Numbered from the stretch's first letter, positions 1 to 64,000 are shown. The stretch: DNA of 64,000 nt from an uncultured Bacteroidia bacterium (GCA_903923905.1 CAIXZH010000024.1:1-64000); one strand, 5' to 3'. The notes: a model not told the origin generated them from the letters alone. Program-made: numbers and translations.

Positions 1-564
1 AGTGTATTTGCTGAAATTCAGGATTCGATTAATTTCATCTGGGGGATAAAGGCAAAACCAAATCGGGGTTTAATAAAATATTTATATAACCGGCTTATGT
101 CATTCTCAATGATTGGTTCAGTCGGATTTTTATTATTGGTTAGTTTAATCATCAATGCTTTAATTGATGTTCTAAGTAAACGGTTGGTAATCATCTTCCC
201 TCAGGATTCCGTTTATTTGTTTTATGCGGTTAATGTATTGGTGATATTTGTCATTATAACACTTTTATTCAGCATCATCTTCAAAACACTGCCTGACGGG
301 AAGATTGCCCTCGCCGATTGCCTGGTCGGAGCATCTTTCACTGCCCTTCTTTTTATGATCGGCAAATTTATAATTGGATTTTACCTTAGGAAGTATAATA
401 TTGCTTCTGTCTATGGCACAGCCGGTTCGGTTATTTTAATTCTGGTTTGGGTCTATTATTCAGCTATCATTCTCTATTTCGGTGCAGAATTTACAAAAGT
501 ATATGCTTTCAACCACGGACAGAAAATAATTCCCAATGCATACTCTATTCAAATCGATAAATAA
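1..564 (+). CDS. YihY/BrkB family membrane protein, C-terminal part (5' truncated by window edge)
   Basis: Frame 1 is open from base 1 (SVFAEIQDSINFIWGIKAKPNRGLIKYLYNRLMSFSMIGSVGFLLLVSL...) and continues through the listed ORF at 97; BrkB-like 'lQdslN.iWgikakp' and 'ilvWvYYsa.ilyfGAEft' motifs. Confidence 0.88.
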   Translation, partial: SVFAEIQDSINFIWGIKAKPNRGLIKYLYNRLMSFSMIGSVGFLLLVSLIINALIDVLSKRLVIIFPQDSVYLFYAVNVLVIFVIITLLFSIIFKTLPDGKIALADCLVGASFTALLFMIGKFIIGFYLRKYNIASVYGTAGSVILILVWVYYSAIILYFGAEFTKVYAFNHGQKIIPNAYSIQIDK

Positions 565-689
565 AATTGTCCGGCTGTATCCTAATTGTTGAAAATGTGT
601 GAATCATACAATTTAAATTAAAAGTTGTGTAACATTTTTCCCTTCTCTAAGACCCAACTTTGCCCTATTATTCACTCATAAAAACAACA

Positions 690-1487
690 ATGAAAAAAAC
701 ATTTTATTACCTCGCATTTGTAGCGCTTTTTATCAGCATTTCATTTTCGTCATGTGTTTCAAGCAAAAAATTTAAAGCTTCAGAAGCCAGAGTTGGTCAG
801 CTACAAGTTGACAGTGCAAATGTTCAAACGAAACTTAATGAATGCGATAAGAATGTAAAAGATCTGAATGATCAGAAGACCTCCTTGCTGAATGAAAATT
901 CATTGGTTTTAAATGATTTGAAATCACTTTCTACCGAATCAAAAATGACTATAGCTGACCAGGCAAGACGTTTGAAAAGCCTTCAGGATATGATTCAGGC
1001 ACAAAAGAATGTGATGAGCAAACTTAAAAACTCAATAGCAGCTGCTTTGATGAATTATAAAACTGATGAATTATCTGTATATACCAAAGATGGAAACGTA
1101 TATGTTTCACTGGCTGAAAAATTGCTTTTCAAATCGGGTAGTGATGTTGTCGATCCTAAGGGTAAGGAAGCGCTGAAATCTTTAGCACAGGTGCTTAACA
1201 GCACAAAAGAGATTACCGTAATGATTGAAGGTCATACCGATAATGTCCCGATCAAAACAAATATATTTAAAGATAATTGGGACCTCAGCACTGCAAGAGC
1301 AACCTCTATTGTCCGTATACTGACAAAAGATAATGGATTTGATCCAAGTCGTATTACTGCATCAGGTAAAAGTCAATTTCACCCTGTTAAAGAAAATGAT
1401 ACCGTTGAAGGACGTGCCGGAAACCGCAGGACTGAAGTCATACTTTCCCCTGATTTAAAAGAGCTGTATAAGCTTTTGGAACAATAA
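690..1487 (+). CDS. OmpA family lipoprotein with coiled-coil N-terminal region
   Basis: Lipoprotein signal MKKTFYYLAFVALFISISFSSC; C-terminal OmpA domain (MIEGHTDNVPI...NWDLSTARATSIVRIL...GRAGNRRTEVILSP). ATG at 690 preferred over the upstream TTG at 660. Confidence 0.9.
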   Translation: MKKTFYYLAFVALFISISFSSCVSSKKFKASEARVGQLQVDSANVQTKLNECDKNVKDLNDQKTSLLNENSLVLNDLKSLSTESKMTIADQARRLKSLQDMIQAQKNVMSKLKNSIAAALMNYKTDELSVYTKDGNVYVSLAEKLLFKSGSDVVDPKGKEALKSLAQVLNSTKEITVMIEGHTDNVPIKTNIFKDNWDLSTARATSIVRILTKDNGFDPSRITASGKSQFHPVKENDTVEGRAGNRRTEVILSPDLKELYKLLEQ

Positions 1488-1531
1488 TATTTAAAAGTGT
1501 CTTTAATTCATACAAATGTAAATTTTAGTAA

Positions 1532-1975
1532 ATGAAAACTTTAAAATTAAAATTAATAGTATTAGGAATCGCAGTATTCTTTGCCGGTGCAGTAAATGCA
1601 CAAGTTTCTGTCCGCTTAAACTTAGGTTCTCCACCTTCATGGGGTCCTTCCGGTTATTCTGATGCCCGTTATTATTACCTGCCCGATGTGGAAGCCTATT
1701 ATGATGTTCAAAATTCGATGTTTATTTATTCCAATGGAAAAACATGGGTTCACAGGTCCAATCTGCCTGGACGTTACAGGAATTATGACTTGTATGGCGG
1801 ATACAAAGTGGTTATGAAGGACTATCACGGGAATACTCCTTATGCTCAATTTAATGATCATAAAAGGATGTATAACAAAGGTTACCGGGGTGAAGCGCAA
1901 AAAACGATAGGCGAGAGGCCGGGGAAAGGAAAACATGCAAATAAAAATAACCACGAAGACAATCACCGAAATTAA
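1532..1975 (+). CDS. small secreted hypothetical protein
   Basis: 147 aa ORF with signal peptide (MKTLKLKLIVLGIAVFFAGAVNAQ), Tyr-rich body and basic C-terminus. Confidence 0.65.
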   Translation: MKTLKLKLIVLGIAVFFAGAVNAQVSVRLNLGSPPSWGPSGYSDARYYYLPDVEAYYDVQNSMFIYSNGKTWVHRSNLPGRYRNYDLYGGYKVVMKDYHGNTPYAQFNDHKRMYNKGYRGEAQKTIGERPGKGKHANKNNHEDNHRN

Positions 1976-2027
1976 GTAAGGATGAAAATTCAAAGTAAAT
2001 TTCAATAATTAATTATAAATCAATACT

Positions 2028-2561
2028 ATGAAAACACCAATTTTTATTTTGCTCTTATTCCTGGGAATGACTGTCACTAATTTGTCGGCGCAGGATTCCA
2101 ATTATTCTGAAAAACATGGAAATACCCTGAACTTAGGTTTTGGCGTTGGAGGGTATTCCGGTTATTATGGAAATACAGTCAGCACCCTGCCGGTTTTTAA
2201 TATTAATTATGAATTTGATGTGGCTAAAAATTTCACCCTGGCGCCATTCGCTTCATTTATTTCTTATCATCAGAATTATTACCGGGAAACAGCCATTCCA
2301 ATAGGTGGGAAAGGGAGTTATTATTTTGATCAGATTTTAGGAGCCAGCAAAGACTGGGATTTTTATCTGGCAGGCTCAGTTGGATTCACAGTGGTCAATA
2401 CCACCTGGGATAATGGTTATTCGCAGGATGGTAACTATCATACAATCAACCCGCTGTTTCTTGATTTTCATGCCGGGGCAGAATACCATTTAAATCGTAA
2501 ACTAGGTTTATTCCTTGACCTTTCGACTGGCGTTTCAACATTGGGGATTGCTTTCCATTAA
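2028..2561 (+). CDS. outer-membrane beta-barrel family protein
   Basis: Signal peptide, alternating aromatic beta-strand pattern, followed by a hairpin terminator. Confidence 0.7.
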   Translation: MKTPIFILLLFLGMTVTNLSAQDSNYSEKHGNTLNLGFGVGGYSGYYGNTVSTLPVFNINYEFDVAKNFTLAPFASFISYHQNYYRETAIPIGGKGSYYFDQILGASKDWDFYLAGSVGFTVVNTTWDNGYSQDGNYHTINPLFLDFHAGAEYHLNRKLGLFLDLSTGVSTLGIAFH

Positions 2562-2579
2562 TTTTAAGACAAAGAATTT

Positions 2580-2612
2580 ATTGGGTTCAATATTTGAACT
2601 CAATAGATTTTT
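2580..2612 (+). terminator. Rho-independent-like terminator
   Basis: ATTGGGTTCAA-TAT-TTGAACTCAAT followed by a T-rich tract (agattttttcctt), just after the 2028-2561 CDS. Confidence 0.7.
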
Positions 2613-2754
2613 TCCTTTAAAGAAGGATCTGATACCATCAAAATTCCTGAAAGGAAGCCAGCAAATAGCCATTTATGAATAATAGCAAGCAGAAATGAGA
2701 ATTATTGGGACTTCAATTCTGCACTTGTGGGATTCAAAATCAATTTATATAAAG

Positions 2755-3243
2755 ATGAAAACTGGAATTTTTATTTTATTAATATTTTTGTTAACCTCTT
2801 GTTTCACGTTGATTGAAACAACAGCCCCGAAATCAGGAGAAATTATTGAGGTAAAGGGGACAAAAGATGAACTATTCATTAGGTCCAATCAATGGATGGT
2901 TAAGGCATTTACCAATGGGAAAAGTGTGATCCAATCACAAGACAAACAGACCGGGAAAATTATAGGCAAATATTTATTACATGGAGAGTTTGGGATTCAA
3001 AGTCAGTATGGATTCATACAGCAGTCTCCAGATGCATTTGCCTTGATTACTATTATAGTAAAAGATAATACTGCTCAAATAGTCATAGAACCTCAGGGAA
3101 GTTGGAAAAGTATTGCTAACGGGAGGAAAGTGGGATACGGTGATAAATACGGATATACTTCCGAAAGAGCGCAGGAGGATCTTAGGGTATTAATTAATAG
3201 TTACAAGGATTATATTCCCTCCAATATAAATCTGCAAAAATAA
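2755..3243 (+). CDS. hypothetical lipoprotein
   Basis: ATG at 2755 gives the lipoprotein signal MKTGIFILLIFLLTSC; 162 aa. Confidence 0.6.
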   Translation: MKTGIFILLIFLLTSCFTLIETTAPKSGEIIEVKGTKDELFIRSNQWMVKAFTNGKSVIQSQDKQTGKIIGKYLLHGEFGIQSQYGFIQQSPDAFALITIIVKDNTAQIVIEPQGSWKSIANGRKVGYGDKYGYTSERAQEDLRVLINSYKDYIPSNINLQK

Positions 3244-3827
3244 ACCTTTCACATAGAGGTCTGACTTTACAGTTCAGATTACAATTTATAAACTCCAAAG
3301 TGATCAAACTACTTCCAAATAATTATCTACTGTATTTTTGTTTGATTTCAAACATCTTCCTTTTTTAGTTTTTTACAGTTTTAAAGCTAAATCCCATATT
3401 TTTGAATACTTTTAATTCTGATTAATTTTAAATTTGCAAAGGGTATTTCTTATTACAGTTGACTTTGAATAACTAAAATACAAATGCAATGAAATTTTAT
3501 ACCATTTATTTGCTGGATACAAATTTATGTAAAGTTTTATGCCTGCAAAGGAAGATATAACAACCTAGATATCAATGCTTAAACATTATTAATTAAGATA
3601 TATGAGGATATTATTTATGATATGCATTTATATAGTTGATATTCAGATATTTAACTTTTCACGAATCAAATCCGGCTACCCCGACAAAATAATTATAACT
3701 AATTTATATTTCAGAAGTTTGCATTTCATAAAATCGCAACCTAAAAAGTTGAATATGGTTGACTGCTGAATTGAACTAACGAAAAGACCCAACAAACTCC
3801 AAATATTTTCAACCAAATAACTCAAAA

Positions 3828-4556
3828 ATGAATATCTCAAATAATAAAATCTTAATAACAGGAGGTGCATCAGGAATTGGGTTAGGGTTAACCGAAAAAT
3901 TTCTCAGTGAAAATAACACGGTAATTGTATGCGGTCGAAGAGAGACTGCTTTAAATGAGATATCCCGTTTGTATCCTTCAGTAATTACCCGGGTCTGCGA
4001 CTTGTCAAAATCCAAGGAGAGAGAAGAACTCTACACCTGGATATCTCAAGAACATAATGATCTTAACATCTTGATCAATAACGCCGGCATCCAGAATTGG
4101 ATGGAAGTTTCAGATAACCACTTTTTTGAACGGGCAAAGGAGGAGTTGGCAATAAATATTGAAGCACCAATTCACCTGGTTTCACTATTTTTAAATTTAA
4201 AGTCACTGACTACAGTGATTAATGTGACCTCAGGCCTGGCTTACGTTCCACTGATCAAAGTGCCGGTATATTCAGCAACCAAAGCATTTATGAATTCTTA
4301 TACCCTTTCATTAAGACAACTGTTAAAACCCAGAGGAATTGAGGTAATCGCCCTGATTCCACCTGCATTGAATACCGATCTAGGTGGTATTGGGATACAC
4401 AATTCTGCCCCACCTGTACATGATTTTATCAATGCCGTATTTAAACAATTGAAAGAACAAAAATCGGATATTACCTTTGGGTTCAGCGAAGCAATGGCTA
4501 ATTCAGGACCTGAGGATTTGCGAAAAGCCTTTAACCGAATGAATGGGTCAAATTAG
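3828..4556 (+). CDS. SDR family oxidoreductase (DltE-like)
   Basis: GGASGIGLG nucleotide-binding motif, NNAG, YSATKAF catalytic motif. Confidence 0.93.
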   Translation: MNISNNKILITGGASGIGLGLTEKFLSENNTVIVCGRRETALNEISRLYPSVITRVCDLSKSKEREELYTWISQEHNDLNILINNAGIQNWMEVSDNHFFERAKEELAINIEAPIHLVSLFLNLKSLTTVINVTSGLAYVPLIKVPVYSATKAFMNSYTLSLRQLLKPRGIEVIALIPPALNTDLGGIGIHNSAPPVHDFINAVFKQLKEQKSDITFGFSEAMANSGPEDLRKAFNRMNGSN

Positions 4557-4632
4557 CAACACAAATAAAAATTACAGATTTTCAGAGTAAACAAGGAACC
4601 AAGAATAATTTAAACCAATAATATATAATACT

Positions 4633-5049
4633 ATGGAGTTTAGGAAAGACTGGCATCAAAGACATCATGATACATTAAAATTTGGTGATCACCTGGCAGA
4701 TTCTGTCGCAAAAGGAATGGGGTCATGGAGGTTTATTATCATTCAAACAATTTTGGTCATTCTCTGGATGGGATTAAATTTAGTGGGTTATTTTTTTCAT
4801 TGGGATGCCTACCCTTTTATTTTGCTCAATCTGGTCTTCTCAACTCAGGCAGCTTATGCAGCACCAATTATAATGATGGCCCAAAACCGACAGAATGACA
4901 GAGACCGAATGCAGGCCCAAGCTGATTATCAAACAAATATAGATGCGAAACTGGAAATAGAAGCGCTGGCTATTAAGTTAAAATCATTGGAAGTGGACAA
5001 ATTGGATAAAATCATTCAAATCCTCGGACAAATGAAAGAGGAAAAGTAA
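4633..5049 (+). CDS. DUF1003 domain membrane protein
   Basis: ADSVAKGMGSWRFIIIQTILVILWMGLN...ILLNLVFSTQAAYAAPIIMMAQNRQNDRDR is the typical DUF1003 signature. Confidence 0.88.
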   Translation: MEFRKDWHQRHHDTLKFGDHLADSVAKGMGSWRFIIIQTILVILWMGLNLVGYFFHWDAYPFILLNLVFSTQAAYAAPIIMMAQNRQNDRDRMQAQADYQTNIDAKLEIEALAIKLKSLEVDKLDKIIQILGQMKEEK

Positions 5050-5106
5050 ATCAGGACTATTCTCTCATATTAACCTTCCTTTCGCAATTTTTTACTGTTA
5101 TTCAAT

Positions 5107-5640
5107 ATGATAACAGAAACCAGGGATCATAAGCAAATTGATTCACAGTATCTTAATTCCAATGACTTTGAGAGCTTGATGCGTTACTTTAATGGTCTGA
5201 GTAACGAAACAAAAAGAAGATTTGGGCCACACCTGTTTGACCAGCAATCAGTCATGGACTTTTATGAAAACGGGGACCAAAACCGGGGATTTTTGGCAAT
5301 TGACACTAAAACGAATGCCATAATTTCGTATGCCATCATAAAACAAGGTTTTCAATCCAGGCTCCAGAAATATGGTTTAAAACTTGACAATCAAACCGAT
5401 TGCACCTTTGCACCGTCGGTTGCCGATATGTGGCAGGGTATAGGGGTGGGAATAGCCATGCTCCATTTTATAATATCTGAAATTCAAGAGATAGGAATAA
5501 ACCGCATTATTTTATGGGGCGGTGTGCAAAGCAATAATGTACATGCAAAAAATCATTACCTGAAAGCTGGCTTCAAAGTTTTGGGATACTTTGAATACCA
5601 CGGTCAGAACGAAGATATGATACTGGAGCTAAAAGTGTAG
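5107..5640 (+). CDS. GNAT family N-acetyltransferase
   Basis: GNAT-like fold pattern (VADMWQGIGVGIAMLHFIISEIQEIGINRIILWGGVQSNNVHAKNHYLKAGFKVLGYFEY). Confidence 0.8.
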   Translation: MITETRDHKQIDSQYLNSNDFESLMRYFNGLSNETKRRFGPHLFDQQSVMDFYENGDQNRGFLAIDTKTNAIISYAIIKQGFQSRLQKYGLKLDNQTDCTFAPSVADMWQGIGVGIAMLHFIISEIQEIGINRIILWGGVQSNNVHAKNHYLKAGFKVLGYFEYHGQNEDMILELKV

Positions 5641-5747
5641 GCTACTACAAAAAAAATCCCAATGTGTTCCTCAGAATGATCAGGGAATAAATTATAACCT
5701 CTCATATTATTTCCCGGGATACAAAACAGAAAGTAAAATCGTCGAAA

Positions 5748-6977
5748 TCAATCGTATTTGCGGGGGATGAACCAACGTTCCCAAAGGCTGAAACTCCAAT
5801 TTAATTTAACATACGAAACAACGATCAGATTATTTTGAAGAGACCCTTGTCTGCCGGCTTCAACAGCAAAATTCATTGTATTCCTGTCCTTCCTTATGGG
5901 GATAGCCATTCCAAAGCTAGCTGCGTAGGTACTGATTTGAGTGCCGGAAATAACCATATAACCGGTCTGATAGAATGCACCAAACCGGTATCGTCTGGTT
6001 TGTCCTAACCGCTGGGAATCATACTTTGGCGCAATTTCCAAACCTACATGATAACTTTGATTAAGTGCCAGCCCCGAAGGATCCACGTTAACCAAAGCGT
6101 TTCTCCAATCGCTACGGTCATAATCGGCTGTGAAAAGATATTTGTCTTTGAACTGAAGCCCAATACCCAAAACCATATCAACAGGAAGTTTTATTTGGTT
6201 CTGTATATTTAACTGAGTAAGTACGATTGACGATCCGGAAGAAATAGTCAGGTCATTTGAACCATTTAAATAGGTGCTAAGTTTTGTTGTACCGGCTATG
6301 GTAAGCATGGTGTTTTTATTCAGTCTGCTTTGAAATTGAAAACCCGGTTTAAATGATGTACCAATGTAATTTGAATTATCCACACGGGTAATTGTTGAAC
6401 CCATAGGTGGATAGTCAAGATTTGTTTCTGATATGTTTCCCCACAAAACTGAACTTTGTAATCCTAAAGATAAATTCTTCCCGATTTTAGCACCCAGAGA
6501 TACAGAAGCCTCACTTAAACCGCCTCCCCCTTTATAGGTTGTAGGGTAAGAATAATTAGCACCATCCAAACTTTTAATGGTGGAAATTGTATACCCGACA
6601 CTACTCATCGGGTTCAAGGAAAATCCCAACCCAAAAGTCCGGTTGATCGGAAAGGCGAGGGCTGCCCAACTGAGGTTACCGTTGAGCACATTAACAGAAT
6701 TTAATGAATTTTGCAAGTCGGAAAATTTGATAGTAATACCTGCGTCAGTTTCCAAACTTTGAGCGGGTATAGCAGTCAATGAAGCAGGATTGGAAAAATT
6801 CAGAAAGACATCTGATTTCATTGCAATTCCGCTACCGCCCATTCCCATATTTCTACCGCCAGCTGCATTATCCAGCTCGCCGATTCCAAAAACTGAATAA
6901 GGGGAATTGGTGTTATTCTGCCCTGAAGCAATAAAAATTGATAGTAGAAATATTATTATTAATGCTAACCTTCTCAT
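5748..6977 (-). CDS. outer-membrane beta-barrel protein (FadL/PorV-like)
   Basis: Signal peptide from the internal Met (MRRLALIIIFLLSIFIASGQ); NSPYSVFGIGELDNAAGGRNMGMGGSGIAMKSDVFLNFSNPASLT resembles Bacteroidota FadL-type barrels. Confidence 0.72.
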   Translation of the reverse strand: MRRLALIIIFLLSIFIASGQNNTNSPYSVFGIGELDNAAGGRNMGMGGSGIAMKSDVFLNFSNPASLTAIPAQSLETDAGITIKFSDLQNSLNSVNVLNGNLSWAALAFPINRTFGLGFSLNPMSSVGYTISTIKSLDGANYSYPTTYKGGGGLSEASVSLGAKIGKNLSLGLQSSVLWGNISETNLDYPPMGSTITRVDNSNYIGTSFKPGFQFQSRLNKNTMLTIAGTTKLSTYLNGSNDLTISSGSSIVLTQLNIQNQIKLPVDMVLGIGLQFKDKYLFTADYDRSDWRNALVNVDPSGLALNQSYHVGLEIAPKYDSQRLGQTRRYRFGAFYQTGYMVISGTQISTYAASFGMAIPIRKDRNTMNFAVEAGRQGSLQNNLIVVSYVKLNWSFSLWERWFIPRKYD

Positions 6978-7059
6978 TCCAAATTTTTTATTAAATATTA
7001 ATTGATTTGATAGCAAATATAAAATCAGGTCTTGCCAACCAGAAATGCGAGCAAAAAAT

Positions 7060-8493
7060 CTAATTATTATAAACTTTATCAATATAGCAGTAAACGCTCA
7101 ATTTAAAAAGATTACCACTTGAATCAAATGGGGCAAAAGCAAAAGGATTTAACATCATACCTGCCTTGGCTCCCACAGTACCAATCATCAGTGAATAACC
7201 GGTAAAGGTTGACGATGCCATTTCAGAAGCAAAAAAAGAAGTGGCATCAAGGATATAATAAGGTTGTTGATTAAAGGCAATCGGAATAATTTTATGGGCA
7301 TAAATATTACTCCCTACCGAAGACGCATACTGCTTTGCAATCACATTTCTACGATCCACAACAAACACAGCTAGCGTATCAGGAAGTGGATTATTTGAAA
7401 GTGTCGGAAAGCGGGTATTTGTGGTGGTATAGGAACCAAGAAGCGGCGTTAACCGGATCTGGGCACTGATAAGGATCAGATTCTTGGCATATCCTTTCAA
7501 AGCTTCAGAACCGGGAATCCGGATTTTTGTATAGACTCCACTCCCAGCTTGTACCATGGTCTGATTAAAGGTGTTGCTACTAGGCACCTCACTACTACTC
7601 AATAATGGATTACTGGGCTGACTAATCGACCCAAGAAGGCTACCTGTTGAATTATATGAAATATGATTGTACCAGACACCGTTGGTATTAACAGCAAAGT
7701 TAAAGTAAGTGGGTACCTTTGGCTCTGTCGGATTCACCTGAGCGTGATAATATAACCTCATGGCAATTGATTTTTGGGATATCCCAACCGCAATCTGGTT
7801 TTGATTTACCGGAGATATAAAGGCAAGACCTGGCAAAAATAATTTAAAATAGGAGAGGTTGGATAAGGTATCAATCCATGTTCTGTTGATAATATTATTG
7901 AAAAGCGTCTGTCCATAATCATCGGAGAGACGAAAATAACAATCTCGTTTGTAGGTCGGACTAGGATAAAATTGGACCAGACCCAGATTTTGATCAGCCA
8001 GTTTAAATGTATCAACATTATACAAATACCCATCCAGGCCAAGTTTAAAGGCGGCTCTATTAAAGGTCGATCCATTGGAATTGGTACCTGTTATGGGATC
8101 CAGGCGTTTAACATTGAACGAAATTAACTTGGTAGTATCTCCAATGTAATACCCATCGTAATTATATTTAATAACCAGTGAATCATAGACCAAATCTGTT
8201 TGTAAAACAGTTGGGAAAGAACTGTTACTGATTTGAAAGTAAGGGCTGCTCGTCACAGTTCCTGTAAGGCTATTCTGATAACCCCCAATTAATAACCTGC
8301 TTAATTTGCTAGAAACAATGGAATCTAAATGGACGGTTGAAGAAACCATTTGCATTGTATCGATCAAAACAACTCCTGAAGTTGAATTGACGAAATTTGC
8401 ACCCATCTGGAAATCTTGAACGTTTGTTAAATTACACGAAAAAAGAAAAGCTGTAAACAAAAACCCAGCTATAGCTCGAAAACTTCTTTCCAT
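7060..8493 (-). CDS. DUF4270 family lipoprotein
   Basis: Lipoprotein signal (FLFSC), MGANFVNSTSGVVLIDTMQMVSSTVHLDSI...LLIGGYQNSLTGTVTSSPYFQI typical of DUF4270. Confidence 0.8.
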   Translation of the reverse strand: MERSFRAIAGFLFTAFLFSCNLTNVQDFQMGANFVNSTSGVVLIDTMQMVSSTVHLDSIVSSKLSRLLIGGYQNSLTGTVTSSPYFQISNSSFPTVLQTDLVYDSLVIKYNYDGYYIGDTTKLISFNVKRLDPITGTNSNGSTFNRAAFKLGLDGYLYNVDTFKLADQNLGLVQFYPSPTYKRDCYFRLSDDYGQTLFNNIINRTWIDTLSNLSYFKLFLPGLAFISPVNQNQIAVGISQKSIAMRLYYHAQVNPTEPKVPTYFNFAVNTNGVWYNHISYNSTGSLLGSISQPSNPLLSSSEVPSSNTFNQTMVQAGSGVYTKIRIPGSEALKGYAKNLILISAQIRLTPLLGSYTTTNTRFPTLSNNPLPDTLAVFVVDRRNVIAKQYASSVGSNIYAHKIIPIAFNQQPYYILDATSFFASEMASSTFTGYSLMIGTVGAKAGMMLNPFAFAPFDSSGNLFKLSVYCYIDKVYNN

Positions 8494-8871
8494 ATTTTTT
8501 GATGCGAAAGTATTTGAAGTTTTTATTTGACCCTAAATTATTATACCAACGCCTATTTTTAACCGACGAATAAATATGAGAACACGTTTCAAATATATAC
8601 TGTATACTGATTATTAGTATTTTTACACGTATTTTTAGTATTTACTAATAATTCATAACCTGTCTAAATATATTCATCGATTTTATAAAGCTTTATATCG
8701 ACAATATATCACTGTTTATCCTGTTTCGTTTTTAAAGATCTAAAGGCTATCATAGTTTTGAGGCAGCATTAAATAAAGGCAGCAACAATATAAAATGCTC
8801 GCTTAGTATAAGACAAAACAGATTTCTGCTTGTCTAATTTAAATAGTTGAAATTTATTAAAATGTAAATTA

Positions 8872-9858
8872 ATGAAAAAGTTATTTTTGGTGATGATTGT
8901 TCTTGTACTTCTCCTCGGATGTAAAAAGAGTACAACTTATATTGGAGACTGGTTATTAAGATCAGCTTTTGAAGGAATTCCAAGGGGCAATGCGACTTCA
9001 TTCGTCATAGGGACTAATGTTTATCTTGGTATGGGATTTAACAGTGCCCAAACAAATACCGCACTTAATTATTACCTGCAGGATTTCTGGATGTGGGATA
9101 CCCAAAAGGATTTCTGGACAAGATTACCTGACTTTCCTGGGCAGCCCCGCATTGGTGCAGTTTCTTTTGTACTTAACGGGAAAGGATATATGGGAGTTGG
9201 TTATAATGGAACAGATAAATTAAACGATTTTTGGGAATTTGATCCTGCAACAAATCTATGGACACAAAAAGCCAATTTCATGGGTACGCCCCGGTACGGA
9301 TCGGTTGGATTTGCTTTAAATAACTTAGGTTACATTGGTACAGGATACGACAATAACGATAACAGAGATTTCTATCAGTATGATCCGGTTGCCGATCAAT
9401 GGACCCAGATTGCAAGTATGGGTGGAGAAAAGCGTGAAGGAGCTGTTGCATTTACCTATAATGGGAAAGCTTATATCACTACGGGCACAGATAATGGCCT
9501 TGATTTACTTGATATCTGGGTGTTTGATCCAACAACCGATACCTGGACTGAGAAAAACAAACTTAATATAAATACGACTTATACTATTCCGCGTGCCGAT
9601 GGATCAGCATTCGTTCTTGGATCCAAGGCCTATATTTGTTTAGGGTACAATTCCGGGGTGCGTGTTGATTGTTGGGAATATGATTTCGTTGCTGATAACT
9701 GGACAAGAAAGACCGATTTTGAAGGAAGTGCCAGACAGGATGCCGTAAGTATAACTTTCAACAATCGTGCCTTTATCGCCTGTGGAAGAAGCGGAAACGC
9801 CTTCTATGATGACATTTGGGAACTACATCCATATGATGCAATGGTTGTAGGCGATTGA
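8872..9858 (+). CDS. Kelch-repeat beta-propeller lipoprotein
   Basis: Lipobox LLLGC; repeated 'DFWEFDPATNLWTQKANF.G.PRYGSVGFALNNLGYIGTGYD' Kelch motifs. Confidence 0.9.
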   Translation: MKKLFLVMIVLVLLLGCKKSTTYIGDWLLRSAFEGIPRGNATSFVIGTNVYLGMGFNSAQTNTALNYYLQDFWMWDTQKDFWTRLPDFPGQPRIGAVSFVLNGKGYMGVGYNGTDKLNDFWEFDPATNLWTQKANFMGTPRYGSVGFALNNLGYIGTGYDNNDNRDFYQYDPVADQWTQIASMGGEKREGAVAFTYNGKAYITTGTDNGLDLLDIWVFDPTTDTWTEKNKLNINTTYTIPRADGSAFVLGSKAYICLGYNSGVRVDCWEYDFVADNWTRKTDFEGSARQDAVSITFNNRAFIACGRSGNAFYDDIWELHPYDAMVVGD

Positions 9859-9902
9859 TCCGGAAAATAATATACAATTTCTAAAACCATAATAATTTTT
9901 AT

Positions 9903-9951
9903 AAAGCATTGGTTTTTATCACACACTGATAGAAACCAATGCTTTTTTTTT
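9903..9951 (+). terminator. Rho-independent terminator
   Basis: AAAGCATTGGTTTTTATCA-cacac-TGATAGAAACCAATGCTTTTTTTT; 19-bp stem with one G:T position. Confidence 0.85.
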
Positions 9952-10140
9952 GTGGTAAGAGCTATGAATCCAATAATTCCCTCACCTAAATCAACCTTAA
10001 GCCCCCCTTAAACCATACTTTGGATTAAAAATGGTTCAATTTCAGTTGTTTTTCAACGCAACCTTCAATATTTAAATACATCTTCCTTTTAATCATTTTC
10101 GTTATTACCTTTGGCCGAGGAATCATTAAAATTTTAAATA

Positions 10141-10851
10141 GTGAATTGCATAATTATTGACGACGAGAAACCTGCTATTGAACTATTAAAAGAGATGGTA
10201 GGACGCTTGCCATTTTTAAATTTGTTGAAATGCTTTACTAACCCATTCGAAGGTCTTGAATTCATTCAACAGCACCCGGTTGATCTTGTTTTTCTGGATG
10301 TTGAAATGCCAATGATTACCGGAATCGAACTCATGAAAAGCCTAAGAAATCGCCCGCAGGTCATCTTTACCGCCATGAATGGCCAATATGCCATCTCTGG
10401 TTACGACCTTGATGCCACAGACTACTTGTTAAAACCACTAACTTTTGACCGCCTTTTAAAAGGGGTCAACAAAGCAAGCCAAATCCATCGGTTCTCGGAA
10501 TTATCAGGCAGCAGCCTTGCCAATCACGATAAAAATCCAAATCTTGATTTCATTCTGGTCAAAACAGGGTACAACACCATCCGGATCGATCTGGATGACA
10601 TTCTCTATTGCGAAGGATTAAAGGATTATATCAAAGTTCATATCACAGGAAAAACAATAGTCACTCTCAATAGCCTGAAAAAATTCGAAGAACTTCTTCC
10701 CGACGATCGGTTTGTCAGAGTTCATAAATCCTTCATCATTTCATTGGCAAAGATTGACTCCATTCAAAATAACCGGATCGTCATTGGCAAATCGATTATC
10801 CCCATCGGTGATAATTATAAAACCAAGTTTAATAATAAGATACGGCAATAA
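10141..10851 (+). CDS. LytTR family DNA-binding response regulator (LytR/AlgR type)
   Basis: GTG start; REC domain (IIDDEKPAIELL, VFLDVEMP, K in LLKPL) and LytTR domain (ILYCEGLKDYIKVHITGKTIVTLNSLKKFEELLPDDRFVRVHKSFIISLAKI). Confidence 0.92.
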   Translation: MNCIIIDDEKPAIELLKEMVGRLPFLNLLKCFTNPFEGLEFIQQHPVDLVFLDVEMPMITGIELMKSLRNRPQVIFTAMNGQYAISGYDLDATDYLLKPLTFDRLLKGVNKASQIHRFSELSGSSLANHDKNPNLDFILVKTGYNTIRIDLDDILYCEGLKDYIKVHITGKTIVTLNSLKKFEELLPDDRFVRVHKSFIISLAKIDSIQNNRIVIGKSIIPIGDNYKTKFNNKIRQ

Positions 10852-11072
10852 TCACCGATGTTTTTCAATAAGCCTTTCGTAGGTTACCGTTTCACTATTT
10901 TCAATTTCTTCTAATCCTTTAAGGATTTCTTCCTGTTGAGATTGAGATAAACTATCCCAAAAATCAACTTTCGGGTAGTTTGTGAAATACGTTTAACCGA
11001 CAATAATATATTGGAATTATCGGTGTCTAATATCATTCTAACCAGTTCCAGTTTTTCGGTTTGAATATCCAT
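10852..11072 (-). pseudogene. frameshifted addiction-module antitoxin-like remnant
   Basis: Minus strand: MDIQTEKLELVRMILDTDNSNILLSVKR..., then a frame change gives FTNYPKVDFWDSLSQSQQEEILKGLEEIENSETVTYERLIEKHR*. Inserting one base near CGTATTTCACA restores a single ~73 aa ORF. Confidence 0.7.
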
Positions 11073-11128
11073 TGTCGCTCTTTTCTGCAAAATTAAAGAA
11101 TGTTCAACTAAAAATATACTGTTGCCTT

Positions 11129-14062
11129 TTATCTTCTGGGGTCCCCCTTTACCGGCAGTTTGGCCAGTTTCTCGACCTCCACCGACGGGTGGCCAAATTC
11201 GGCAACCACCTTTCCCAGGATCAGGTAAACACCATGTCCCGAGAATGGCCAGTTCTTCAGGGTCCCCGGAAAATGAACCGTCTCAAAGAACTCGCCCGAA
11301 TGGTCCAGAAAGCTTCCAAAATTCATCAGCTCCCGCTTCGAAGTACTCACATATTTAATCGTAACCAGGAGCCCCACCATACGGACCATCTTTCCCACAT
11401 AACTGATCAGGTCATTAGCCATCACCTCACCCCGAAACCCGGTTTGCAACAGATCGAACCAGCTCATCGAAACCGGAAAACCAAGCAGTTCAATCTCGTC
11501 ATAGGCGGCCTCAACCAGCGACTGCTCCATTCCGGGCAATTCCCATTTTTTGGAAGGGATATCGAATAACCGGTTCGGGATATTTTTAGCAGTCTTGCTC
11601 AGTAACATATGCGCTTCCCACAACAACCGCATTTTAGGTTTGTCCATAAACCGGAATGCACCCAGCCGGATCAGCAGTACCAGATGCTCAATACCTATCG
11701 CAACGCGGGACAAAAAATCTTCAAGCGACCGAAACTCCCCGCCCCGCGCTCTCTCCCGAACCAACTGAACCTGGAAATCGTGTTCCAGATTGGCAACCAG
11801 ATTAAATCCCAGGTAAATGCAATCCCCGTAAATCGTTGTCTCTTCAATACTCTTATTGACACAGGGGAGCTCAATACGGGCACCACAGCGCCTGGCTTCA
11901 TTCACATAAACCCAGGTACGGTAGAAACCCCCAAAATTATTAATCACAGCCACCATAAAGTCCAACGGATAATGGGCCTTGAGATAGAGGCTCTGAAAGC
12001 TCTCCACCGCATACGAAGCAGAATGGGCCTTGGAAAAGGAGTATCCCGCAAAACTCTCGATCTGTCGCCACACCTCCCGGGCAGTCTCCTCGGGGCGGCC
12101 CAGGGTGCGGCAATTTTCAAAGAAACGGTCAATGATCCGCTGAAACTCGCTCTTTGAACGGAACTTTCCGCTCATGGCCCGGCGCAGCACATCGGCATCT
12201 GCCAGATCGAGCCCTGCAAAGTGGTGACACACCTTGAGCACATCCTCCTGAAAAACCATCACCCCGTAAGTCTCTTCGAGCTGCTCCTTCATCACCGGAT
12301 GGAGATAGGTAAAGCTTTTCGGATGGTGAAAACGGTTGATATACTCCCGCATCATCCCGCTCTTGGCAACACCCGGACGGATAATCGAACTGGCTGCCAC
12401 CAGCGAAATATAGTTGTCGCAATGGAGTTTCTTAAGCAAGCCGCGCATCGCCGGGCTTTCGATATAAAAGCATCCGATGGTTTCCCCAATCTTGAGCTGA
12501 TGCTTCACCTGCAGATCTTCCTTGAGCTCCTGCACCCGGTGAATATCAATCTTCATCTTCCGGTTCCGCCGAATGATCTCAATACTGTCGTTGATGTGGC
12601 CGATGCCGCGCTGGCTCAGAATATCGAGTTTCTCAAAGCCGATATCTTCGGCCACATACATATCCCACTGGGTTGTCTGAAACCCCTTCGGCGGAAGATC
12701 GAGAGCGGTGTAACAGGTTATCTGCTCCTCCGAAATCAGCACGCCACCTGCGTGAATGGTTCTCAGGTTGGGAAAATCCTGCATCAGCGCTCCCACAGCA
12801 AACAGCTGCCGGTACAATTCTCCACCCGTTGTCGCGGCAGCCGGATCATCGGCCAGCACATCAATCTCATCTTTCGGTAGCCCGTACACCTTCCCCAGCT
12901 CACGCAGGATCGACTTTCCCTGAAAGGTGTTCATCGCCCCAAGGAGTGCCGTATGCCTGTGTCCATAACGTTTAAAAATATATTCATGGATATCGTCGCG
13001 GTTACGCCACGAAAAGTCGATATCAAAGTCGGGGGGTGAAGATCGTTTGGGATTGAGGAAACGCTCAAAATAGAGATTCAGCTCAATCGGATCGACATCG
13101 GTGATCTTCAGACAATAGGCCACAATCGAATTGGCGCCTGAACCACGTCCCACATGATAAAAGCCACGGCTCATCGAATAGCGGATAATATCCCAGGTGA
13201 TCAGGAAATAGGCCGAAAACCCGAGTTTGTCGATGATGGCCAGTTCGTGACTTACCCGTTTAAGCGCCTCAGGATCATTGCCATAGCGGTATTTCCATCC
13301 GTCAAGCGCGAGCTTCTCAAGCAACAGCTTATCATCGTACCGACTTCCGGTGAAGAGCTGTTTGTTTTTGGTCCCCTTGAAATCAAAGGTGATGGAACAA
13401 TCGTCGAGCAGCTTTTTGGTGGTCTGAAGAATCTCCGGGAAATCGGCAAAGGCAACAAGCAGATCATCGAAAGGGCGGAAGATATCGCTCTCCTGGCCGG
13501 TCTGCTCCGGGGCAATCTTACTCAGCAAGGTGTTGTGATCAATGGCGCGCAGGTGTTTATGGAGTAAAAAGTCATATTTCCCCGAGAAAGTAACCTGCTG
13601 GTAAACCACCAGTTTATGAAAATATTTTTTGGTGGTGATGTAGCGGAGCCGGTTGATATCCTGCGGCTGAACCCCGATAAATTCATGGTCGCGCAGTTCG
13701 GCTATCTCTTTCTCCCCGAAAGGATAGATCACATAGGCCTGGTTAAAACGGTCGGGTACTGCCGGAAACGTTTTTTTTTCCATCAGGTGAAGGCTCAGAA
13801 ATTCATTCAGCTCGCGGAAGCCTTCGTTATTTCGGGCAATTCCCGTGTAAAGATGACGGTCGCCATTGCGGAAATCGATTCCGGCAATAGGCTTAATCCC
13901 CTGTTTTTGGGCCTCTTTCACAAAATCGATCACACCGGTGGTGTTATTGATATCGGCCATAATAACTACGGGAAGGTGGTTTTTGGCCGCCTCCTGCAAC
14001 AACGTTTCAGGTTTCATGGTTCCGTAACGCAGGCTATACCAGGTGTGACATGAAAATAACAT
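11129..14062 (-). CDS. DNA polymerase III alpha subunit-like (error-prone DnaE/ImuC-type candidate)
   Basis: C-family polymerase motifs (VGRGSGANSIVAYCLKITDVDPIELNLYFERFLN, SSPPDFDIDFSWRNRDDI, YGVMVFQEDVLKV, AMSGKF, FSKAHSASYA); 977 aa, short relative to a replicative DnaE, adjacent to dinB. Confidence 0.92.
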   Translation of the reverse strand: MLFSCHTWYSLRYGTMKPETLLQEAAKNHLPVVIMADINNTTGVIDFVKEAQKQGIKPIAGIDFRNGDRHLYTGIARNNEGFRELNEFLSLHLMEKKTFPAVPDRFNQAYVIYPFGEKEIAELRDHEFIGVQPQDINRLRYITTKKYFHKLVVYQQVTFSGKYDFLLHKHLRAIDHNTLLSKIAPEQTGQESDIFRPFDDLLVAFADFPEILQTTKKLLDDCSITFDFKGTKNKQLFTGSRYDDKLLLEKLALDGWKYRYGNDPEALKRVSHELAIIDKLGFSAYFLITWDIIRYSMSRGFYHVGRGSGANSIVAYCLKITDVDPIELNLYFERFLNPKRSSPPDFDIDFSWRNRDDIHEYIFKRYGHRHTALLGAMNTFQGKSILRELGKVYGLPKDEIDVLADDPAAATTGGELYRQLFAVGALMQDFPNLRTIHAGGVLISEEQITCYTALDLPPKGFQTTQWDMYVAEDIGFEKLDILSQRGIGHINDSIEIIRRNRKMKIDIHRVQELKEDLQVKHQLKIGETIGCFYIESPAMRGLLKKLHCDNYISLVAASSIIRPGVAKSGMMREYINRFHHPKSFTYLHPVMKEQLEETYGVMVFQEDVLKVCHHFAGLDLADADVLRRAMSGKFRSKSEFQRIIDRFFENCRTLGRPEETAREVWRQIESFAGYSFSKAHSASYAVESFQSLYLKAHYPLDFMVAVINNFGGFYRTWVYVNEARRCGARIELPCVNKSIEETTIYGDCIYLGFNLVANLEHDFQVQLVRERARGGEFRSLEDFLSRVAIGIEHLVLLIRLGAFRFMDKPKMRLLWEAHMLLSKTAKNIPNRLFDIPSKKWELPGMEQSLVEAAYDEIELLGFPVSMSWFDLLQTGFRGEVMANDLISYVGKMVRMVGLLVTIKYVSTSKRELMNFGSFLDHSGEFFETVHFPGTLKNWPFSGHGVYLILGKVVAEFGHPSVEVEKLAKLPVKGDPRR

Positions 14063-14140
14063 AGGAAAAATGAAAGAATGAATGAATGGAAAATGAAGGG
14101 AGGTAAAGACGCGTTTGAAACGCGTCTCAACGATTTTAAA

Positions 14141-15385
14141 TCAATGATACCCCCGTTTAATAATTAATTGCCCCGGAGGAACGGGAGAAGGAATCGTTTT
14201 CATGGCATCGATAGTTTTGCGGGCAGCCAGTCCAGATGCGCGCCGGATCGCAGCAGGACCAAACCGGTTTCGGATCTGATCCATACTCCGGTAGAGATTC
14301 ACCCGTTCAGAGGTATCTTCAAAAAGATCGAGTTGCTGGGTACCGCTGACCAGGTGACTGAACCGGACGCCAATGAGCCGGATCAGCATACGCCGCTGAT
14401 AAAGCTTCCTAAAAAGATCTTTGGCCGTTGCAAGCAGCGTATGATCGAACTGGGTGTATGGAATCCGCAGTTGCTGACTATAGGTGTCGAAGTTTGAATA
14501 TTTGATCTTCACTGTGACACAGGAGGTCATCTTCTGCTGTTTCCGGAGCTGAAAGGCAAGTTTTTCGGTCATCCCCACGATGAGCTGCTCCAGGAAATTA
14601 ACATCGGTGGTATCCTGCTCAAAGGTCCGCTCGGTACTGATCGATTTTTGCTCGGAATAGGGTTTGACCGGTGTATTGTCAATCCCATGTGCCTTCTTCC
14701 ACATGGCAATCCCGTTTTCACCCAGTACCTGCAGCATCATCTCCATGGGAATCTCGGCAAGGGTATGAATCGTTTCGATCCCCATTGAACGGAGCAGGTA
14801 ATAAGTCTTGGCACCAATCATGGGAATCTTCCGGATTGAAAGGGGATCAAGAAACAGTTGAACAGCGCGTGGCAAGACCTCTTTCTCTCCGTTCGGCTTG
14901 GCTTCACCCGTGGCAATCTTAGAGACTGTTTTATTCACCGACAGCCCGAATGAAATAGGCAGACCGCTCTCTTTGATAATGGTATGGCGCAGCTCATGAG
15001 CCCATTTCATACACCCGAAAAAACGGTCCATTCCCGTAATATCGAGGTAATGCTCATCAATCGAGGCCTTTTCGTAGACGGGAGCCCGCTCGGCGATAAT
15101 CTGTGTCACCATATCCGAATAACGGCTGTAACTCTCCATATCGCCACGAACCAGGAAAGACTCGGGACAGAGCCGTCGGGCCAGCTTCATGGGCATACCC
15201 GAACGGACACCAAACAACCGGGATTCGTAGCTGCAGCTCGCCACCACACCCCGGTCAGAGGTCCCCCCGATAATCACCGGCTTCCCGATTAGCTTGCTGT
15301 TTTGCAGCCGTTCAACCGAGACAAAAAAAGTATCGAGATCATAGTGAACGACTGTCTTATTCGATAACTGACTGATCTCTTCCAT
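14141..15385 (-). CDS. dinB: Y-family DNA polymerase IV
   Basis: VVHYDLDTFFVSVERLQNSKLIGKPVIIGGTSDRGVVASCSYESRLFGVRSGMPMKLARRLCP and KASIDEHYLDITG; helix-hairpin-helix and little-finger regions. Confidence 0.94.
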   Translation of the reverse strand: MEEISQLSNKTVVHYDLDTFFVSVERLQNSKLIGKPVIIGGTSDRGVVASCSYESRLFGVRSGMPMKLARRLCPESFLVRGDMESYSRYSDMVTQIIAERAPVYEKASIDEHYLDITGMDRFFGCMKWAHELRHTIIKESGLPISFGLSVNKTVSKIATGEAKPNGEKEVLPRAVQLFLDPLSIRKIPMIGAKTYYLLRSMGIETIHTLAEIPMEMMLQVLGENGIAMWKKAHGIDNTPVKPYSEQKSISTERTFEQDTTDVNFLEQLIVGMTEKLAFQLRKQQKMTSCVTVKIKYSNFDTYSQQLRIPYTQFDHTLLATAKDLFRKLYQRRMLIRLIGVRFSHLVSGTQQLDLFEDTSERVNLYRSMDQIRNRFGPAAIRRASGLAARKTIDAMKTIPSPVPPGQLIIKRGYH

Positions 15386-15443
15386 AACTAATATTTTATT
15401 TTTTGTCGAAAATTTTTTGTTTCTCTGGAAAATGAATTAACTT

Positions 15444-15460
15444 TGATTAATATTTAATCA
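15444..15460. promoter_or_regulatory. candidate operator palindrome upstream of dinB
   Basis: Perfect inverted repeat TGATTAA-TAT-TTAATCA, 59 bp upstream of the dinB start codon, in the divergent dinB/XRE-S24 intergenic region. Confidence 0.4.
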
Positions 15461-15520
15461 TTGTTCCGGTTATAATATAATCATTATTTAAAAGAATTGT
15501 TATCCGGGGGGTGAAAAAAT

Positions 15521-15597
15521 TTGACAATTCGGCGATTTGGCGATTTGACAATGGGACAATTCGGCAATTTGACAATGGGATAATTTGACAATGGAAC
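15521..15597. repeat. degenerate short tandem repeat
   Basis: Reiterated 'ttTGACAAT(t/g)(c/g)GGcgA/GACAATTcGGCAATTTGACAATGGGA' units between dinB and the S24 regulator. Confidence 0.75.
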
Positions 15598-15751
15598 GGC
15601 AGGTCCGGTAAATACGGATGAATTGGAACGAAGCTGGAATCGGTGAAGCAAATATCTCACATTCGGGTTCCATCCGGTAATTGAACAACATTCATCCGCC
15701 ATCCACATCTCATAACTTATAACTTACATCTCATAACTCATAACTCCTACC

Positions 15752-16561
15752 ATGTACTTCAACTCAAACATCAAACTGATGCGCAAACGGCGCGGACGGA
15801 CCCAGGACGAAGTGGCCTTTGCCCTGAACATGAAACGCTCAACGCTGAGCGGTTATGAAAATGGAGTGGCACAACCGGGCATCCAGCAACTGGTTGCCTA
15901 TTCTGACTATTTCGGAATCTCTGTCGATACGCTGATCAAGGTTGATCTGTCAAAGCTTAGGGAGAGTGAGCTGCGCCAGCTGGAGAACGGGTTCGATGTG
16001 TTTGTGAAAGGGTCTAAATTACGGGTCCTTACTACGACCGTTGACAGCACCAATACAGAAAATATCGAACTGGTACCCGAAAAGGCGAAAGCGGGCTACA
16101 CACGGGGCTTTGCCGATCCCGAGTTTGTGCGCAATCTTCCTGTATTTCAACTCCCGTTCCTCTCTTCCGAGCGGAAATACCGAACCTTCCAGATCAGTGG
16201 CGATTCAATGTCGCCTATCCCCGACGGAGCATGGATAACCGGCGAATTTGTCCAGGACTGGAGCACATTGAAAAGCGGGGAAGCATGCATTGTACTCACC
16301 CTCGACGAGGGAATTGTCTTTAAGATTATTGAAAACAGAATCGGGAGAGAGGGAAAAATCAACCTGATCTCGCTGAATCCCATCTACAAACCCTACGAAC
16401 TCGCAGTGGTTGAGATCCGCGAAATATGGCGGTTTATTCATTATATCAGTGACGAATTGCCTTCCGGCGAAATTTCGTCAGCCGATCTGGCTTATACACT
16501 GAACCAACTCAAAATGGACGTGGCCTTGATTAAGGAACGAATTGTCACAAAAGGGGATTAG
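15752..16561 (+). CDS. XRE-family / LexA-like transcriptional regulator with S24 peptidase domain
   Basis: HTH (MRKRRGRTQDEVAFALNMKRSTLSGYENGVAQPGIQQL), S24 catalytic motifs GDSM (Ser) and IVFKII (Lys), candidate Ala-Gly cleavage site in KAKAGYTRGFADPEFVRNLPVFQLPFL. Confidence 0.9.
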   Translation: MYFNSNIKLMRKRRGRTQDEVAFALNMKRSTLSGYENGVAQPGIQQLVAYSDYFGISVDTLIKVDLSKLRESELRQLENGFDVFVKGSKLRVLTTTVDSTNTENIELVPEKAKAGYTRGFADPEFVRNLPVFQLPFLSSERKYRTFQISGDSMSPIPDGAWITGEFVQDWSTLKSGEACIVLTLDEGIVFKIIENRIGREGKINLISLNPIYKPYELAVVEIREIWRFIHYISDELPSGEISSADLAYTLNQLKMDVALIKERIVTKGD

Positions 16562-16571
16562 ATGAGCCTGG

Positions 16572-17354
16572 CTACGAATTCCGAAGGTTAACAATGATCA
16601 TTACAACTCCCAGAATCAGGTAAACCCCACCCATGAGTCGTGAAAGTGACCGCTCACTAATCTTGCTGGCAAACCGGGCACAATAGATACCGGTGGGAAT
16701 TGCACTGACTGCCAGAACTATGCCTGTCATCAGATTCACATTCCCTAATGAGGCATGACCGATTACACCCGATAATGCCGTAAACGACATGATCAGAATG
16801 GAGGTTCCCAGGGCATTATGCATCGGAAACCGGTTGACAAACAAAAGGATCAATAAAATATTCGTCCCCCCTCCTGCACCGATAAAACCGGTCATAAAGC
16901 CGCTTCCTCCAGCCAGTAGAATGGACAGAAGAATTCGCCATAATGGCGATCTGTGATCGGACAGGTTGAATGGGGCAACCGGTGTCTTATCCCTCTGAAT
17001 CCCGGTTTGCCAAATGATCAATGCCAACACAATCAAAACAAAAGAGAATCCGGAATCAAGCCCGCGTTCGGGTATCTTATCCGAAAAACGGGCTCCTATT
17101 TGCGCCATCCCAATTGAAGAGAGGGCCACTAATCCGGCAGATTTAAGGGCTATATTGTTATTTTTAAAATAGGTAACTGAAATAACAAGTGAGGTTAGCA
17201 CATCTACAACCAGACTCGTACCAATTGCTTCGTGGATAGGGAACTTGAATAAGATTAAGATCAGTGGCACAACAACCATCACACCGGAGGCGCCTGTTAA
17301 ACCAGTCACCATTCCCGAGAAACATCCGACAAGAAGAATCAGAAAGACCGCCAT
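16572..17354 (-). CDS. sulfite exporter TauE/SafE (TSUP) family permease
   Basis: Two-repeat membrane protein with GCFSGMVTGLTGASGVMVVVPLIL and GGSGFMTGFIGAGGGTNILLILL motifs. Confidence 0.9.
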   Translation of the reverse strand: MAVFLILLVGCFSGMVTGLTGASGVMVVVPLILILFKFPIHEAIGTSLVVDVLTSLVISVTYFKNNNIALKSAGLVALSSIGMAQIGARFSDKIPERGLDSGFSFVLIVLALIIWQTGIQRDKTPVAPFNLSDHRSPLWRILLSILLAGGSGFMTGFIGAGGGTNILLILLFVNRFPMHNALGTSILIMSFTALSGVIGHASLGNVNLMTGIVLAVSAIPTGIYCARFASKISERSLSRLMGGVYLILGVVMIIVNLRNS

Positions 17355-17486
17355 TCAGTTAGATTGATAGTTGACTAATTTTAATATCTGTCGCAAACTT
17401 ACCAAATTGTGACCGGTTATAAAAATCACTTTAAAAATTCTTACCTTGTTCCAGGTAAAGAGTACCTAACATAAAAACCAAAGAAT

Positions 17487-18059
17487 ATGAACTTTAAGGA
17501 TTTAGCCCTCAACAATCGCAGTTACAGAAGGTTCGACGAGCAATATGAGATTGACCGGGCCACGCTTGTTGAGTTAATAGACCTTGCCCGGTTTGCAGCA
17601 TCAGGCAGAAACGGGCAACCATTAAAGTATTTTTTAAGCCATGAAAAGAACCTGAACGAGCAGATTTTCCCTACACTTGCATGGGCCGCTTACCTTAAGG
17701 ATTGGCCCGGACCGGAGAAAGGGGAACGTCCTTCCGCATATATTATTGTGCTGCTCGATCACGAAATTGCGGACAACTATTTTTGTGACGACGGAATTGC
17801 GATGCAAAATATACTGCTTGGTGCAGTTGAAAAGGGATTGGGAGGATGTATCATTCAATCAATCAATAAGAACAGGCTTTCAGCCATTCTCCAACTTCCG
17901 ACAAATCTTGGAATAATCGATGTAATCGCATTGGGCAAACCGATTGAAATGGTGATGATCACTGAGGTTGGCCCGGATGGCAACATCCGGTATTACAACG
18001 ACGCAAATGGCATTCATTACGTTCCTAAGAGATCGCTGGATCAGCTTATCGTAAACTAG
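17487..18059 (+). CDS. nitroreductase family protein
   Basis: NRSYRRFDEQYEIDRATLVELIDLARFAASGRNGQPLKYFL; IAMQNILLGAVEKGLGGCII; LGKP. Confidence 0.9.
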   Translation: MNFKDLALNNRSYRRFDEQYEIDRATLVELIDLARFAASGRNGQPLKYFLSHEKNLNEQIFPTLAWAAYLKDWPGPEKGERPSAYIIVLLDHEIADNYFCDDGIAMQNILLGAVEKGLGGCIIQSINKNRLSAILQLPTNLGIIDVIALGKPIEMVMITEVGPDGNIRYYNDANGIHYVPKRSLDQLIVN

Positions 18060-18167
18060 TATACAGGGACTGGAAAATGGTTAACTGCGATTGGCGGCTG
18101 GCTTCTGGCTACTGGCAAAAAGCAGCTTTTAACCTTAGGTTGGCCGCTGGCATAAATGCGTTATTCA

Positions 18168-18809
18168 CTAATTCTTCTTGAGCCTACCGGCGAAAATCTT
18201 TTTAAATTTTTCCAATTTCGGCGTGATTACAATCCGACAATACCCCTGGTTGGTATTATTCGCATAATATTCCTGGTGGTAATCCTCTGCCGGATAGAAC
18301 TTCTCAAACCGGGTGATTTCCGTAACAATCGGGTGATCCCATATCTTTTCCTTTTCAAGTTTAGCCTTATAGGCAATTGCCTCCTGCTGTTGATCTTCAT
18401 CGGTATAAAATATGGCCGAACGATACTGGGTACCACTGTCAGCACCCTGTCGGTTGAGTGTTGTAGGATCATGGGTGGTCCAGAAAACTTCGAGCAGTTC
18501 CGCAAAAGTGATCTGATCAGGATCATAAGTTATCTGGGTGCATTCAGCATGTCCTGTCAATCCTGTGCATACCTCCCTATAGGTAGGATTGACCGTTTTC
18601 CCACCCGAATAACCGGATACAACCTTTTCAACCCCTTTTAACTGACTGAAAATTGCCTCTGTACACCAGAAACATCCACCTGCAAAAACGGCACTCTTTA
18701 ACGTTTCACCTTTCATCTCCATGTTGGTATTGTATTTGATGGAACCCTTTAATCCGGAAGAAATTACTGTAAACAACCCGATCAGGAAAATTAATGTTTT
18801 TCTCATCAT
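18168..18809 (-). CDS. msrA: peptide-methionine (S)-S-oxide reductase, exported form
   Basis: AVFAGGCFWCTEAIFSQLKGVEKVVSGYSGGKTVNPTYREVCTGLTGHAECTQITYDP; N-terminal hydrophobic signal. Confidence 0.95.
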   Translation of the reverse strand: MMRKTLIFLIGLFTVISSGLKGSIKYNTNMEMKGETLKSAVFAGGCFWCTEAIFSQLKGVEKVVSGYSGGKTVNPTYREVCTGLTGHAECTQITYDPDQITFAELLEVFWTTHDPTTLNRQGADSGTQYRSAIFYTDEDQQQEAIAYKAKLEKEKIWDHPIVTEITRFEKFYPAEDYHQEYYANNTNQGYCRIVITPKLEKFKKIFAGRLKKN

Positions 18810-19092
18810 ATCTGTTTTATAGCTATTTTAATTAACGATTCACGGCATAACTTTGTTCCGGAAATCAGCTGATTTCCGGAAATTAATCAATACGGTCAGT
18901 GAAAAAACAGCTTGAAAATTTGGATTCCATTCGTTATTAATGTACATTTACCCATACCAAGATACCGAGATCATTCAGTTACCCTATTCCTGGTGAAACG
19001 ACCAAGTTCCGAATTTATTAACTAATTTATTTTCGGGTAAAAACGATACTCTGGCTATTTCTTTCTTTAAACTTTATTTAAAATCTTTAATC

Positions 19093-19788
19093 ATGAATAA
19101 AGCCTCCTACCGTTTCAATTCATCAGAAATGCCGATTCTAGCAGATCGGATACTTTCTAATTATAAACGGGATAAGTCCTATTTTGAACAGTATTCCCCA
19201 AAATTCAATCAGGAATTTCTACTCCGTTTTGAGGAGAAGGTCAACTCATTGCTTGACAGGAAGTCATCGAAAATATTTAATGATAAGGTCATTCAATTAA
19301 ACAAGAAAATTGAAGAATTCATTCCCAATTTCAGTCCGTTATTAAACATCACCGAAACCTTTTTGCGAAGTGGCTCCAAGGTAACCAATCTCTATGTTTC
19401 AGGCTTCTGCTTCACTGAAGTAAAAGATGCACTTAACCTGAGATCTGTCGGCGAGATTCAGAGAAGCTGTCTGAAATTAGTCAGACAGCTGGAGTCTCAT
19501 ATTGAGGATTTCGTTGATAAAGGTTTTATAATTATCTTACTTCAAAATTTCCATTTGTTGATTGATAAATTAATCAATCTGGAGTGTGAACTTGCCGAAT
19601 TAACCCATCGGCATGATCTTAAATCAGACGAATACCTTTATATTGACCATCAGTTAAAAGATTTCATAGAGACCATCATCGAATCAACACCCGCAGTATT
19701 CGGGGACAATGATGCAGCCAAACGAGAAGATTATTCGATCGAAAAGCTGATGTTGCAGACACAGTTTAACAGAGGTCGAACTCAATAA
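19093..19788 (+). CDS. hypothetical protein, helical
   Basis: 231 aa uninterrupted ORF followed by a terminator; no recognised family. Confidence 0.6.
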   Translation: MNKASYRFNSSEMPILADRILSNYKRDKSYFEQYSPKFNQEFLLRFEEKVNSLLDRKSSKIFNDKVIQLNKKIEEFIPNFSPLLNITETFLRSGSKVTNLYVSGFCFTEVKDALNLRSVGEIQRSCLKLVRQLESHIEDFVDKGFIIILLQNFHLLIDKLINLECELAELTHRHDLKSDEYLYIDHQLKDFIETIIESTPAVFGDNDAAKREDYSIEKLMLQTQFNRGRTQ

Positions 19789-19824
19789 GTCCAGCGGGTG
19801 TGCAGATTACAGTTTTAAGTACTA

Positions 19825-19862
19825 AAAAGCTCCGTTGTCTGAATGGTCAACGGAGCTTTTTT
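19825..19862. terminator. bidirectional hairpin terminator
   Basis: AAAAGCTCCGTTG-tctgaatggt-CAACGGAGCTTTT between convergent genes, with A and T tracts on both sides. Confidence 0.88.
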
Positions 19863-19878
19863 GGAAATTATTAAACGT

Positions 19879-23151
<3,273 letters not shown>

Positions 23152-23394
23152 CTATTTACGAATTGACAAAAAAAAGCTAATAGGCTGTAGACTTTTAGGC
23201 TGAAGGCCGAAGCTATTCAGGATATAGGTTAATAGAGGTGAGAAGTGAATTTTATATTTGTGACTTTTGACAATTAACTCCCAGATTAAATATCGATTTA
23301 ATAGATTGAATTTAAAGCTACTAAATATTGTTTATCAATTTTCTATAAATTGATTTTAGGCAAAAACTTGAAATTTTAAAACTACCAGCCTTAT

Positions 23395-23442
23395 AACCTT
23401 TCTCCTTAATGCCTAATAGCCTAAAGCCTAATAGCCTATCCT
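23395..23442. repeat. short degenerate tandem repeat (GCCTAATA/GCCTAAA)
   Basis: atGCCTAATAGCCTAAAGCCTAATAGCCTAtcc adjacent to the 3' end of prfC. Confidence 0.6.
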
Positions 23443-25015
23443 AGAATTCCGAAGTGAAATGAAATTGGATTTTCGGGAAATCGCGTTGAGCCATATCCAG
23501 AATAAAGGAAGAATCGGCCATGAAAACATCCCGTCTCCGGTTATCGAGTGACATCTTATTGTATTTCCGTTTCTTAAAATCGTCAAGCATAGCTTTGTCT
23601 TCACATTGAATCCAGCACGCTTTGTAGAGAGATAATGATTCCCAGCGACATTTTGCATTATACTCATGTTCAAGACGATACTCAATTACCTCAAACTGGA
23701 GCGCCCCCACAGTTCCGATGATCTTACGGCCATTGAGCTGACTAACAAACAACTGGGCAACACCCTCGTCCATTAACTGATCCACACCCTTTGCAAGTTG
23801 CTTTGATTTCATGGGGTCAGCATTCTCGATATAGCGGAATATTTCAGGTGAGAATGAGGGAATTCCCTTGTAATGAAGGATTTCTCCTTCCGTTAGGGTA
23901 TCCCCAATCACAAAGTTTCCGGTATCGGGAATCCCTACGATATCTCCTGGAAACGCTTCATCGATCACCTCTTTTTTATCGGCCATAAAGGCTGTGGGAC
24001 TCGAATATTTAAAAACTTTCCCTAAACGGATATGTCGATAATTCTTATTTCGTTCAAACTTACCGGAACAGATTTTCACAAAGGCGATCCTGCTGCGGTG
24101 ATTCGGATCAATATTGGCATGGATTTTAAATACAAAACCGGTAAAAGTCTCTTCATCGCAATAAACCAGACGTTCTTCCGCCTTTTTGGGCCTTGGCGAC
24201 GGGGCAATCCGGACAAAGGTATCAAGAAGCTCTTTAACACCGAAGTTGTACAATGCGCTTCCAAAAAATACAGGAGCCAGGTCTCCAGCAAGGTATTGCT
24301 CGATATCGAATTCCGGATATACCTCATCAAGGATTTCAAGCTCTTCGCGTAAAACCGTCGCATCCTTTCCGATTATATTATCAAGTTCGGGACTATTGGT
24401 ATCAGTAAAACTAATCCCTGGACGGATATCCGTAATACTTGGATCGAAGAGAACCAGGTTTTTATCGTAGATATTGTAGACACCCTTAAACTCCGGACCG
24501 TTGTTAATGGGCCAGCTTAATGGCCGGACCTTGATAAGCAATTGCTTTTCAATATCATCCAGAAGATCAAATGTATCATCAGCAGGTCGGTCCATTTTGT
24601 TGACAAAAACGATTACCGGAGTTTTGCGGCTTCGACAAACACTCATGAGCTTTTCGGTCTGAGGCTCCACCCCCTTGGCCGCATCGATCACGATAATCAC
24701 GCTATCTACGGCTGTCAGCGTCCTAAAAGTATCTTCCTGAAAATCCTGGTGACCCGGTGTGTCAAGAATATTTACCTTATATCCGTTGAATTCAAAGCCC
24801 ATTACCGAGGTAGCCACTGAAATACCGCGCTGCCGTTCAATCTCCATAAAGTCGGAAGTTGCCCCTTTCTTAATTTTATTGCTTTTTACAGCGCCCGCAA
24901 CATGGATTGCGCCACCGAAAAGCAGCAATTTTTCAGTTAGTGTCGTTTTCCCCGCATCGGGGTGACTCACAATACCGAAGGTTCTCCGGCGCAGTATTTC
25001 ATCTTTTAATCCCAT
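23441..25015 (-). CDS. prfC: peptide chain release factor 3
   Basis: GTPase motifs ([34 protein letters not shown]) plus RF3-specific C-terminus. Confidence 0.95.
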
Positions 25016-25093
25016 ATCAAATATTGAGGGTGCAAAAGTACTTCAAAATAATGAAATGTTCATATTCGATTAACCGTAACCAATCATGAAGTA

Positions 25094-25318
25094 TTATGCT
25101 TGCTTTAATTCCACCTCAAAACATAAATCTGAAATCTCTCTCTCAATTTTCCAGTCAGCCTTTTCTTTAATATAATTAAACTACCATAATCTGGATCTTT
25201 ATGAGTATTCCCATATGCATGAGACCCAAAGAGTACAATATCCTTTAAGTCATCCTCAAATCTGGATTTTAACAGAGAATTCAAATCCTTATATATCTTT
25301 TTTTTTGTCAATTCTCAT
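25094..25318 (-). pseudogene. MNT-type nucleotidyltransferase remnant with homopolymer frameshifts
   Basis: ATG at 25318 (MRID...) goes out of frame in an A9 run. The central frame gives KKKIYKDLNSLLKSRFEDDLKDIVLFGSHAYGNTHKDPDYGSLIILKK, then a second shift in AAAGAAAA continues as ADWKIEREISDLCFEVELKQA*. Confidence 0.72.
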
Positions 25319-25427
25319 CTGACTATGTTTTATTCAAAGGCAAATATTATTGAGCACAAATCAACACGCGGGAATTGTTAATACAGGATAGGTGAGATCT
25401 TAGGGAGTCGATTACAGAATTACGTTT

Positions 25428-26348
25428 TTACAATACAATATTCCCCAGACAGCTTTTCCTAAACTGAGTCGGTGTCATCCTGGTCTGTCTTTTAAACTGT
25501 GTGGAAAAATAATCGACTGATTCATAATTCATCTCCACGGCTATTTCCTTAACAGACCTTGACGTGGTGGAAAGTAATTCCTTGCCCCTTTGTAAGCGCA
25601 ACTGCGAAATATATTGTGCCGGAGCCAGTCCTGTATATTGTTTGAATAGTCGCCTGAACCACGAATAGGTCATAACCAGCTCTTTTGCAATTGCCTCCGG
25701 CTTAACATTTGAGTTTAACTGCTCTCTGATCAGAACACGCGCCTTATCAATTTTTTGAACGATTTCTTTATCCTCGAAATGGTTGTCTTTAGCCCGGAAA
25801 TAGATATATCCCAGCAAGTGAATGACAATTCCTGAGATATACTGCTGATAACCTGCCCGTTCTTCATTTCCTGCCTCCAAAATACGCTGAAAAAGGCTAA
25901 CAATCTCTTCGTTATAGCCCACTTTTACAACTGGCTTATTAACTGATAAATAACTGTTTAGTACAAGATTTTCAGCAAACTTCCCTTTAAATCCAACCCA
26001 GTAACTATCCCAGCCGGTTACTTGTTCCGGTTTGAAACGATGCCACTCACCGGGAAACAGAAAAAAGAGACTCCCCTCTCCAATCACTGTATTTTTATAA
26101 CTTGATGATTCGAAAGTTCCGGAACCTTTGGTGATGTAGATCATTTGAAACTCTTCGAGTACCCTGCCGCTCTGAAAATTAAAGGTATAGTCCAACGGAT
26201 GCCCCTGGGTCGGATAAATACTATTTGGTAAAACGGACTGAAATCCTGCAGTTTTTACAATCAGGCTCCAGTTTTCGTCCTGCTCATGAACCGGCAGATA
26301 TCGGATATTGGAATTTAAAAGATGTTGCATAACATGTGTGAGTATCAA
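25428..26348 (-). CDS. AraC family transcriptional regulator with N-terminal cupin
   Basis: C-terminal AraC HTH (LVMTYSWFRRLFKQYTGLAPAQYISQLRLQRGKELLSTTSRSVKEIAVEMNYESVDYFSTQFKRQTRMTPTQFRK). Confidence 0.93.
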   Translation of the reverse strand: MILTHVMQHLLNSNIRYLPVHEQDENWSLIVKTAGFQSVLPNSIYPTQGHPLDYTFNFQSGRVLEEFQMIYITKGSGTFESSSYKNTVIGEGSLFFLFPGEWHRFKPEQVTGWDSYWVGFKGKFAENLVLNSYLSVNKPVVKVGYNEEIVSLFQRILEAGNEERAGYQQYISGIVIHLLGYIYFRAKDNHFEDKEIVQKIDKARVLIREQLNSNVKPEAIAKELVMTYSWFRRLFKQYTGLAPAQYISQLRLQRGKELLSTTSRSVKEIAVEMNYESVDYFSTQFKRQTRMTPTQFRKSCLGNIVL

Positions 26349-26518
26349 AATTCAAAGATATAAAATCAAAATCAGCTATTTGGTTTTATAATGTATTAAT
26401 ATATTGCACAATGAAATATATCCATCAATCATAGACTATTGTCATATAATAAAGATTCGTCCTCCATTTCTTTTAATAATGATCCTTTTCATTCATAAAA
26501 AGATAAAAGCCATTCAAT

Positions 26519-28411
26519 ATGAGCAAGCTAAAAGTCCTCAGTTTCCTATTCCTGATGATCTGCATGGGATGTTCAGAAAGATTTCATGAATATCATGTTG
26601 CCGTTACCGGGAATGATTCAAATGTTGGTTCAAGGTCCAATCCTTTTAAAACGATTTCTGAAGCCGCCCGAAAAGCGAAAGCGGGAGATGTCATTACGGT
26701 ACATGAAGGGACCTACCGGGAGCTGGTAATCCCGCAATACGGCGGAACCAATGAAACTCACCGGATAGTTTATCAGTCTGCCAAAGGGGAGAAAGTAGCC
26801 ATTAAAGGTTCTGAAATAATTAAAAACTGGCAACCGGTGAAGGACCGCGTCTGGAAAGTGACTATTCCAAATACCTTCTTCGGAAAATTTAATCCATATC
26901 AGGATACGATCTGGGGTGACTGGTTTAATGGCAAAGGGAGAATTCACCATACCGGAGAGGTCTATCTGAACGGAAAATCCTTTTATGAAGTCGAAACCCT
27001 GGAAAAGGTAGTCAATCCAAAGCCCCTTCCTGCTGCTGTTGATACCGTCGCCTCAACCTATACCTGGTATACCGAATCGAATAAAGAATCAACCACAATT
27101 TGGGCAAATTTTCACGATTCAGATCCAAACAAGGGACTGGTTGAAATCAATGCGCGTCCTGCCTGCTTTTTCCCAGCCAAAACCGGATTAAATTACATCA
27201 CGGTTCGAGGGTTTACTATAAGTCAGGCCGCAACCCAGTGGGCTGCTCCAACGGCTGAACAGATCGGCATGATTGGCCCTCATTGGAGTAAAGGTTGGAT
27301 TATTGAGAATAACGTGATCAGCGATTCAAAATGTTCCGGGATATCATTGGGTAAAGAGCGGACAACCGGGCATAATGTCTGGCTTGGAGATATGAAAAAG
27401 GATGGGGCTATCCACTATATTGAGGTTATATTCAGGGCTTTAAAAATCGGATGGAGTAAAGAGAAGATTGGTTCACATATCATACGGGATAATACCATTT
27501 TCAATTGCGAACAGACCGGCATTTGCGGAAGCCTGGGAGCTGTTTTTAGCCAGATCACCAATAATCACATTTATAATATTCATGAAAAAAGACAGTTTAC
27601 CGGTGCTGAAATGGCAGGGATCAAAATACATGGTGCGATTGATTTGCTGATTAAAAGTAACCGGATTCATAATTGCAGTTTAGGACTCTGGATGGACTGG
27701 ATGGCGCAAGGGACTCGCATATCCTCCAATCTGATGTACCACAATGATACAGACCTGTTTACAGAAGTCGACCACGGACCAATCCTGATTGATAATAATA
27801 TAATGCTGGCCAATACACCGTACGCCGAGTGTTCGGAAGGTGTGGCTACTGTGCACAATCTGTTTACAGGGAGGATCGCCCACTGGGTGGATAATGGACG
27901 CTTTACCCCTTACCACCTGCCCCACTCCACCTGGGTTGCCGGATTAATAACCTTTTCAGGAGGCGACCACCGGTATTACAATAATATTTTTGCTACAGAC
28001 AAAGCCGTGTTGAAATCTAATGATCCTACCGGACTGTCAAGGTACAACAATAGCAAAATGCCAGTATGGATTGCCTCAAACATTTACTTTAACGGAGCTT
28101 CACCCTTTAACAGGGAAGTGGATGCTGTCGAAAATAAAACGTTTGAACCAAATGTCTCTATTGAAGAAAAAGGGAGTGAGGTTTATTTGCACATCAACGT
28201 CGATGACTCATTCAGGAAAGTAAAAACAGTACTGGTGACGTCGGAATTATTGGGAAAGGCCATTGCACCCAATGCATCATTCGAAAATCCGGATGGAACG
28301 CCTCTAAAAATTGATGTGGATTACTTTGGTAACAAACGTTCTGAGACAAATCCCTTCGTAGGGCCCATTGAAGGGCTCAAAGAGGGAAATCAGGTTATAA
28401 AAGTCTGGTGA
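26519..28411 (+). CDS. right-handed parallel beta-helix (DUF1565/pectate-lyase-like) lipoprotein
   Basis: Lipobox MICMGC; YHVAVTGNDSNVGSRSNPFKTISEAARKAKAGDVITVHEGTYRE; repeated IIENNVISDS..., IIRDNTIFN..., LIKSNRIHNC coils. Confidence 0.9.
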   Translation: MSKLKVLSFLFLMICMGCSERFHEYHVAVTGNDSNVGSRSNPFKTISEAARKAKAGDVITVHEGTYRELVIPQYGGTNETHRIVYQSAKGEKVAIKGSEIIKNWQPVKDRVWKVTIPNTFFGKFNPYQDTIWGDWFNGKGRIHHTGEVYLNGKSFYEVETLEKVVNPKPLPAAVDTVASTYTWYTESNKESTTIWANFHDSDPNKGLVEINARPACFFPAKTGLNYITVRGFTISQAATQWAAPTAEQIGMIGPHWSKGWIIENNVISDSKCSGISLGKERTTGHNVWLGDMKKDGAIHYIEVIFRALKIGWSKEKIGSHIIRDNTIFNCEQTGICGSLGAVFSQITNNHIYNIHEKRQFTGAEMAGIKIHGAIDLLIKSNRIHNCSLGLWMDWMAQGTRISSNLMYHNDTDLFTEVDHGPILIDNNIMLANTPYAECSEGVATVHNLFTGRIAHWVDNGRFTPYHLPHSTWVAGLITFSGGDHRYYNNIFATDKAVLKSNDPTGLSRYNNSKMPVWIASNIYFNGASPFNREVDAVENKTFEPNVSIEEKGSEVYLHINVDDSFRKVKTVLVTSELLGKAIAPNASFENPDGTPLKIDVDYFGNKRSETNPFVGPIEGLKEGNQVIKVW

Positions 28412-28478
28412 AAAAATTACTACCCGGAAAAGGTTGAACTTTTAGCTTTAAAGCTCAAAATTGAAAGAATTTCTAAAT

Positions 28479-29690
28479 ATGTCAAAATCAGCATTTATTT
28501 TTCTGCTTTGTTCCCTGCTTTCCCAGACTGGGTTGGTCGGTAAAACGGATAAACTAAGACACACCTCTGAAAAAATCACTGTTGCCGCCTATTATTTTCC
28601 CAATTACCACACCAATGATCCCCGGAATATTAAAAACAAGGGAGAGAACTGGTCGGAATGGGAGCTGATCAAAACGGCCAAACCCCGTTTCCCGGGACAC
28701 GACCAGCCAAAGGTTCCGCTTTGGGGCTATACCGACGAGAAGGATCCAAAGGTGATGGCTCAAAAGATTGAGGCTGCCTCGCAATATGGGATAGATTGCC
28801 TGATTTTCGACTGGTATATGTATGAAGATGGACCATTTTTAAACAAGTGTCTTGACGAAGGATTTCTGAAGGCGAAAAATGTCGGAAAAGTTAAATTTGC
28901 ACTGATGTGGGCTAACCACGACTGGAATGATATTCACCCTTACACCCGTGGAGCTCAGCAAAAACTGCTCTATCCGGGAAAGGTCTCAGCCAAACGGTTC
29001 GATGAAATCTGCGATTTGTTGATAACCCAATATTTCACGAAACCCAATTACTGGAAAATTGATGGGAAAGCCTATTTTTCAATCTACGACATTCAGAAAT
29101 TCATGGATGGATTCGGCAGCCTGAAGGCAACCCAAAGGGCCATGAAGCGGTTGAATGACAAGGCTGTTGGAGCAGGACTCAAAGGGGTACACTGGAATAT
29201 CGTTGCCTGGGGCCGGCCCATTCTACCGGTAGAGAAAGTTCCGGCCAATTATCCCGAACTGATCAAGAAATTGGGATTTGATTCGGCAACATCCTATGTC
29301 TGGGTCCATCATGTCGGACTGCCCGACCGGCAAACTGACTTTAACAAAGCAAGAGACCAATACTTTGCTTACTGGGATCAGGCAAAAAATGAATTTAAGG
29401 TCCCCTATTATCCAAATGTTTCAATGGGCTGGGATCCGAGTCCCCGCTGTGATCTGAAATCAGAGTGGGGTAATTTTGGCTACCCATTTACAAACACTAT
29501 TGGAAACAATACGCCAGAGAACTTCAAAATGGCATTGCAAATAACGAAGGATAGAATGCTCGCTGACCCCAAAGGACCCAGGATTATGAATATCAATTCC
29601 TGGAATGAGTGGACCGAAGGGAGTTATCTCGAACCCGATACCAATAATAAATTCGGATACCTTGAGGCAATTAAAAGCGTTTTTAAGTAA
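28479..29690 (+). CDS. WbsX / GH99-like domain secreted protein
   Basis: ITVAAYYFPNYHTND...GENWSEWELIKTAKPRFPGHDQPKVPLWGYTDEKDPKVMAQKIEAASQYGIDCLIFDWYMYEDGPFL; C-terminal INSWNEWTEGSYLEPD typical of WbsX/GH99-like proteins. Confidence 0.85.
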   Translation: MSKSAFIFLLCSLLSQTGLVGKTDKLRHTSEKITVAAYYFPNYHTNDPRNIKNKGENWSEWELIKTAKPRFPGHDQPKVPLWGYTDEKDPKVMAQKIEAASQYGIDCLIFDWYMYEDGPFLNKCLDEGFLKAKNVGKVKFALMWANHDWNDIHPYTRGAQQKLLYPGKVSAKRFDEICDLLITQYFTKPNYWKIDGKAYFSIYDIQKFMDGFGSLKATQRAMKRLNDKAVGAGLKGVHWNIVAWGRPILPVEKVPANYPELIKKLGFDSATSYVWVHHVGLPDRQTDFNKARDQYFAYWDQAKNEFKVPYYPNVSMGWDPSPRCDLKSEWGNFGYPFTNTIGNNTPENFKMALQITKDRMLADPKGPRIMNINSWNEWTEGSYLEPDTNNKFGYLEAIKSVFK

Positions 29691-29803
29691 TTAATTATGA
29701 GATTAATCCTTTCCCTGCAATTACTGTTCTTTGTGCTGATTGCCAATGAAATACTGAATTGGTTCAAATAATAAAAATACTTTTATGCAGAAAAATTGAC
29801 TAT

Positions 29804-32800
29804 ATGAAAATTATATTTCTTGCTATTACGCTTTCATTTATCGCCATACCCGGCTACTGTATCAATCCCGGAAATGATAAGTCTTTAAATTCATTAAGAA
29901 AAGGGTTTCTGAATCCGCCTGACTCAGCCAGACCGGGCGTATACTGGTATTTCATGGATGGGAATATGTCGAAGGAGGCGATGACAGAAGATTTGGAATC
30001 AATGAAGGTTGCGGGTATCGGGAATGTCCTTTTTCTTGAGGTAAATGTCGGCATTCCACGCGGCACTGTCGATTTCCTGAGTGACCAGTGGCAGGAGATG
30101 TTTACGCATGGTGTGCGTGAAGCCGAACGGTTGGGAATCACGATCTCGCTGGGTGTGGGACCGGGTTGGTCAGGCAGCGGAGGTCCGTGGGTTTCTGGTC
30201 ATCAGTCGATGCAACATTTGGTTTCTGCCACCCTCCAGGTTTCGGGAAACGACAACAAACCAATCATACTTCCGAAACCAGCGCCAAAACCACCTTATTT
30301 CGGAGAAGGAGCTTTTACCCCGGAGCTTAAAAAGCGTTGGAATGACTATTACGAAGATGTTGCGGTCCTGGCATTTCCGACCCCTTTATCTGATTTCAAG
30401 ATAGCTGATATTGATGAAAAAGCACTTTATTACCGTTCACCCTACACTTCAAAGCCAGGAACGAAACAATTTTTGCCCACCATGTCAAAATATCAGGAGC
30501 TTCCTGCTAAATCTGTAATCAGGCAAAATAAACTGATTGATTTAACCAAGTATCTTAAACCAGATGGTACTTTGGACTGGAAAGTTCCCAAAGGAAACTG
30601 GACAATCATGCGATTGGGAAGCCGCAACAATGGGGCTGTAACCCGCCCTGCCCCACTGCCAGGACTCGGGTTCGAGGCTGACAAATTTGATACAACTGCC
30701 ATCAACGCTCACATGGCTAATTTTACAGGAAAACTTTTTAGAAAAACAGGTATACCCGACAAGAATAAACAAGGTGGCCTCAAGATGCTTCATATGGACA
30801 GCTGGGAAATGGGTGCCCAAAACTGGACTCCTAAATTTAGAGAGGAATTCACCAAAAGGAGAGGATATGATCCCCTTCCGTTTTATCCTGTCTATGCAGG
30901 AATGGTTGTCGAGAGTCTTGAAAAGAGTGAACGCTTTTTATGGGATTTACGTCAGACAGGTCAGGAGCTGGTGATCGAGAACCATGCAATGCACCTTAAA
31001 AAATATGGTCAAAAATATAATCTTGGTTTTTCCATTGAGCCATACGATATGAATCCAACTGCCGATATGGAACTGGGAGCCGTTGCTGATGTTCCAATGG
31101 GGGAATTCTGGAGCAAGGGTTATGGTTTTAATTCCTCTTTTAGTTGTATTCAGGCTGCCTCAATAGGGCATATAAACGGATCACATGTGATTGCTTCAGA
31201 GTCATTTACAGCAGAAGAAGATGCCTGGAGACAATATCCTGGCTCAATGAAAAACCAGGGAGATTGGGCTTTTGCTACAGGAATCAACAAATTAATTTAT
31301 CATACCTTTCAACATCAGTTCCTTAACAACAGCCTTAAACCAGGGATGACCATGGGACCTTACGGTGTTCACTGGGACCGGAGCCAGACCTGGTGGCCAA
31401 TGGCAGACGGCTATCACCGCTATGTCACAAGATGTTCATATATTTTGCAGCTGGGGAAAGCAGTCGCAGATATCCTCTATCTAACTCCGGAAGGAGCACC
31501 TCATGTGTTTCGGGCACCGGCTTCTGCAATGTGTGGTGATGAGTTTCTACCGGATCGCAAAAGCTATAATTTTGACGGATGCTCCCCTTCTCAACTGCTC
31601 ACATCCACCGTAACAGATAACCAGATCATTTTCCCAGGGGGTGCTTCCTATCGGTTATTAGTTCTCCCAAAAACCGAGACGATGACACCGGCGTTACTCA
31701 ACAAAATCCAATCCATGGTTATGGCAGGTGCCATAATCATTGGAAATCCGCCACACACCTCCCCAAGCCTGATGAATTATCCCGATTGCGATCAGGAAGT
31801 TGCCCTAAAAGCCATGCTGATGTGGGGAAAGTTTGATCCTCCGGTGGAGATCACTGCAATTCCTGTGGGAAAAGGGAAAATCTATTGGGGGGGAATTTTT
31901 TCAAATATTAAACTTCCGGAACTCTATCCGGATTATGACGCAACTGCCTTGCTTTTGAAAAAAATGGGAGTTGCACCCGATTTTGAATCCACAGGTTCGA
32001 TCCGGTATACCCATCGCCATCAGGAACAGGGAGATCTCTATTTTGTCTCCAATAAGACTAACGAACCGGCAGATACCAAATCTCTCTTTCGGGCCGATAG
32101 GGGGGATCCGGAATTATGGGATCCGATCACGGGGGAAATCCGTTCCCTTCCTGAATTTAAAAGATTAAAGGATCAAACAGAGATTCCGCTCCATTTTGAA
32201 CCCTACCAGAGCTTTTTTATCCTTTTTAATAAAAATAAAACACCAGGAACGATAGGTACAACAGAAACAACAGAAACAAAGAATTTTCCCCAACCCTCAG
32301 TTTTGTTTGAGGTAAAAGGACCCTGGAGTGTTTCCTTCAACCCGAAATGGGGTGGCCCGAAAAATATCATCTTCGAAAAGCTGGAGGACTGGACCAAAAA
32401 TTCTATCCCGGGAGTTAAATATTATTCGGGTATTGCAAACTACCATCATACCCTGGATCTCCCATCCAATATGCTGTCCGATAAAAATGCTGATCTGTTT
32501 TTGGATCTTGGGGAAGTTGCCAATTTGGCACGGATCAGATTGAACGGTAAGGATTTGGGTGTCGTCTGGACTACTCCTTTCATAGTCAAAATAACAGAGG
32601 CTGCTGTTCCTGGAACTAATCAGATAGATATTGAAGTGGCCAATCTCTGGCCAAACAGACTGATTGGTGATGAGCAGTTCCCGGATGACGGGGTTAAAAA
32701 CAACCAGTGGCCGGAATGGATGCAAAAGAATCAACCCAGAACCTCAGGTCGGTATACTTTCACAACCTTGAAATATTACAAAAAAGAATCTGAACTGCTC

Positions 32801-32848
32801 AGGTCCGGATTGATTGGTCCGGTACGCCTTTTAAAAAAAGCTAAATAG
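29804..32848 (+). CDS. GH106-like alpha-L-rhamnosidase candidate (paralog A)
   Basis: PPDSARPGVYWYFMDGNMSKEAMTEDLESMKVAGIGNVLFLEVN; LHMDSWEMGAQNWTPKFREEFTKRRGYDPLPF; C-terminal jelly-roll (LFLDLGEVANLARIRLNGKDLGVVWTTPF). Start chosen at the Met giving a signal peptide. Confidence 0.85.
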   Translation: MKIIFLAITLSFIAIPGYCINPGNDKSLNSLRKGFLNPPDSARPGVYWYFMDGNMSKEAMTEDLESMKVAGIGNVLFLEVNVGIPRGTVDFLSDQWQEMFTHGVREAERLGITISLGVGPGWSGSGGPWVSGHQSMQHLVSATLQVSGNDNKPIILPKPAPKPPYFGEGAFTPELKKRWNDYYEDVAVLAFPTPLSDFKIADIDEKALYYRSPYTSKPGTKQFLPTMSKYQELPAKSVIRQNKLIDLTKYLKPDGTLDWKVPKGNWTIMRLGSRNNGAVTRPAPLPGLGFEADKFDTTAINAHMANFTGKLFRKTGIPDKNKQGGLKMLHMDSWEMGAQNWTPKFREEFTKRRGYDPLPFYPVYAGMVVESLEKSERFLWDLRQTGQELVIENHAMHLKKYGQKYNLGFSIEPYDMNPTADMELGAVADVPMGEFWSKGYGFNSSFSCIQAASIGHINGSHVIASESFTAEEDAWRQYPGSMKNQGDWAFATGINKLIYHTFQHQFLNNSLKPGMTMGPYGVHWDRSQTWWPMADGYHRYVTRCSYILQLGKAVADILYLTPEGAPHVFRAPASAMCGDEFLPDRKSYNFDGCSPSQLLTSTVTDNQIIFPGGASYRLLVLPKTETMTPALLNKIQSMVMAGAIIIGNPPHTSPSLMNYPDCDQEVALKAMLMWGKFDPPVEITAIPVGKGKIYWGGIFSNIKLPELYPDYDATALLLKKMGVAPDFESTGSIRYTHRHQEQGDLYFVSNKTNEPADTKSLFRADRGDPELWDPITGEIRSLPEFKRLKDQTEIPLHFEPYQSFFILFNKNKTPGTIGTTETTETKNFPQPSVLFEVKGPWSVSFNPKWGGPKNIIFEKLEDWTKNSIPGVKYYSGIANYHHTLDLPSNMLSDKNADLFLDLGEVANLARIRLNGKDLGVVWTTPFIVKITEAAVPGTNQIDIEVANLWPNRLIGDEQFPDDGVKNNQWPEWMQKNQPRTSGRYTFTTLKYYKKESELLRSGLIGPVRLLKKAK

Positions 32849-32876
32849 AACATGAAATTCTGTAATTCTATTAATT

Positions 32877-34367
32877 ATGAATCATAAATTATTAATTGCA
32901 TTTCCTCTCTCACTTGTTCTCCTGACAAATAATGTGATTGCTCAAACTGGCAATACTACTACGGCAATTTCAAAAGACGATCCGTTAGCCGTAAAACTCA
33001 CCCGGAATCTGTCAGTAACTGACACTTATGTTTGGCCTAAAGACCCAAAAGTCATTGAAAACCTGAAGAAGTGGCAGGGATACAAATTTGGATTGCTCAT
33101 CCACATGGGATTGTATTCTGAACTTGGGATTGTCGAATCATGGGCTCTATGCCCCGAAGATTGGATTACCCGCGACGGGTACGATGATTATTATAAATTC
33201 TGTAACGACTACAGAAACACAAAAACGAAATTTAATCCGGTTAATTTCAATCCTGAGAGATGGGCCACAATGTTTAAAAACTCAGGGGCGAAGTATATGA
33301 TTTATTCTTCAAAACATCACGATGGATTTTGTCTTTTTGACAGTAAATACACAGAATTTAAAGTAACCGATAAAGCTTGTCCTTTCTCTGTTAATCCTAA
33401 ATCCAACGTGCTAAAGGAAGTGCTCAATGCAACCCGAAAAGAAGGATTGGCAACCGGAATCTATTTCTCAAAACCAGACTGGACAACTCCCTACTTTTGG
33501 TGGTCATATTATCCGCCTAAAGACAGAAATCCGACATATGATATAACCAAACATCCTGATCGGTGGAAAAAGTTTGTGGAATACACACAAAACCAGCTCA
33601 ATGAATTAACAACCGAATACGGCAAAGTGGATATTCTTTGGCTCGATGGGTGCTGGGTTCGGCCGTTGTCAACCATCAATAAGAATGTTGAAGAGTTTTG
33701 CAAATATCCGTATGACATGGATATAAATATGAAATATATTTCAGAAAAAGCACGTAAAACTCAGCCCGGAATGCTTGTGGTTGACCGTTGGGTTCCAGGC
33801 GAATATGAAGACTATTTAACTCCTGAACAAAAGACACCTGAAAAACCACTGGCTGTTCCATGGGAAAGCTGCATCACGATGGGTGGAGCATGGGGCTGGG
33901 TCAAAAATGACAACTATAAATCATCAAAAGAGCTTGTTCAGTTGCTGGTCAATATTGTTGCCAAGGGAGGGAACTTACTGCTTGGAGTCGGACCAAACGG
34001 GAAAGGTGAGTTTGAGCCCAAAGTATCCGAGAACCTCAATCTGCTGGGTAAATGGCTGAATGAAAATGGAGAGGCCATTTACGACACAAATCCGGCTGAA
34101 CCTTTTCTGGATGGAAAGGTGGCCTACACAAAAAAAGGAAGTGACACTATTTATGCGATTTATTTGCCATCCGGAGAAGAGACCGAATTGCCCGCTGAGA
34201 TTAAAATAAACTCACAATTCACAGGCAGACTTAAAGTTACACTTCTTGCATCTAATCAGAGATTAAGCTACAAACCTGCTGACCATGGAATTAAAATAAC
34301 AATACCTCAGAATTCAAGGGCAAAACTGGCAAAACAAGAGGCTGTTGTAATTAAGATATCCAGGTAG
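32877..34367 (+). CDS. GH29 alpha-L-fucosidase
   Basis: Signal peptide; WQGYKFGLLIHMGLYSELGIVESW..., YMIYSSKHHDGFCLFDSKYTEF, KVDILWLDG, NLLLGVGPNGKGEF. Confidence 0.92.
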   Translation: MNHKLLIAFPLSLVLLTNNVIAQTGNTTTAISKDDPLAVKLTRNLSVTDTYVWPKDPKVIENLKKWQGYKFGLLIHMGLYSELGIVESWALCPEDWITRDGYDDYYKFCNDYRNTKTKFNPVNFNPERWATMFKNSGAKYMIYSSKHHDGFCLFDSKYTEFKVTDKACPFSVNPKSNVLKEVLNATRKEGLATGIYFSKPDWTTPYFWWSYYPPKDRNPTYDITKHPDRWKKFVEYTQNQLNELTTEYGKVDILWLDGCWVRPLSTINKNVEEFCKYPYDMDINMKYISEKARKTQPGMLVVDRWVPGEYEDYLTPEQKTPEKPLAVPWESCITMGGAWGWVKNDNYKSSKELVQLLVNIVAKGGNLLLGVGPNGKGEFEPKVSENLNLLGKWLNENGEAIYDTNPAEPFLDGKVAYTKKGSDTIYAIYLPSGEETELPAEIKINSQFTGRLKVTLLASNQRLSYKPADHGIKITIPQNSRAKLAKQEAVVIKISR

Positions 34368-34388
34368 TTGATTTTGATAATTTAAAAT

Positions 34389-37316
34389 ATGATGACTTAT
34401 CGAAATTCAATATTATTTATTTGTTTACTATCCTTTGTTTTAAGTGGAGTCAGGCTCTTCGGAAAAGAAACTGATTTATTAAAGAATTCATTTGTTGCAC
34501 CTCCCGATTCTGCCAAACCCAGAGTTTATTGGTGGTGGCTTTTCAATCGGGTGGATAAGGAAGGGATCACACGTGATTTGGAAGAGTTTAAGGCGAAGGG
34601 GATCAGCGGGGTCAACCTGATCTGCACCGGCGGATATGCCGGCAAGACTCCACTCCTCGGTGTTGAATTCCTGGGAACCGAATGGCGCGAACTCTTTCGG
34701 CATGCCGTCCGGGAAGCAGCCAGGTTAAGGATTGAGATGGGCTTTAATCTGGCCGGAGGCTGGACGATGATGGGTCCATGGGTGACTCCTGATAACGCGA
34801 TGAAGAAGATTGTTCAGTCTGAATTAAAAGTCACCGGGCCGATAAAATTTTCCGGCAAATTAAAACAACCCGAAACCGTAGACGGCTATTACCATGATGT
34901 CTGGTTGCAGGCGTTCACCGTAGACAGGGAGAGCAAATTAATTGATAAAAAACCGATAATTGATTTGAGTGACAAGTTGAAACCGGATGGTGAATTCGCG
35001 TGGGACGTGCCTCCGGGACAATGGGTCGTATTACGCACCGGATACACTTTAACCGGTCACCCATGGAGTAAATGGCATGCCTATCCTGAAGGGGATACCT
35101 TCAAAGGGGGCGAAGGTTATGAGATTGACTACCTGAATACAGCTTCACTGGAAGATCATTTTAATCATCTGGGCAAGCTGGTTATCGAAGAGGCTAAAAA
35201 AGCAGGCGGGAAACTGGCCTATTTATGGTCTGACAGCTGGGAATGTGGCAAGCTCACCTGGACACAGGAATTTGCCAAACAGTTCCAAAGATTCCGCGGT
35301 TATGACCTTAAACCTTTCATGCCTGTTCTGGCAGGATATACAATCACCGATTCATTGGTCTCCAACCGGTTCCGTGAAGATTTTGACCGCACAATTCAGG
35401 ACTGTATTGCTGAGAATTTTTACGGTCAGTTCAATAAATTGTGTCATAAATATGGAATCAAGGTCGGCAATGAGGCAGGTGGACCAAATGATATTCCGCC
35501 CCAGGATGTATTGAAAAACCTCGGGCGGTGCGATATTCCATCCGGCGAATTTTGGGTGAATGGTCATTATCTTGCTTCAGGTGGTTACAATTCCGACCGG
35601 CATTTAAGGCTTAACCTCAAACAAACTGCCACAGCAGCCCACATCTACGGCTTGCGGCAGGCAGAAGCAGAATCCTTCACCCAACAGGAAAAGGACCGAA
35701 CACACTGGTCGCTGGGACCTTCAGATTTAAAGCCTTACGCAAACGACGCATTTTGCGAGGGGATCAATCGCGTAATGCTTCACCAGGCAACTTGCCAGCC
35801 CCCATCGGACGGAAAACCTGGATACGAATTTTGTGCAGGCCAGCATTTTACGCCAAACATCACGTGGTGGGAACAATCATCAGCATTCTTCAGCTACCTG
35901 TCACGCTGCCAGTTTATGCTGCAGCAGGGATTATTTGTTGGTGATGTCTGTTTCTACCTGGGCGAACGACCTCCAACTCTCGTGCCGCCAAAATATACGA
36001 TTCCCTCTTTGGGACCAGGATATGATTGCGATTATTGCAATGCTGAAGTTTTACTCACTCGAATGTCGGTCAATAATGGGCGGATCGTATTACCGGATGG
36101 AATGAGTTATCGGCTGTTAGTACTTCAAAATTGCACTTCCGAATCCCCGGAAATTTGCAGGCAGGTTAGCCGGTACCAAAAACTAACTGTTTCTCCCGTC
36201 CCTTCCAAAGCAATGTCATTGGAGGTTGTCTCTAAAATTCGGGAGCTGGTGCTCAATGGTGCCACCGTCGTCGGCTCTCCACCTGAATATTCTGCCGGAT
36301 TAAAAAACTACCCCCAATCCGATGAGCAGGTGCGTAAAATTGTTTCCGAACTTTGGGGTAACCTGGACGGAAAGAATCTTACCATGCGCCGCCTGGGCAA
36401 AGGACGCGTGATCTGGGGCAACCCCCCCCGCGAAATCCTTTCGGAAGACGGGGTGTTGCCGGATTTTTCCTTTGAAGGGCAAACCCTGCAACCCGAAAAA
36501 TTCGACTACATTCATAGGACTGTTAGGGATACTGAAATTTACTTTATTGCAAATCGGACTAACCAGCCTGAAACCACCGATTTCACATTTCGAGTGAGCG
36601 GAAAACAACCCGAAATCTGGGATCCGGTTACAGGTCAGACTCGCCAGTTAAATGATTTCCGGCCAACTAATGGTGGCACGACTTTGCCGTTGGAACTAGA
36701 CCGGTTTAGTTCCTATTTTATTGTGTTCCGTAAACCTGTATTAATTGATGACACCAATAAATCCGGGCAGAATTTCGCAACCTTTCAGCAACTGGCAGAA
36801 CTGGGTAACTCGTGGCAGGTCACCTTCGATTCCAATTGCGGTGGCCCAGGCGAAGTGGAATTTCCCAATCTTGCAAATTGGATCAACCGGCCTGAAGATG
36901 GAATCAAATATTACTCTGGAAAAGCAACTTACCGAAAAACATTTGATCTGATTCACCAGACTAATCCTGCAATAAAACCAGGAGAGCAGGGTGAGCGACT
37001 GTTTCTCGATCTCGGCAACGTGAAAAATGTAGCTGAAGTGCGGTTAAATGGTAAAAATCTCGGGATTCTTTGGTGCGATCCGTTTCGGGTAGAAATTACA
37101 AAGGCAATTAAAGCCAAAGTCAACATGCTGGAGATCGATGTGATCAATCTCTGGGCAAATCGCGTTGTCGGTGATCTCAACCTGCCCAAAGAAAAACGGT
37201 TCACCAAAACGCATGACTCCTTTCGATTCGATATGCTTCAATCAACTACACCACTTCTCGATTCGGGGTTGCTTGGACCAGTGCGAATATTAAGAATTAT
37301 CACAGGAACTAATTAG
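34389..37316 (+). CDS. GH106-like glycosyl hydrolase (paralog B)
   Basis: PPDSAKPRVYWWWLFNRVDKEGITRDLEEFKAKGISGVNLI; LWSDSWECGKLTWTQEFAKQFQRFRGYDLKPFMPVLAG; LFLDLGNVKNVAEVRLNGKNLGILWCDPFRVEIT. Confidence 0.85.
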   Translation: MMTYRNSILFICLLSFVLSGVRLFGKETDLLKNSFVAPPDSAKPRVYWWWLFNRVDKEGITRDLEEFKAKGISGVNLICTGGYAGKTPLLGVEFLGTEWRELFRHAVREAARLRIEMGFNLAGGWTMMGPWVTPDNAMKKIVQSELKVTGPIKFSGKLKQPETVDGYYHDVWLQAFTVDRESKLIDKKPIIDLSDKLKPDGEFAWDVPPGQWVVLRTGYTLTGHPWSKWHAYPEGDTFKGGEGYEIDYLNTASLEDHFNHLGKLVIEEAKKAGGKLAYLWSDSWECGKLTWTQEFAKQFQRFRGYDLKPFMPVLAGYTITDSLVSNRFREDFDRTIQDCIAENFYGQFNKLCHKYGIKVGNEAGGPNDIPPQDVLKNLGRCDIPSGEFWVNGHYLASGGYNSDRHLRLNLKQTATAAHIYGLRQAEAESFTQQEKDRTHWSLGPSDLKPYANDAFCEGINRVMLHQATCQPPSDGKPGYEFCAGQHFTPNITWWEQSSAFFSYLSRCQFMLQQGLFVGDVCFYLGERPPTLVPPKYTIPSLGPGYDCDYCNAEVLLTRMSVNNGRIVLPDGMSYRLLVLQNCTSESPEICRQVSRYQKLTVSPVPSKAMSLEVVSKIRELVLNGATVVGSPPEYSAGLKNYPQSDEQVRKIVSELWGNLDGKNLTMRRLGKGRVIWGNPPREILSEDGVLPDFSFEGQTLQPEKFDYIHRTVRDTEIYFIANRTNQPETTDFTFRVSGKQPEIWDPVTGQTRQLNDFRPTNGGTTLPLELDRFSSYFIVFRKPVLIDDTNKSGQNFATFQQLAELGNSWQVTFDSNCGGPGEVEFPNLANWINRPEDGIKYYSGKATYRKTFDLIHQTNPAIKPGEQGERLFLDLGNVKNVAEVRLNGKNLGILWCDPFRVEITKAIKAKVNMLEIDVINLWANRVVGDLNLPKEKRFTKTHDSFRFDMLQSTTPLLDSGLLGPVRILRIITGTN

Positions 37317-37343
37317 TTATGAATATTTTAAAGATGACTAAAA

Positions 37344-38588
37344 ATGAGAGAAGACATTTTAACCCATATTGACAATCCGAAGCAACTTGAAAAATTGTAT
37401 CGAGACAATAAGTTGGCTTTTAAATCAGCTTTCAATTTACTTTACCCCGAACTTACCGACCGTAAACTTGCAGACTATTGGGATGCGAGATTGAATTACG
37501 AAAATTTGGGAATCTACTGGGGCAGCAAGAATGAATTAACCTTTGTAATTATTGTTTCTTTGATAGCGGGAGTTATTGCAAAAATTCCTGCTTTATTTAA
37601 TATTAATAAAGAATTCTTTTATCAGAGAAATATGGGGTTTATCATTTTCCCAATATTGACGGCATACTTTATTTGGAGAAAGAGTCTTTCAATAAATAAA
37701 ACTGTCATTGCCGGAGTTATATTTTTGATTGCTGTAATTTTCATAAATCTTTTGCCTGCAGATAATAAAAGCGACACCTTGATTTTATCTTGTATTCACT
37801 TGCCAATTTTATTGTGGGCGGTTTTAGGGTTTGCATATATTGGAGATAACATAAAGAACTCCCAAAATAGACTCGACTTCCTAAGATACAATGGAGATTT
37901 AATAATAATGACCGGGCTCCTCGGGATTGCAGGAGGTATTCTGAGTGGAATCACAATTGGCCTTTTTTCTGTAATTGGTTTTAAAATTGAGGATTTTTAT
38001 TTTCAGTATATTGGTATATTCGGAGTTGCCGCATTGCCAATAGTGGCAACTTATATAACACAAACAAATCCTCAGTTGGTTAATAAGGTTTCACCAGTTA
38101 TTGCAAAAATATTTAGCCCCTTAGTTTTGATTATGCTCGTTGTTTATTTGGCAGCAATTTTGTTTGCCGGAAAGAACCCATACAAGGACAGAAATTTTTT
38201 AATGGTATTTAATGGTCTATTGGTCGGCGTCATGGCAATTATTTTATTTTCAGTTGCAGAAACATCTAAGAAAAACGAATACCGGACAGGTAGTTTTATT
38301 CTATTTGGATTATCAGTGGTGACCGCTATTGTAAACGGAATTGCCCTTTCTGCAATTTTATTTAGAATTTCAGAGTGGGGAATTACTCCAAATCGACTTG
38401 CGATTTTAGGAGTGAATATACTTATGCTGACAAATCTGTTAATCGTGACTTTCAAACTCTTTAAAAATGCTTCGAAAAAAGCAGTTATCAGTGAAGTTGA
38501 AAATTCTATATCAATGTTTCTTCCTATTTATATTTTATGGATAATTATTGTGATTTTTATTTTCCCCTTAATAAATAACTTTAAATGA
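37344..38588 (+). CDS. multi-pass membrane protein (DUF4153-like)
   Basis: 414 aa, about 11-12 hydrophobic segments, short cytosolic N-terminus (HIDNPKQLEKLYRDNKLAFKSAFNLLYPE). Confidence 0.65.
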   Translation: MREDILTHIDNPKQLEKLYRDNKLAFKSAFNLLYPELTDRKLADYWDARLNYENLGIYWGSKNELTFVIIVSLIAGVIAKIPALFNINKEFFYQRNMGFIIFPILTAYFIWRKSLSINKTVIAGVIFLIAVIFINLLPADNKSDTLILSCIHLPILLWAVLGFAYIGDNIKNSQNRLDFLRYNGDLIIMTGLLGIAGGILSGITIGLFSVIGFKIEDFYFQYIGIFGVAALPIVATYITQTNPQLVNKVSPVIAKIFSPLVLIMLVVYLAAILFAGKNPYKDRNFLMVFNGLLVGVMAIILFSVAETSKKNEYRTGSFILFGLSVVTAIVNGIALSAILFRISEWGITPNRLAILGVNILMLTNLLIVTFKLFKNASKKAVISEVENSISMFLPIYILWIIIVIFIFPLINNFK

Positions 38589-38606
38589 CGATAAAAAATA
38601 ATAATT

Positions 38607-40022
38607 ATGCAAACTAAAATAGGATTATTTGGAATTGGGCTGGATACCTACTGGCCGCAATTCGACGGGTTGCTTGACAAACTGAAAAAATATCAGGAAC
38701 AAATAAAAACCAGGATTACCGGATTTGGCGTTGAGGTGATTGATGCCGGAATGGTTGATAACCCGGTAAAAGCGAGGGAGGCAGCTGACTTTTTGAAAAG
38801 TTGCGATGTAGAAATTGTATTTCTGTATGTCTCTACCTATGCCCTCTCATCGACGGTCTTGCCTGTGGCGCAACGGTTGAAAATTCCAGTGGTTATTCTG
38901 AACTTACAACCTGTAGCAGAACTCGATTATGAAGCCTTCAACAAACTTGGCGATCGCGGTAAAATGACCGGCATCTGGCTCGAACATTGCCAGGCATGTT
39001 CTATTCCTGAGATAGCCAGCGTATTTAACCGCTCCGGGATTCAGTACGATATCATCACGGGATACCTGAAGGATGAAGAGGCTTGGCAGGAGATCAAAAA
39101 TTGGACAGAAGCGGCACGTGTTTCCATTTCCATACGAAATAACAGGTTAGGCGTTTTGGGACATTATTATGGTGGCATGCTTGATGTGTATACCGATCTG
39201 ACCAGGCAAACTGCAGTATTTGGAACTCATATCGAATTGCTCGAAATGTGTGAACTGAAAAAATACCGGGATGAAACCACTACTTCAGAGGTTCTGGCTA
39301 AAATTACCGAATTTAATGCCGCTTTTGAGGTAGACCCGGAATGTGACGACTCTGAAATAGTGCGAGCGGCAAAAACCTCTATAGCATTGGATAAGCTTGT
39401 TGACAAGCATAATCTAGGTTCAATGGCTTACTATTATGAAGGGGAATCAGGAAATGATTATGAAAATATTGTGACTTCAGTGATTGCCGGCAATACCTTG
39501 CTAACAGGAAAGAATATCCCTATTGCGGGTGAGTGCGAGGTTAAAAACGCCCAGGCCATGAAAATCATGGCAGAATTCGGAGCAGGCGGTTCATTTTCAG
39601 AATTTTACCTGATGGATTTTAAGGATGATGTGGTAATGCTTGGCCACGATGGCCCGGCTCATTTTGCGATTGCAGAAGGTCAGGTAAAACTGGTTCCGCT
39701 ACCTATTTATCATGGGAAACCAGGGAAAGGCTTGTCTATCCAAATGTCTGTAAAACAAGGACCTGTAACTTTATTATCCGTTGTCGAAGGAAAGGATGGA
39801 TTGTTTTTGCTGGTTGCAGAAGGTGATTCTGTTCACGGACCTATTCTCGAAATCGGGAATACCAACAGCCGGTACCGTTTTTTAACTGGAGCAAAAAAAT
39901 TCATGAATGACTGGTCAAAACAAGGACCAGCTCATCACTGTGCCATAGGTGTTGGTCATATCGCTGGGAAGATCCAAAAACTAGGCCTGATACTTGGCAT
40001 AAATGTTGTACAAATCTGCTAA
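38607..40022 (+). CDS. L-fucose/L-arabinose isomerase family protein
   Basis: IGLFGIGLDTYWPQFDGLLDKLKKYQEQIKTRI...VEIVFLYVSTYALSSTVLPVAQRLKIPVVILNLQP; metal-site-like E and H residues (YEGESGNDYENIVTS, MLGHDGPAHFAIAEG). Confidence 0.82.
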   Translation: MQTKIGLFGIGLDTYWPQFDGLLDKLKKYQEQIKTRITGFGVEVIDAGMVDNPVKAREAADFLKSCDVEIVFLYVSTYALSSTVLPVAQRLKIPVVILNLQPVAELDYEAFNKLGDRGKMTGIWLEHCQACSIPEIASVFNRSGIQYDIITGYLKDEEAWQEIKNWTEAARVSISIRNNRLGVLGHYYGGMLDVYTDLTRQTAVFGTHIELLEMCELKKYRDETTTSEVLAKITEFNAAFEVDPECDDSEIVRAAKTSIALDKLVDKHNLGSMAYYYEGESGNDYENIVTSVIAGNTLLTGKNIPIAGECEVKNAQAMKIMAEFGAGGSFSEFYLMDFKDDVVMLGHDGPAHFAIAEGQVKLVPLPIYHGKPGKGLSIQMSVKQGPVTLLSVVEGKDGLFLLVAEGDSVHGPILEIGNTNSRYRFLTGAKKFMNDWSKQGPAHHCAIGVGHIAGKIQKLGLILGINVVQIC

Positions 40023-40132
40023 CTGAAAATATGATGGGTCCATCTCATTTTTAATATTTCATTTTGAAATTATAATATCTTTACCCGAACAATACCAACC
40101 ATGGACATAAAAACTGTTTAATCAGAGATAAC

Positions 40133-43100
40133 ATGAAAAAGTTTGATTTAATCAGGTCAACAGGACTAATTCTATTGATAATAGTTGCCTTCGGATGTAA
40201 AAAGAAACCTGTATCAGAAAGGATTCAGTCCTATACTGAGTTTAGAGATCAATTTGCCGATCCTCCTTCAGATTACCGCACTGCTCCACTCTGGGATTGG
40301 AACGATAAAATTTCTGAAGAAGGGATTGATTTTCATATGAAAAAATTCAAAGAGGGGGGATTAGGTGGTGTGTTTATCCATCCCAGACCAGGATTAATTA
40401 CCGAATATATCTCAGAGGACTGGAACCATCTTTTTGATTACACTGTCCGAAAAGGGAAAGAATTGGGGATGAAAGTCTGGATTTACGACGAAGATTCCTA
40501 TCCCAGTGGTTTTGCAGGCGGGCATGTGCCTGCACAGATGCCAGAATCTTATAATCGTGGTACTGGTTTGGGATGTGAAAGACAGGAGGTGTTTAAACCG
40601 GATGCCGCCAAATATGACATTATCTTAAAATTGGTAAACAAACAATTCGTTGATATCACTTCTCAGAAAGAAGCTTATACCGGCACAAAGGGGGTATTTT
40701 ATCTCTTTTATAAAACCTACGGTTCTAAATCATACTGGTATGGGAATTTTCCGTATGTAGATTTGATTCAAAAAGGGGTGACTCAAAAATTCATTGAAAT
40801 TACCATGAAGGGTTACGAAAAATACGACAAGGATGAATTTGGAAAAACTTTAATGGGAATATTCTCTGATGAGCCAAATCTGGAGGCTGCCATGGGACCC
40901 AAGACCGCCCTGCGATGGACTTCTGACCTGTTCCCTGAATTTGAAAAAAGGTGGGGATATGATCTGAAAATCAATCTGCCTTCGATTGTTGATCAGATTG
41001 GGAACTGGCGGAAGGTGCGGCACGATTATTACGAATTACTCTGTGAAATGTTTGCTGATCGCTGGTCCCATACCTATAGCAAATATTGTGAAGCAAACGG
41101 ACTAAAATTGACCGGACACTATTGGGAACATGGCTGGCCTATGCCTACCGATGGCTTTGACGAAGCTTCCTGTTATCTGTTTCAACAACAACCAGGAGTA
41201 GATATGCTTGGAAATGAATACACTCCCAAAGGACTGGGCGGTCAGTTTGGCAACACACGGGCAATTCGCGAATTGCAAAGCACCGCAAATCAGGCAGGAC
41301 ACCAACGAACATTAAGCGAAACATACGGAGGAGCTGGCTGGGAGATTCCTTTCGCAAATCTCAAGAAACTTGTTGACTGGGAAGTTGTTCTGGGAGTAAA
41401 TTTTGTCAATCAGCATTTAGCGTATTACACCCTAAAAGGGGTCCGGAAATTTGATTATCCTCCATCCTTTACCTACCACGAACCCTGGTGGGAAAACTAC
41501 AAAGTAATGGGCGATTATATCGGACGGATTTCAATGGCTACCGCATCAGGAGAACAAATTAATAAATCTTTGGTACTTCAGCCTAATACAACTTCATGGA
41601 TGTATTTCTCCCGAAAGGATAAGAATCTTATGCCCGATTCAATTAAGAAAAGCTTCAAGTCATTTGTGTATGAGCTGGAACGTAACCATTATGAATATGA
41701 CCTGGGCTCTGAAAATGTGATCAAATCAATCGGTTCGGTAAAAAATGGCAAATTTATCGTCGGAAAACGCACCTATGAGCTGGTAGTGATTCCTGAATCC
41801 ATGCAAAATATTGATAAAGAAACTTATACCATGCTTAAAGAATATTTGTCGCAGGGAGGGAAAGTGCTATCTTTTGCCAAGGAGATCCCCTACCTCGATG
41901 GCAATGAGTCTCTTGATTTAAATGATTTAAAGAAAACCTACTCCGGTCAATGGACCTTGGCTCAAAAAACAGATGAACAAGCAGTGAAGAGTCTGTTTTC
42001 ATTGCCAGATTTCTCGCTGCAGGAATCAATCCCGGTAAAGGGGGAACTCTATTATCAACGCCGGATTATGTCGGACGGACAACTTCTGTTTCTGGTCAAC
42101 TCCGATACCGCTCAAACTGCCATTGCAAAAATAAATGCTAAAGGGAGAAGTCTGATTAAAATGGATTTAATCACCGGAGAATGTTTTAAAGTACCGGCCA
42201 GAGCCGGAAGAGGTCAGCTCTCTTTTGAAATTTCACTGCCTCCAATTGGAAGTGCGCTTTACTTTTTATCAAATAACCGCCTAAGCGGAACTCTTTTACC
42301 AGCTCCGGGTAACGATGAACAACCGGTTACTGGTTCAGAAATCAAAGTTCACCCCGAGAGTGAAAATGTGTTGGTCCTTGATTATCTCGACCTGAAGACC
42401 ACGAAACTTGATCTAAAGGAAACCTATTTTATGAAAGCGTTACACCAATTGTTCGACAGTAACGGATTTGCCATGGGAGACCCCTGGCAGCATAAAATTC
42501 AATATAAACAGGAATATGTTGCTCTCGATACCTTCAAAACCAATTCCGGTTTTGAGGTGAATTACCATTTTTCAATTGGAGAAAATGCAGATGCTCAAAC
42601 GATGAGTAAACTTTCAGCAGTAGTCGAAAGGCCCGAACTTTGGGATGTCCTGGTTAATGGAGAAAAGGTTGAAAAGAGTGATGAATGGTGGATTGACCGT
42701 GAGTTCTTCAAATTCCCCATCGGTGAAAAAGTCAGAAAAGGCTCAAACGTGCTGACGTTACGAGCCCCCAAAATGTCGGTCTATGCCGAATTGATGCCGG
42801 CTTATATTGTGGGAGATTTTGTGCTGAATCCTCACAAACAAGGGTTTGAAATTTCGTCGGGAACCATATCCGGACTAGGCTCTTGGAAATCAATGGGATA
42901 TCCGTTTTATGCCCAGAAAGTTTCCTATACCGAAAACTTTAACGCGACAAAGAACAGAGAGCAAATCAAGGTTAGACTGAACAAATGGAACGGTGTTTTA
43001 ACCGAGATTTATGTGAATGACAAGAAAACCGGAATCATTGCCTATCCACCATATGAATTAAATATCAGCAAATTTATCGATATTGGAAAGAATGAGATTT

Positions 43101-43279
43101 CGGTAAAAGTGATCGGTAGCTTAAAAAATACCTTCGGCTATTTCTATAAGGACAACCACCGATGGATTAATGGTCCTGGAGATTGGGATACAGCCCCGGA
43201 AAATATTCCCGGGATAGGACAATATTTTCTGATGGATTATGGTCTGACCCAACCATTCAGTCTGATCCGCATGGATTAA
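40133..43279 (+). CDS. GH106-like / large glycosyl hydrolase lipoprotein (paralog C)
   Basis: Lipobox VAFGC; FADPPSDYRTAPLWDWNDKISEEGIDFHMKKFKEGGLGGVFIHPRPGLITEYISEDW; LMGIFSDEPNLEA; sugar-binding C-terminus. Confidence 0.78.
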   Translation: MKKFDLIRSTGLILLIIVAFGCKKKPVSERIQSYTEFRDQFADPPSDYRTAPLWDWNDKISEEGIDFHMKKFKEGGLGGVFIHPRPGLITEYISEDWNHLFDYTVRKGKELGMKVWIYDEDSYPSGFAGGHVPAQMPESYNRGTGLGCERQEVFKPDAAKYDIILKLVNKQFVDITSQKEAYTGTKGVFYLFYKTYGSKSYWYGNFPYVDLIQKGVTQKFIEITMKGYEKYDKDEFGKTLMGIFSDEPNLEAAMGPKTALRWTSDLFPEFEKRWGYDLKINLPSIVDQIGNWRKVRHDYYELLCEMFADRWSHTYSKYCEANGLKLTGHYWEHGWPMPTDGFDEASCYLFQQQPGVDMLGNEYTPKGLGGQFGNTRAIRELQSTANQAGHQRTLSETYGGAGWEIPFANLKKLVDWEVVLGVNFVNQHLAYYTLKGVRKFDYPPSFTYHEPWWENYKVMGDYIGRISMATASGEQINKSLVLQPNTTSWMYFSRKDKNLMPDSIKKSFKSFVYELERNHYEYDLGSENVIKSIGSVKNGKFIVGKRTYELVVIPESMQNIDKETYTMLKEYLSQGGKVLSFAKEIPYLDGNESLDLNDLKKTYSGQWTLAQKTDEQAVKSLFSLPDFSLQESIPVKGELYYQRRIMSDGQLLFLVNSDTAQTAIAKINAKGRSLIKMDLITGECFKVPARAGRGQLSFEISLPPIGSALYFLSNNRLSGTLLPAPGNDEQPVTGSEIKVHPESENVLVLDYLDLKTTKLDLKETYFMKALHQLFDSNGFAMGDPWQHKIQYKQEYVALDTFKTNSGFEVNYHFSIGENADAQTMSKLSAVVERPELWDVLVNGEKVEKSDEWWIDREFFKFPIGEKVRKGSNVLTLRAPKMSVYAELMPAYIVGDFVLNPHKQGFEISSGTISGLGSWKSMGYPFYAQKVSYTENFNATKNREQIKVRLNKWNGVLTEIYVNDKKTGIIAYPPYELNISKFIDIGKNEISVKVIGSLKNTFGYFYKDNHRWINGPGDWDTAPENIPGIGQYFLMDYGLTQPFSLIRMD

Positions 43280-43318
43280 ATATCTATTTTTAAATTCAAT
43301 AATCTAATAATCATTACT

Positions 43319-44257
43319 ATGCATCAAATTAAAATGAATTTAGCAAAAACCGGTACACGGCTTTCTGTTGGAAGGTCCATGACCTTTCTTGCTTTTATCT
43401 TCTTGAGCCTTCAACCTTCTTTTGCGGCATCCGGAAAGCCAAGCTCAAAAATCGGCGGTGTTCAGGTAGGGACAATTACCTACAGCTATCGAAGCATGCC
43501 GGATCAAACTATTTCGGGAATACTCAACTATTCCATACAATCGGGATTAAGCTCAGTTGAGCTGATGGGTGGCGCAGTTGAAGAATATGCAGGTATTCCA
43601 CAGGTTAAAGACCCTGAAGTGATCAAGAAGTGGCGTTCAACTGTTTCAATGGCTAAATTTAAGGAGATTCGTAAGATGTTCAATGACAAAGGGGTAAAGA
43701 TTAATATTCTAAAACTTGGAGACAAAGGTTGGTCTGATCCGGAAATTGATTATGCATTTAATGCAGCTAAAACCTTAGGCGCTATTGGAATTACCATGGA
43801 GATTTCCGAAGAAGCAGCCAAACGGATGGAACCATTTGCAGAAAAACATAACCTTTATGCCATCTTCCACAACCATGGTCAGCCCGGTGATCCGAATTTC
43901 AGCTTTGATAAAGTCCTGGCGCTTGGTTCTCATCTTAGACTTAATCTTGACTGTGGCCACTATTTTGGCGCCACTGGATTGGATCCTACCCTGATAATCG
44001 AACGGCTGCATAATCGTATTGTAAGTCTCCATTTAAAAGACAAGACAAGTCCAAAAGCTTCAGATCCCAATAAAAACCAGGTATGGGGTCAGGGGGAAAC
44101 TCCGCTTGCAAAAATCCTGCAACTGGTCCAAAAAAAGAAATACCCGATTGAATGCGATATCGAACTAGAATACACAGTTCCTGAGGGTTCAGATGCAGTA
44201 AAAGAAGTGGCCAAATGTTTTGAGTATTGCCGGACCGCACTTACCCATAAAAAGTAG
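43319..44257 (+). CDS. sugar phosphate isomerase/epimerase family protein (xylose-isomerase-like TIM barrel), exported
   Basis: N-terminal hydrophobic signal (MTFLAFIFLSLQPSFAASG); GLSSVELMGGAVEEYAG, YAIFHNHGQPG, LRLNLDCGHYFGATGLDP, IVSLHLKDKT, ECDIELEY. Confidence 0.87.
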   Translation: MHQIKMNLAKTGTRLSVGRSMTFLAFIFLSLQPSFAASGKPSSKIGGVQVGTITYSYRSMPDQTISGILNYSIQSGLSSVELMGGAVEEYAGIPQVKDPEVIKKWRSTVSMAKFKEIRKMFNDKGVKINILKLGDKGWSDPEIDYAFNAAKTLGAIGITMEISEEAAKRMEPFAEKHNLYAIFHNHGQPGDPNFSFDKVLALGSHLRLNLDCGHYFGATGLDPTLIIERLHNRIVSLHLKDKTSPKASDPNKNQVWGQGETPLAKILQLVQKKKYPIECDIELEYTVPEGSDAVKEVAKCFEYCRTALTHKK

Positions 44258-44427
44258 TAAGGATGTCATAATCGCTACTGGCTATTAGCTTCTTGCAGCT
44301 GGCAGTTCACGGCAAAGAGGATATTAAATTTTTCATAGTTTAAGATATGCCAATGATGAGAGACATAAAGAGATATTTTGCACTTTGAACGCGGCTGCAT
44401 AATAATTTAATATTTTAATTATTTGAT

Positions 44428-44478
44428 ATCCAATTCTATTACTTCAAACCCGCTGGGTTTGAAGTAATAGAATTGGAT
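44428..44478. repeat. perfect 24-bp inverted repeat with 3-nt loop
   Basis: ATCCAATTCTATTACTTCAAACCC-GCT-GGGTTTGAAGTAATAGAATTGGAT. Confidence 0.95.
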
Positions 44479-44568
44479 AAGGAGAGGTGATAAAAGTTAA
44501 TAAAGCAAACCAATAAGGGTATCAATTAGATCGGCGAGTAACCAATAACACAAATTAAATTATTGATA

Positions 44569-47226
44569 ATGTTTATTTTAGTTAAAATCGGAAATTACTG
44601 CTGCAAGATTCTTACCGGCCAGGTAATTTATTTCTCCACAATCTTTGTGCTTGCTTTTATAACCCCGAATATCTCGGATGCAACGGAATATAGCGGGATT
44701 GTCATTCAGCATACTGCAAATGCAGGAAAAGTAGAGCTGAATATTACAAATCTATTGGCAGACAGGCTAAAAGAGGCTGGGATTACGGATATCCGGGTGG
44801 TTTCCGACAAAATTGAGACCAAAATAAATAAAAATGTGCTGCTGGTTATTTTAGGAATGCCCAAAAACGATGAAGGAATAAGTTCGTGGTTAAAGAAAGA
44901 GCACATTCCTCCTTTATCAGATTTAGAACCCGGACCGGAAGGTTTTTTACTTAAGAAACAGGACAATAAGGATGTAATTGTAGCTGCTGGCATCGACGAA
45001 CGCGGATGTCTCTATGCTGTCGGGGAATTTCTCCGTCAAGCTACCATCCGAAATGGGATACTTAAATTCCCCGATAATATTGAAGTTCGGACAGCCCCTG
45101 CTTTTGAAATCCGTGGGACTCAGGTACAGCAAAGCAATATTTCAAAGGAACTGGGGAAAGCCCGTCCCTGGGGCGACAAAGAGCTTCACCGGGTTATTCT
45201 CGACTATGCACTCGCCGGTGCAAATATCTTCTCAACCGGTTATGGTCCTACTTTCGATTTCATTAAATCGTATGGATTGATGACACAGGGTGAATTTGGA
45301 CCAAATACGGCCGCTGGAGAAGTTCCTAAAGACTGGGAAGGAAAGGAATCAATTGGCAGACCAGGATATGTCTGTCTTTCAGTCCCCGCTGCAAAAGAGT
45401 ATATGCTGAATTTGTGTGAGAACTATTTCAAGGACCGCCCAGCCTTCGACCTGGTTAAATTCTGGGGTGGCGATGGTGGTGGATGTGAGTGCGATAAGTG
45501 CAAACCTTATGGACTTACTTTTATTAAAACAGTGGAACAGATGGCTGAGATTGTCCACAAATACCACCCTGAAACCAGAGTCTATTTCACCAACCAAAAA
45601 TTCGACAACAACGATGACAATGCCATATTTAAATACCTGCAGGAAAAACCACGTGACTGGCTCTGGGCATGGGGATATGGACCAGGTTCAGATGCCACAT
45701 CCTGGCAGCCTGGACACCGGCAAACCCATCGAATGGATCTCTTCCGTTATCCGGGATATGGCCCATACAGCCTATATCCAAAAGAGATCCTTCATCAGTT
45801 GCCACCTCAACAAAAGCTTCTCTATTACAATGAAATAACACACTGGAAATATGCCCAGCACGCGTTTGTTCAAATGTATCCAAGGCCCGACAGGGACGGA
45901 AATCAGCCGCCTCACTGGAGCCATGAAATATATGAAAGGCGTCCTGATCAATTTCTGACCATGGTATATAACCGGCTCTCATTTTACGCCTGTCCCCAGA
46001 ATTATTACCGGGTATTTAATGACCTGATGCCTTACGGAGTGGGCGACATTACTCATTCTAGTGGCCACCATGACCATTTTAACCAATGGATGTGGGCAAG
46101 ACTATTGTGGGCACCCCGAACAACCCTCGAAGCAGTCATAAACGACTATTGCAATACCTGGTTTGGAACCGAAGCCGCGCCATTGATGGCAAAGGCTCTG
46201 CTAATCCTGGAACAGAATATTGAGGAAAAACCTGGTACACTACTGCCTGAAAAAACAGGGATAAAACGGTATTACGACCTCGTCAAACAAGCCGGAAAAC
46301 TAATCCCTAAAGAAATTCTTGTCCAGGACTGGTGCTGGCGTATGTATATGCAAAAAGGGGTATTAGACAGATATACGCAACTCAATGTCGGGCAGCAAAT
46401 TCAGCTGCAGTCCAGGATTGAGAAGTTAATCTCAGAAGCACTTAAAAGTGGGGATTCAAAAAAAGCGATATTAGATGCACTTAACTGGTTTGACCTGAAA
46501 GAAACAAATGAGATGATTGCCTTAAGAGAAGAAGCCACTGCGTTGGGCGAAGAAAGCAATACATTATTTGGGGAAAGAAATGACGGCCTTTACAACCTAA
46601 AACACGATTTCATTGGTCTGGGATGGCTGAAGCGGCAACTTGAAAGGGCAAAAGTAGCCGATGCCAAGAAAAGAGACGAACTCCTAACAATGATTGTGGA
46701 TTATGAAAACCCGGGAGAGGGTGGATTTTACGACAACCTTGGAACGTATAATATTGCGCCACATGTTGTTATAGGATATCCTTACGATCATGGTCAACCC
46801 TATGTCTCACAAATGCTTTCAGAAGGGAACCGCCCATCACAACGTTCGATGCATTACACTCAAAATGAAGATCAGGGGTTAACACTTCATTACAGTGGAC
46901 TGGATAAAAAAACATCCTATAAAATAAGATTTACCTTGGTCCGCCCATGGTATCAGGAACGTTATGCCATGCGGATGAACCAGAAAACCGAGAGCATCTA
47001 CGCAAATAACATTCTGTTAGCCAAGGATGTCGAATTACCCCTGCAGATGTCTGACTTTTTTACCTATGACATTCCTGCGCAGGCAACAGCAGACGGAGAA
47101 CTGACTATCAGGCTGGAGCGAGCAGCTGATGTTGGGCGTGGCGACCGCGTAAGCGTTGAACAATGGAGAAACTCGGGAGGCTGGGGAACCATTGCTTCGG
47201 AAGTATGGCTGATAAAAAACCATTAA
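44569..47226 (+). CDS. glycosyl hydrolase, alpha-glucuronidase-like
   Basis: N-terminal GH-associated domain (GIVIQHTANAGKVELNITNLLADRLKEAGI...GIDERGCLYAVGEFLRQATI...VRTAPAFEIRGTQVQ), central GGDGGGCECDKCKPYG motif, C-terminal carbohydrate-binding-like region. Confidence 0.72.
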   Translation: MFILVKIGNYCCKILTGQVIYFSTIFVLAFITPNISDATEYSGIVIQHTANAGKVELNITNLLADRLKEAGITDIRVVSDKIETKINKNVLLVILGMPKNDEGISSWLKKEHIPPLSDLEPGPEGFLLKKQDNKDVIVAAGIDERGCLYAVGEFLRQATIRNGILKFPDNIEVRTAPAFEIRGTQVQQSNISKELGKARPWGDKELHRVILDYALAGANIFSTGYGPTFDFIKSYGLMTQGEFGPNTAAGEVPKDWEGKESIGRPGYVCLSVPAAKEYMLNLCENYFKDRPAFDLVKFWGGDGGGCECDKCKPYGLTFIKTVEQMAEIVHKYHPETRVYFTNQKFDNNDDNAIFKYLQEKPRDWLWAWGYGPGSDATSWQPGHRQTHRMDLFRYPGYGPYSLYPKEILHQLPPQQKLLYYNEITHWKYAQHAFVQMYPRPDRDGNQPPHWSHEIYERRPDQFLTMVYNRLSFYACPQNYYRVFNDLMPYGVGDITHSSGHHDHFNQWMWARLLWAPRTTLEAVINDYCNTWFGTEAAPLMAKALLILEQNIEEKPGTLLPEKTGIKRYYDLVKQAGKLIPKEILVQDWCWRMYMQKGVLDRYTQLNVGQQIQLQSRIEKLISEALKSGDSKKAILDALNWFDLKETNEMIALREEATALGEESNTLFGERNDGLYNLKHDFIGLGWLKRQLERAKVADAKKRDELLTMIVDYENPGEGGFYDNLGTYNIAPHVVIGYPYDHGQPYVSQMLSEGNRPSQRSMHYTQNEDQGLTLHYSGLDKKTSYKIRFTLVRPWYQERYAMRMNQKTESIYANNILLAKDVELPLQMSDFFTYDIPAQATADGELTIRLERAADVGRGDRVSVEQWRNSGGWGTIASEVWLIKNH

Positions 47227-47271
47227 ATTGTTGAAGTTCTATAACTTGCATAAAATAAAACCGAGAAAATA

Positions 47272-48165
47272 ATGTTCTCTATTCCAGGGGCCTACCCAAG
47301 ATATGTTAATAATTTTTTGAATAAAAAGTATCCCCGAAACTTCATCCTAAATAAACCATATATCGGAATATTGATATTTTTTATTTTTTGCTTTGGATTT
47401 GTCACCTTGTACAATCCGCTTAAAATGCACGAATCAAGATTCCTGGATTATGAAGCTACAATGGCCGTTTATATGAGCGGTTCCTCGTTCTTTATTTTTT
47501 GCCTGATTAAATTGTTGCGTGCCAACCGCTATTTCTCCATTGAGCAGGAATGGACCATTTTAAAAGAGATCCTGGCCATTGTAATTATCCTTTTGGGAAT
47601 GGGTATTTTCATTTTTCTCATTGGCTTTTTTCTGGAAGTTCATGGGGACCGATGGAACCTGATTACCTTTTGGGATTCGTTTAAACATGCATTCCTGATT
47701 GGAATTTTCCCCCTTGGATTTTTTACGGCAACCAATTATCGTTACCTTTTTGTCTCCGAAACTGTACAAAGTTATAATCAGGCTTCCGGTTCATTTAAAC
47801 CCGAGCAACCTGAAGAACTGGTCCAGATAGGTTCCAGACTAAAAAAAGAAGAACTCAGCTTTTATCCGAGCCAGTTTGTTTTTGCAGAATCTGAGGGGAA
47901 TTACGTAGTTTTTCATCTGAATTCCGATGATAAGATCCGAAAAGTAGTGATCCGCAATTCCATCGCCCAAATAGAACAACAGCTTTCTCCGGTCCCTTTT
48001 ATAATGAGAACTCATAGGGCCTATATCGTAAATGTAAAGAAAGTCAGATCCAGGAATGGCAATACCCTGGGATATCACCTGAAACTCTTTGGCTCCGATG
48101 CCGAAATACCCGTTTCCAGGCAAAATACCCAGGCATTCAATCAACTTTTAAAACAGCTTAGGTAA
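47272..48165 (+). CDS. membrane-anchored LytTR transcriptional regulator
   Basis: Four hydrophobic segments, then LytTR domain (FVFAESEGNYVVFHLNSDDKIRKVVIRNSIAQIEQQLSPVPFIMRTHRAYIVNVKKVRSRNGNTLGYHLKLFGSDAEIPVSRQNTQAF). Confidence 0.9.
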   Translation: MFSIPGAYPRYVNNFLNKKYPRNFILNKPYIGILIFFIFCFGFVTLYNPLKMHESRFLDYEATMAVYMSGSSFFIFCLIKLLRANRYFSIEQEWTILKEILAIVIILLGMGIFIFLIGFFLEVHGDRWNLITFWDSFKHAFLIGIFPLGFFTATNYRYLFVSETVQSYNQASGSFKPEQPEELVQIGSRLKKEELSFYPSQFVFAESEGNYVVFHLNSDDKIRKVVIRNSIAQIEQQLSPVPFIMRTHRAYIVNVKKVRSRNGNTLGYHLKLFGSDAEIPVSRQNTQAFNQLLKQLR

Positions 48166-48321
48166 TCCACTCATCACAAAAAATTACCCTTTATACCAGT
48201 TTTTCAAGCTTTAGTCCGGACAAGCTTTCAACCCGGAACAAATCCCTACTATATATCCCATAATATTGTAATACAGACAGATAAGGTATTACTTTGCGTT
48301 ATCAATTTTAAAATTCACGCA

Positions 48322-50697
48322 ATGAAAAAAATTATCTGTCTTTTTTGGCAACGGATTGCTGGCATAGAAATAATGTTTTTAGCAATTGTGATAATCAGTA
48401 TTTCCGGAATTCCAGACCCGAAAAAACAATCCATTACAGGAAAACTGATCGACCTGAAAAGCAACCTGACGCTTCCTTACGCCAGTGTCTCTTTAATCAA
48501 ACCATCCGACTCTACCCTGGTAACAGCTGCGATGAGCGATACCAGCGGTGTTTTTAATCTGAATGCCGTTCCACGGGGTGATTATAACCTTGTTGTTTCA
48601 CTTATCGGTTATCAAAAGGTCTCCAAAAGCATTGCCGTGTCTGACCAGCAGGGGACATTTGCCGGGGTAATCTATTTACAGGATCAGGTTTTCAATCTCA
48701 ATGAAACCAAGATCATTGGTGACCGGTTAAAAGGGAAATCAGAAAACGGTAAAGCGATCTTCTTTGTAACTAAAAAGATGGTAGATGTTTCAAATAACGG
48801 GACCGATATTTTGAAACTCATTCCCGGCATCCAGCTGGATATTATGCAGAATATTTCAGTTCAGGGCAGTCAAAACATCCTGATTTTAGTGGATGGGAAG
48901 GAGCGTGACAAAAGTTTTATTAGTCAGCTAATGCCGAAACAGATAGAGAAAATCGAAGTCTTTAGCGCACCACCGTCAAATTATGATGGTAACGCAACTG
49001 CGGCAATCAACATTATATTAAAAAAAGACCGGGATTCCGGCTTTTCCGGACAGATTAACATGGAGATACCTACTTCAGCTTCAGAGGTATATATCTTCCC
49101 TACTTACAGCTTTAATTACGGGTTTAAAAAAATGAATTTCTACACCTCCTACAACGGCGAAATAGCTTATTTCGATGTTCATGAAAGAAGTCTCCGAAAG
49201 CTTTTAAGCACCCCGGAAGGAAACACTGTTACATCGAATCAGTTTGTTAAGCAGAGGGATTGGTCACACCGGTTTCATTACGGGTTTGATTATTTCTTGA
49301 GTCCGAATGACCATTTTAATTTTTACGCTTTCTATAATCCTTACTCAAACGAACACAATGGGAATGCAGCGGCTCAATTTAGTGGCAGCACCAACAATAA
49401 CTGGGAGGCGACTAAGGTAGAGTCGGACAAAAACACGAGTACTTTTTATTCAATGTATTACAAACACCTCTTTGATAAGGCAGGTCAGGAATTGACAATT
49501 GACCTGAGCAATTATTACCTGAAGGCTGAAAACAAAACCAACTTTATTTTTAAAGGGCCCGGAAACAGACCAGATACCCTTTTTAACGCCACAAAACCAA
49601 ACCTGAATGCGACCAGTATAAAAATAGATTTCACACTACCTATATCCGACAAATTGAACTTCAGTAGTGGGGTAAAAGGAAAATTTCAGAAATTGCTGGA
49701 CAAAAATTCAACCGATTTTGTCTATCATGAAAATATAATTGCCGCTTACGGGAAGGTCACATTTAAAACCTCCAAATATGACTGGAATGCAGGCTTGCGC
49801 ATTGAAAAATCGGTATCGACCCTTAAAAATAGTTTCACAAATCCGGCGGTGTCATTTCTTCCTTATGCGTTGTTCAGATATAGTCTTGCACCCGGACGGT
49901 TTATAAACATCTCTTACAACCGCTCGATCAGCCGGCCTATGATTTTTCAGTTAAATCCGTATACTTCAATTAGCGATCCATATTCTGCAAGTAAAGGGAA
50001 TCCGTTTCTTAACCCTGAATTCAGGAACAGCCTCTCCGTTGAACATTCAATCCAATTCGGCAGTAATTATATCGCCACGAGGTTGTTCTATAATAAATCA
50101 ATCGATGTTATTAATAATCTGACATTTATAAATGACACCAACGCTTTTATGACCCAGTGGCAAAACCTTGGGGCGATTCATCAGTATGGGGTGCAATTCC
50201 TGGGATCCTTAAAACTAGGCATCGCTACCTTAAATCCCTTTCTGCGCTTGTTTGACACCTACACAGTCAGCAACCAGTTTGCGAAACAAAATGGGGTGAA
50301 TAACCGGCTTAACCACGATTTTGAATCAGGTCTATCCGCTATTTTTTCTTTAAAGAAGGAGCTGTCGTTAACTTTTGTTTTCCAATACGCCACACCGAGA
50401 AACAATGTTCAGGGCAATTCCTATAGTGATGCGCTCTATTTTCTGTCCATTGAGAAAACCTTCAAACAAAGATTAAAAATCGGGATCGTAAGTATAATTC
50501 CTTTTACTAAATCGTTTATCTACCAGGGATCCGACATCAACTCAACGAACCTTTCGATGCATAACCAGGGAAATATTAAAATGTCAGTTCTCCCTCTAAG
50601 CTTTAAACTAAGTTATCAGTTTATTTGGGGAAAAAACAGGGATAAGATTTCGAGAGCCAAAGAGGAAATAGAAAGTGCTCCCAAGAAAGGATTTTAA
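48322..50697 (+). CDS. outer-membrane beta-barrel family protein with CarboxypepD_reg-like and plug-like domains (TonB-dependent-like)
   Basis: ITGKLIDLKSNLTLPYASVSLI...GDYNLVVSLIGYQKVSKSI; VDVSNNGTDILKLIPGIQLDIMQNISVQGSQNILILVDGKE; barrel C-terminus. Confidence 0.9.
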   Translation: MKKIICLFWQRIAGIEIMFLAIVIISISGIPDPKKQSITGKLIDLKSNLTLPYASVSLIKPSDSTLVTAAMSDTSGVFNLNAVPRGDYNLVVSLIGYQKVSKSIAVSDQQGTFAGVIYLQDQVFNLNETKIIGDRLKGKSENGKAIFFVTKKMVDVSNNGTDILKLIPGIQLDIMQNISVQGSQNILILVDGKERDKSFISQLMPKQIEKIEVFSAPPSNYDGNATAAINIILKKDRDSGFSGQINMEIPTSASEVYIFPTYSFNYGFKKMNFYTSYNGEIAYFDVHERSLRKLLSTPEGNTVTSNQFVKQRDWSHRFHYGFDYFLSPNDHFNFYAFYNPYSNEHNGNAAAQFSGSTNNNWEATKVESDKNTSTFYSMYYKHLFDKAGQELTIDLSNYYLKAENKTNFIFKGPGNRPDTLFNATKPNLNATSIKIDFTLPISDKLNFSSGVKGKFQKLLDKNSTDFVYHENIIAAYGKVTFKTSKYDWNAGLRIEKSVSTLKNSFTNPAVSFLPYALFRYSLAPGRFINISYNRSISRPMIFQLNPYTSISDPYSASKGNPFLNPEFRNSLSVEHSIQFGSNYIATRLFYNKSIDVINNLTFINDTNAFMTQWQNLGAIHQYGVQFLGSLKLGIATLNPFLRLFDTYTVSNQFAKQNGVNNRLNHDFESGLSAIFSLKKELSLTFVFQYATPRNNVQGNSYSDALYFLSIEKTFKQRLKIGIVSIIPFTKSFIYQGSDINSTNLSMHNQGNIKMSVLPLSFKLSYQFIWGKNRDKISRAKEEIESAPKKGF

Positions 50698-50830
50698 GAA
50701 AAAGCAAGATTGTCAGAATCAATTAACATTATTTCAAATGGTCTAGTATTTGCATGCCAATTAACGTAAATTTGTTTTTTCATATTAAGTTAATTTTTAA
50801 TGTATTGGGATAGGAACACTGGAAAATTTA

Positions 50831-51046
50831 ATGCTTATCCAACTTACCAATCAAAAAGCTGCCGGACTTTTACACGAGATGGAAGAACTACATCTTATAA
50901 AGGTTTTGGAAGAAACCATTGTTGATTCAAAGCCTAAATTGTCTGATAAGTATAAGGGCTCTATCAGTAAGGAGCAAGGTGAAAAACTTAACGAGCATAT
51001 TAAACAAATGCGAAGTGAATGGAACAGCCAGGGATTTACTAATTAA
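50831..51046 (+). CDS. small antitoxin-like protein (orphan)
   Basis: 71 aa: MLIQLTNQKAAGLLHEMEELHLIKVLEE...LSDKYKGSISKEQGEKLNEHIKQMRSEWNSQGFTN, similar in layout to Bacteroidota type II antitoxins; no toxin ORF follows. Confidence 0.55.
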   Translation: MLIQLTNQKAAGLLHEMEELHLIKVLEETIVDSKPKLSDKYKGSISKEQGEKLNEHIKQMRSEWNSQGFTN

Positions 51047-51099
51047 GATGCGTAAATTATAATAAAAATATGTTTACGCGAATTGGCTCATAATGTACG

Positions 51100-51942
51100 T
51101 CAAATCTGAAAATCAACATCCCTATTCAGTCCATCACTAAAAACCGACCTGTTGGGAAGATACAGAAAAGGGTAGGTTACTTTTGAAAGATAGAGCCCCT
51201 GTGCATATACAGGAATGATCGTTTTTGGGGTCTCCCTGGTTTTCAGATAGTTTTCAAAATCAGAAACCGAAAGTTCCCCATTCCCAACTTCCAGCAATTT
51301 TCCCATGATAATCCGGATCATCCCGGCCAAAAACCGGTTCGAGGAGATATGAAACCGTAATCTGGTATTTTGAGTATTGGTGAAAAGTTTCGCCTCGGAT
51401 ACATGGCAAATTGTATGGTCATACTTAAGCGGGGACTTGCAAAAACAGCAGTAATCATTGTATTGGGTGAGAAGGCCGGCTGCCAGGCTCATTTTGCCGA
51501 AATCCAGATCAGGCAACGGGTAGAAAGAGCTCAATCCTAAAAGGTACGGATCTTTCTGAGTATGAATAAAATAATCATAACTTCGCTGAATTGCACCGAA
51601 TCTGGCGTGGGGCATCCCCTCCATTGGAATAACATCAAAAACGGTAATATCGTGGGGGAGACATTTGTTGAGCCGAAACAACAAATCAAAGTCCAGCGCT
51701 CTTTCGAGGTCAAAGTGAAAAAAAAACTGGCTCGCATGGACATGGGCATCAGTCCGGCCGCAACCCACAATTGAGATCGGTTCTTTACAGATCTGACTGA
51801 GTGTCATCTCCATAACCTGCTGAACACTAATTATCCCGGGCAACTTCTGCCACCCCTGGTAGTTATTCCCGTTATAGGCAATATGAATAAAATAGCGCAA
51901 TGGATTAATTATCTTTTTGCAAAGATACTTCTTTGGAATCAT
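51100..51942 (-). CDS. truA: tRNA pseudouridine synthase A
   Basis: YFIHIAYNGNNYQGWQKLPGIISVQQVMEMTLSQI...GCGRTDAHVHASQFFFHFD...SNRFLAGMIRIIMGKLLEVGNG. Confidence 0.93.
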   Translation of the reverse strand: MIPKKYLCKKIINPLRYFIHIAYNGNNYQGWQKLPGIISVQQVMEMTLSQICKEPISIVGCGRTDAHVHASQFFFHFDLERALDFDLLFRLNKCLPHDITVFDVIPMEGMPHARFGAIQRSYDYFIHTQKDPYLLGLSSFYPLPDLDFGKMSLAAGLLTQYNDYCCFCKSPLKYDHTICHVSEAKLFTNTQNTRLRFHISSNRFLAGMIRIIMGKLLEVGNGELSVSDFENYLKTRETPKTIIPVYAQGLYLSKVTYPFLYLPNRSVFSDGLNRDVDFQI

Positions 51943-51993
51943 GAAGGATTAAAAGTCACTGATTAGCGTTATTTTTGAAATAAAATTCTTGTT

Positions 51994-53355
51994 ATGCGAT
52001 CCATTAATCCATATTCAGGCGAAATCATTCAAAGCTATCCGGAATACAGTTCCGGCGAGGTGGATACAATCCTCAGTCAGGTAGATCAGGCCTTTCAACA
52101 ATGGAAACTTAAAAGTTTTGAAGAACGGTCAATGCTGATGAGAAACCTTCAGGCCAAATTGCTTGCGAAAAAAGGGGAGCTTGCCGCAATCATGGTTGCA
52201 GAAATGGGCAAGGTTTTACGCGAAGCGATTGGGGAAATTGAGAAATGCGCACTGGTTTGCTCCTATTATGCCGATAATGCCGGAACGTTTCTGAAAAGTG
52301 AACCCGTTGAGACTGAGGCTGCCGAATCCTATATCTCGTATCAGCCCATCGGGACGATACTGGCTGTCATGCCGTGGAATTTCCCCTTCTGGCAAGTCTT
52401 TAGATTTCTGGCCCCGGCACTGATGGCCGGAAATACCGGCGTTCTGAAACATGCAGCTAATGTCTCCGGTTGTGCCCTGGCTATTGAACAGCTGGTTAGC
52501 GAAGCCGGATTTCCACAGAATGTCTTCAGAACCTTGCTGATTAGCTCATCCAGGGTTAATGAAGTAATCGAAAATCCATTAATTAAGGCAGTTACGTTAA
52601 CAGGCAGCACACCGGCGGGCAAATCGGTTGCCGCTGCTGCAGGCTCAGTGTTGAAAAAATCGGTTCTTGAATTGGGAGGAAGTGATCCTTACCTGATCCT
52701 CGAGGACGCAGATATTAAAACAGCCGCCCGATTATGTGTGACCAGCCGTCTTCTCAATGCCGGACAAAGCTGCATAGGTGCCAAACGATTTATAGTTGCA
52801 GACAAAATATACGACGCTTTTGAGGAGGAATTTCTTCGGTTAATGCGTTTGGCCACTTTTGGCGACCCATTGAACCCGCAAACGACAATAGGTCCGCTTG
52901 CCAGGAAAGATTTACGCCATGAACTGCACGAACAGGTCGTAAAAAGCAGTGAATCAGGAGCCAATATTTTACTCGGAGGATATATCCCGGAAGGTGAAGC
53001 AGCCTGTTATCCACCTACGGTTCTGACCAATGTTTCTCCTGAGATGCCGGCTTATTACCAGGAGCTTTTCGGACCTGTGGCCGTTTTATTCCGCGTTAAA
53101 TCAGAGGAAGAGGCTATCAGAATTGCCAATGATACGGTCTTTGGATTGGGTGCCGGAATTTTCACGGCTGATTTGACCAAAGGAAAGCAGCTTGCTGAAA
53201 AGGGGCTTGAAGCAGGTTGTGTTTTTGTGAACGACTTTGTAAAATCAGATCCACGAATGCCGTTTGGCGGCATCAGGGAAAGTGGCTATGGCCGCGAATT
53301 ATCAGCTGTCGGCATACGGGAATTTGTAAATATTAAGACCATTGTCGTAAAATAA
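51994..53355 (+). CDS. NAD(P)-dependent aldehyde dehydrogenase, succinate-semialdehyde type
   Basis: MPWNFPFWQVFRFLAPALMAGNTGVLKHA; TGSTPAGKSVAAAAGSVLKKSVLELGGSDPYLIL; NAGQSCIGAKRF; YYQELFGPVAVLFRV. Confidence 0.93.
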   Translation: MRSINPYSGEIIQSYPEYSSGEVDTILSQVDQAFQQWKLKSFEERSMLMRNLQAKLLAKKGELAAIMVAEMGKVLREAIGEIEKCALVCSYYADNAGTFLKSEPVETEAAESYISYQPIGTILAVMPWNFPFWQVFRFLAPALMAGNTGVLKHAANVSGCALAIEQLVSEAGFPQNVFRTLLISSSRVNEVIENPLIKAVTLTGSTPAGKSVAAAAGSVLKKSVLELGGSDPYLILEDADIKTAARLCVTSRLLNAGQSCIGAKRFIVADKIYDAFEEEFLRLMRLATFGDPLNPQTTIGPLARKDLRHELHEQVVKSSESGANILLGGYIPEGEAACYPPTVLTNVSPEMPAYYQELFGPVAVLFRVKSEEEAIRIANDTVFGLGAGIFTADLTKGKQLAEKGLEAGCVFVNDFVKSDPRMPFGGIRESGYGRELSAVGIREFVNIKTIVVK

Positions 53356-53424
53356 AAAAACCAAGCTAAACCTCTCTCTGGATTATGTCAACTATTTTTG
53401 TATTTTCGGGCTAAATTTCCAAAA

Positions 53425-54354
53425 ATGAAGTGCCTCTTTCTAATCTTATCTTTGCTATCTTTTCATACTTACGCACAGGAATCTGTTTATCTGTTTTCTT
53501 ACTTTACCGATAATGGTCAGGATGGATTACACCTAGCATACAGCAATGATGGTTTGAAATGGAAAGCACTAAACGGAGGAAAACCCCTGGTTGCTCCGAC
53601 AGTTGGTCCGGATAAACTGATGCGTGATCCTTTTATCTTGCTCGGGAAAGACGGAATATTTCATATGGTTTGGACGAGCAGCTGGAGAGATCGCCAGATC
53701 GGCTACGCATCATCGGCAGATTTGATTAACTGGTCGGTACAAAAAACGATCCCGGTAATGGCCAGGGAGCCAACAGCCAAGAATTGCTGGGCTCCCGAAA
53801 TGGTCTATGATCCTCAGAATAAAAACTATATCATCTTCTGGGCCACCACAATTCCCGGGAGACATTCTGATGTGGCAGATTCTGAACACGAAAAAGGGTG
53901 GAATCACAGGATCTATTACACTACTACCACAGATTTTAAAAATTTTAGTCAAACCAGGCTATTTTTCAATCCAGATTTTAGCGCGATTGACGCCAAAATC
54001 CTTTCAAAAGGAGACTCATTTTATATGTTTCTAAAGAATGAAAATCCAAATCCGCCCGAAAAAAATATCCGGATGACCCAGTCGAAATCGGCATCAGGCC
54101 CCTACCCAATTGATGTATCTGCTCCCATAACGGGAAAATACTGGGCTGAGGGACCAAGTTCCGTCATAATTGGCGATTATGTGTACGTTTATTTTGATAA
54201 ATACAGGGATCATCATTATGGAGCAGTAAGGTCAAAAAACATGAAAGATTGGGAAGACATATCCGATCGGGTAATTTTTCCCGATGGAACCCGTCATGGA
54301 ACCGCATTTAAAGTCTCCGATAAAATATTCAACAAACTAATTAATCTGAAATGA
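53425..54354 (+). CDS. GH43-like five-bladed beta-propeller glycosidase
   Basis: Signal peptide from internal Met (MKCLFLILSLLSFHTYAQ); DGLHLAYSNDGLKWKAL, MRDPFILLGKDGIFHMVWTSSW, NCWAPEMVYDPQNKNYIIFWATT, EGPSSVIIGDYVYVYFDKY. Confidence 0.88.
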   Translation: MKCLFLILSLLSFHTYAQESVYLFSYFTDNGQDGLHLAYSNDGLKWKALNGGKPLVAPTVGPDKLMRDPFILLGKDGIFHMVWTSSWRDRQIGYASSADLINWSVQKTIPVMAREPTAKNCWAPEMVYDPQNKNYIIFWATTIPGRHSDVADSEHEKGWNHRIYYTTTTDFKNFSQTRLFFNPDFSAIDAKILSKGDSFYMFLKNENPNPPEKNIRMTQSKSASGPYPIDVSAPITGKYWAEGPSSVIIGDYVYVYFDKYRDHHYGAVRSKNMKDWEDISDRVIFPDGTRHGTAFKVSDKIFNKLINLK

Positions 54355-57116
54355 CCGGACTAAAGTATCTATTTCAATGCCTGGCAATATTATGGGTTTT
54401 CTCTGTCAACGCTCAGAATCCAGTATCAGTCACAAACTTAAAATGCGATTCCAGGACCAATCCTCTGGGTATTAACATACAGAATCCACATTTAAGCTGG
54501 GAAATCCAATCTTCAGAAAGAGATATCCGGCAAGTTTCCTATCATATCCTTGTCTCTGACAGTCCTGAAAAACTTCAAAATAATATTGGGAACATCTGGG
54601 ATTCAAAACCAGTAAAATCAGATCAGTCGGTGCAAGTTGAATATTCCGGAACTCCACTAAGTGCTGACCGGAAATATTATTGGAAAGTAAAAATTGTCAG
54701 CCAGTCGCGAAAGGAATCACCCTGGAGTGAACCAGCCACCTGGCAAATGGGGCTTCTTACAGCAAAAGACTGGGATAAAGCACAATGGATCAGCTTTGAA
54801 AATCTTCCGGAATCATTGAGAGTTATTCCGGGTGTACATGGTGACGGAAAAGAATTAGGACCCAAGGCAGTTAAACGAAGTGTCGTCCCACAATTCAGAA
54901 AAGAGTTTAGGGTTGAAAAACAAGTTAATAATGCAACGCTTTATATCTGTGGATTAGGCCATTACGAGGCATCAATTAACGGCCATAAAATCGGGAAAAG
55001 CTTCCTGGCTCCCGGCTGGACAAATTACGAAAAAGTCTGCCTTTATAATACCTATGATGTCACCGGGTTTTTAAAATCGGGGAAGAATGCCATTGGAGTA
55101 ATTGTGGGGAACGGATTTTACAATATCAACAGGGAACGGTACCGGAAACTGGTAATCGCCTATGGCTATCCCAAAATGATCGGTAAACTTAAAATAGATT
55201 ACACGGACGGTAGTACAACAACCATTATTTCCGGAACCGACTGGAAATGCGACCTCTCCCCTATCCTTTTTTCAAGTATCTATGGAGGAGAGGATTATGA
55301 CGCAAGAATGGAACAGAAAAGTTGGAATTTACCCGGATTTAACGACATCAAATGGAAATCTGCAATTGTTGCAGCCGGTCCCTCCGGTGAGCTCAATGCC
55401 GAAACTGACAATCCGGTTACGGTTCGGGAAAACATAACCGTAAAGAAAACTGAGCAACCTGCTTCCGGCAAATTCCTCTACGATTTTGGACAGAATTGCT
55501 CAGGAATTATCGAACTTAAGGTGACCGGAAAACGAGGCTCCGTGATTAAACTTACACCGGGAGAACTGATAACCAAGGAGAAAACAATCAATCAAAAGGC
55601 TTCCGGCACTCCATATTTTTATACCTATACCCTTAAGGGAGAAGGTGTCGAAACCTGGAGACCCCGATTTTCCTATTACGGTTTCAGGTACTTAATGGTC
55701 GAAGGTGCCGCCCCATCATCGGAAAAACCAGGCAAGTATAAACCGCAGATTATTGATCTTCAAATGCTCCACACCTGCAATTCCGCTTTAAAAACGGGGG
55801 AATTTAGTTGTTCCAATCAACTCTTTAATCAAATTTATACCCTGATTGATTGGGCAATACGAAGTAATATTCAAAGTGTAGTTACCGATTGTCCTCATCG
55901 CGAAAAGCTGGGCTGGCTGGAGCAAACCTACCTTATGGGAGCATCGATGTTTTATAATTATGATTTATATCCCCTTTACCGGAAAGCAATCCGGGATATG
56001 ATTGTTTCACAGACCGCAGATGGATTAGTGCCCGACATCGCGCCAGAATTTGTACCCTTCCAGGGTGGTTTCCGCGATTCTCCCGAATGGGGAAGTGCTG
56101 GAGTAATCCTCCCATGGATGCTTTGGCAATGGAACGGCGATCTTTCGGTCGTGAGGGAGGCTTTGCCAATGATGAAAAAATATGTTGCCTACCTTGGAAC
56201 AAAGGCAGAGGGACATATTCTTTCATATGGCTTGGGTGATTGGTTTGATTACGGGCCCAAAGCTCCGGGCGAAGCTCAGCTTACCCCAAAATCGCTTACC
56301 GCAACAGCCATTTATTATTACGATATTATTTTGCTCGGTAAAATGATGGAAATAACTGACCAAAAAGACGATGCACGCGAAATGCAGGCTCTGGCAGCGG
56401 AGGTAAGGAATGCTTTTAATTCCAAATTCTTCAACCCAAAAACAAAAGTTTACTCAACAGGAAGCCAAACAGCCATGGCTATGCCGCTGTGCGTAGGATT
56501 AGTTGATGAAAAAGTGAAAACAGACGTTTTCAATAATCTTGTTGAGTCCATAAACAAATCGGGGAAAACCTTAACTGCCGGAGATATAGGATTTCATTTT
56601 CTCGTGAAAGCACTTGAAGAAGGTGGCGGGTCTCAGCTTTTGTTTGATATGAACTTCAGGAATGATGTTCCGGGTTATGGTTTTCAATTGAAGAAAGGGG
56701 CCACGGCTTTGACAGAGTCATGGCCTGCACTCGAGGAAGTATCGAATAATCACCTGATGCTCGGACACATTATGGAGTGGTTTTATACCGGGCTTGGGGG
56801 AATTAAACAGGATGAACGAAGTGAAGGATTCAAACATATCATCATCAGGCCTGAAATAGTTGGTGACCTTACCTGGGTAAAATCAAGTTACCAATGTCAG
56901 TATGGATTGATCGCAAGTGAATGGGAAAAGGGAAACGAGGAACTTGAAATGAAGGTGGAGATTCCGTCAAATACAGATGCCATCATTTATTTTCCGACAA
57001 AAAAGGGAACATCAGTCTCAGAAAACGGCAAGAAAATAAATGTTCTAAAATCTTCCTGGGGACAATATTATTGTAAGGTCGGTTCCGGTATTTACAACTT
57101 CAGGATGGCAAATTAA
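54351..57116 (+). CDS. GH78 alpha-L-rhamnosidase
   Basis: NPLGINIQNPHLSWEIQSSERDIRQVSYHILVSDS; TNYEKVCLYNTYDVTGFLKSGKNAIGVIVGNGFYN; VVTDCPHREKLGWLEQTYLMG; DWFDYGPKAPGE. ATGA overlap with the upstream GH43. Confidence 0.94.
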   Translation: MTGLKYLFQCLAILWVFSVNAQNPVSVTNLKCDSRTNPLGINIQNPHLSWEIQSSERDIRQVSYHILVSDSPEKLQNNIGNIWDSKPVKSDQSVQVEYSGTPLSADRKYYWKVKIVSQSRKESPWSEPATWQMGLLTAKDWDKAQWISFENLPESLRVIPGVHGDGKELGPKAVKRSVVPQFRKEFRVEKQVNNATLYICGLGHYEASINGHKIGKSFLAPGWTNYEKVCLYNTYDVTGFLKSGKNAIGVIVGNGFYNINRERYRKLVIAYGYPKMIGKLKIDYTDGSTTTIISGTDWKCDLSPILFSSIYGGEDYDARMEQKSWNLPGFNDIKWKSAIVAAGPSGELNAETDNPVTVRENITVKKTEQPASGKFLYDFGQNCSGIIELKVTGKRGSVIKLTPGELITKEKTINQKASGTPYFYTYTLKGEGVETWRPRFSYYGFRYLMVEGAAPSSEKPGKYKPQIIDLQMLHTCNSALKTGEFSCSNQLFNQIYTLIDWAIRSNIQSVVTDCPHREKLGWLEQTYLMGASMFYNYDLYPLYRKAIRDMIVSQTADGLVPDIAPEFVPFQGGFRDSPEWGSAGVILPWMLWQWNGDLSVVREALPMMKKYVAYLGTKAEGHILSYGLGDWFDYGPKAPGEAQLTPKSLTATAIYYYDIILLGKMMEITDQKDDAREMQALAAEVRNAFNSKFFNPKTKVYSTGSQTAMAMPLCVGLVDEKVKTDVFNNLVESINKSGKTLTAGDIGFHFLVKALEEGGGSQLLFDMNFRNDVPGYGFQLKKGATALTESWPALEEVSNNHLMLGHIMEWFYTGLGGIKQDERSEGFKHIIIRPEIVGDLTWVKSSYQCQYGLIASEWEKGNEELEMKVEIPSNTDAIIYFPTKKGTSVSENGKKINVLKSSWGQYYCKVGSGIYNFRMAN

Positions 57117-57182
57117 TTCCAATTTAAAATTGAACATGCAAAAATTCAACTATTAATTTATTCATTTACAGAATAATAGAAT

Positions 57183-59156
57183 ATGGTTTTCCCCATTCAA
57201 ATCAGTGAGTTTATCATCATCCTGGTATTATTTGTCAGTTTCAGTTCAGCTATTGGTGCTGAAAACCTGACTAACAAAGGAGTTCATGCTATAGGAGATG
57301 GAAATATCTGTGTTTACGGAAAAGGATCAAATATCCTACAGCTTTTTGGTGCACCATATTCCACCCCATCCATCCTTCGGGTAACGCTTTCTGGAACTGA
57401 TAGCACATCCTCAGAAAGAATTAGCGGAACAGCTATTTGGAATCACCAAATTATACGTGGAGGATCGGTAATTTCAACTGAAACCGATTTTATCAGTTCC
57501 CTGGCAGGATCATTCATCCGGGAGATATCTACCACAGCTGAAGTAACCTATGATTTGGAGGTAAACCCCGATCAGGGATATAAAAACTATAGTTCACTGG
57601 TATCTGTTATCCCTGAAAAAGAAACATCCACTAACCAGACTAATCAAACATATCTGGTTGAGGTTCAGAAAAGTGTGCCGCTGATGTTTTCATATTTGCC
57701 GCCCAAAGGAAGGTATTATCGGCTTATGCTCAGCGGAAATGCAACATTTTCACCCGTTGACTCAACCAAAAAGAAAATAAGATTAAAACTTCTGCCTGGC
57801 AAAAGCATATTATTTGTTATTGCAGGTGAATCTGTTGATGAGTTGGATAAACACACAAAACAACTTAATTCAATTTCTATTGATTCGTTAATGTTTCTGA
57901 ATAAAAAGCAATGGCAGAAGTTCTCCATTTTTCATCAGAAGATTACAAGAAAGATCAATGATTCTACCATTCAAAATGCGGTTGATGATGTTTCGGTTTT
58001 AATTAAATCGCAACAGGGGGCGGACGGAGGAGTTTTAGCTGGTCATGATTATCACATGGGATATGTGCGCGATCAGTATGGTGTTTCGCGTGGATTCCTT
58101 GCGATGGGACATTATGAAGAAGCAAAAAAAATTCTGGAGTTTTATTATCAAAATTGGAACCAGTCAGGATTTATTAAAAATGCCCAGGCAATCGGCTTTC
58201 CAAATATTTTTCATCGTCACGAGAATGATGAGGTGGAAATCACCGGTTACCTTGTCTTGCAGGCCATGGATTATTATACAAAAACGAATGACCTTCCATT
58301 TATAGGTAAGATTTTGCCTATGCTGGAATGGGCCATCGATGCCCAAAAAAGAAATCTGGTGGATGGCATGCTCCCATTTAATGGGGATGAAACTTACATT
58401 GCAGGGGGAATTTTACCCCGGAAAGTCATGTATAACGGGTCTGCCGAGGCCACATTACTCTTTATTGAAGGCACAACAAGGTTTCTTAACTGTGTGAATA
58501 CATACAAACTTTGGAACCCGGAAAAAGCAGCTGATTTGAAGAAAACTGTTCAGGAGTGTGCCGACCGTTACCGCAAGAACTTCTTTCAAAATGGAATCCT
58601 GTTTACCAACAATCCCGAAAGGGAGACAAAAATCCGGTATCCCGCCTCCAGATTTGGAGTTTGTCTCCATCCAGGACATGGCGGTTATGCCTCGGAAGTA
58701 TTTCATTTTAAGGGATCACTCTATTTTTGCAAGGATTGCATGGCAAAGGATAATTCAATGGTTGTTGTTCCGGAACCCGAAATCTTTAGTATTGTTTCCG
58801 TCTCTTTATTTCCCTTTTACATCAATTCTACCTTGTTCACAACACCGGAGAAAAAGCGATTGATTGAACGGGTGATCAAATACTATCATAATACAGGTAA
58901 TGTTTCTGAGAAAAATGTAATCCTTGGTTCTGATTATGGATTTTTCCTGGACGGACTGGTAGCAGTTGATAATAAATTGAAAGATGAGATATTTCTGAGA
59001 ATGATGAATCTTCGGGATGACTCGGGATCCTGGGTGGAATATTACAATTCAGGAAAGGCAATGGGATGTAAATGCCGTCCATGGGAAAGCGGTGTAAATA
59101 TTGAGGCAGCAATAAGGTATTGGGAGAATAAACAGGAAAATCACTTAGGAATTTAA
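57183..59156 (+). CDS. six-hairpin glycosidase-like secreted protein (GH15-like architecture)
   Basis: Signal peptide; C-terminal (alpha/alpha)6-like region (DGGVLAGHDYHMGYVRDQYGVSRGFLAMGHYEEAKKILEFYYQNWNQSG...ITGYLVLQAMDYYTKTNDLPFIGKILPMLEWAIDAQKRNLVDGMLPFNGDETYI). Confidence 0.72.
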   Translation: MVFPIQISEFIIILVLFVSFSSAIGAENLTNKGVHAIGDGNICVYGKGSNILQLFGAPYSTPSILRVTLSGTDSTSSERISGTAIWNHQIIRGGSVISTETDFISSLAGSFIREISTTAEVTYDLEVNPDQGYKNYSSLVSVIPEKETSTNQTNQTYLVEVQKSVPLMFSYLPPKGRYYRLMLSGNATFSPVDSTKKKIRLKLLPGKSILFVIAGESVDELDKHTKQLNSISIDSLMFLNKKQWQKFSIFHQKITRKINDSTIQNAVDDVSVLIKSQQGADGGVLAGHDYHMGYVRDQYGVSRGFLAMGHYEEAKKILEFYYQNWNQSGFIKNAQAIGFPNIFHRHENDEVEITGYLVLQAMDYYTKTNDLPFIGKILPMLEWAIDAQKRNLVDGMLPFNGDETYIAGGILPRKVMYNGSAEATLLFIEGTTRFLNCVNTYKLWNPEKAADLKKTVQECADRYRKNFFQNGILFTNNPERETKIRYPASRFGVCLHPGHGGYASEVFHFKGSLYFCKDCMAKDNSMVVVPEPEIFSIVSVSLFPFYINSTLFTTPEKKRLIERVIKYYHNTGNVSEKNVILGSDYGFFLDGLVAVDNKLKDEIFLRMMNLRDDSGSWVEYYNSGKAMGCKCRPWESGVNIEAAIRYWENKQENHLGI

Positions 59157-59254
59157 AATATAAATTGCAAATTGCAACACAGAAATTTAAGTCTTCTCAA
59201 AATTCAATAATAATAGATTAATCGTTTGATATTCAGAATCAACCAGATCACAAA

Positions 59255-60064
59255 ATGGAAAATACAAGGAGAAACTTTTTAAAAGCGGCGGCTCTGTCAG
59301 GGGCTGGAGCATTATTAATTCCATCGTTGGCCCACGGTTCAGAAAAGAAAAAACCAAGGTCAAAAGGAAAAGCGTTAGTTCTTAAAGAAAATGCAGTCAT
59401 CCTGTTTCAGGGCGATTCCATTACCGATGCAGGTAGGGATCGTAAAAAAGGGGATCCGAATAATGCAGATGCCATTGGCAAGGGATATGCACTTTTCGCA
59501 TCGGGTCATTTACTCGAAAAATTCGCTCAAAAAAACCTGAAAATATTCAATCGCGGTGTGAGTGGAAATAAGGTTTTCCAGTTGCGTGAAAGATGGGATG
59601 AGGATTGTATCGCACTGAACCCTGACGTGATCAGCATCCTGGTAGGTGTAAATGATTATTGGCATACGTTGGATGGCAAATATAATGGAACACTCCAGAA
59701 ATTTGTAACAGATTACAGGGAACTGCTAAATTACACCCGATCAAAACTGCCAAATGTTCAATTGATTATTTGCGAACCATATACCCTCAAAGGTGGCGGA
59801 GCAATCAAACCGGAACAATGGTATCCGATGTTTGACGAATACCGGAAAGCCACCAAACAATTAGCCACAGAGTTTAAGGCAGTTTACGTCCCCTTCCAAA
59901 CAATGTACGACAAGGCGACAAAACGTGCACCCGACCATTATTGGGCCCCCGACGGTATTCATCCCGGACTTCCAGGTGCTGCACTGATGGCTGGAAGTTG
60001 GCTGAAAAAGACCGGATTGTACAAAAAGGGGAAGAAAAAGAAAGTAAAAGAGGAAAACGCTTAA
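59255..60064 (+). CDS. SGNH/GDSL hydrolase with Tat-type signal
   Basis: MENTRRNFLKAAALSGAGALLIPSLAHG; ILFQGDSITDAGRD (block I), NRGVSGNK, ILVGVNDYWH, DGIHPGLPGAALMA. Confidence 0.93.
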   Translation: MENTRRNFLKAAALSGAGALLIPSLAHGSEKKKPRSKGKALVLKENAVILFQGDSITDAGRDRKKGDPNNADAIGKGYALFASGHLLEKFAQKNLKIFNRGVSGNKVFQLRERWDEDCIALNPDVISILVGVNDYWHTLDGKYNGTLQKFVTDYRELLNYTRSKLPNVQLIICEPYTLKGGGAIKPEQWYPMFDEYRKATKQLATEFKAVYVPFQTMYDKATKRAPDHYWAPDGIHPGLPGAALMAGSWLKKTGLYKKGKKKKVKEENA

Positions 60065-60084
60065 GAATTTACCTGCACTAAAAT

Positions 60085-60198
60085 ATTAAGTTCTGTTTTA
60101 ATCCTGATTCTGGTCAGTATTGGTTCCGCGAACATTTATGCTCAAAACTTTGAAAACCAAAATATTCCACCAAATAAACCGACCGAAGCTTCATAAAT
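60085..60198 (+). pseudogene. orphan signal-peptide fragment (decayed exported protein)
   Basis: Frame reads ...KILSSVLILILVSIGSANIYAQNFENQNIPPNKPTEAS* without a start codon; the region to ~60.5 kb has no intact ORF. Confidence 0.45.
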
Positions 60199-60537
60199 AA
60201 GAGAGCCTATGTTCAACCATAATCCGATTCCCTAATGGATGGAGATGATCCCGCTCCCCTTTTCCTTAAAAGTATTATTATTCCTTTCAGCCGAATTGGA
60301 TATTACAGCTGCCGGTTAAAACATCGCCCCAGTACATGGTGAGAAAATCGGAATTTCAAGTCCGGAAGAGGGTTAATTTAAGTCACCAGAATAAGTCATA
60401 TGGAGAAATGCTATAATCCGGAGTGAAAAGGCCAAAAGGTTTCACTCCGCGTGTTAGGAATTACCATTTTACCCAATCCCGAAACAGAGCGGATTTTGGG
60501 CCGTTTCCCGGATTTTATGAGAAATGCAAAAAACAGA

Positions 60538-60921
60538 TTACTTGTATGAGTGCAATCCCACTTTATTCCCTTCGGTATCGATGAAAAAGGCCATATAACC
60601 CACTTCATTACTGACAAAGGTTTTTGGCATTTGCACCTGACCTCCCGCTGCTTCCACCCGGTCCAGAACCAGAGAAAGATCAGGATTTCCATTCAGATAT
60701 ATAAATGAACCTGTCGCGGAGGGAGTATGCATCTGGCTTTGCACCAAAGCTCCCGACACTTTCCCGGTAGAATCATCGGTAGGGAAAAATGCCATGGCCA
60801 TTCCCGTCATATCCCTTTGGTCCATTTCAATACCAAAAATCTGGTCGTAGAATTTCTTAGCCCTGGAAAGATCATTCACTGCAATTTCAAACCAGTTTAG
60901 CGCATTATCTGTTGCTTCCAT
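60538..60921 (-). CDS. VOC (glyoxalase/bleomycin-resistance) family protein
   Basis: NWFEIAVNDLSRAKKFYDQIFGIEMDQRDMTGMAMAFFPTDDS...GGQVQMPKTFVSNEVGYMAFFIDTEGNKVGLHS. Confidence 0.92.
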   Translation of the reverse strand: MEATDNALNWFEIAVNDLSRAKKFYDQIFGIEMDQRDMTGMAMAFFPTDDSTGKVSGALVQSQMHTPSATGSFIYLNGNPDLSLVLDRVEAAGGQVQMPKTFVSNEVGYMAFFIDTEGNKVGLHSYK

Positions 60922-61123
60922 CTGAAAATAATTTAGTTAATTAATTGAATATCGAATAGCTTTCATAAAACCTACATAAAACAAGTTTATCCTTAGGCTT
61001 CAAGTCTAATAAACATATCATCCTGTAATATAGTTCGAAACGGACCTTATTTTCTTTTAATTTTAAGGATTCATTGAAATATTCTGAAAATCAGTAGGAA
61101 AAGAGAGGCTTAAAGATAAATAG

Positions 61124-61231
61124 TGTTGATTTATTCAACAACTGTAAAGATTATACACAATTGATCTATATCATTACATATCAATTATTTAGGCATATCT
61201 AACCTAAATAGTGTTGATTAATTAAACACTT
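61124..61231. promoter_or_regulatory. cluster of inverted/direct repeat elements upstream of the PstS-GcvH fusion gene
   Basis: TAAATAGTGTTGATTTATTCAACA and TAAATAGTGTTGATTAATTAAACACT (shared TAAATAGTGTTGATT), flanking ATTGAT-N14-ATCAAT. Confidence 0.5.
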
Positions 61232-61351
61232 ATCGTATTTATTAAACAGCCATACATATACCTATTCCATTGTTATTCATATACTTAATCTCTTCATTTA
61301 TCTTGGCATTATAATTGAGTATCCCTTATTATCAATTAATAACGGGAAATC

Positions 61352-63049
61352 ATGAAAACCAGGATCTTTTTAGTCATCGGAATTATACTGTTTAATTACA
61401 GTATCGTTCTTAGTCAGGAATTGGGCACAGCAAGAATCCATACCCAAAAGGGTAATTTAAAAGTGTTTTCCTCTCCTGAATTATTCCCGCTTACGACAAA
61501 ATGGATAAGCGAATACAATAAATTAAATCCCGGACTGAAAATTGAGCTGAAAACAACTGCCGAAATGGATCTTAAAGAATCTCTTAATTCCGGTGAAACC
61601 CTTGGCTTTGTTTCTGATCAATCTGTTTCTCAGGTAAAAAATCAATTCACATGGAATTTGGTTGTTGCCCGGGATATTATTGTTCCCGTCATGAATGAAT
61701 CCAATCCACTTACGGCAGAGATTTGCAGACGGGGGATTACCTCCGAAGGAATTGCCAGACTTATGGAAACTCCCTTAAAACCAAATTGGAGAATGCTCTT
61801 TGCAAACGCCCAAAATATCAATGAGCAACCGGTGCACTACTATTTTGTGAATGATCCCGAGTTAACTGCTGCTGCTTCAAATTTCACCAGAACCAAACAG
61901 ACTGCCCCGGCCGGCATTAAGGTTGCCAGCGAAGCTGAACTCATTGCCGCTATCCAAAATGATCCAAACGGATTTGGTTTCTGCAGACTGACTCAAGCCA
62001 CAGATCCACAAAACAAAAATCTGGCTGCTCACATTAAGCTTGTCCCTATTGATAAAAACGGAAATGGCCGGATTGATTATGCCGAAGCTATCTATTACAA
62101 TCTCCAGGAGTTTTCACGCGGGGTATGGATCGGAAGATACCCCCAGCCATTATCCGGAAAAATTTACTCCGTTTCTTCAGTCAAGCCAAAAGGTGCAATC
62201 CAACTCTCATTTTTAAATTGGGTACTGACTGATGGACAGCGATTTTTAAGCAGTAATGGTTATAATGATTTGGTTCTCAATGAAAGACAATCTCAGCTTG
62301 ATAAAATTATTGAACCTCAGGTATATGCAAGTGCACCAACTGAAACCAATCCGTTTTTAATCATTAGGATTTTAATCATTCTGGCTATCGGAGTTATTGT
62401 TGTAGCATTAGAATTCGTATTTCGTCGTGTCAGGACGCAGGAAAAAGTCGGAGCCAGGTTTACTTCGACTCTGTTAGAAGTGGTTAATGAGGAAAATATT
62501 GCAATTCCACGGGGACTCTACTTTGATCAAACTCATACATGGGCATTTATGAAAAAAGATGGCCTTGTAAAAATCGGAATAGACGACTTTCTGCAACATG
62601 TTACAGGTCCGCTTACCCGGGTTGTGATGAAAAATACGGGTGATAAAATTAAAAAAGGAGATCATCTGCTCACAATCATTCAAAATGGGAAACATTTGAG
62701 AATCTATTCCCCGGTTACCGGAACAATAACCGCTCAAAACAAGGAATTATTCGATAATTCAAGTTTGCTTAATTCCGCTCCTTTTACAGATGGATGGATC
62801 TATACGGTTGAGCCTACAAACTGGTTACTCGAAATCCAGTTCATGAATATGGCCGAAAAGTACTCAACCTGGTTAAAAGACGAATATTTAAGATTAAGGG
62901 ATTTCTTTGAAGCGGCAGTCAGGTTTCATGTTCCTGCATTTATCATGGTTTTACAGGATGGGGGAGTGCTGAGAGATGGAATACTCGGAGAACTTGGCCC
63001 GGAAATCTGGGAAGATTTCCAGACAAAATTCATGGATGTCAAAAAATAG
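61352..63049 (+). CDS. PstS-like periplasmic substrate-binding domain, TM helix and GcvH-like domain fusion
   Basis: N-terminal signal and binding-protein-like domain (LKVFSSPELFPLTTKWISEYNKLNPGLKIELK...); TM helix (IIRILIILAIGVIVVALEFVF); GcvH-like C-terminus (GLYFDQTHTWAFMKKDGLVKIGIDDFLQHVTGPLTRVVMKNTGDKIKKGDHLLTIIQNGKHLRIYSPVTGTI). Confidence 0.85.
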   Translation: MKTRIFLVIGIILFNYSIVLSQELGTARIHTQKGNLKVFSSPELFPLTTKWISEYNKLNPGLKIELKTTAEMDLKESLNSGETLGFVSDQSVSQVKNQFTWNLVVARDIIVPVMNESNPLTAEICRRGITSEGIARLMETPLKPNWRMLFANAQNINEQPVHYYFVNDPELTAAASNFTRTKQTAPAGIKVASEAELIAAIQNDPNGFGFCRLTQATDPQNKNLAAHIKLVPIDKNGNGRIDYAEAIYYNLQEFSRGVWIGRYPQPLSGKIYSVSSVKPKGAIQLSFLNWVLTDGQRFLSSNGYNDLVLNERQSQLDKIIEPQVYASAPTETNPFLIIRILIILAIGVIVVALEFVFRRVRTQEKVGARFTSTLLEVVNEENIAIPRGLYFDQTHTWAFMKKDGLVKIGIDDFLQHVTGPLTRVVMKNTGDKIKKGDHLLTIIQNGKHLRIYSPVTGTITAQNKELFDNSSLLNSAPFTDGWIYTVEPTNWLLEIQFMNMAEKYSTWLKDEYLRLRDFFEAAVRFHVPAFIMVLQDGGVLRDGILGELGPEIWEDFQTKFMDVKK

Positions 63050-63139
63050 TTGAAGACAATCCGTATAATCTGTAAAAGTGGGAATTACTCCTTTTTACAA
63101 TCAGATAAATGGACTTTTCTTTGGAATTTGTTAATTTTA

Positions 63140-63170
63140 AAAACTGTTGTCAAGGCAACAGTTTTTTTTT
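63140..63170 (+). terminator. Rho-independent terminator
   Basis: AAAACTGTTG-tcaagg-CAACAGTTTTTTTTT downstream of the fusion gene. Confidence 0.85.
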
Positions 63171-63214
63171 GTAATTTGCAGGTGAATGGAAACACTTGCT
63201 AACAAGCTGAACAG

Positions 63215-64000
63215 ATGTTCTTCAGAAAAAAAAACACCACCAAAACAGGAAACGTAATACTTAATAATTACGTTAAATTCAGGTCTTCCATTTACGGCAG
63301 AGTCGTATTGATAATCACCTACCTGTCTGTATTTCTCTTCGTCTCATTCAGCCTTATTTTTAAGTCGGTGAATGAGCATTACCTGAATACCCTCATCCGC
63401 CAGAATGGCAACAATATCGGTTCAATCGTTGAGGGGGCATTATATCATTCGATGCTCGAGAATGATAAAAGTTCATTGCGAAACACACTCGACATTATCA
63501 ATACCTTGCCCGGAATAGATGAGGTGAACATGTATGACAGCGACGAAGACCTCGTCTATTCATCATTTGGATCAGATACGGATACGAGCAGCAAACACAG
63601 CGATCCGAATTGCAAAAGTTGCCATCCCAATATCAAATCGATGTTCTCCCAAAAAGAGAAAACATATAAAATAATCAATGTCAACAGCGATTGCGAGATG
63701 AATGTCAATGATAACGGAAGCAGGCATTTACTGATAAAATCGCCGATTTTAAATGAAAAATCCTGTTCTGTGAGTTCCTGTCACGCTCATAAGGAATCGG
63801 AGGAATTACTGGGATCATTAGTGATTAAAATCCCACTGGAGGCTCAGGATGCAGCTATTCAGAAATCCTCCATCGAGTTCTTCCTTCTGGCCATCTTTGC
63901 AACTGGAGTTTTCGTGCTGGTATTGCTGTTTTTTACCAGGAGAAAGATAAAAGATCCACTCAATGCATTAATAGAAGTGAGTATAGCTGTCGCCAACGGG
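63215..64000 (+). CDS. membrane sensor protein (probable histidine kinase or chemoreceptor-like), N-terminal part with two heme-c-type motifs; truncated by window edge
   Basis: ATG at 63215 opens a frame to the window end (262 codons, not in ORF track): MFFRKKNTTKTGNVILNNYVKFRSSIYGRVVLIITYLSVFLFVSFSLIFKSV...SDPNCKSCHPNIKS...KSPILNEKSCSVSSCHAHKESEELLGSLVIKIPLEAQDAAIQKSSIEFFLLAIFATGVFVLVLLFFTRRKIKDPLNALIEVSIAVANG; CxxCH at 63611-63625, CX4CH at 63764-63784, second TM then HAMP-like start. Confidence 0.85.
   Translation, partial: MFFRKKNTTKTGNVILNNYVKFRSSIYGRVVLIITYLSVFLFVSFSLIFKSVNEHYLNTLIRQNGNNIGSIVEGALYHSMLENDKSSLRNTLDIINTLPGIDEVNMYDSDEDLVYSSFGSDTDTSSKHSDPNCKSCHPNIKSMFSQKEKTYKIINVNSDCEMNVNDNGSRHLLIKSPILNEKSCSVSSCHAHKESEELLGSLVIKIPLEAQDAAIQKSSIEFFLLAIFATGVFVLVLLFFTRRKIKDPLNALIEVSIAVANG

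Follow-up and report, generated by a model that had tools for sequence, protein, structure and literature searches.

The window, by which we mean the whole 64,000-nucleotide stretch of DNA from an uncultured Bacteroidia bacterium that was analysed here, contains near its end a 565-aa ORF on the plus strand (61352..63049), followed by the start of a second gene on the same strand. The 565-aa protein consists, in this order, of a signal peptide, a substrate-binding protein (SBP) domain with the PstS fold, one transmembrane (TM) helix and a GcvH fold; coordinates, GCV_H match and fold matches agree here with the earlier note on this DNA, which had read the ORF starting at 61352 in the same way. 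In the structure model of this fusion protein, helix 2-19 corresponds to the signal peptide and the helix at about residues 334-362 to the single TM helix (62351..62437, plus strand), and as the latter is followed by the basic stretch FRRVR, the GcvH part is expected to be cytoplasmic. The region upstream (53398-60064) contains carbohydrate genes. Their products are a protein resembling GH43/GH32, an alpha-L-rhamnosidase of the GH78 type, a protein of 657 aa to which no Pfam model matched, and an SGNH/GDSL hydrolase for which the Tat-signal match was weak; the region probably serves polysaccharide degradation and has no relation to the genes described here. An association with phage or defence genes was rejected (a single PHROG match, E 0.16, and no match with PADLOC).

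The periplasmic PstS-fold domain (61448..62311, plus strand) resembles PstS only weakly in sequence (TIGR02136 E 0.002, under the curated thresholds), while its model has the two-lobed PBP fold and was matched by Foldseek to phosphate-binding proteins, 4jwo among others (E 7e-16). The PstS anion-binding loops (SGxxxxYP, GGxGxG, RxDxxG) have been lost: the same genome contains a PstS paralogue (G000:C36, where PBP_like_2, permease and ATPase genes are present), and its loops SGAFALYP, GGAGKG and RSDACGAAE are not conserved in the fusion. No ABC transporter genes (pstCAB) adjoining the fusion gene were found at the window locus. A real PstS, or phosphate sensing by the fusion, was rejected on the loss of the ligand loops. 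For the redox or ligand-sensing module proposed in the earlier note this loss speaks against a phosphate-type ligand sensor; a sensor kinase and a conserved two-gene unit were indeed found. The SBP domain also contains an EF-hand-like loop, DKNGNGRIDYAE (62051..62086, plus strand), with the pattern present in 99 of the 101 members and in standalone PstS paralogues as well; this DxNxNGxIDxxE loop of Bacteroidota PstS-like proteins (window 61352-63049, L165 9228-10178) persists despite the loss of the ligand loops.

The GcvH-fold domain (62504..62884, plus strand) was recognised by the GCV_H Pfam model at residues 389-510 (E 9e-23; 80.9 bits, cut-off 22.2) and has the barrel-sandwich fold of the H-protein, matching the E. 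coli H protein (3ab9/3a8i) with a TM(target) of 0.92-0.93 and an rmsd of about 1.4-1.5 A, while its score for the TIGR00527 equivalog model is 65 bits against a cut-off of 115.85. At the position of the lipoyl lysine there is a glycine (Gly446 in the sequence NGK, codon at 62687..62689, plus strand), as in all fusions scored (99/99), and none of the 79 proteins of the shorter family GcvH2 (see below) has a lysine at this position; neither the lysine of the ESVKA hairpin nor ESVKA-type surroundings are retained in the fusion. As the fusion has no lipoyl lysine, and as the genuine GcvH of this genome is encoded by a separate gene (G000:C56) and has kept its lysine, a role of the fusion in glycine cleavage was rejected, and the suggestion that the GcvH-like domain has been repurposed is supported. 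It is followed by a C-terminal tail (LQDGG...LGPE.WEDFQ..F; 62885..63046, plus strand), which with its LQDGG and WEDFQ motifs is common to the fusion and GcvH2 and specific to the family, with residues Q535, G537, G538, W553, F556, Q557 and F560 invariant over 21 sequences. With glycine at the lipoyl-lysine position and the PstS ligand loops gone, both domains of the fusion look repurposed.

The second gene starts at 63215 (63215..64000 within the window, plus strand), and reading it past the window end on its 206 kb contig showed that it continues to contig position 64888 and encodes a complete histidine kinase of 557 aa, with HAMP, HisKA and HATPase_c domains; the protein with heme-binding motifs that the earlier note could follow only to the window end is thus a true sensor kinase. 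Its two motifs, CKSCH (63611..63625, plus strand, residues 133-137) and CSVSSCH (63764..63784, plus strand, residues 184-190), the latter being of the CX4CH type and followed by an invariant xH, are present as originally noticed, and an alignment of 49 kinases, taken from the family as well as from distant families of the phylum, shows no variation in their Cys and His residues. Both motifs were found by simple pattern in 77 of a wider set of 81 kinases, with CX5CH in two further loci. A cytochrome c assembly gene (Cytochrom_C_asm) is present in the window's genome, and the motifs are predicted to attach heme. The model of the sensor domain (pLDDT 77, moderate) resembles the WalK sCache fold, with Foldseek matches to GSU0935 and GSU0582, Geobacter sensors that belong to the sCache_heme family and have one CXXCH (PMC12889525). 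Like these members of the sCache_heme (DUF3365/Tll0287) family, the window kinase is a signalling protein with a periplasmic sensor, here predicted to be of the PAS/Cache type and to carry covalent heme c (PMC12889525, PMC3460858), but it has two predicted heme motifs, the second CX4CHxH, and no match to the sCache_heme profile PF11845 up to E 0.1, and we therefore consider it a related or convergent type. Four loci (L077, L106, L109, L111) have two kinase genes of this family in tandem inside the module.

The spacer of 165 bp between fusion and kinase genes contains an intrinsic terminator (63139..63166, plus strand), a real hairpin of -12.9 kcal/mol including flanks (z -3.8) at the place where one had been noted before (63140-63170). 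Just after it lies a candidate -7 element, TAATTTG (63172..63178, plus strand), which is conserved at this position in relatives and may belong to a promoter for the kinase, regulator and M54 genes; the Bacteroidota -7 consensus is TAnnTTTG. Transcription of the kinase genes probably starts anew behind the terminator, in line with the separate transcription that the earlier note had considered. The kinase gene is followed by a gene for an NtrC-family regulator of 447 aa (contig 64903-66246), with a receiver domain (PF00072), a sigma-54 activation domain (PF00158) and a Fis-type HTH (PF02954), all above cut-off, and this by a gene for an M54 archaemetzincin (contig 66297-66866, L002 8298-8867; PF07998 E 3e-25) with the motif HEXXHXXGX3CX4CXM, which is present in 72 of the 73 family members. 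A gene for M54 with intact zinc motif ends the module nearly everywhere, reduced loci included.

Upstream of the fusion gene there is a sigma-54 type -24/-12 promoter, TGGCAT-N5-TTGAG (61304..61319, plus strand), and an element of the type TGGCA-N6-TTG was found at this place in 90 of 92 loci; RpoN is encoded in the window's genome. The promoter is preceded, at fixed spacing, by paired palindromes of the form GTGTT-N9-AACAC. Over 90 loci, 106 TGTT-N9-AACA cores were seen against 1.05 expected in shuffles, and most of them were 68-70, 92-95 or 179-183 bp away from the -24 element. In the window, the distal palindromic enhancer site GTGTTGATTTATTCAACAA (61123..61141, plus strand), a candidate binding site for the regulator with one mismatch to GTGTTNATTNATTNAACAC, is located 181 bp upstream of the -24 element, which is one modal position over the 90 loci, and the proximal site GTGTTGATTAATTAAACAC (61211..61229, plus strand), an exact match, is located 93 bp upstream, again a modal position. 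There are three matches to GTGTTNATTNATTNAACAC in the window against 0.11 expected, and in the window's genome the distal and proximal sites are the sole ones above chance level, and on these grounds the idea that the regulator controls further genes in this genome was rejected; two further matches to the paired-palindrome pattern look unspecific. Linkage and layout together are as expected for activation of the fusion gene by the adjacent NtrC-type regulator.

We compared the neighbourhoods of the fusion gene (11-19 kb) in the genomes of the family. The working set contained 101 relatives of the fusion; in a collection of 85,462 species genomes a scan found 219 relatives, and the 80 retained from these are all labelled as Bacteroidota MAGs. 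The fusion is present in about 20 of the 60 genomes of the family searched. The usual gene order is fusion, 4Fe-4S protein, NrfD-type membrane protein, a shorter TM-GcvH protein (GcvH2), kinase, regulator and M54. All seven genes occur in this order in 46 of the 53 loci with enough downstream sequence, with the remainder having the fusion, kinase, regulator and M54 genes only (four loci) or other partial sets (three loci). The earlier note had proposed surveying the neighbourhood of the PstS-GcvH architecture, and a conserved unit is what this survey gave; of the two findings which that note had named as speaking against it, a downstream ORF ending without signalling domain or a neighbourhood conserved in no relative, neither was made, since signalling domains and a conserved neighbourhood are both present. 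A chance juxtaposition of fusion and kinase is ruled out by conservation in about 100 loci. The reading as a two-gene system holds for the conserved pair, but lacked the partners HmcB/HmcC, GcvH2, the NtrC regulator and the archaemetzincin, as well as the sigma-54 and palindrome control of the fusion and the loss of three genes described below.

The middle genes encode proteins whose nearest counterparts are HmcB and HmcC from the Hmc complex (HmcB model E 3e-99, HmcC model E 8e-121, NrfD Pfam E 1e-12, with HmcB and HmcC below the NCBIfam equivalog cut-offs), and then to HybA/HybB, and the 4Fe-4S protein of the relatives has 16-18 Cys and mostly a Tat motif. No obvious gene for a periplasmic electron donor or acceptor is conserved in the complete module. 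Locus organisation varies in some genomes: G009 has both forms, a complete complex locus without kinase genes (L048) and a reduced one with kinase, regulator and M54 (L049), and in L128 the order is rotated, with kinase, regulator and M54 upstream of fusion, HmcB, HmcC and GcvH2. Distant families of the phylum have most of the set, with the order unchanged, and of the 11 loci read there 7 are complete or almost complete. Their first gene encodes a TM-GcvH without SBP domain, which suggests that the PstS fusion is probably the derived form. The second GcvH protein of these families has an N-terminal Cys motif (CxWMxAGVVxYKLCDxxFxCExCPFD) in place of the TM helix present in GcvH2 of the Bacteroidales, and this four-Cys segment (L154 6550-7401, L162 12509-13357 and others) could bind a metal or an Fe-S cluster. 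In L160 (10099-11675) the TM-GcvH gene borders directly on the Cys-GcvH gene, HmcB/HmcC are missing from between the two, and a GH28-like ORF comes next; this is possibly another reduced form, outside the Bacteroidales and near a contig end.

At the window locus, the fusion gene is followed straight by the kinase gene, and the genes for HmcB, HmcC and GcvH2 are missing. The terminator and TAATTTGCAGG in the spacer between the fusion and kinase genes align with the GcvH2-kinase spacer of the closest complete relatives. When the NrfD protein was used as query, neither the window's genome nor any of six others with only a reduced locus gave a relative, while all six control genomes did; most of the genomes are MAGs, so that absence by itself is no proof of loss. 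In the fusion-protein tree the window is nested in a clade of complete loci, and explaining the reduced state takes six changes, of which well-supported branches force at least four. The spacer homology and the lack of NrfD in the genome therefore identify the window state as secondary loss, repeated elsewhere: the three middle genes have been deleted from this genome. The converse, a gain in the relatives, was rejected for the window on the spacer homology and the nested position in the tree. The four remaining genes are intact, the promoter and both control sites are at modal spacing, and family-invariant residues have been kept. Purifying selection is apparent from a dN/dS of about 0.16 for the fusion between the reduced relatives L076 and L079, and with a reduced and a complete locus compared (L085/L086) included, values are about 0.16-0.17 and within the range of complete pairs. 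These low values in pairs with reduced loci indicate that the fusion is still functional where the electron-transfer proteins are gone.

The complete module shares with the Desulfovibrio Hmc complex (HmcB-HmcC) and with HybA-HybB of E. coli hydrogenase 2 the succession of a tail-anchored Tat-type 4Fe-4S protein and a membrane protein with an NrfD/HybB-type quinone site. Such HmcB/HybB-like pairs occur with cytochromes or hydrogenases and team with different periplasmic partners (PMC10924467). Unlike these systems, the module has no genes for a cytochrome, a hydrogenase or HmcDEF, and instead has two GcvH-like membrane proteins, one fused to a PstS-like domain, its own heme-sensor two-component system and an archaemetzincin; the Hmc/Hyb-type gene pair is found in the complete loci of the relatives and is absent from the window copy. 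The kinase, the regulator with receiver, AAA+ sigma-54 and HTH domains, and the palindromic enhancers upstream of a -24/-12 promoter resemble the NtrC/AtoC-ZraR sigma-54 systems, but the sensor is a predicted di-heme c domain, and the only target sites above chance in the window's genome are upstream of the adjacent SBP-GcvH gene. The window copy is no member of the Hmc family, its fusion is neither a GcvH nor a PstS, and its sensor fails the sCache_heme profile.

On balance we favour, with some confidence, the interpretation that a redox-sensing two-component system controls its own membrane redox module, with the window copy reduced to sensor, regulator, archaemetzincin and fusion. The periplasmic sCache-like domain with its two predicted c-type hemes would sense a redox or gas signal and alter the activity of the kinase, which would phosphorylate the NtrC-family regulator; this in turn would bind the palindromes at their fixed distances upstream of the sigma-54 promoter and activate the fusion-HmcB-HmcC-GcvH2 operon. 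The fusion, the HmcB-like 4Fe-4S protein, the HmcC/HybB-type quinone-site protein and GcvH2 probably form one complex, which may link the periplasm and the menaquinone pool by electron transfer through a reaction with quinone, with the lipoyl-less GcvH folds as presumed structural or docking subunits on the cytoplasmic side. As the window's genome is without HmcB, HmcC and GcvH2, the role of the fusion there would be independent of the electron-transfer subunits, and with only the sensing half and the fusion left, it most likely serves the heme sensor from within the membrane, as its output or as a feedback partner.

That reduced genomes have kept the fusion with kinase, regulator and M54 after losing the electron-transfer genes, and that it is still under purifying selection, would also fit a fusion acting as periplasmic accessory ligand sensor, as in TorT-TorS and other pairs of SBP and kinase, where the SBP binds a small molecule and touches the sensor domain of the kinase. 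We regard this as rather unlikely: the PstS-fold domain no longer has its anion-binding loops, the same type of kinase is accompanied in other families of the phylum by a TM-GcvH without SBP, and the loci in G009:C68, G029 and G041 (L048, L043 and L046) have the fusion with HmcB/HmcC and no kinase. The loss of three genes and the long branches of some reduced copies (L047, L118) could alternatively mean that the window locus is a decaying, non-functional remnant on its way out after the loss of the electron-transfer genes, but the state of the remaining genes, control sites, promoter and invariant residues, and the low dN/dS between L076 and L079, make this improbable.

Even less probable, to our mind, is that the GcvH domains are redox carriers in the complex, lipoylated or with some other swinging arm on K447, the lysine next to the lipoyl position. 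K447 is invariant in the fusions (alignment of 21 sequences), and LbpA of sHdr sulfur oxidation demonstrates that GcvH-like proteins can serve redox pathways outside glycine cleavage, but in LbpA the lipoyl lysine is strictly conserved, and the protein goes together with hdr-like genes (PMC6067878), while the fusion has a glycine there and is membrane-anchored. The adjoining lysine is not invariant in GcvH2, the aligned lipoyl position is glycine in every fusion scored, the ESVKA-type context is gone, and in the module cluster we saw no genes of the hdr-like kind. In E2 lipoyl domains, shifting the lysine by one residue prevents lipoylation, which also speaks against such an arm.

In the open-access literature no paper turned up in which GcvH occurs together with NrfD, archaemetzincin together with a histidine kinase, or CX4CH together with both a histidine kinase and heme c, and the full combination was not found, only neighbouring topics. 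Apparently this is an undescribed, conserved bacterial redox module, and there is a modest chance that in its stripped form it represents a signalling unit of a new type. We tentatively put forward, as a possibility somewhat short of even, that a predicted di-heme kinase of the Bacteroidota controls, via sigma-54, a membrane complex with lipoyl-less H-protein folds as its core, and that in the stripped genomes the H-protein-like protein, being the sole evident target of the sensor, is a signalling or feedback element and not an electron carrier. If true, this would add to the anaerobic Bacteroidota a widespread respiratory and redox-sensing module with conserved gene order, in which the metabolic GcvH fold is reused as a membrane subunit without its cofactor and which has a two-component system with predictable DNA sites, while the genomes that have the sensor half without the electron-transfer half would be natural deletion experiments separating signalling from electron transfer.
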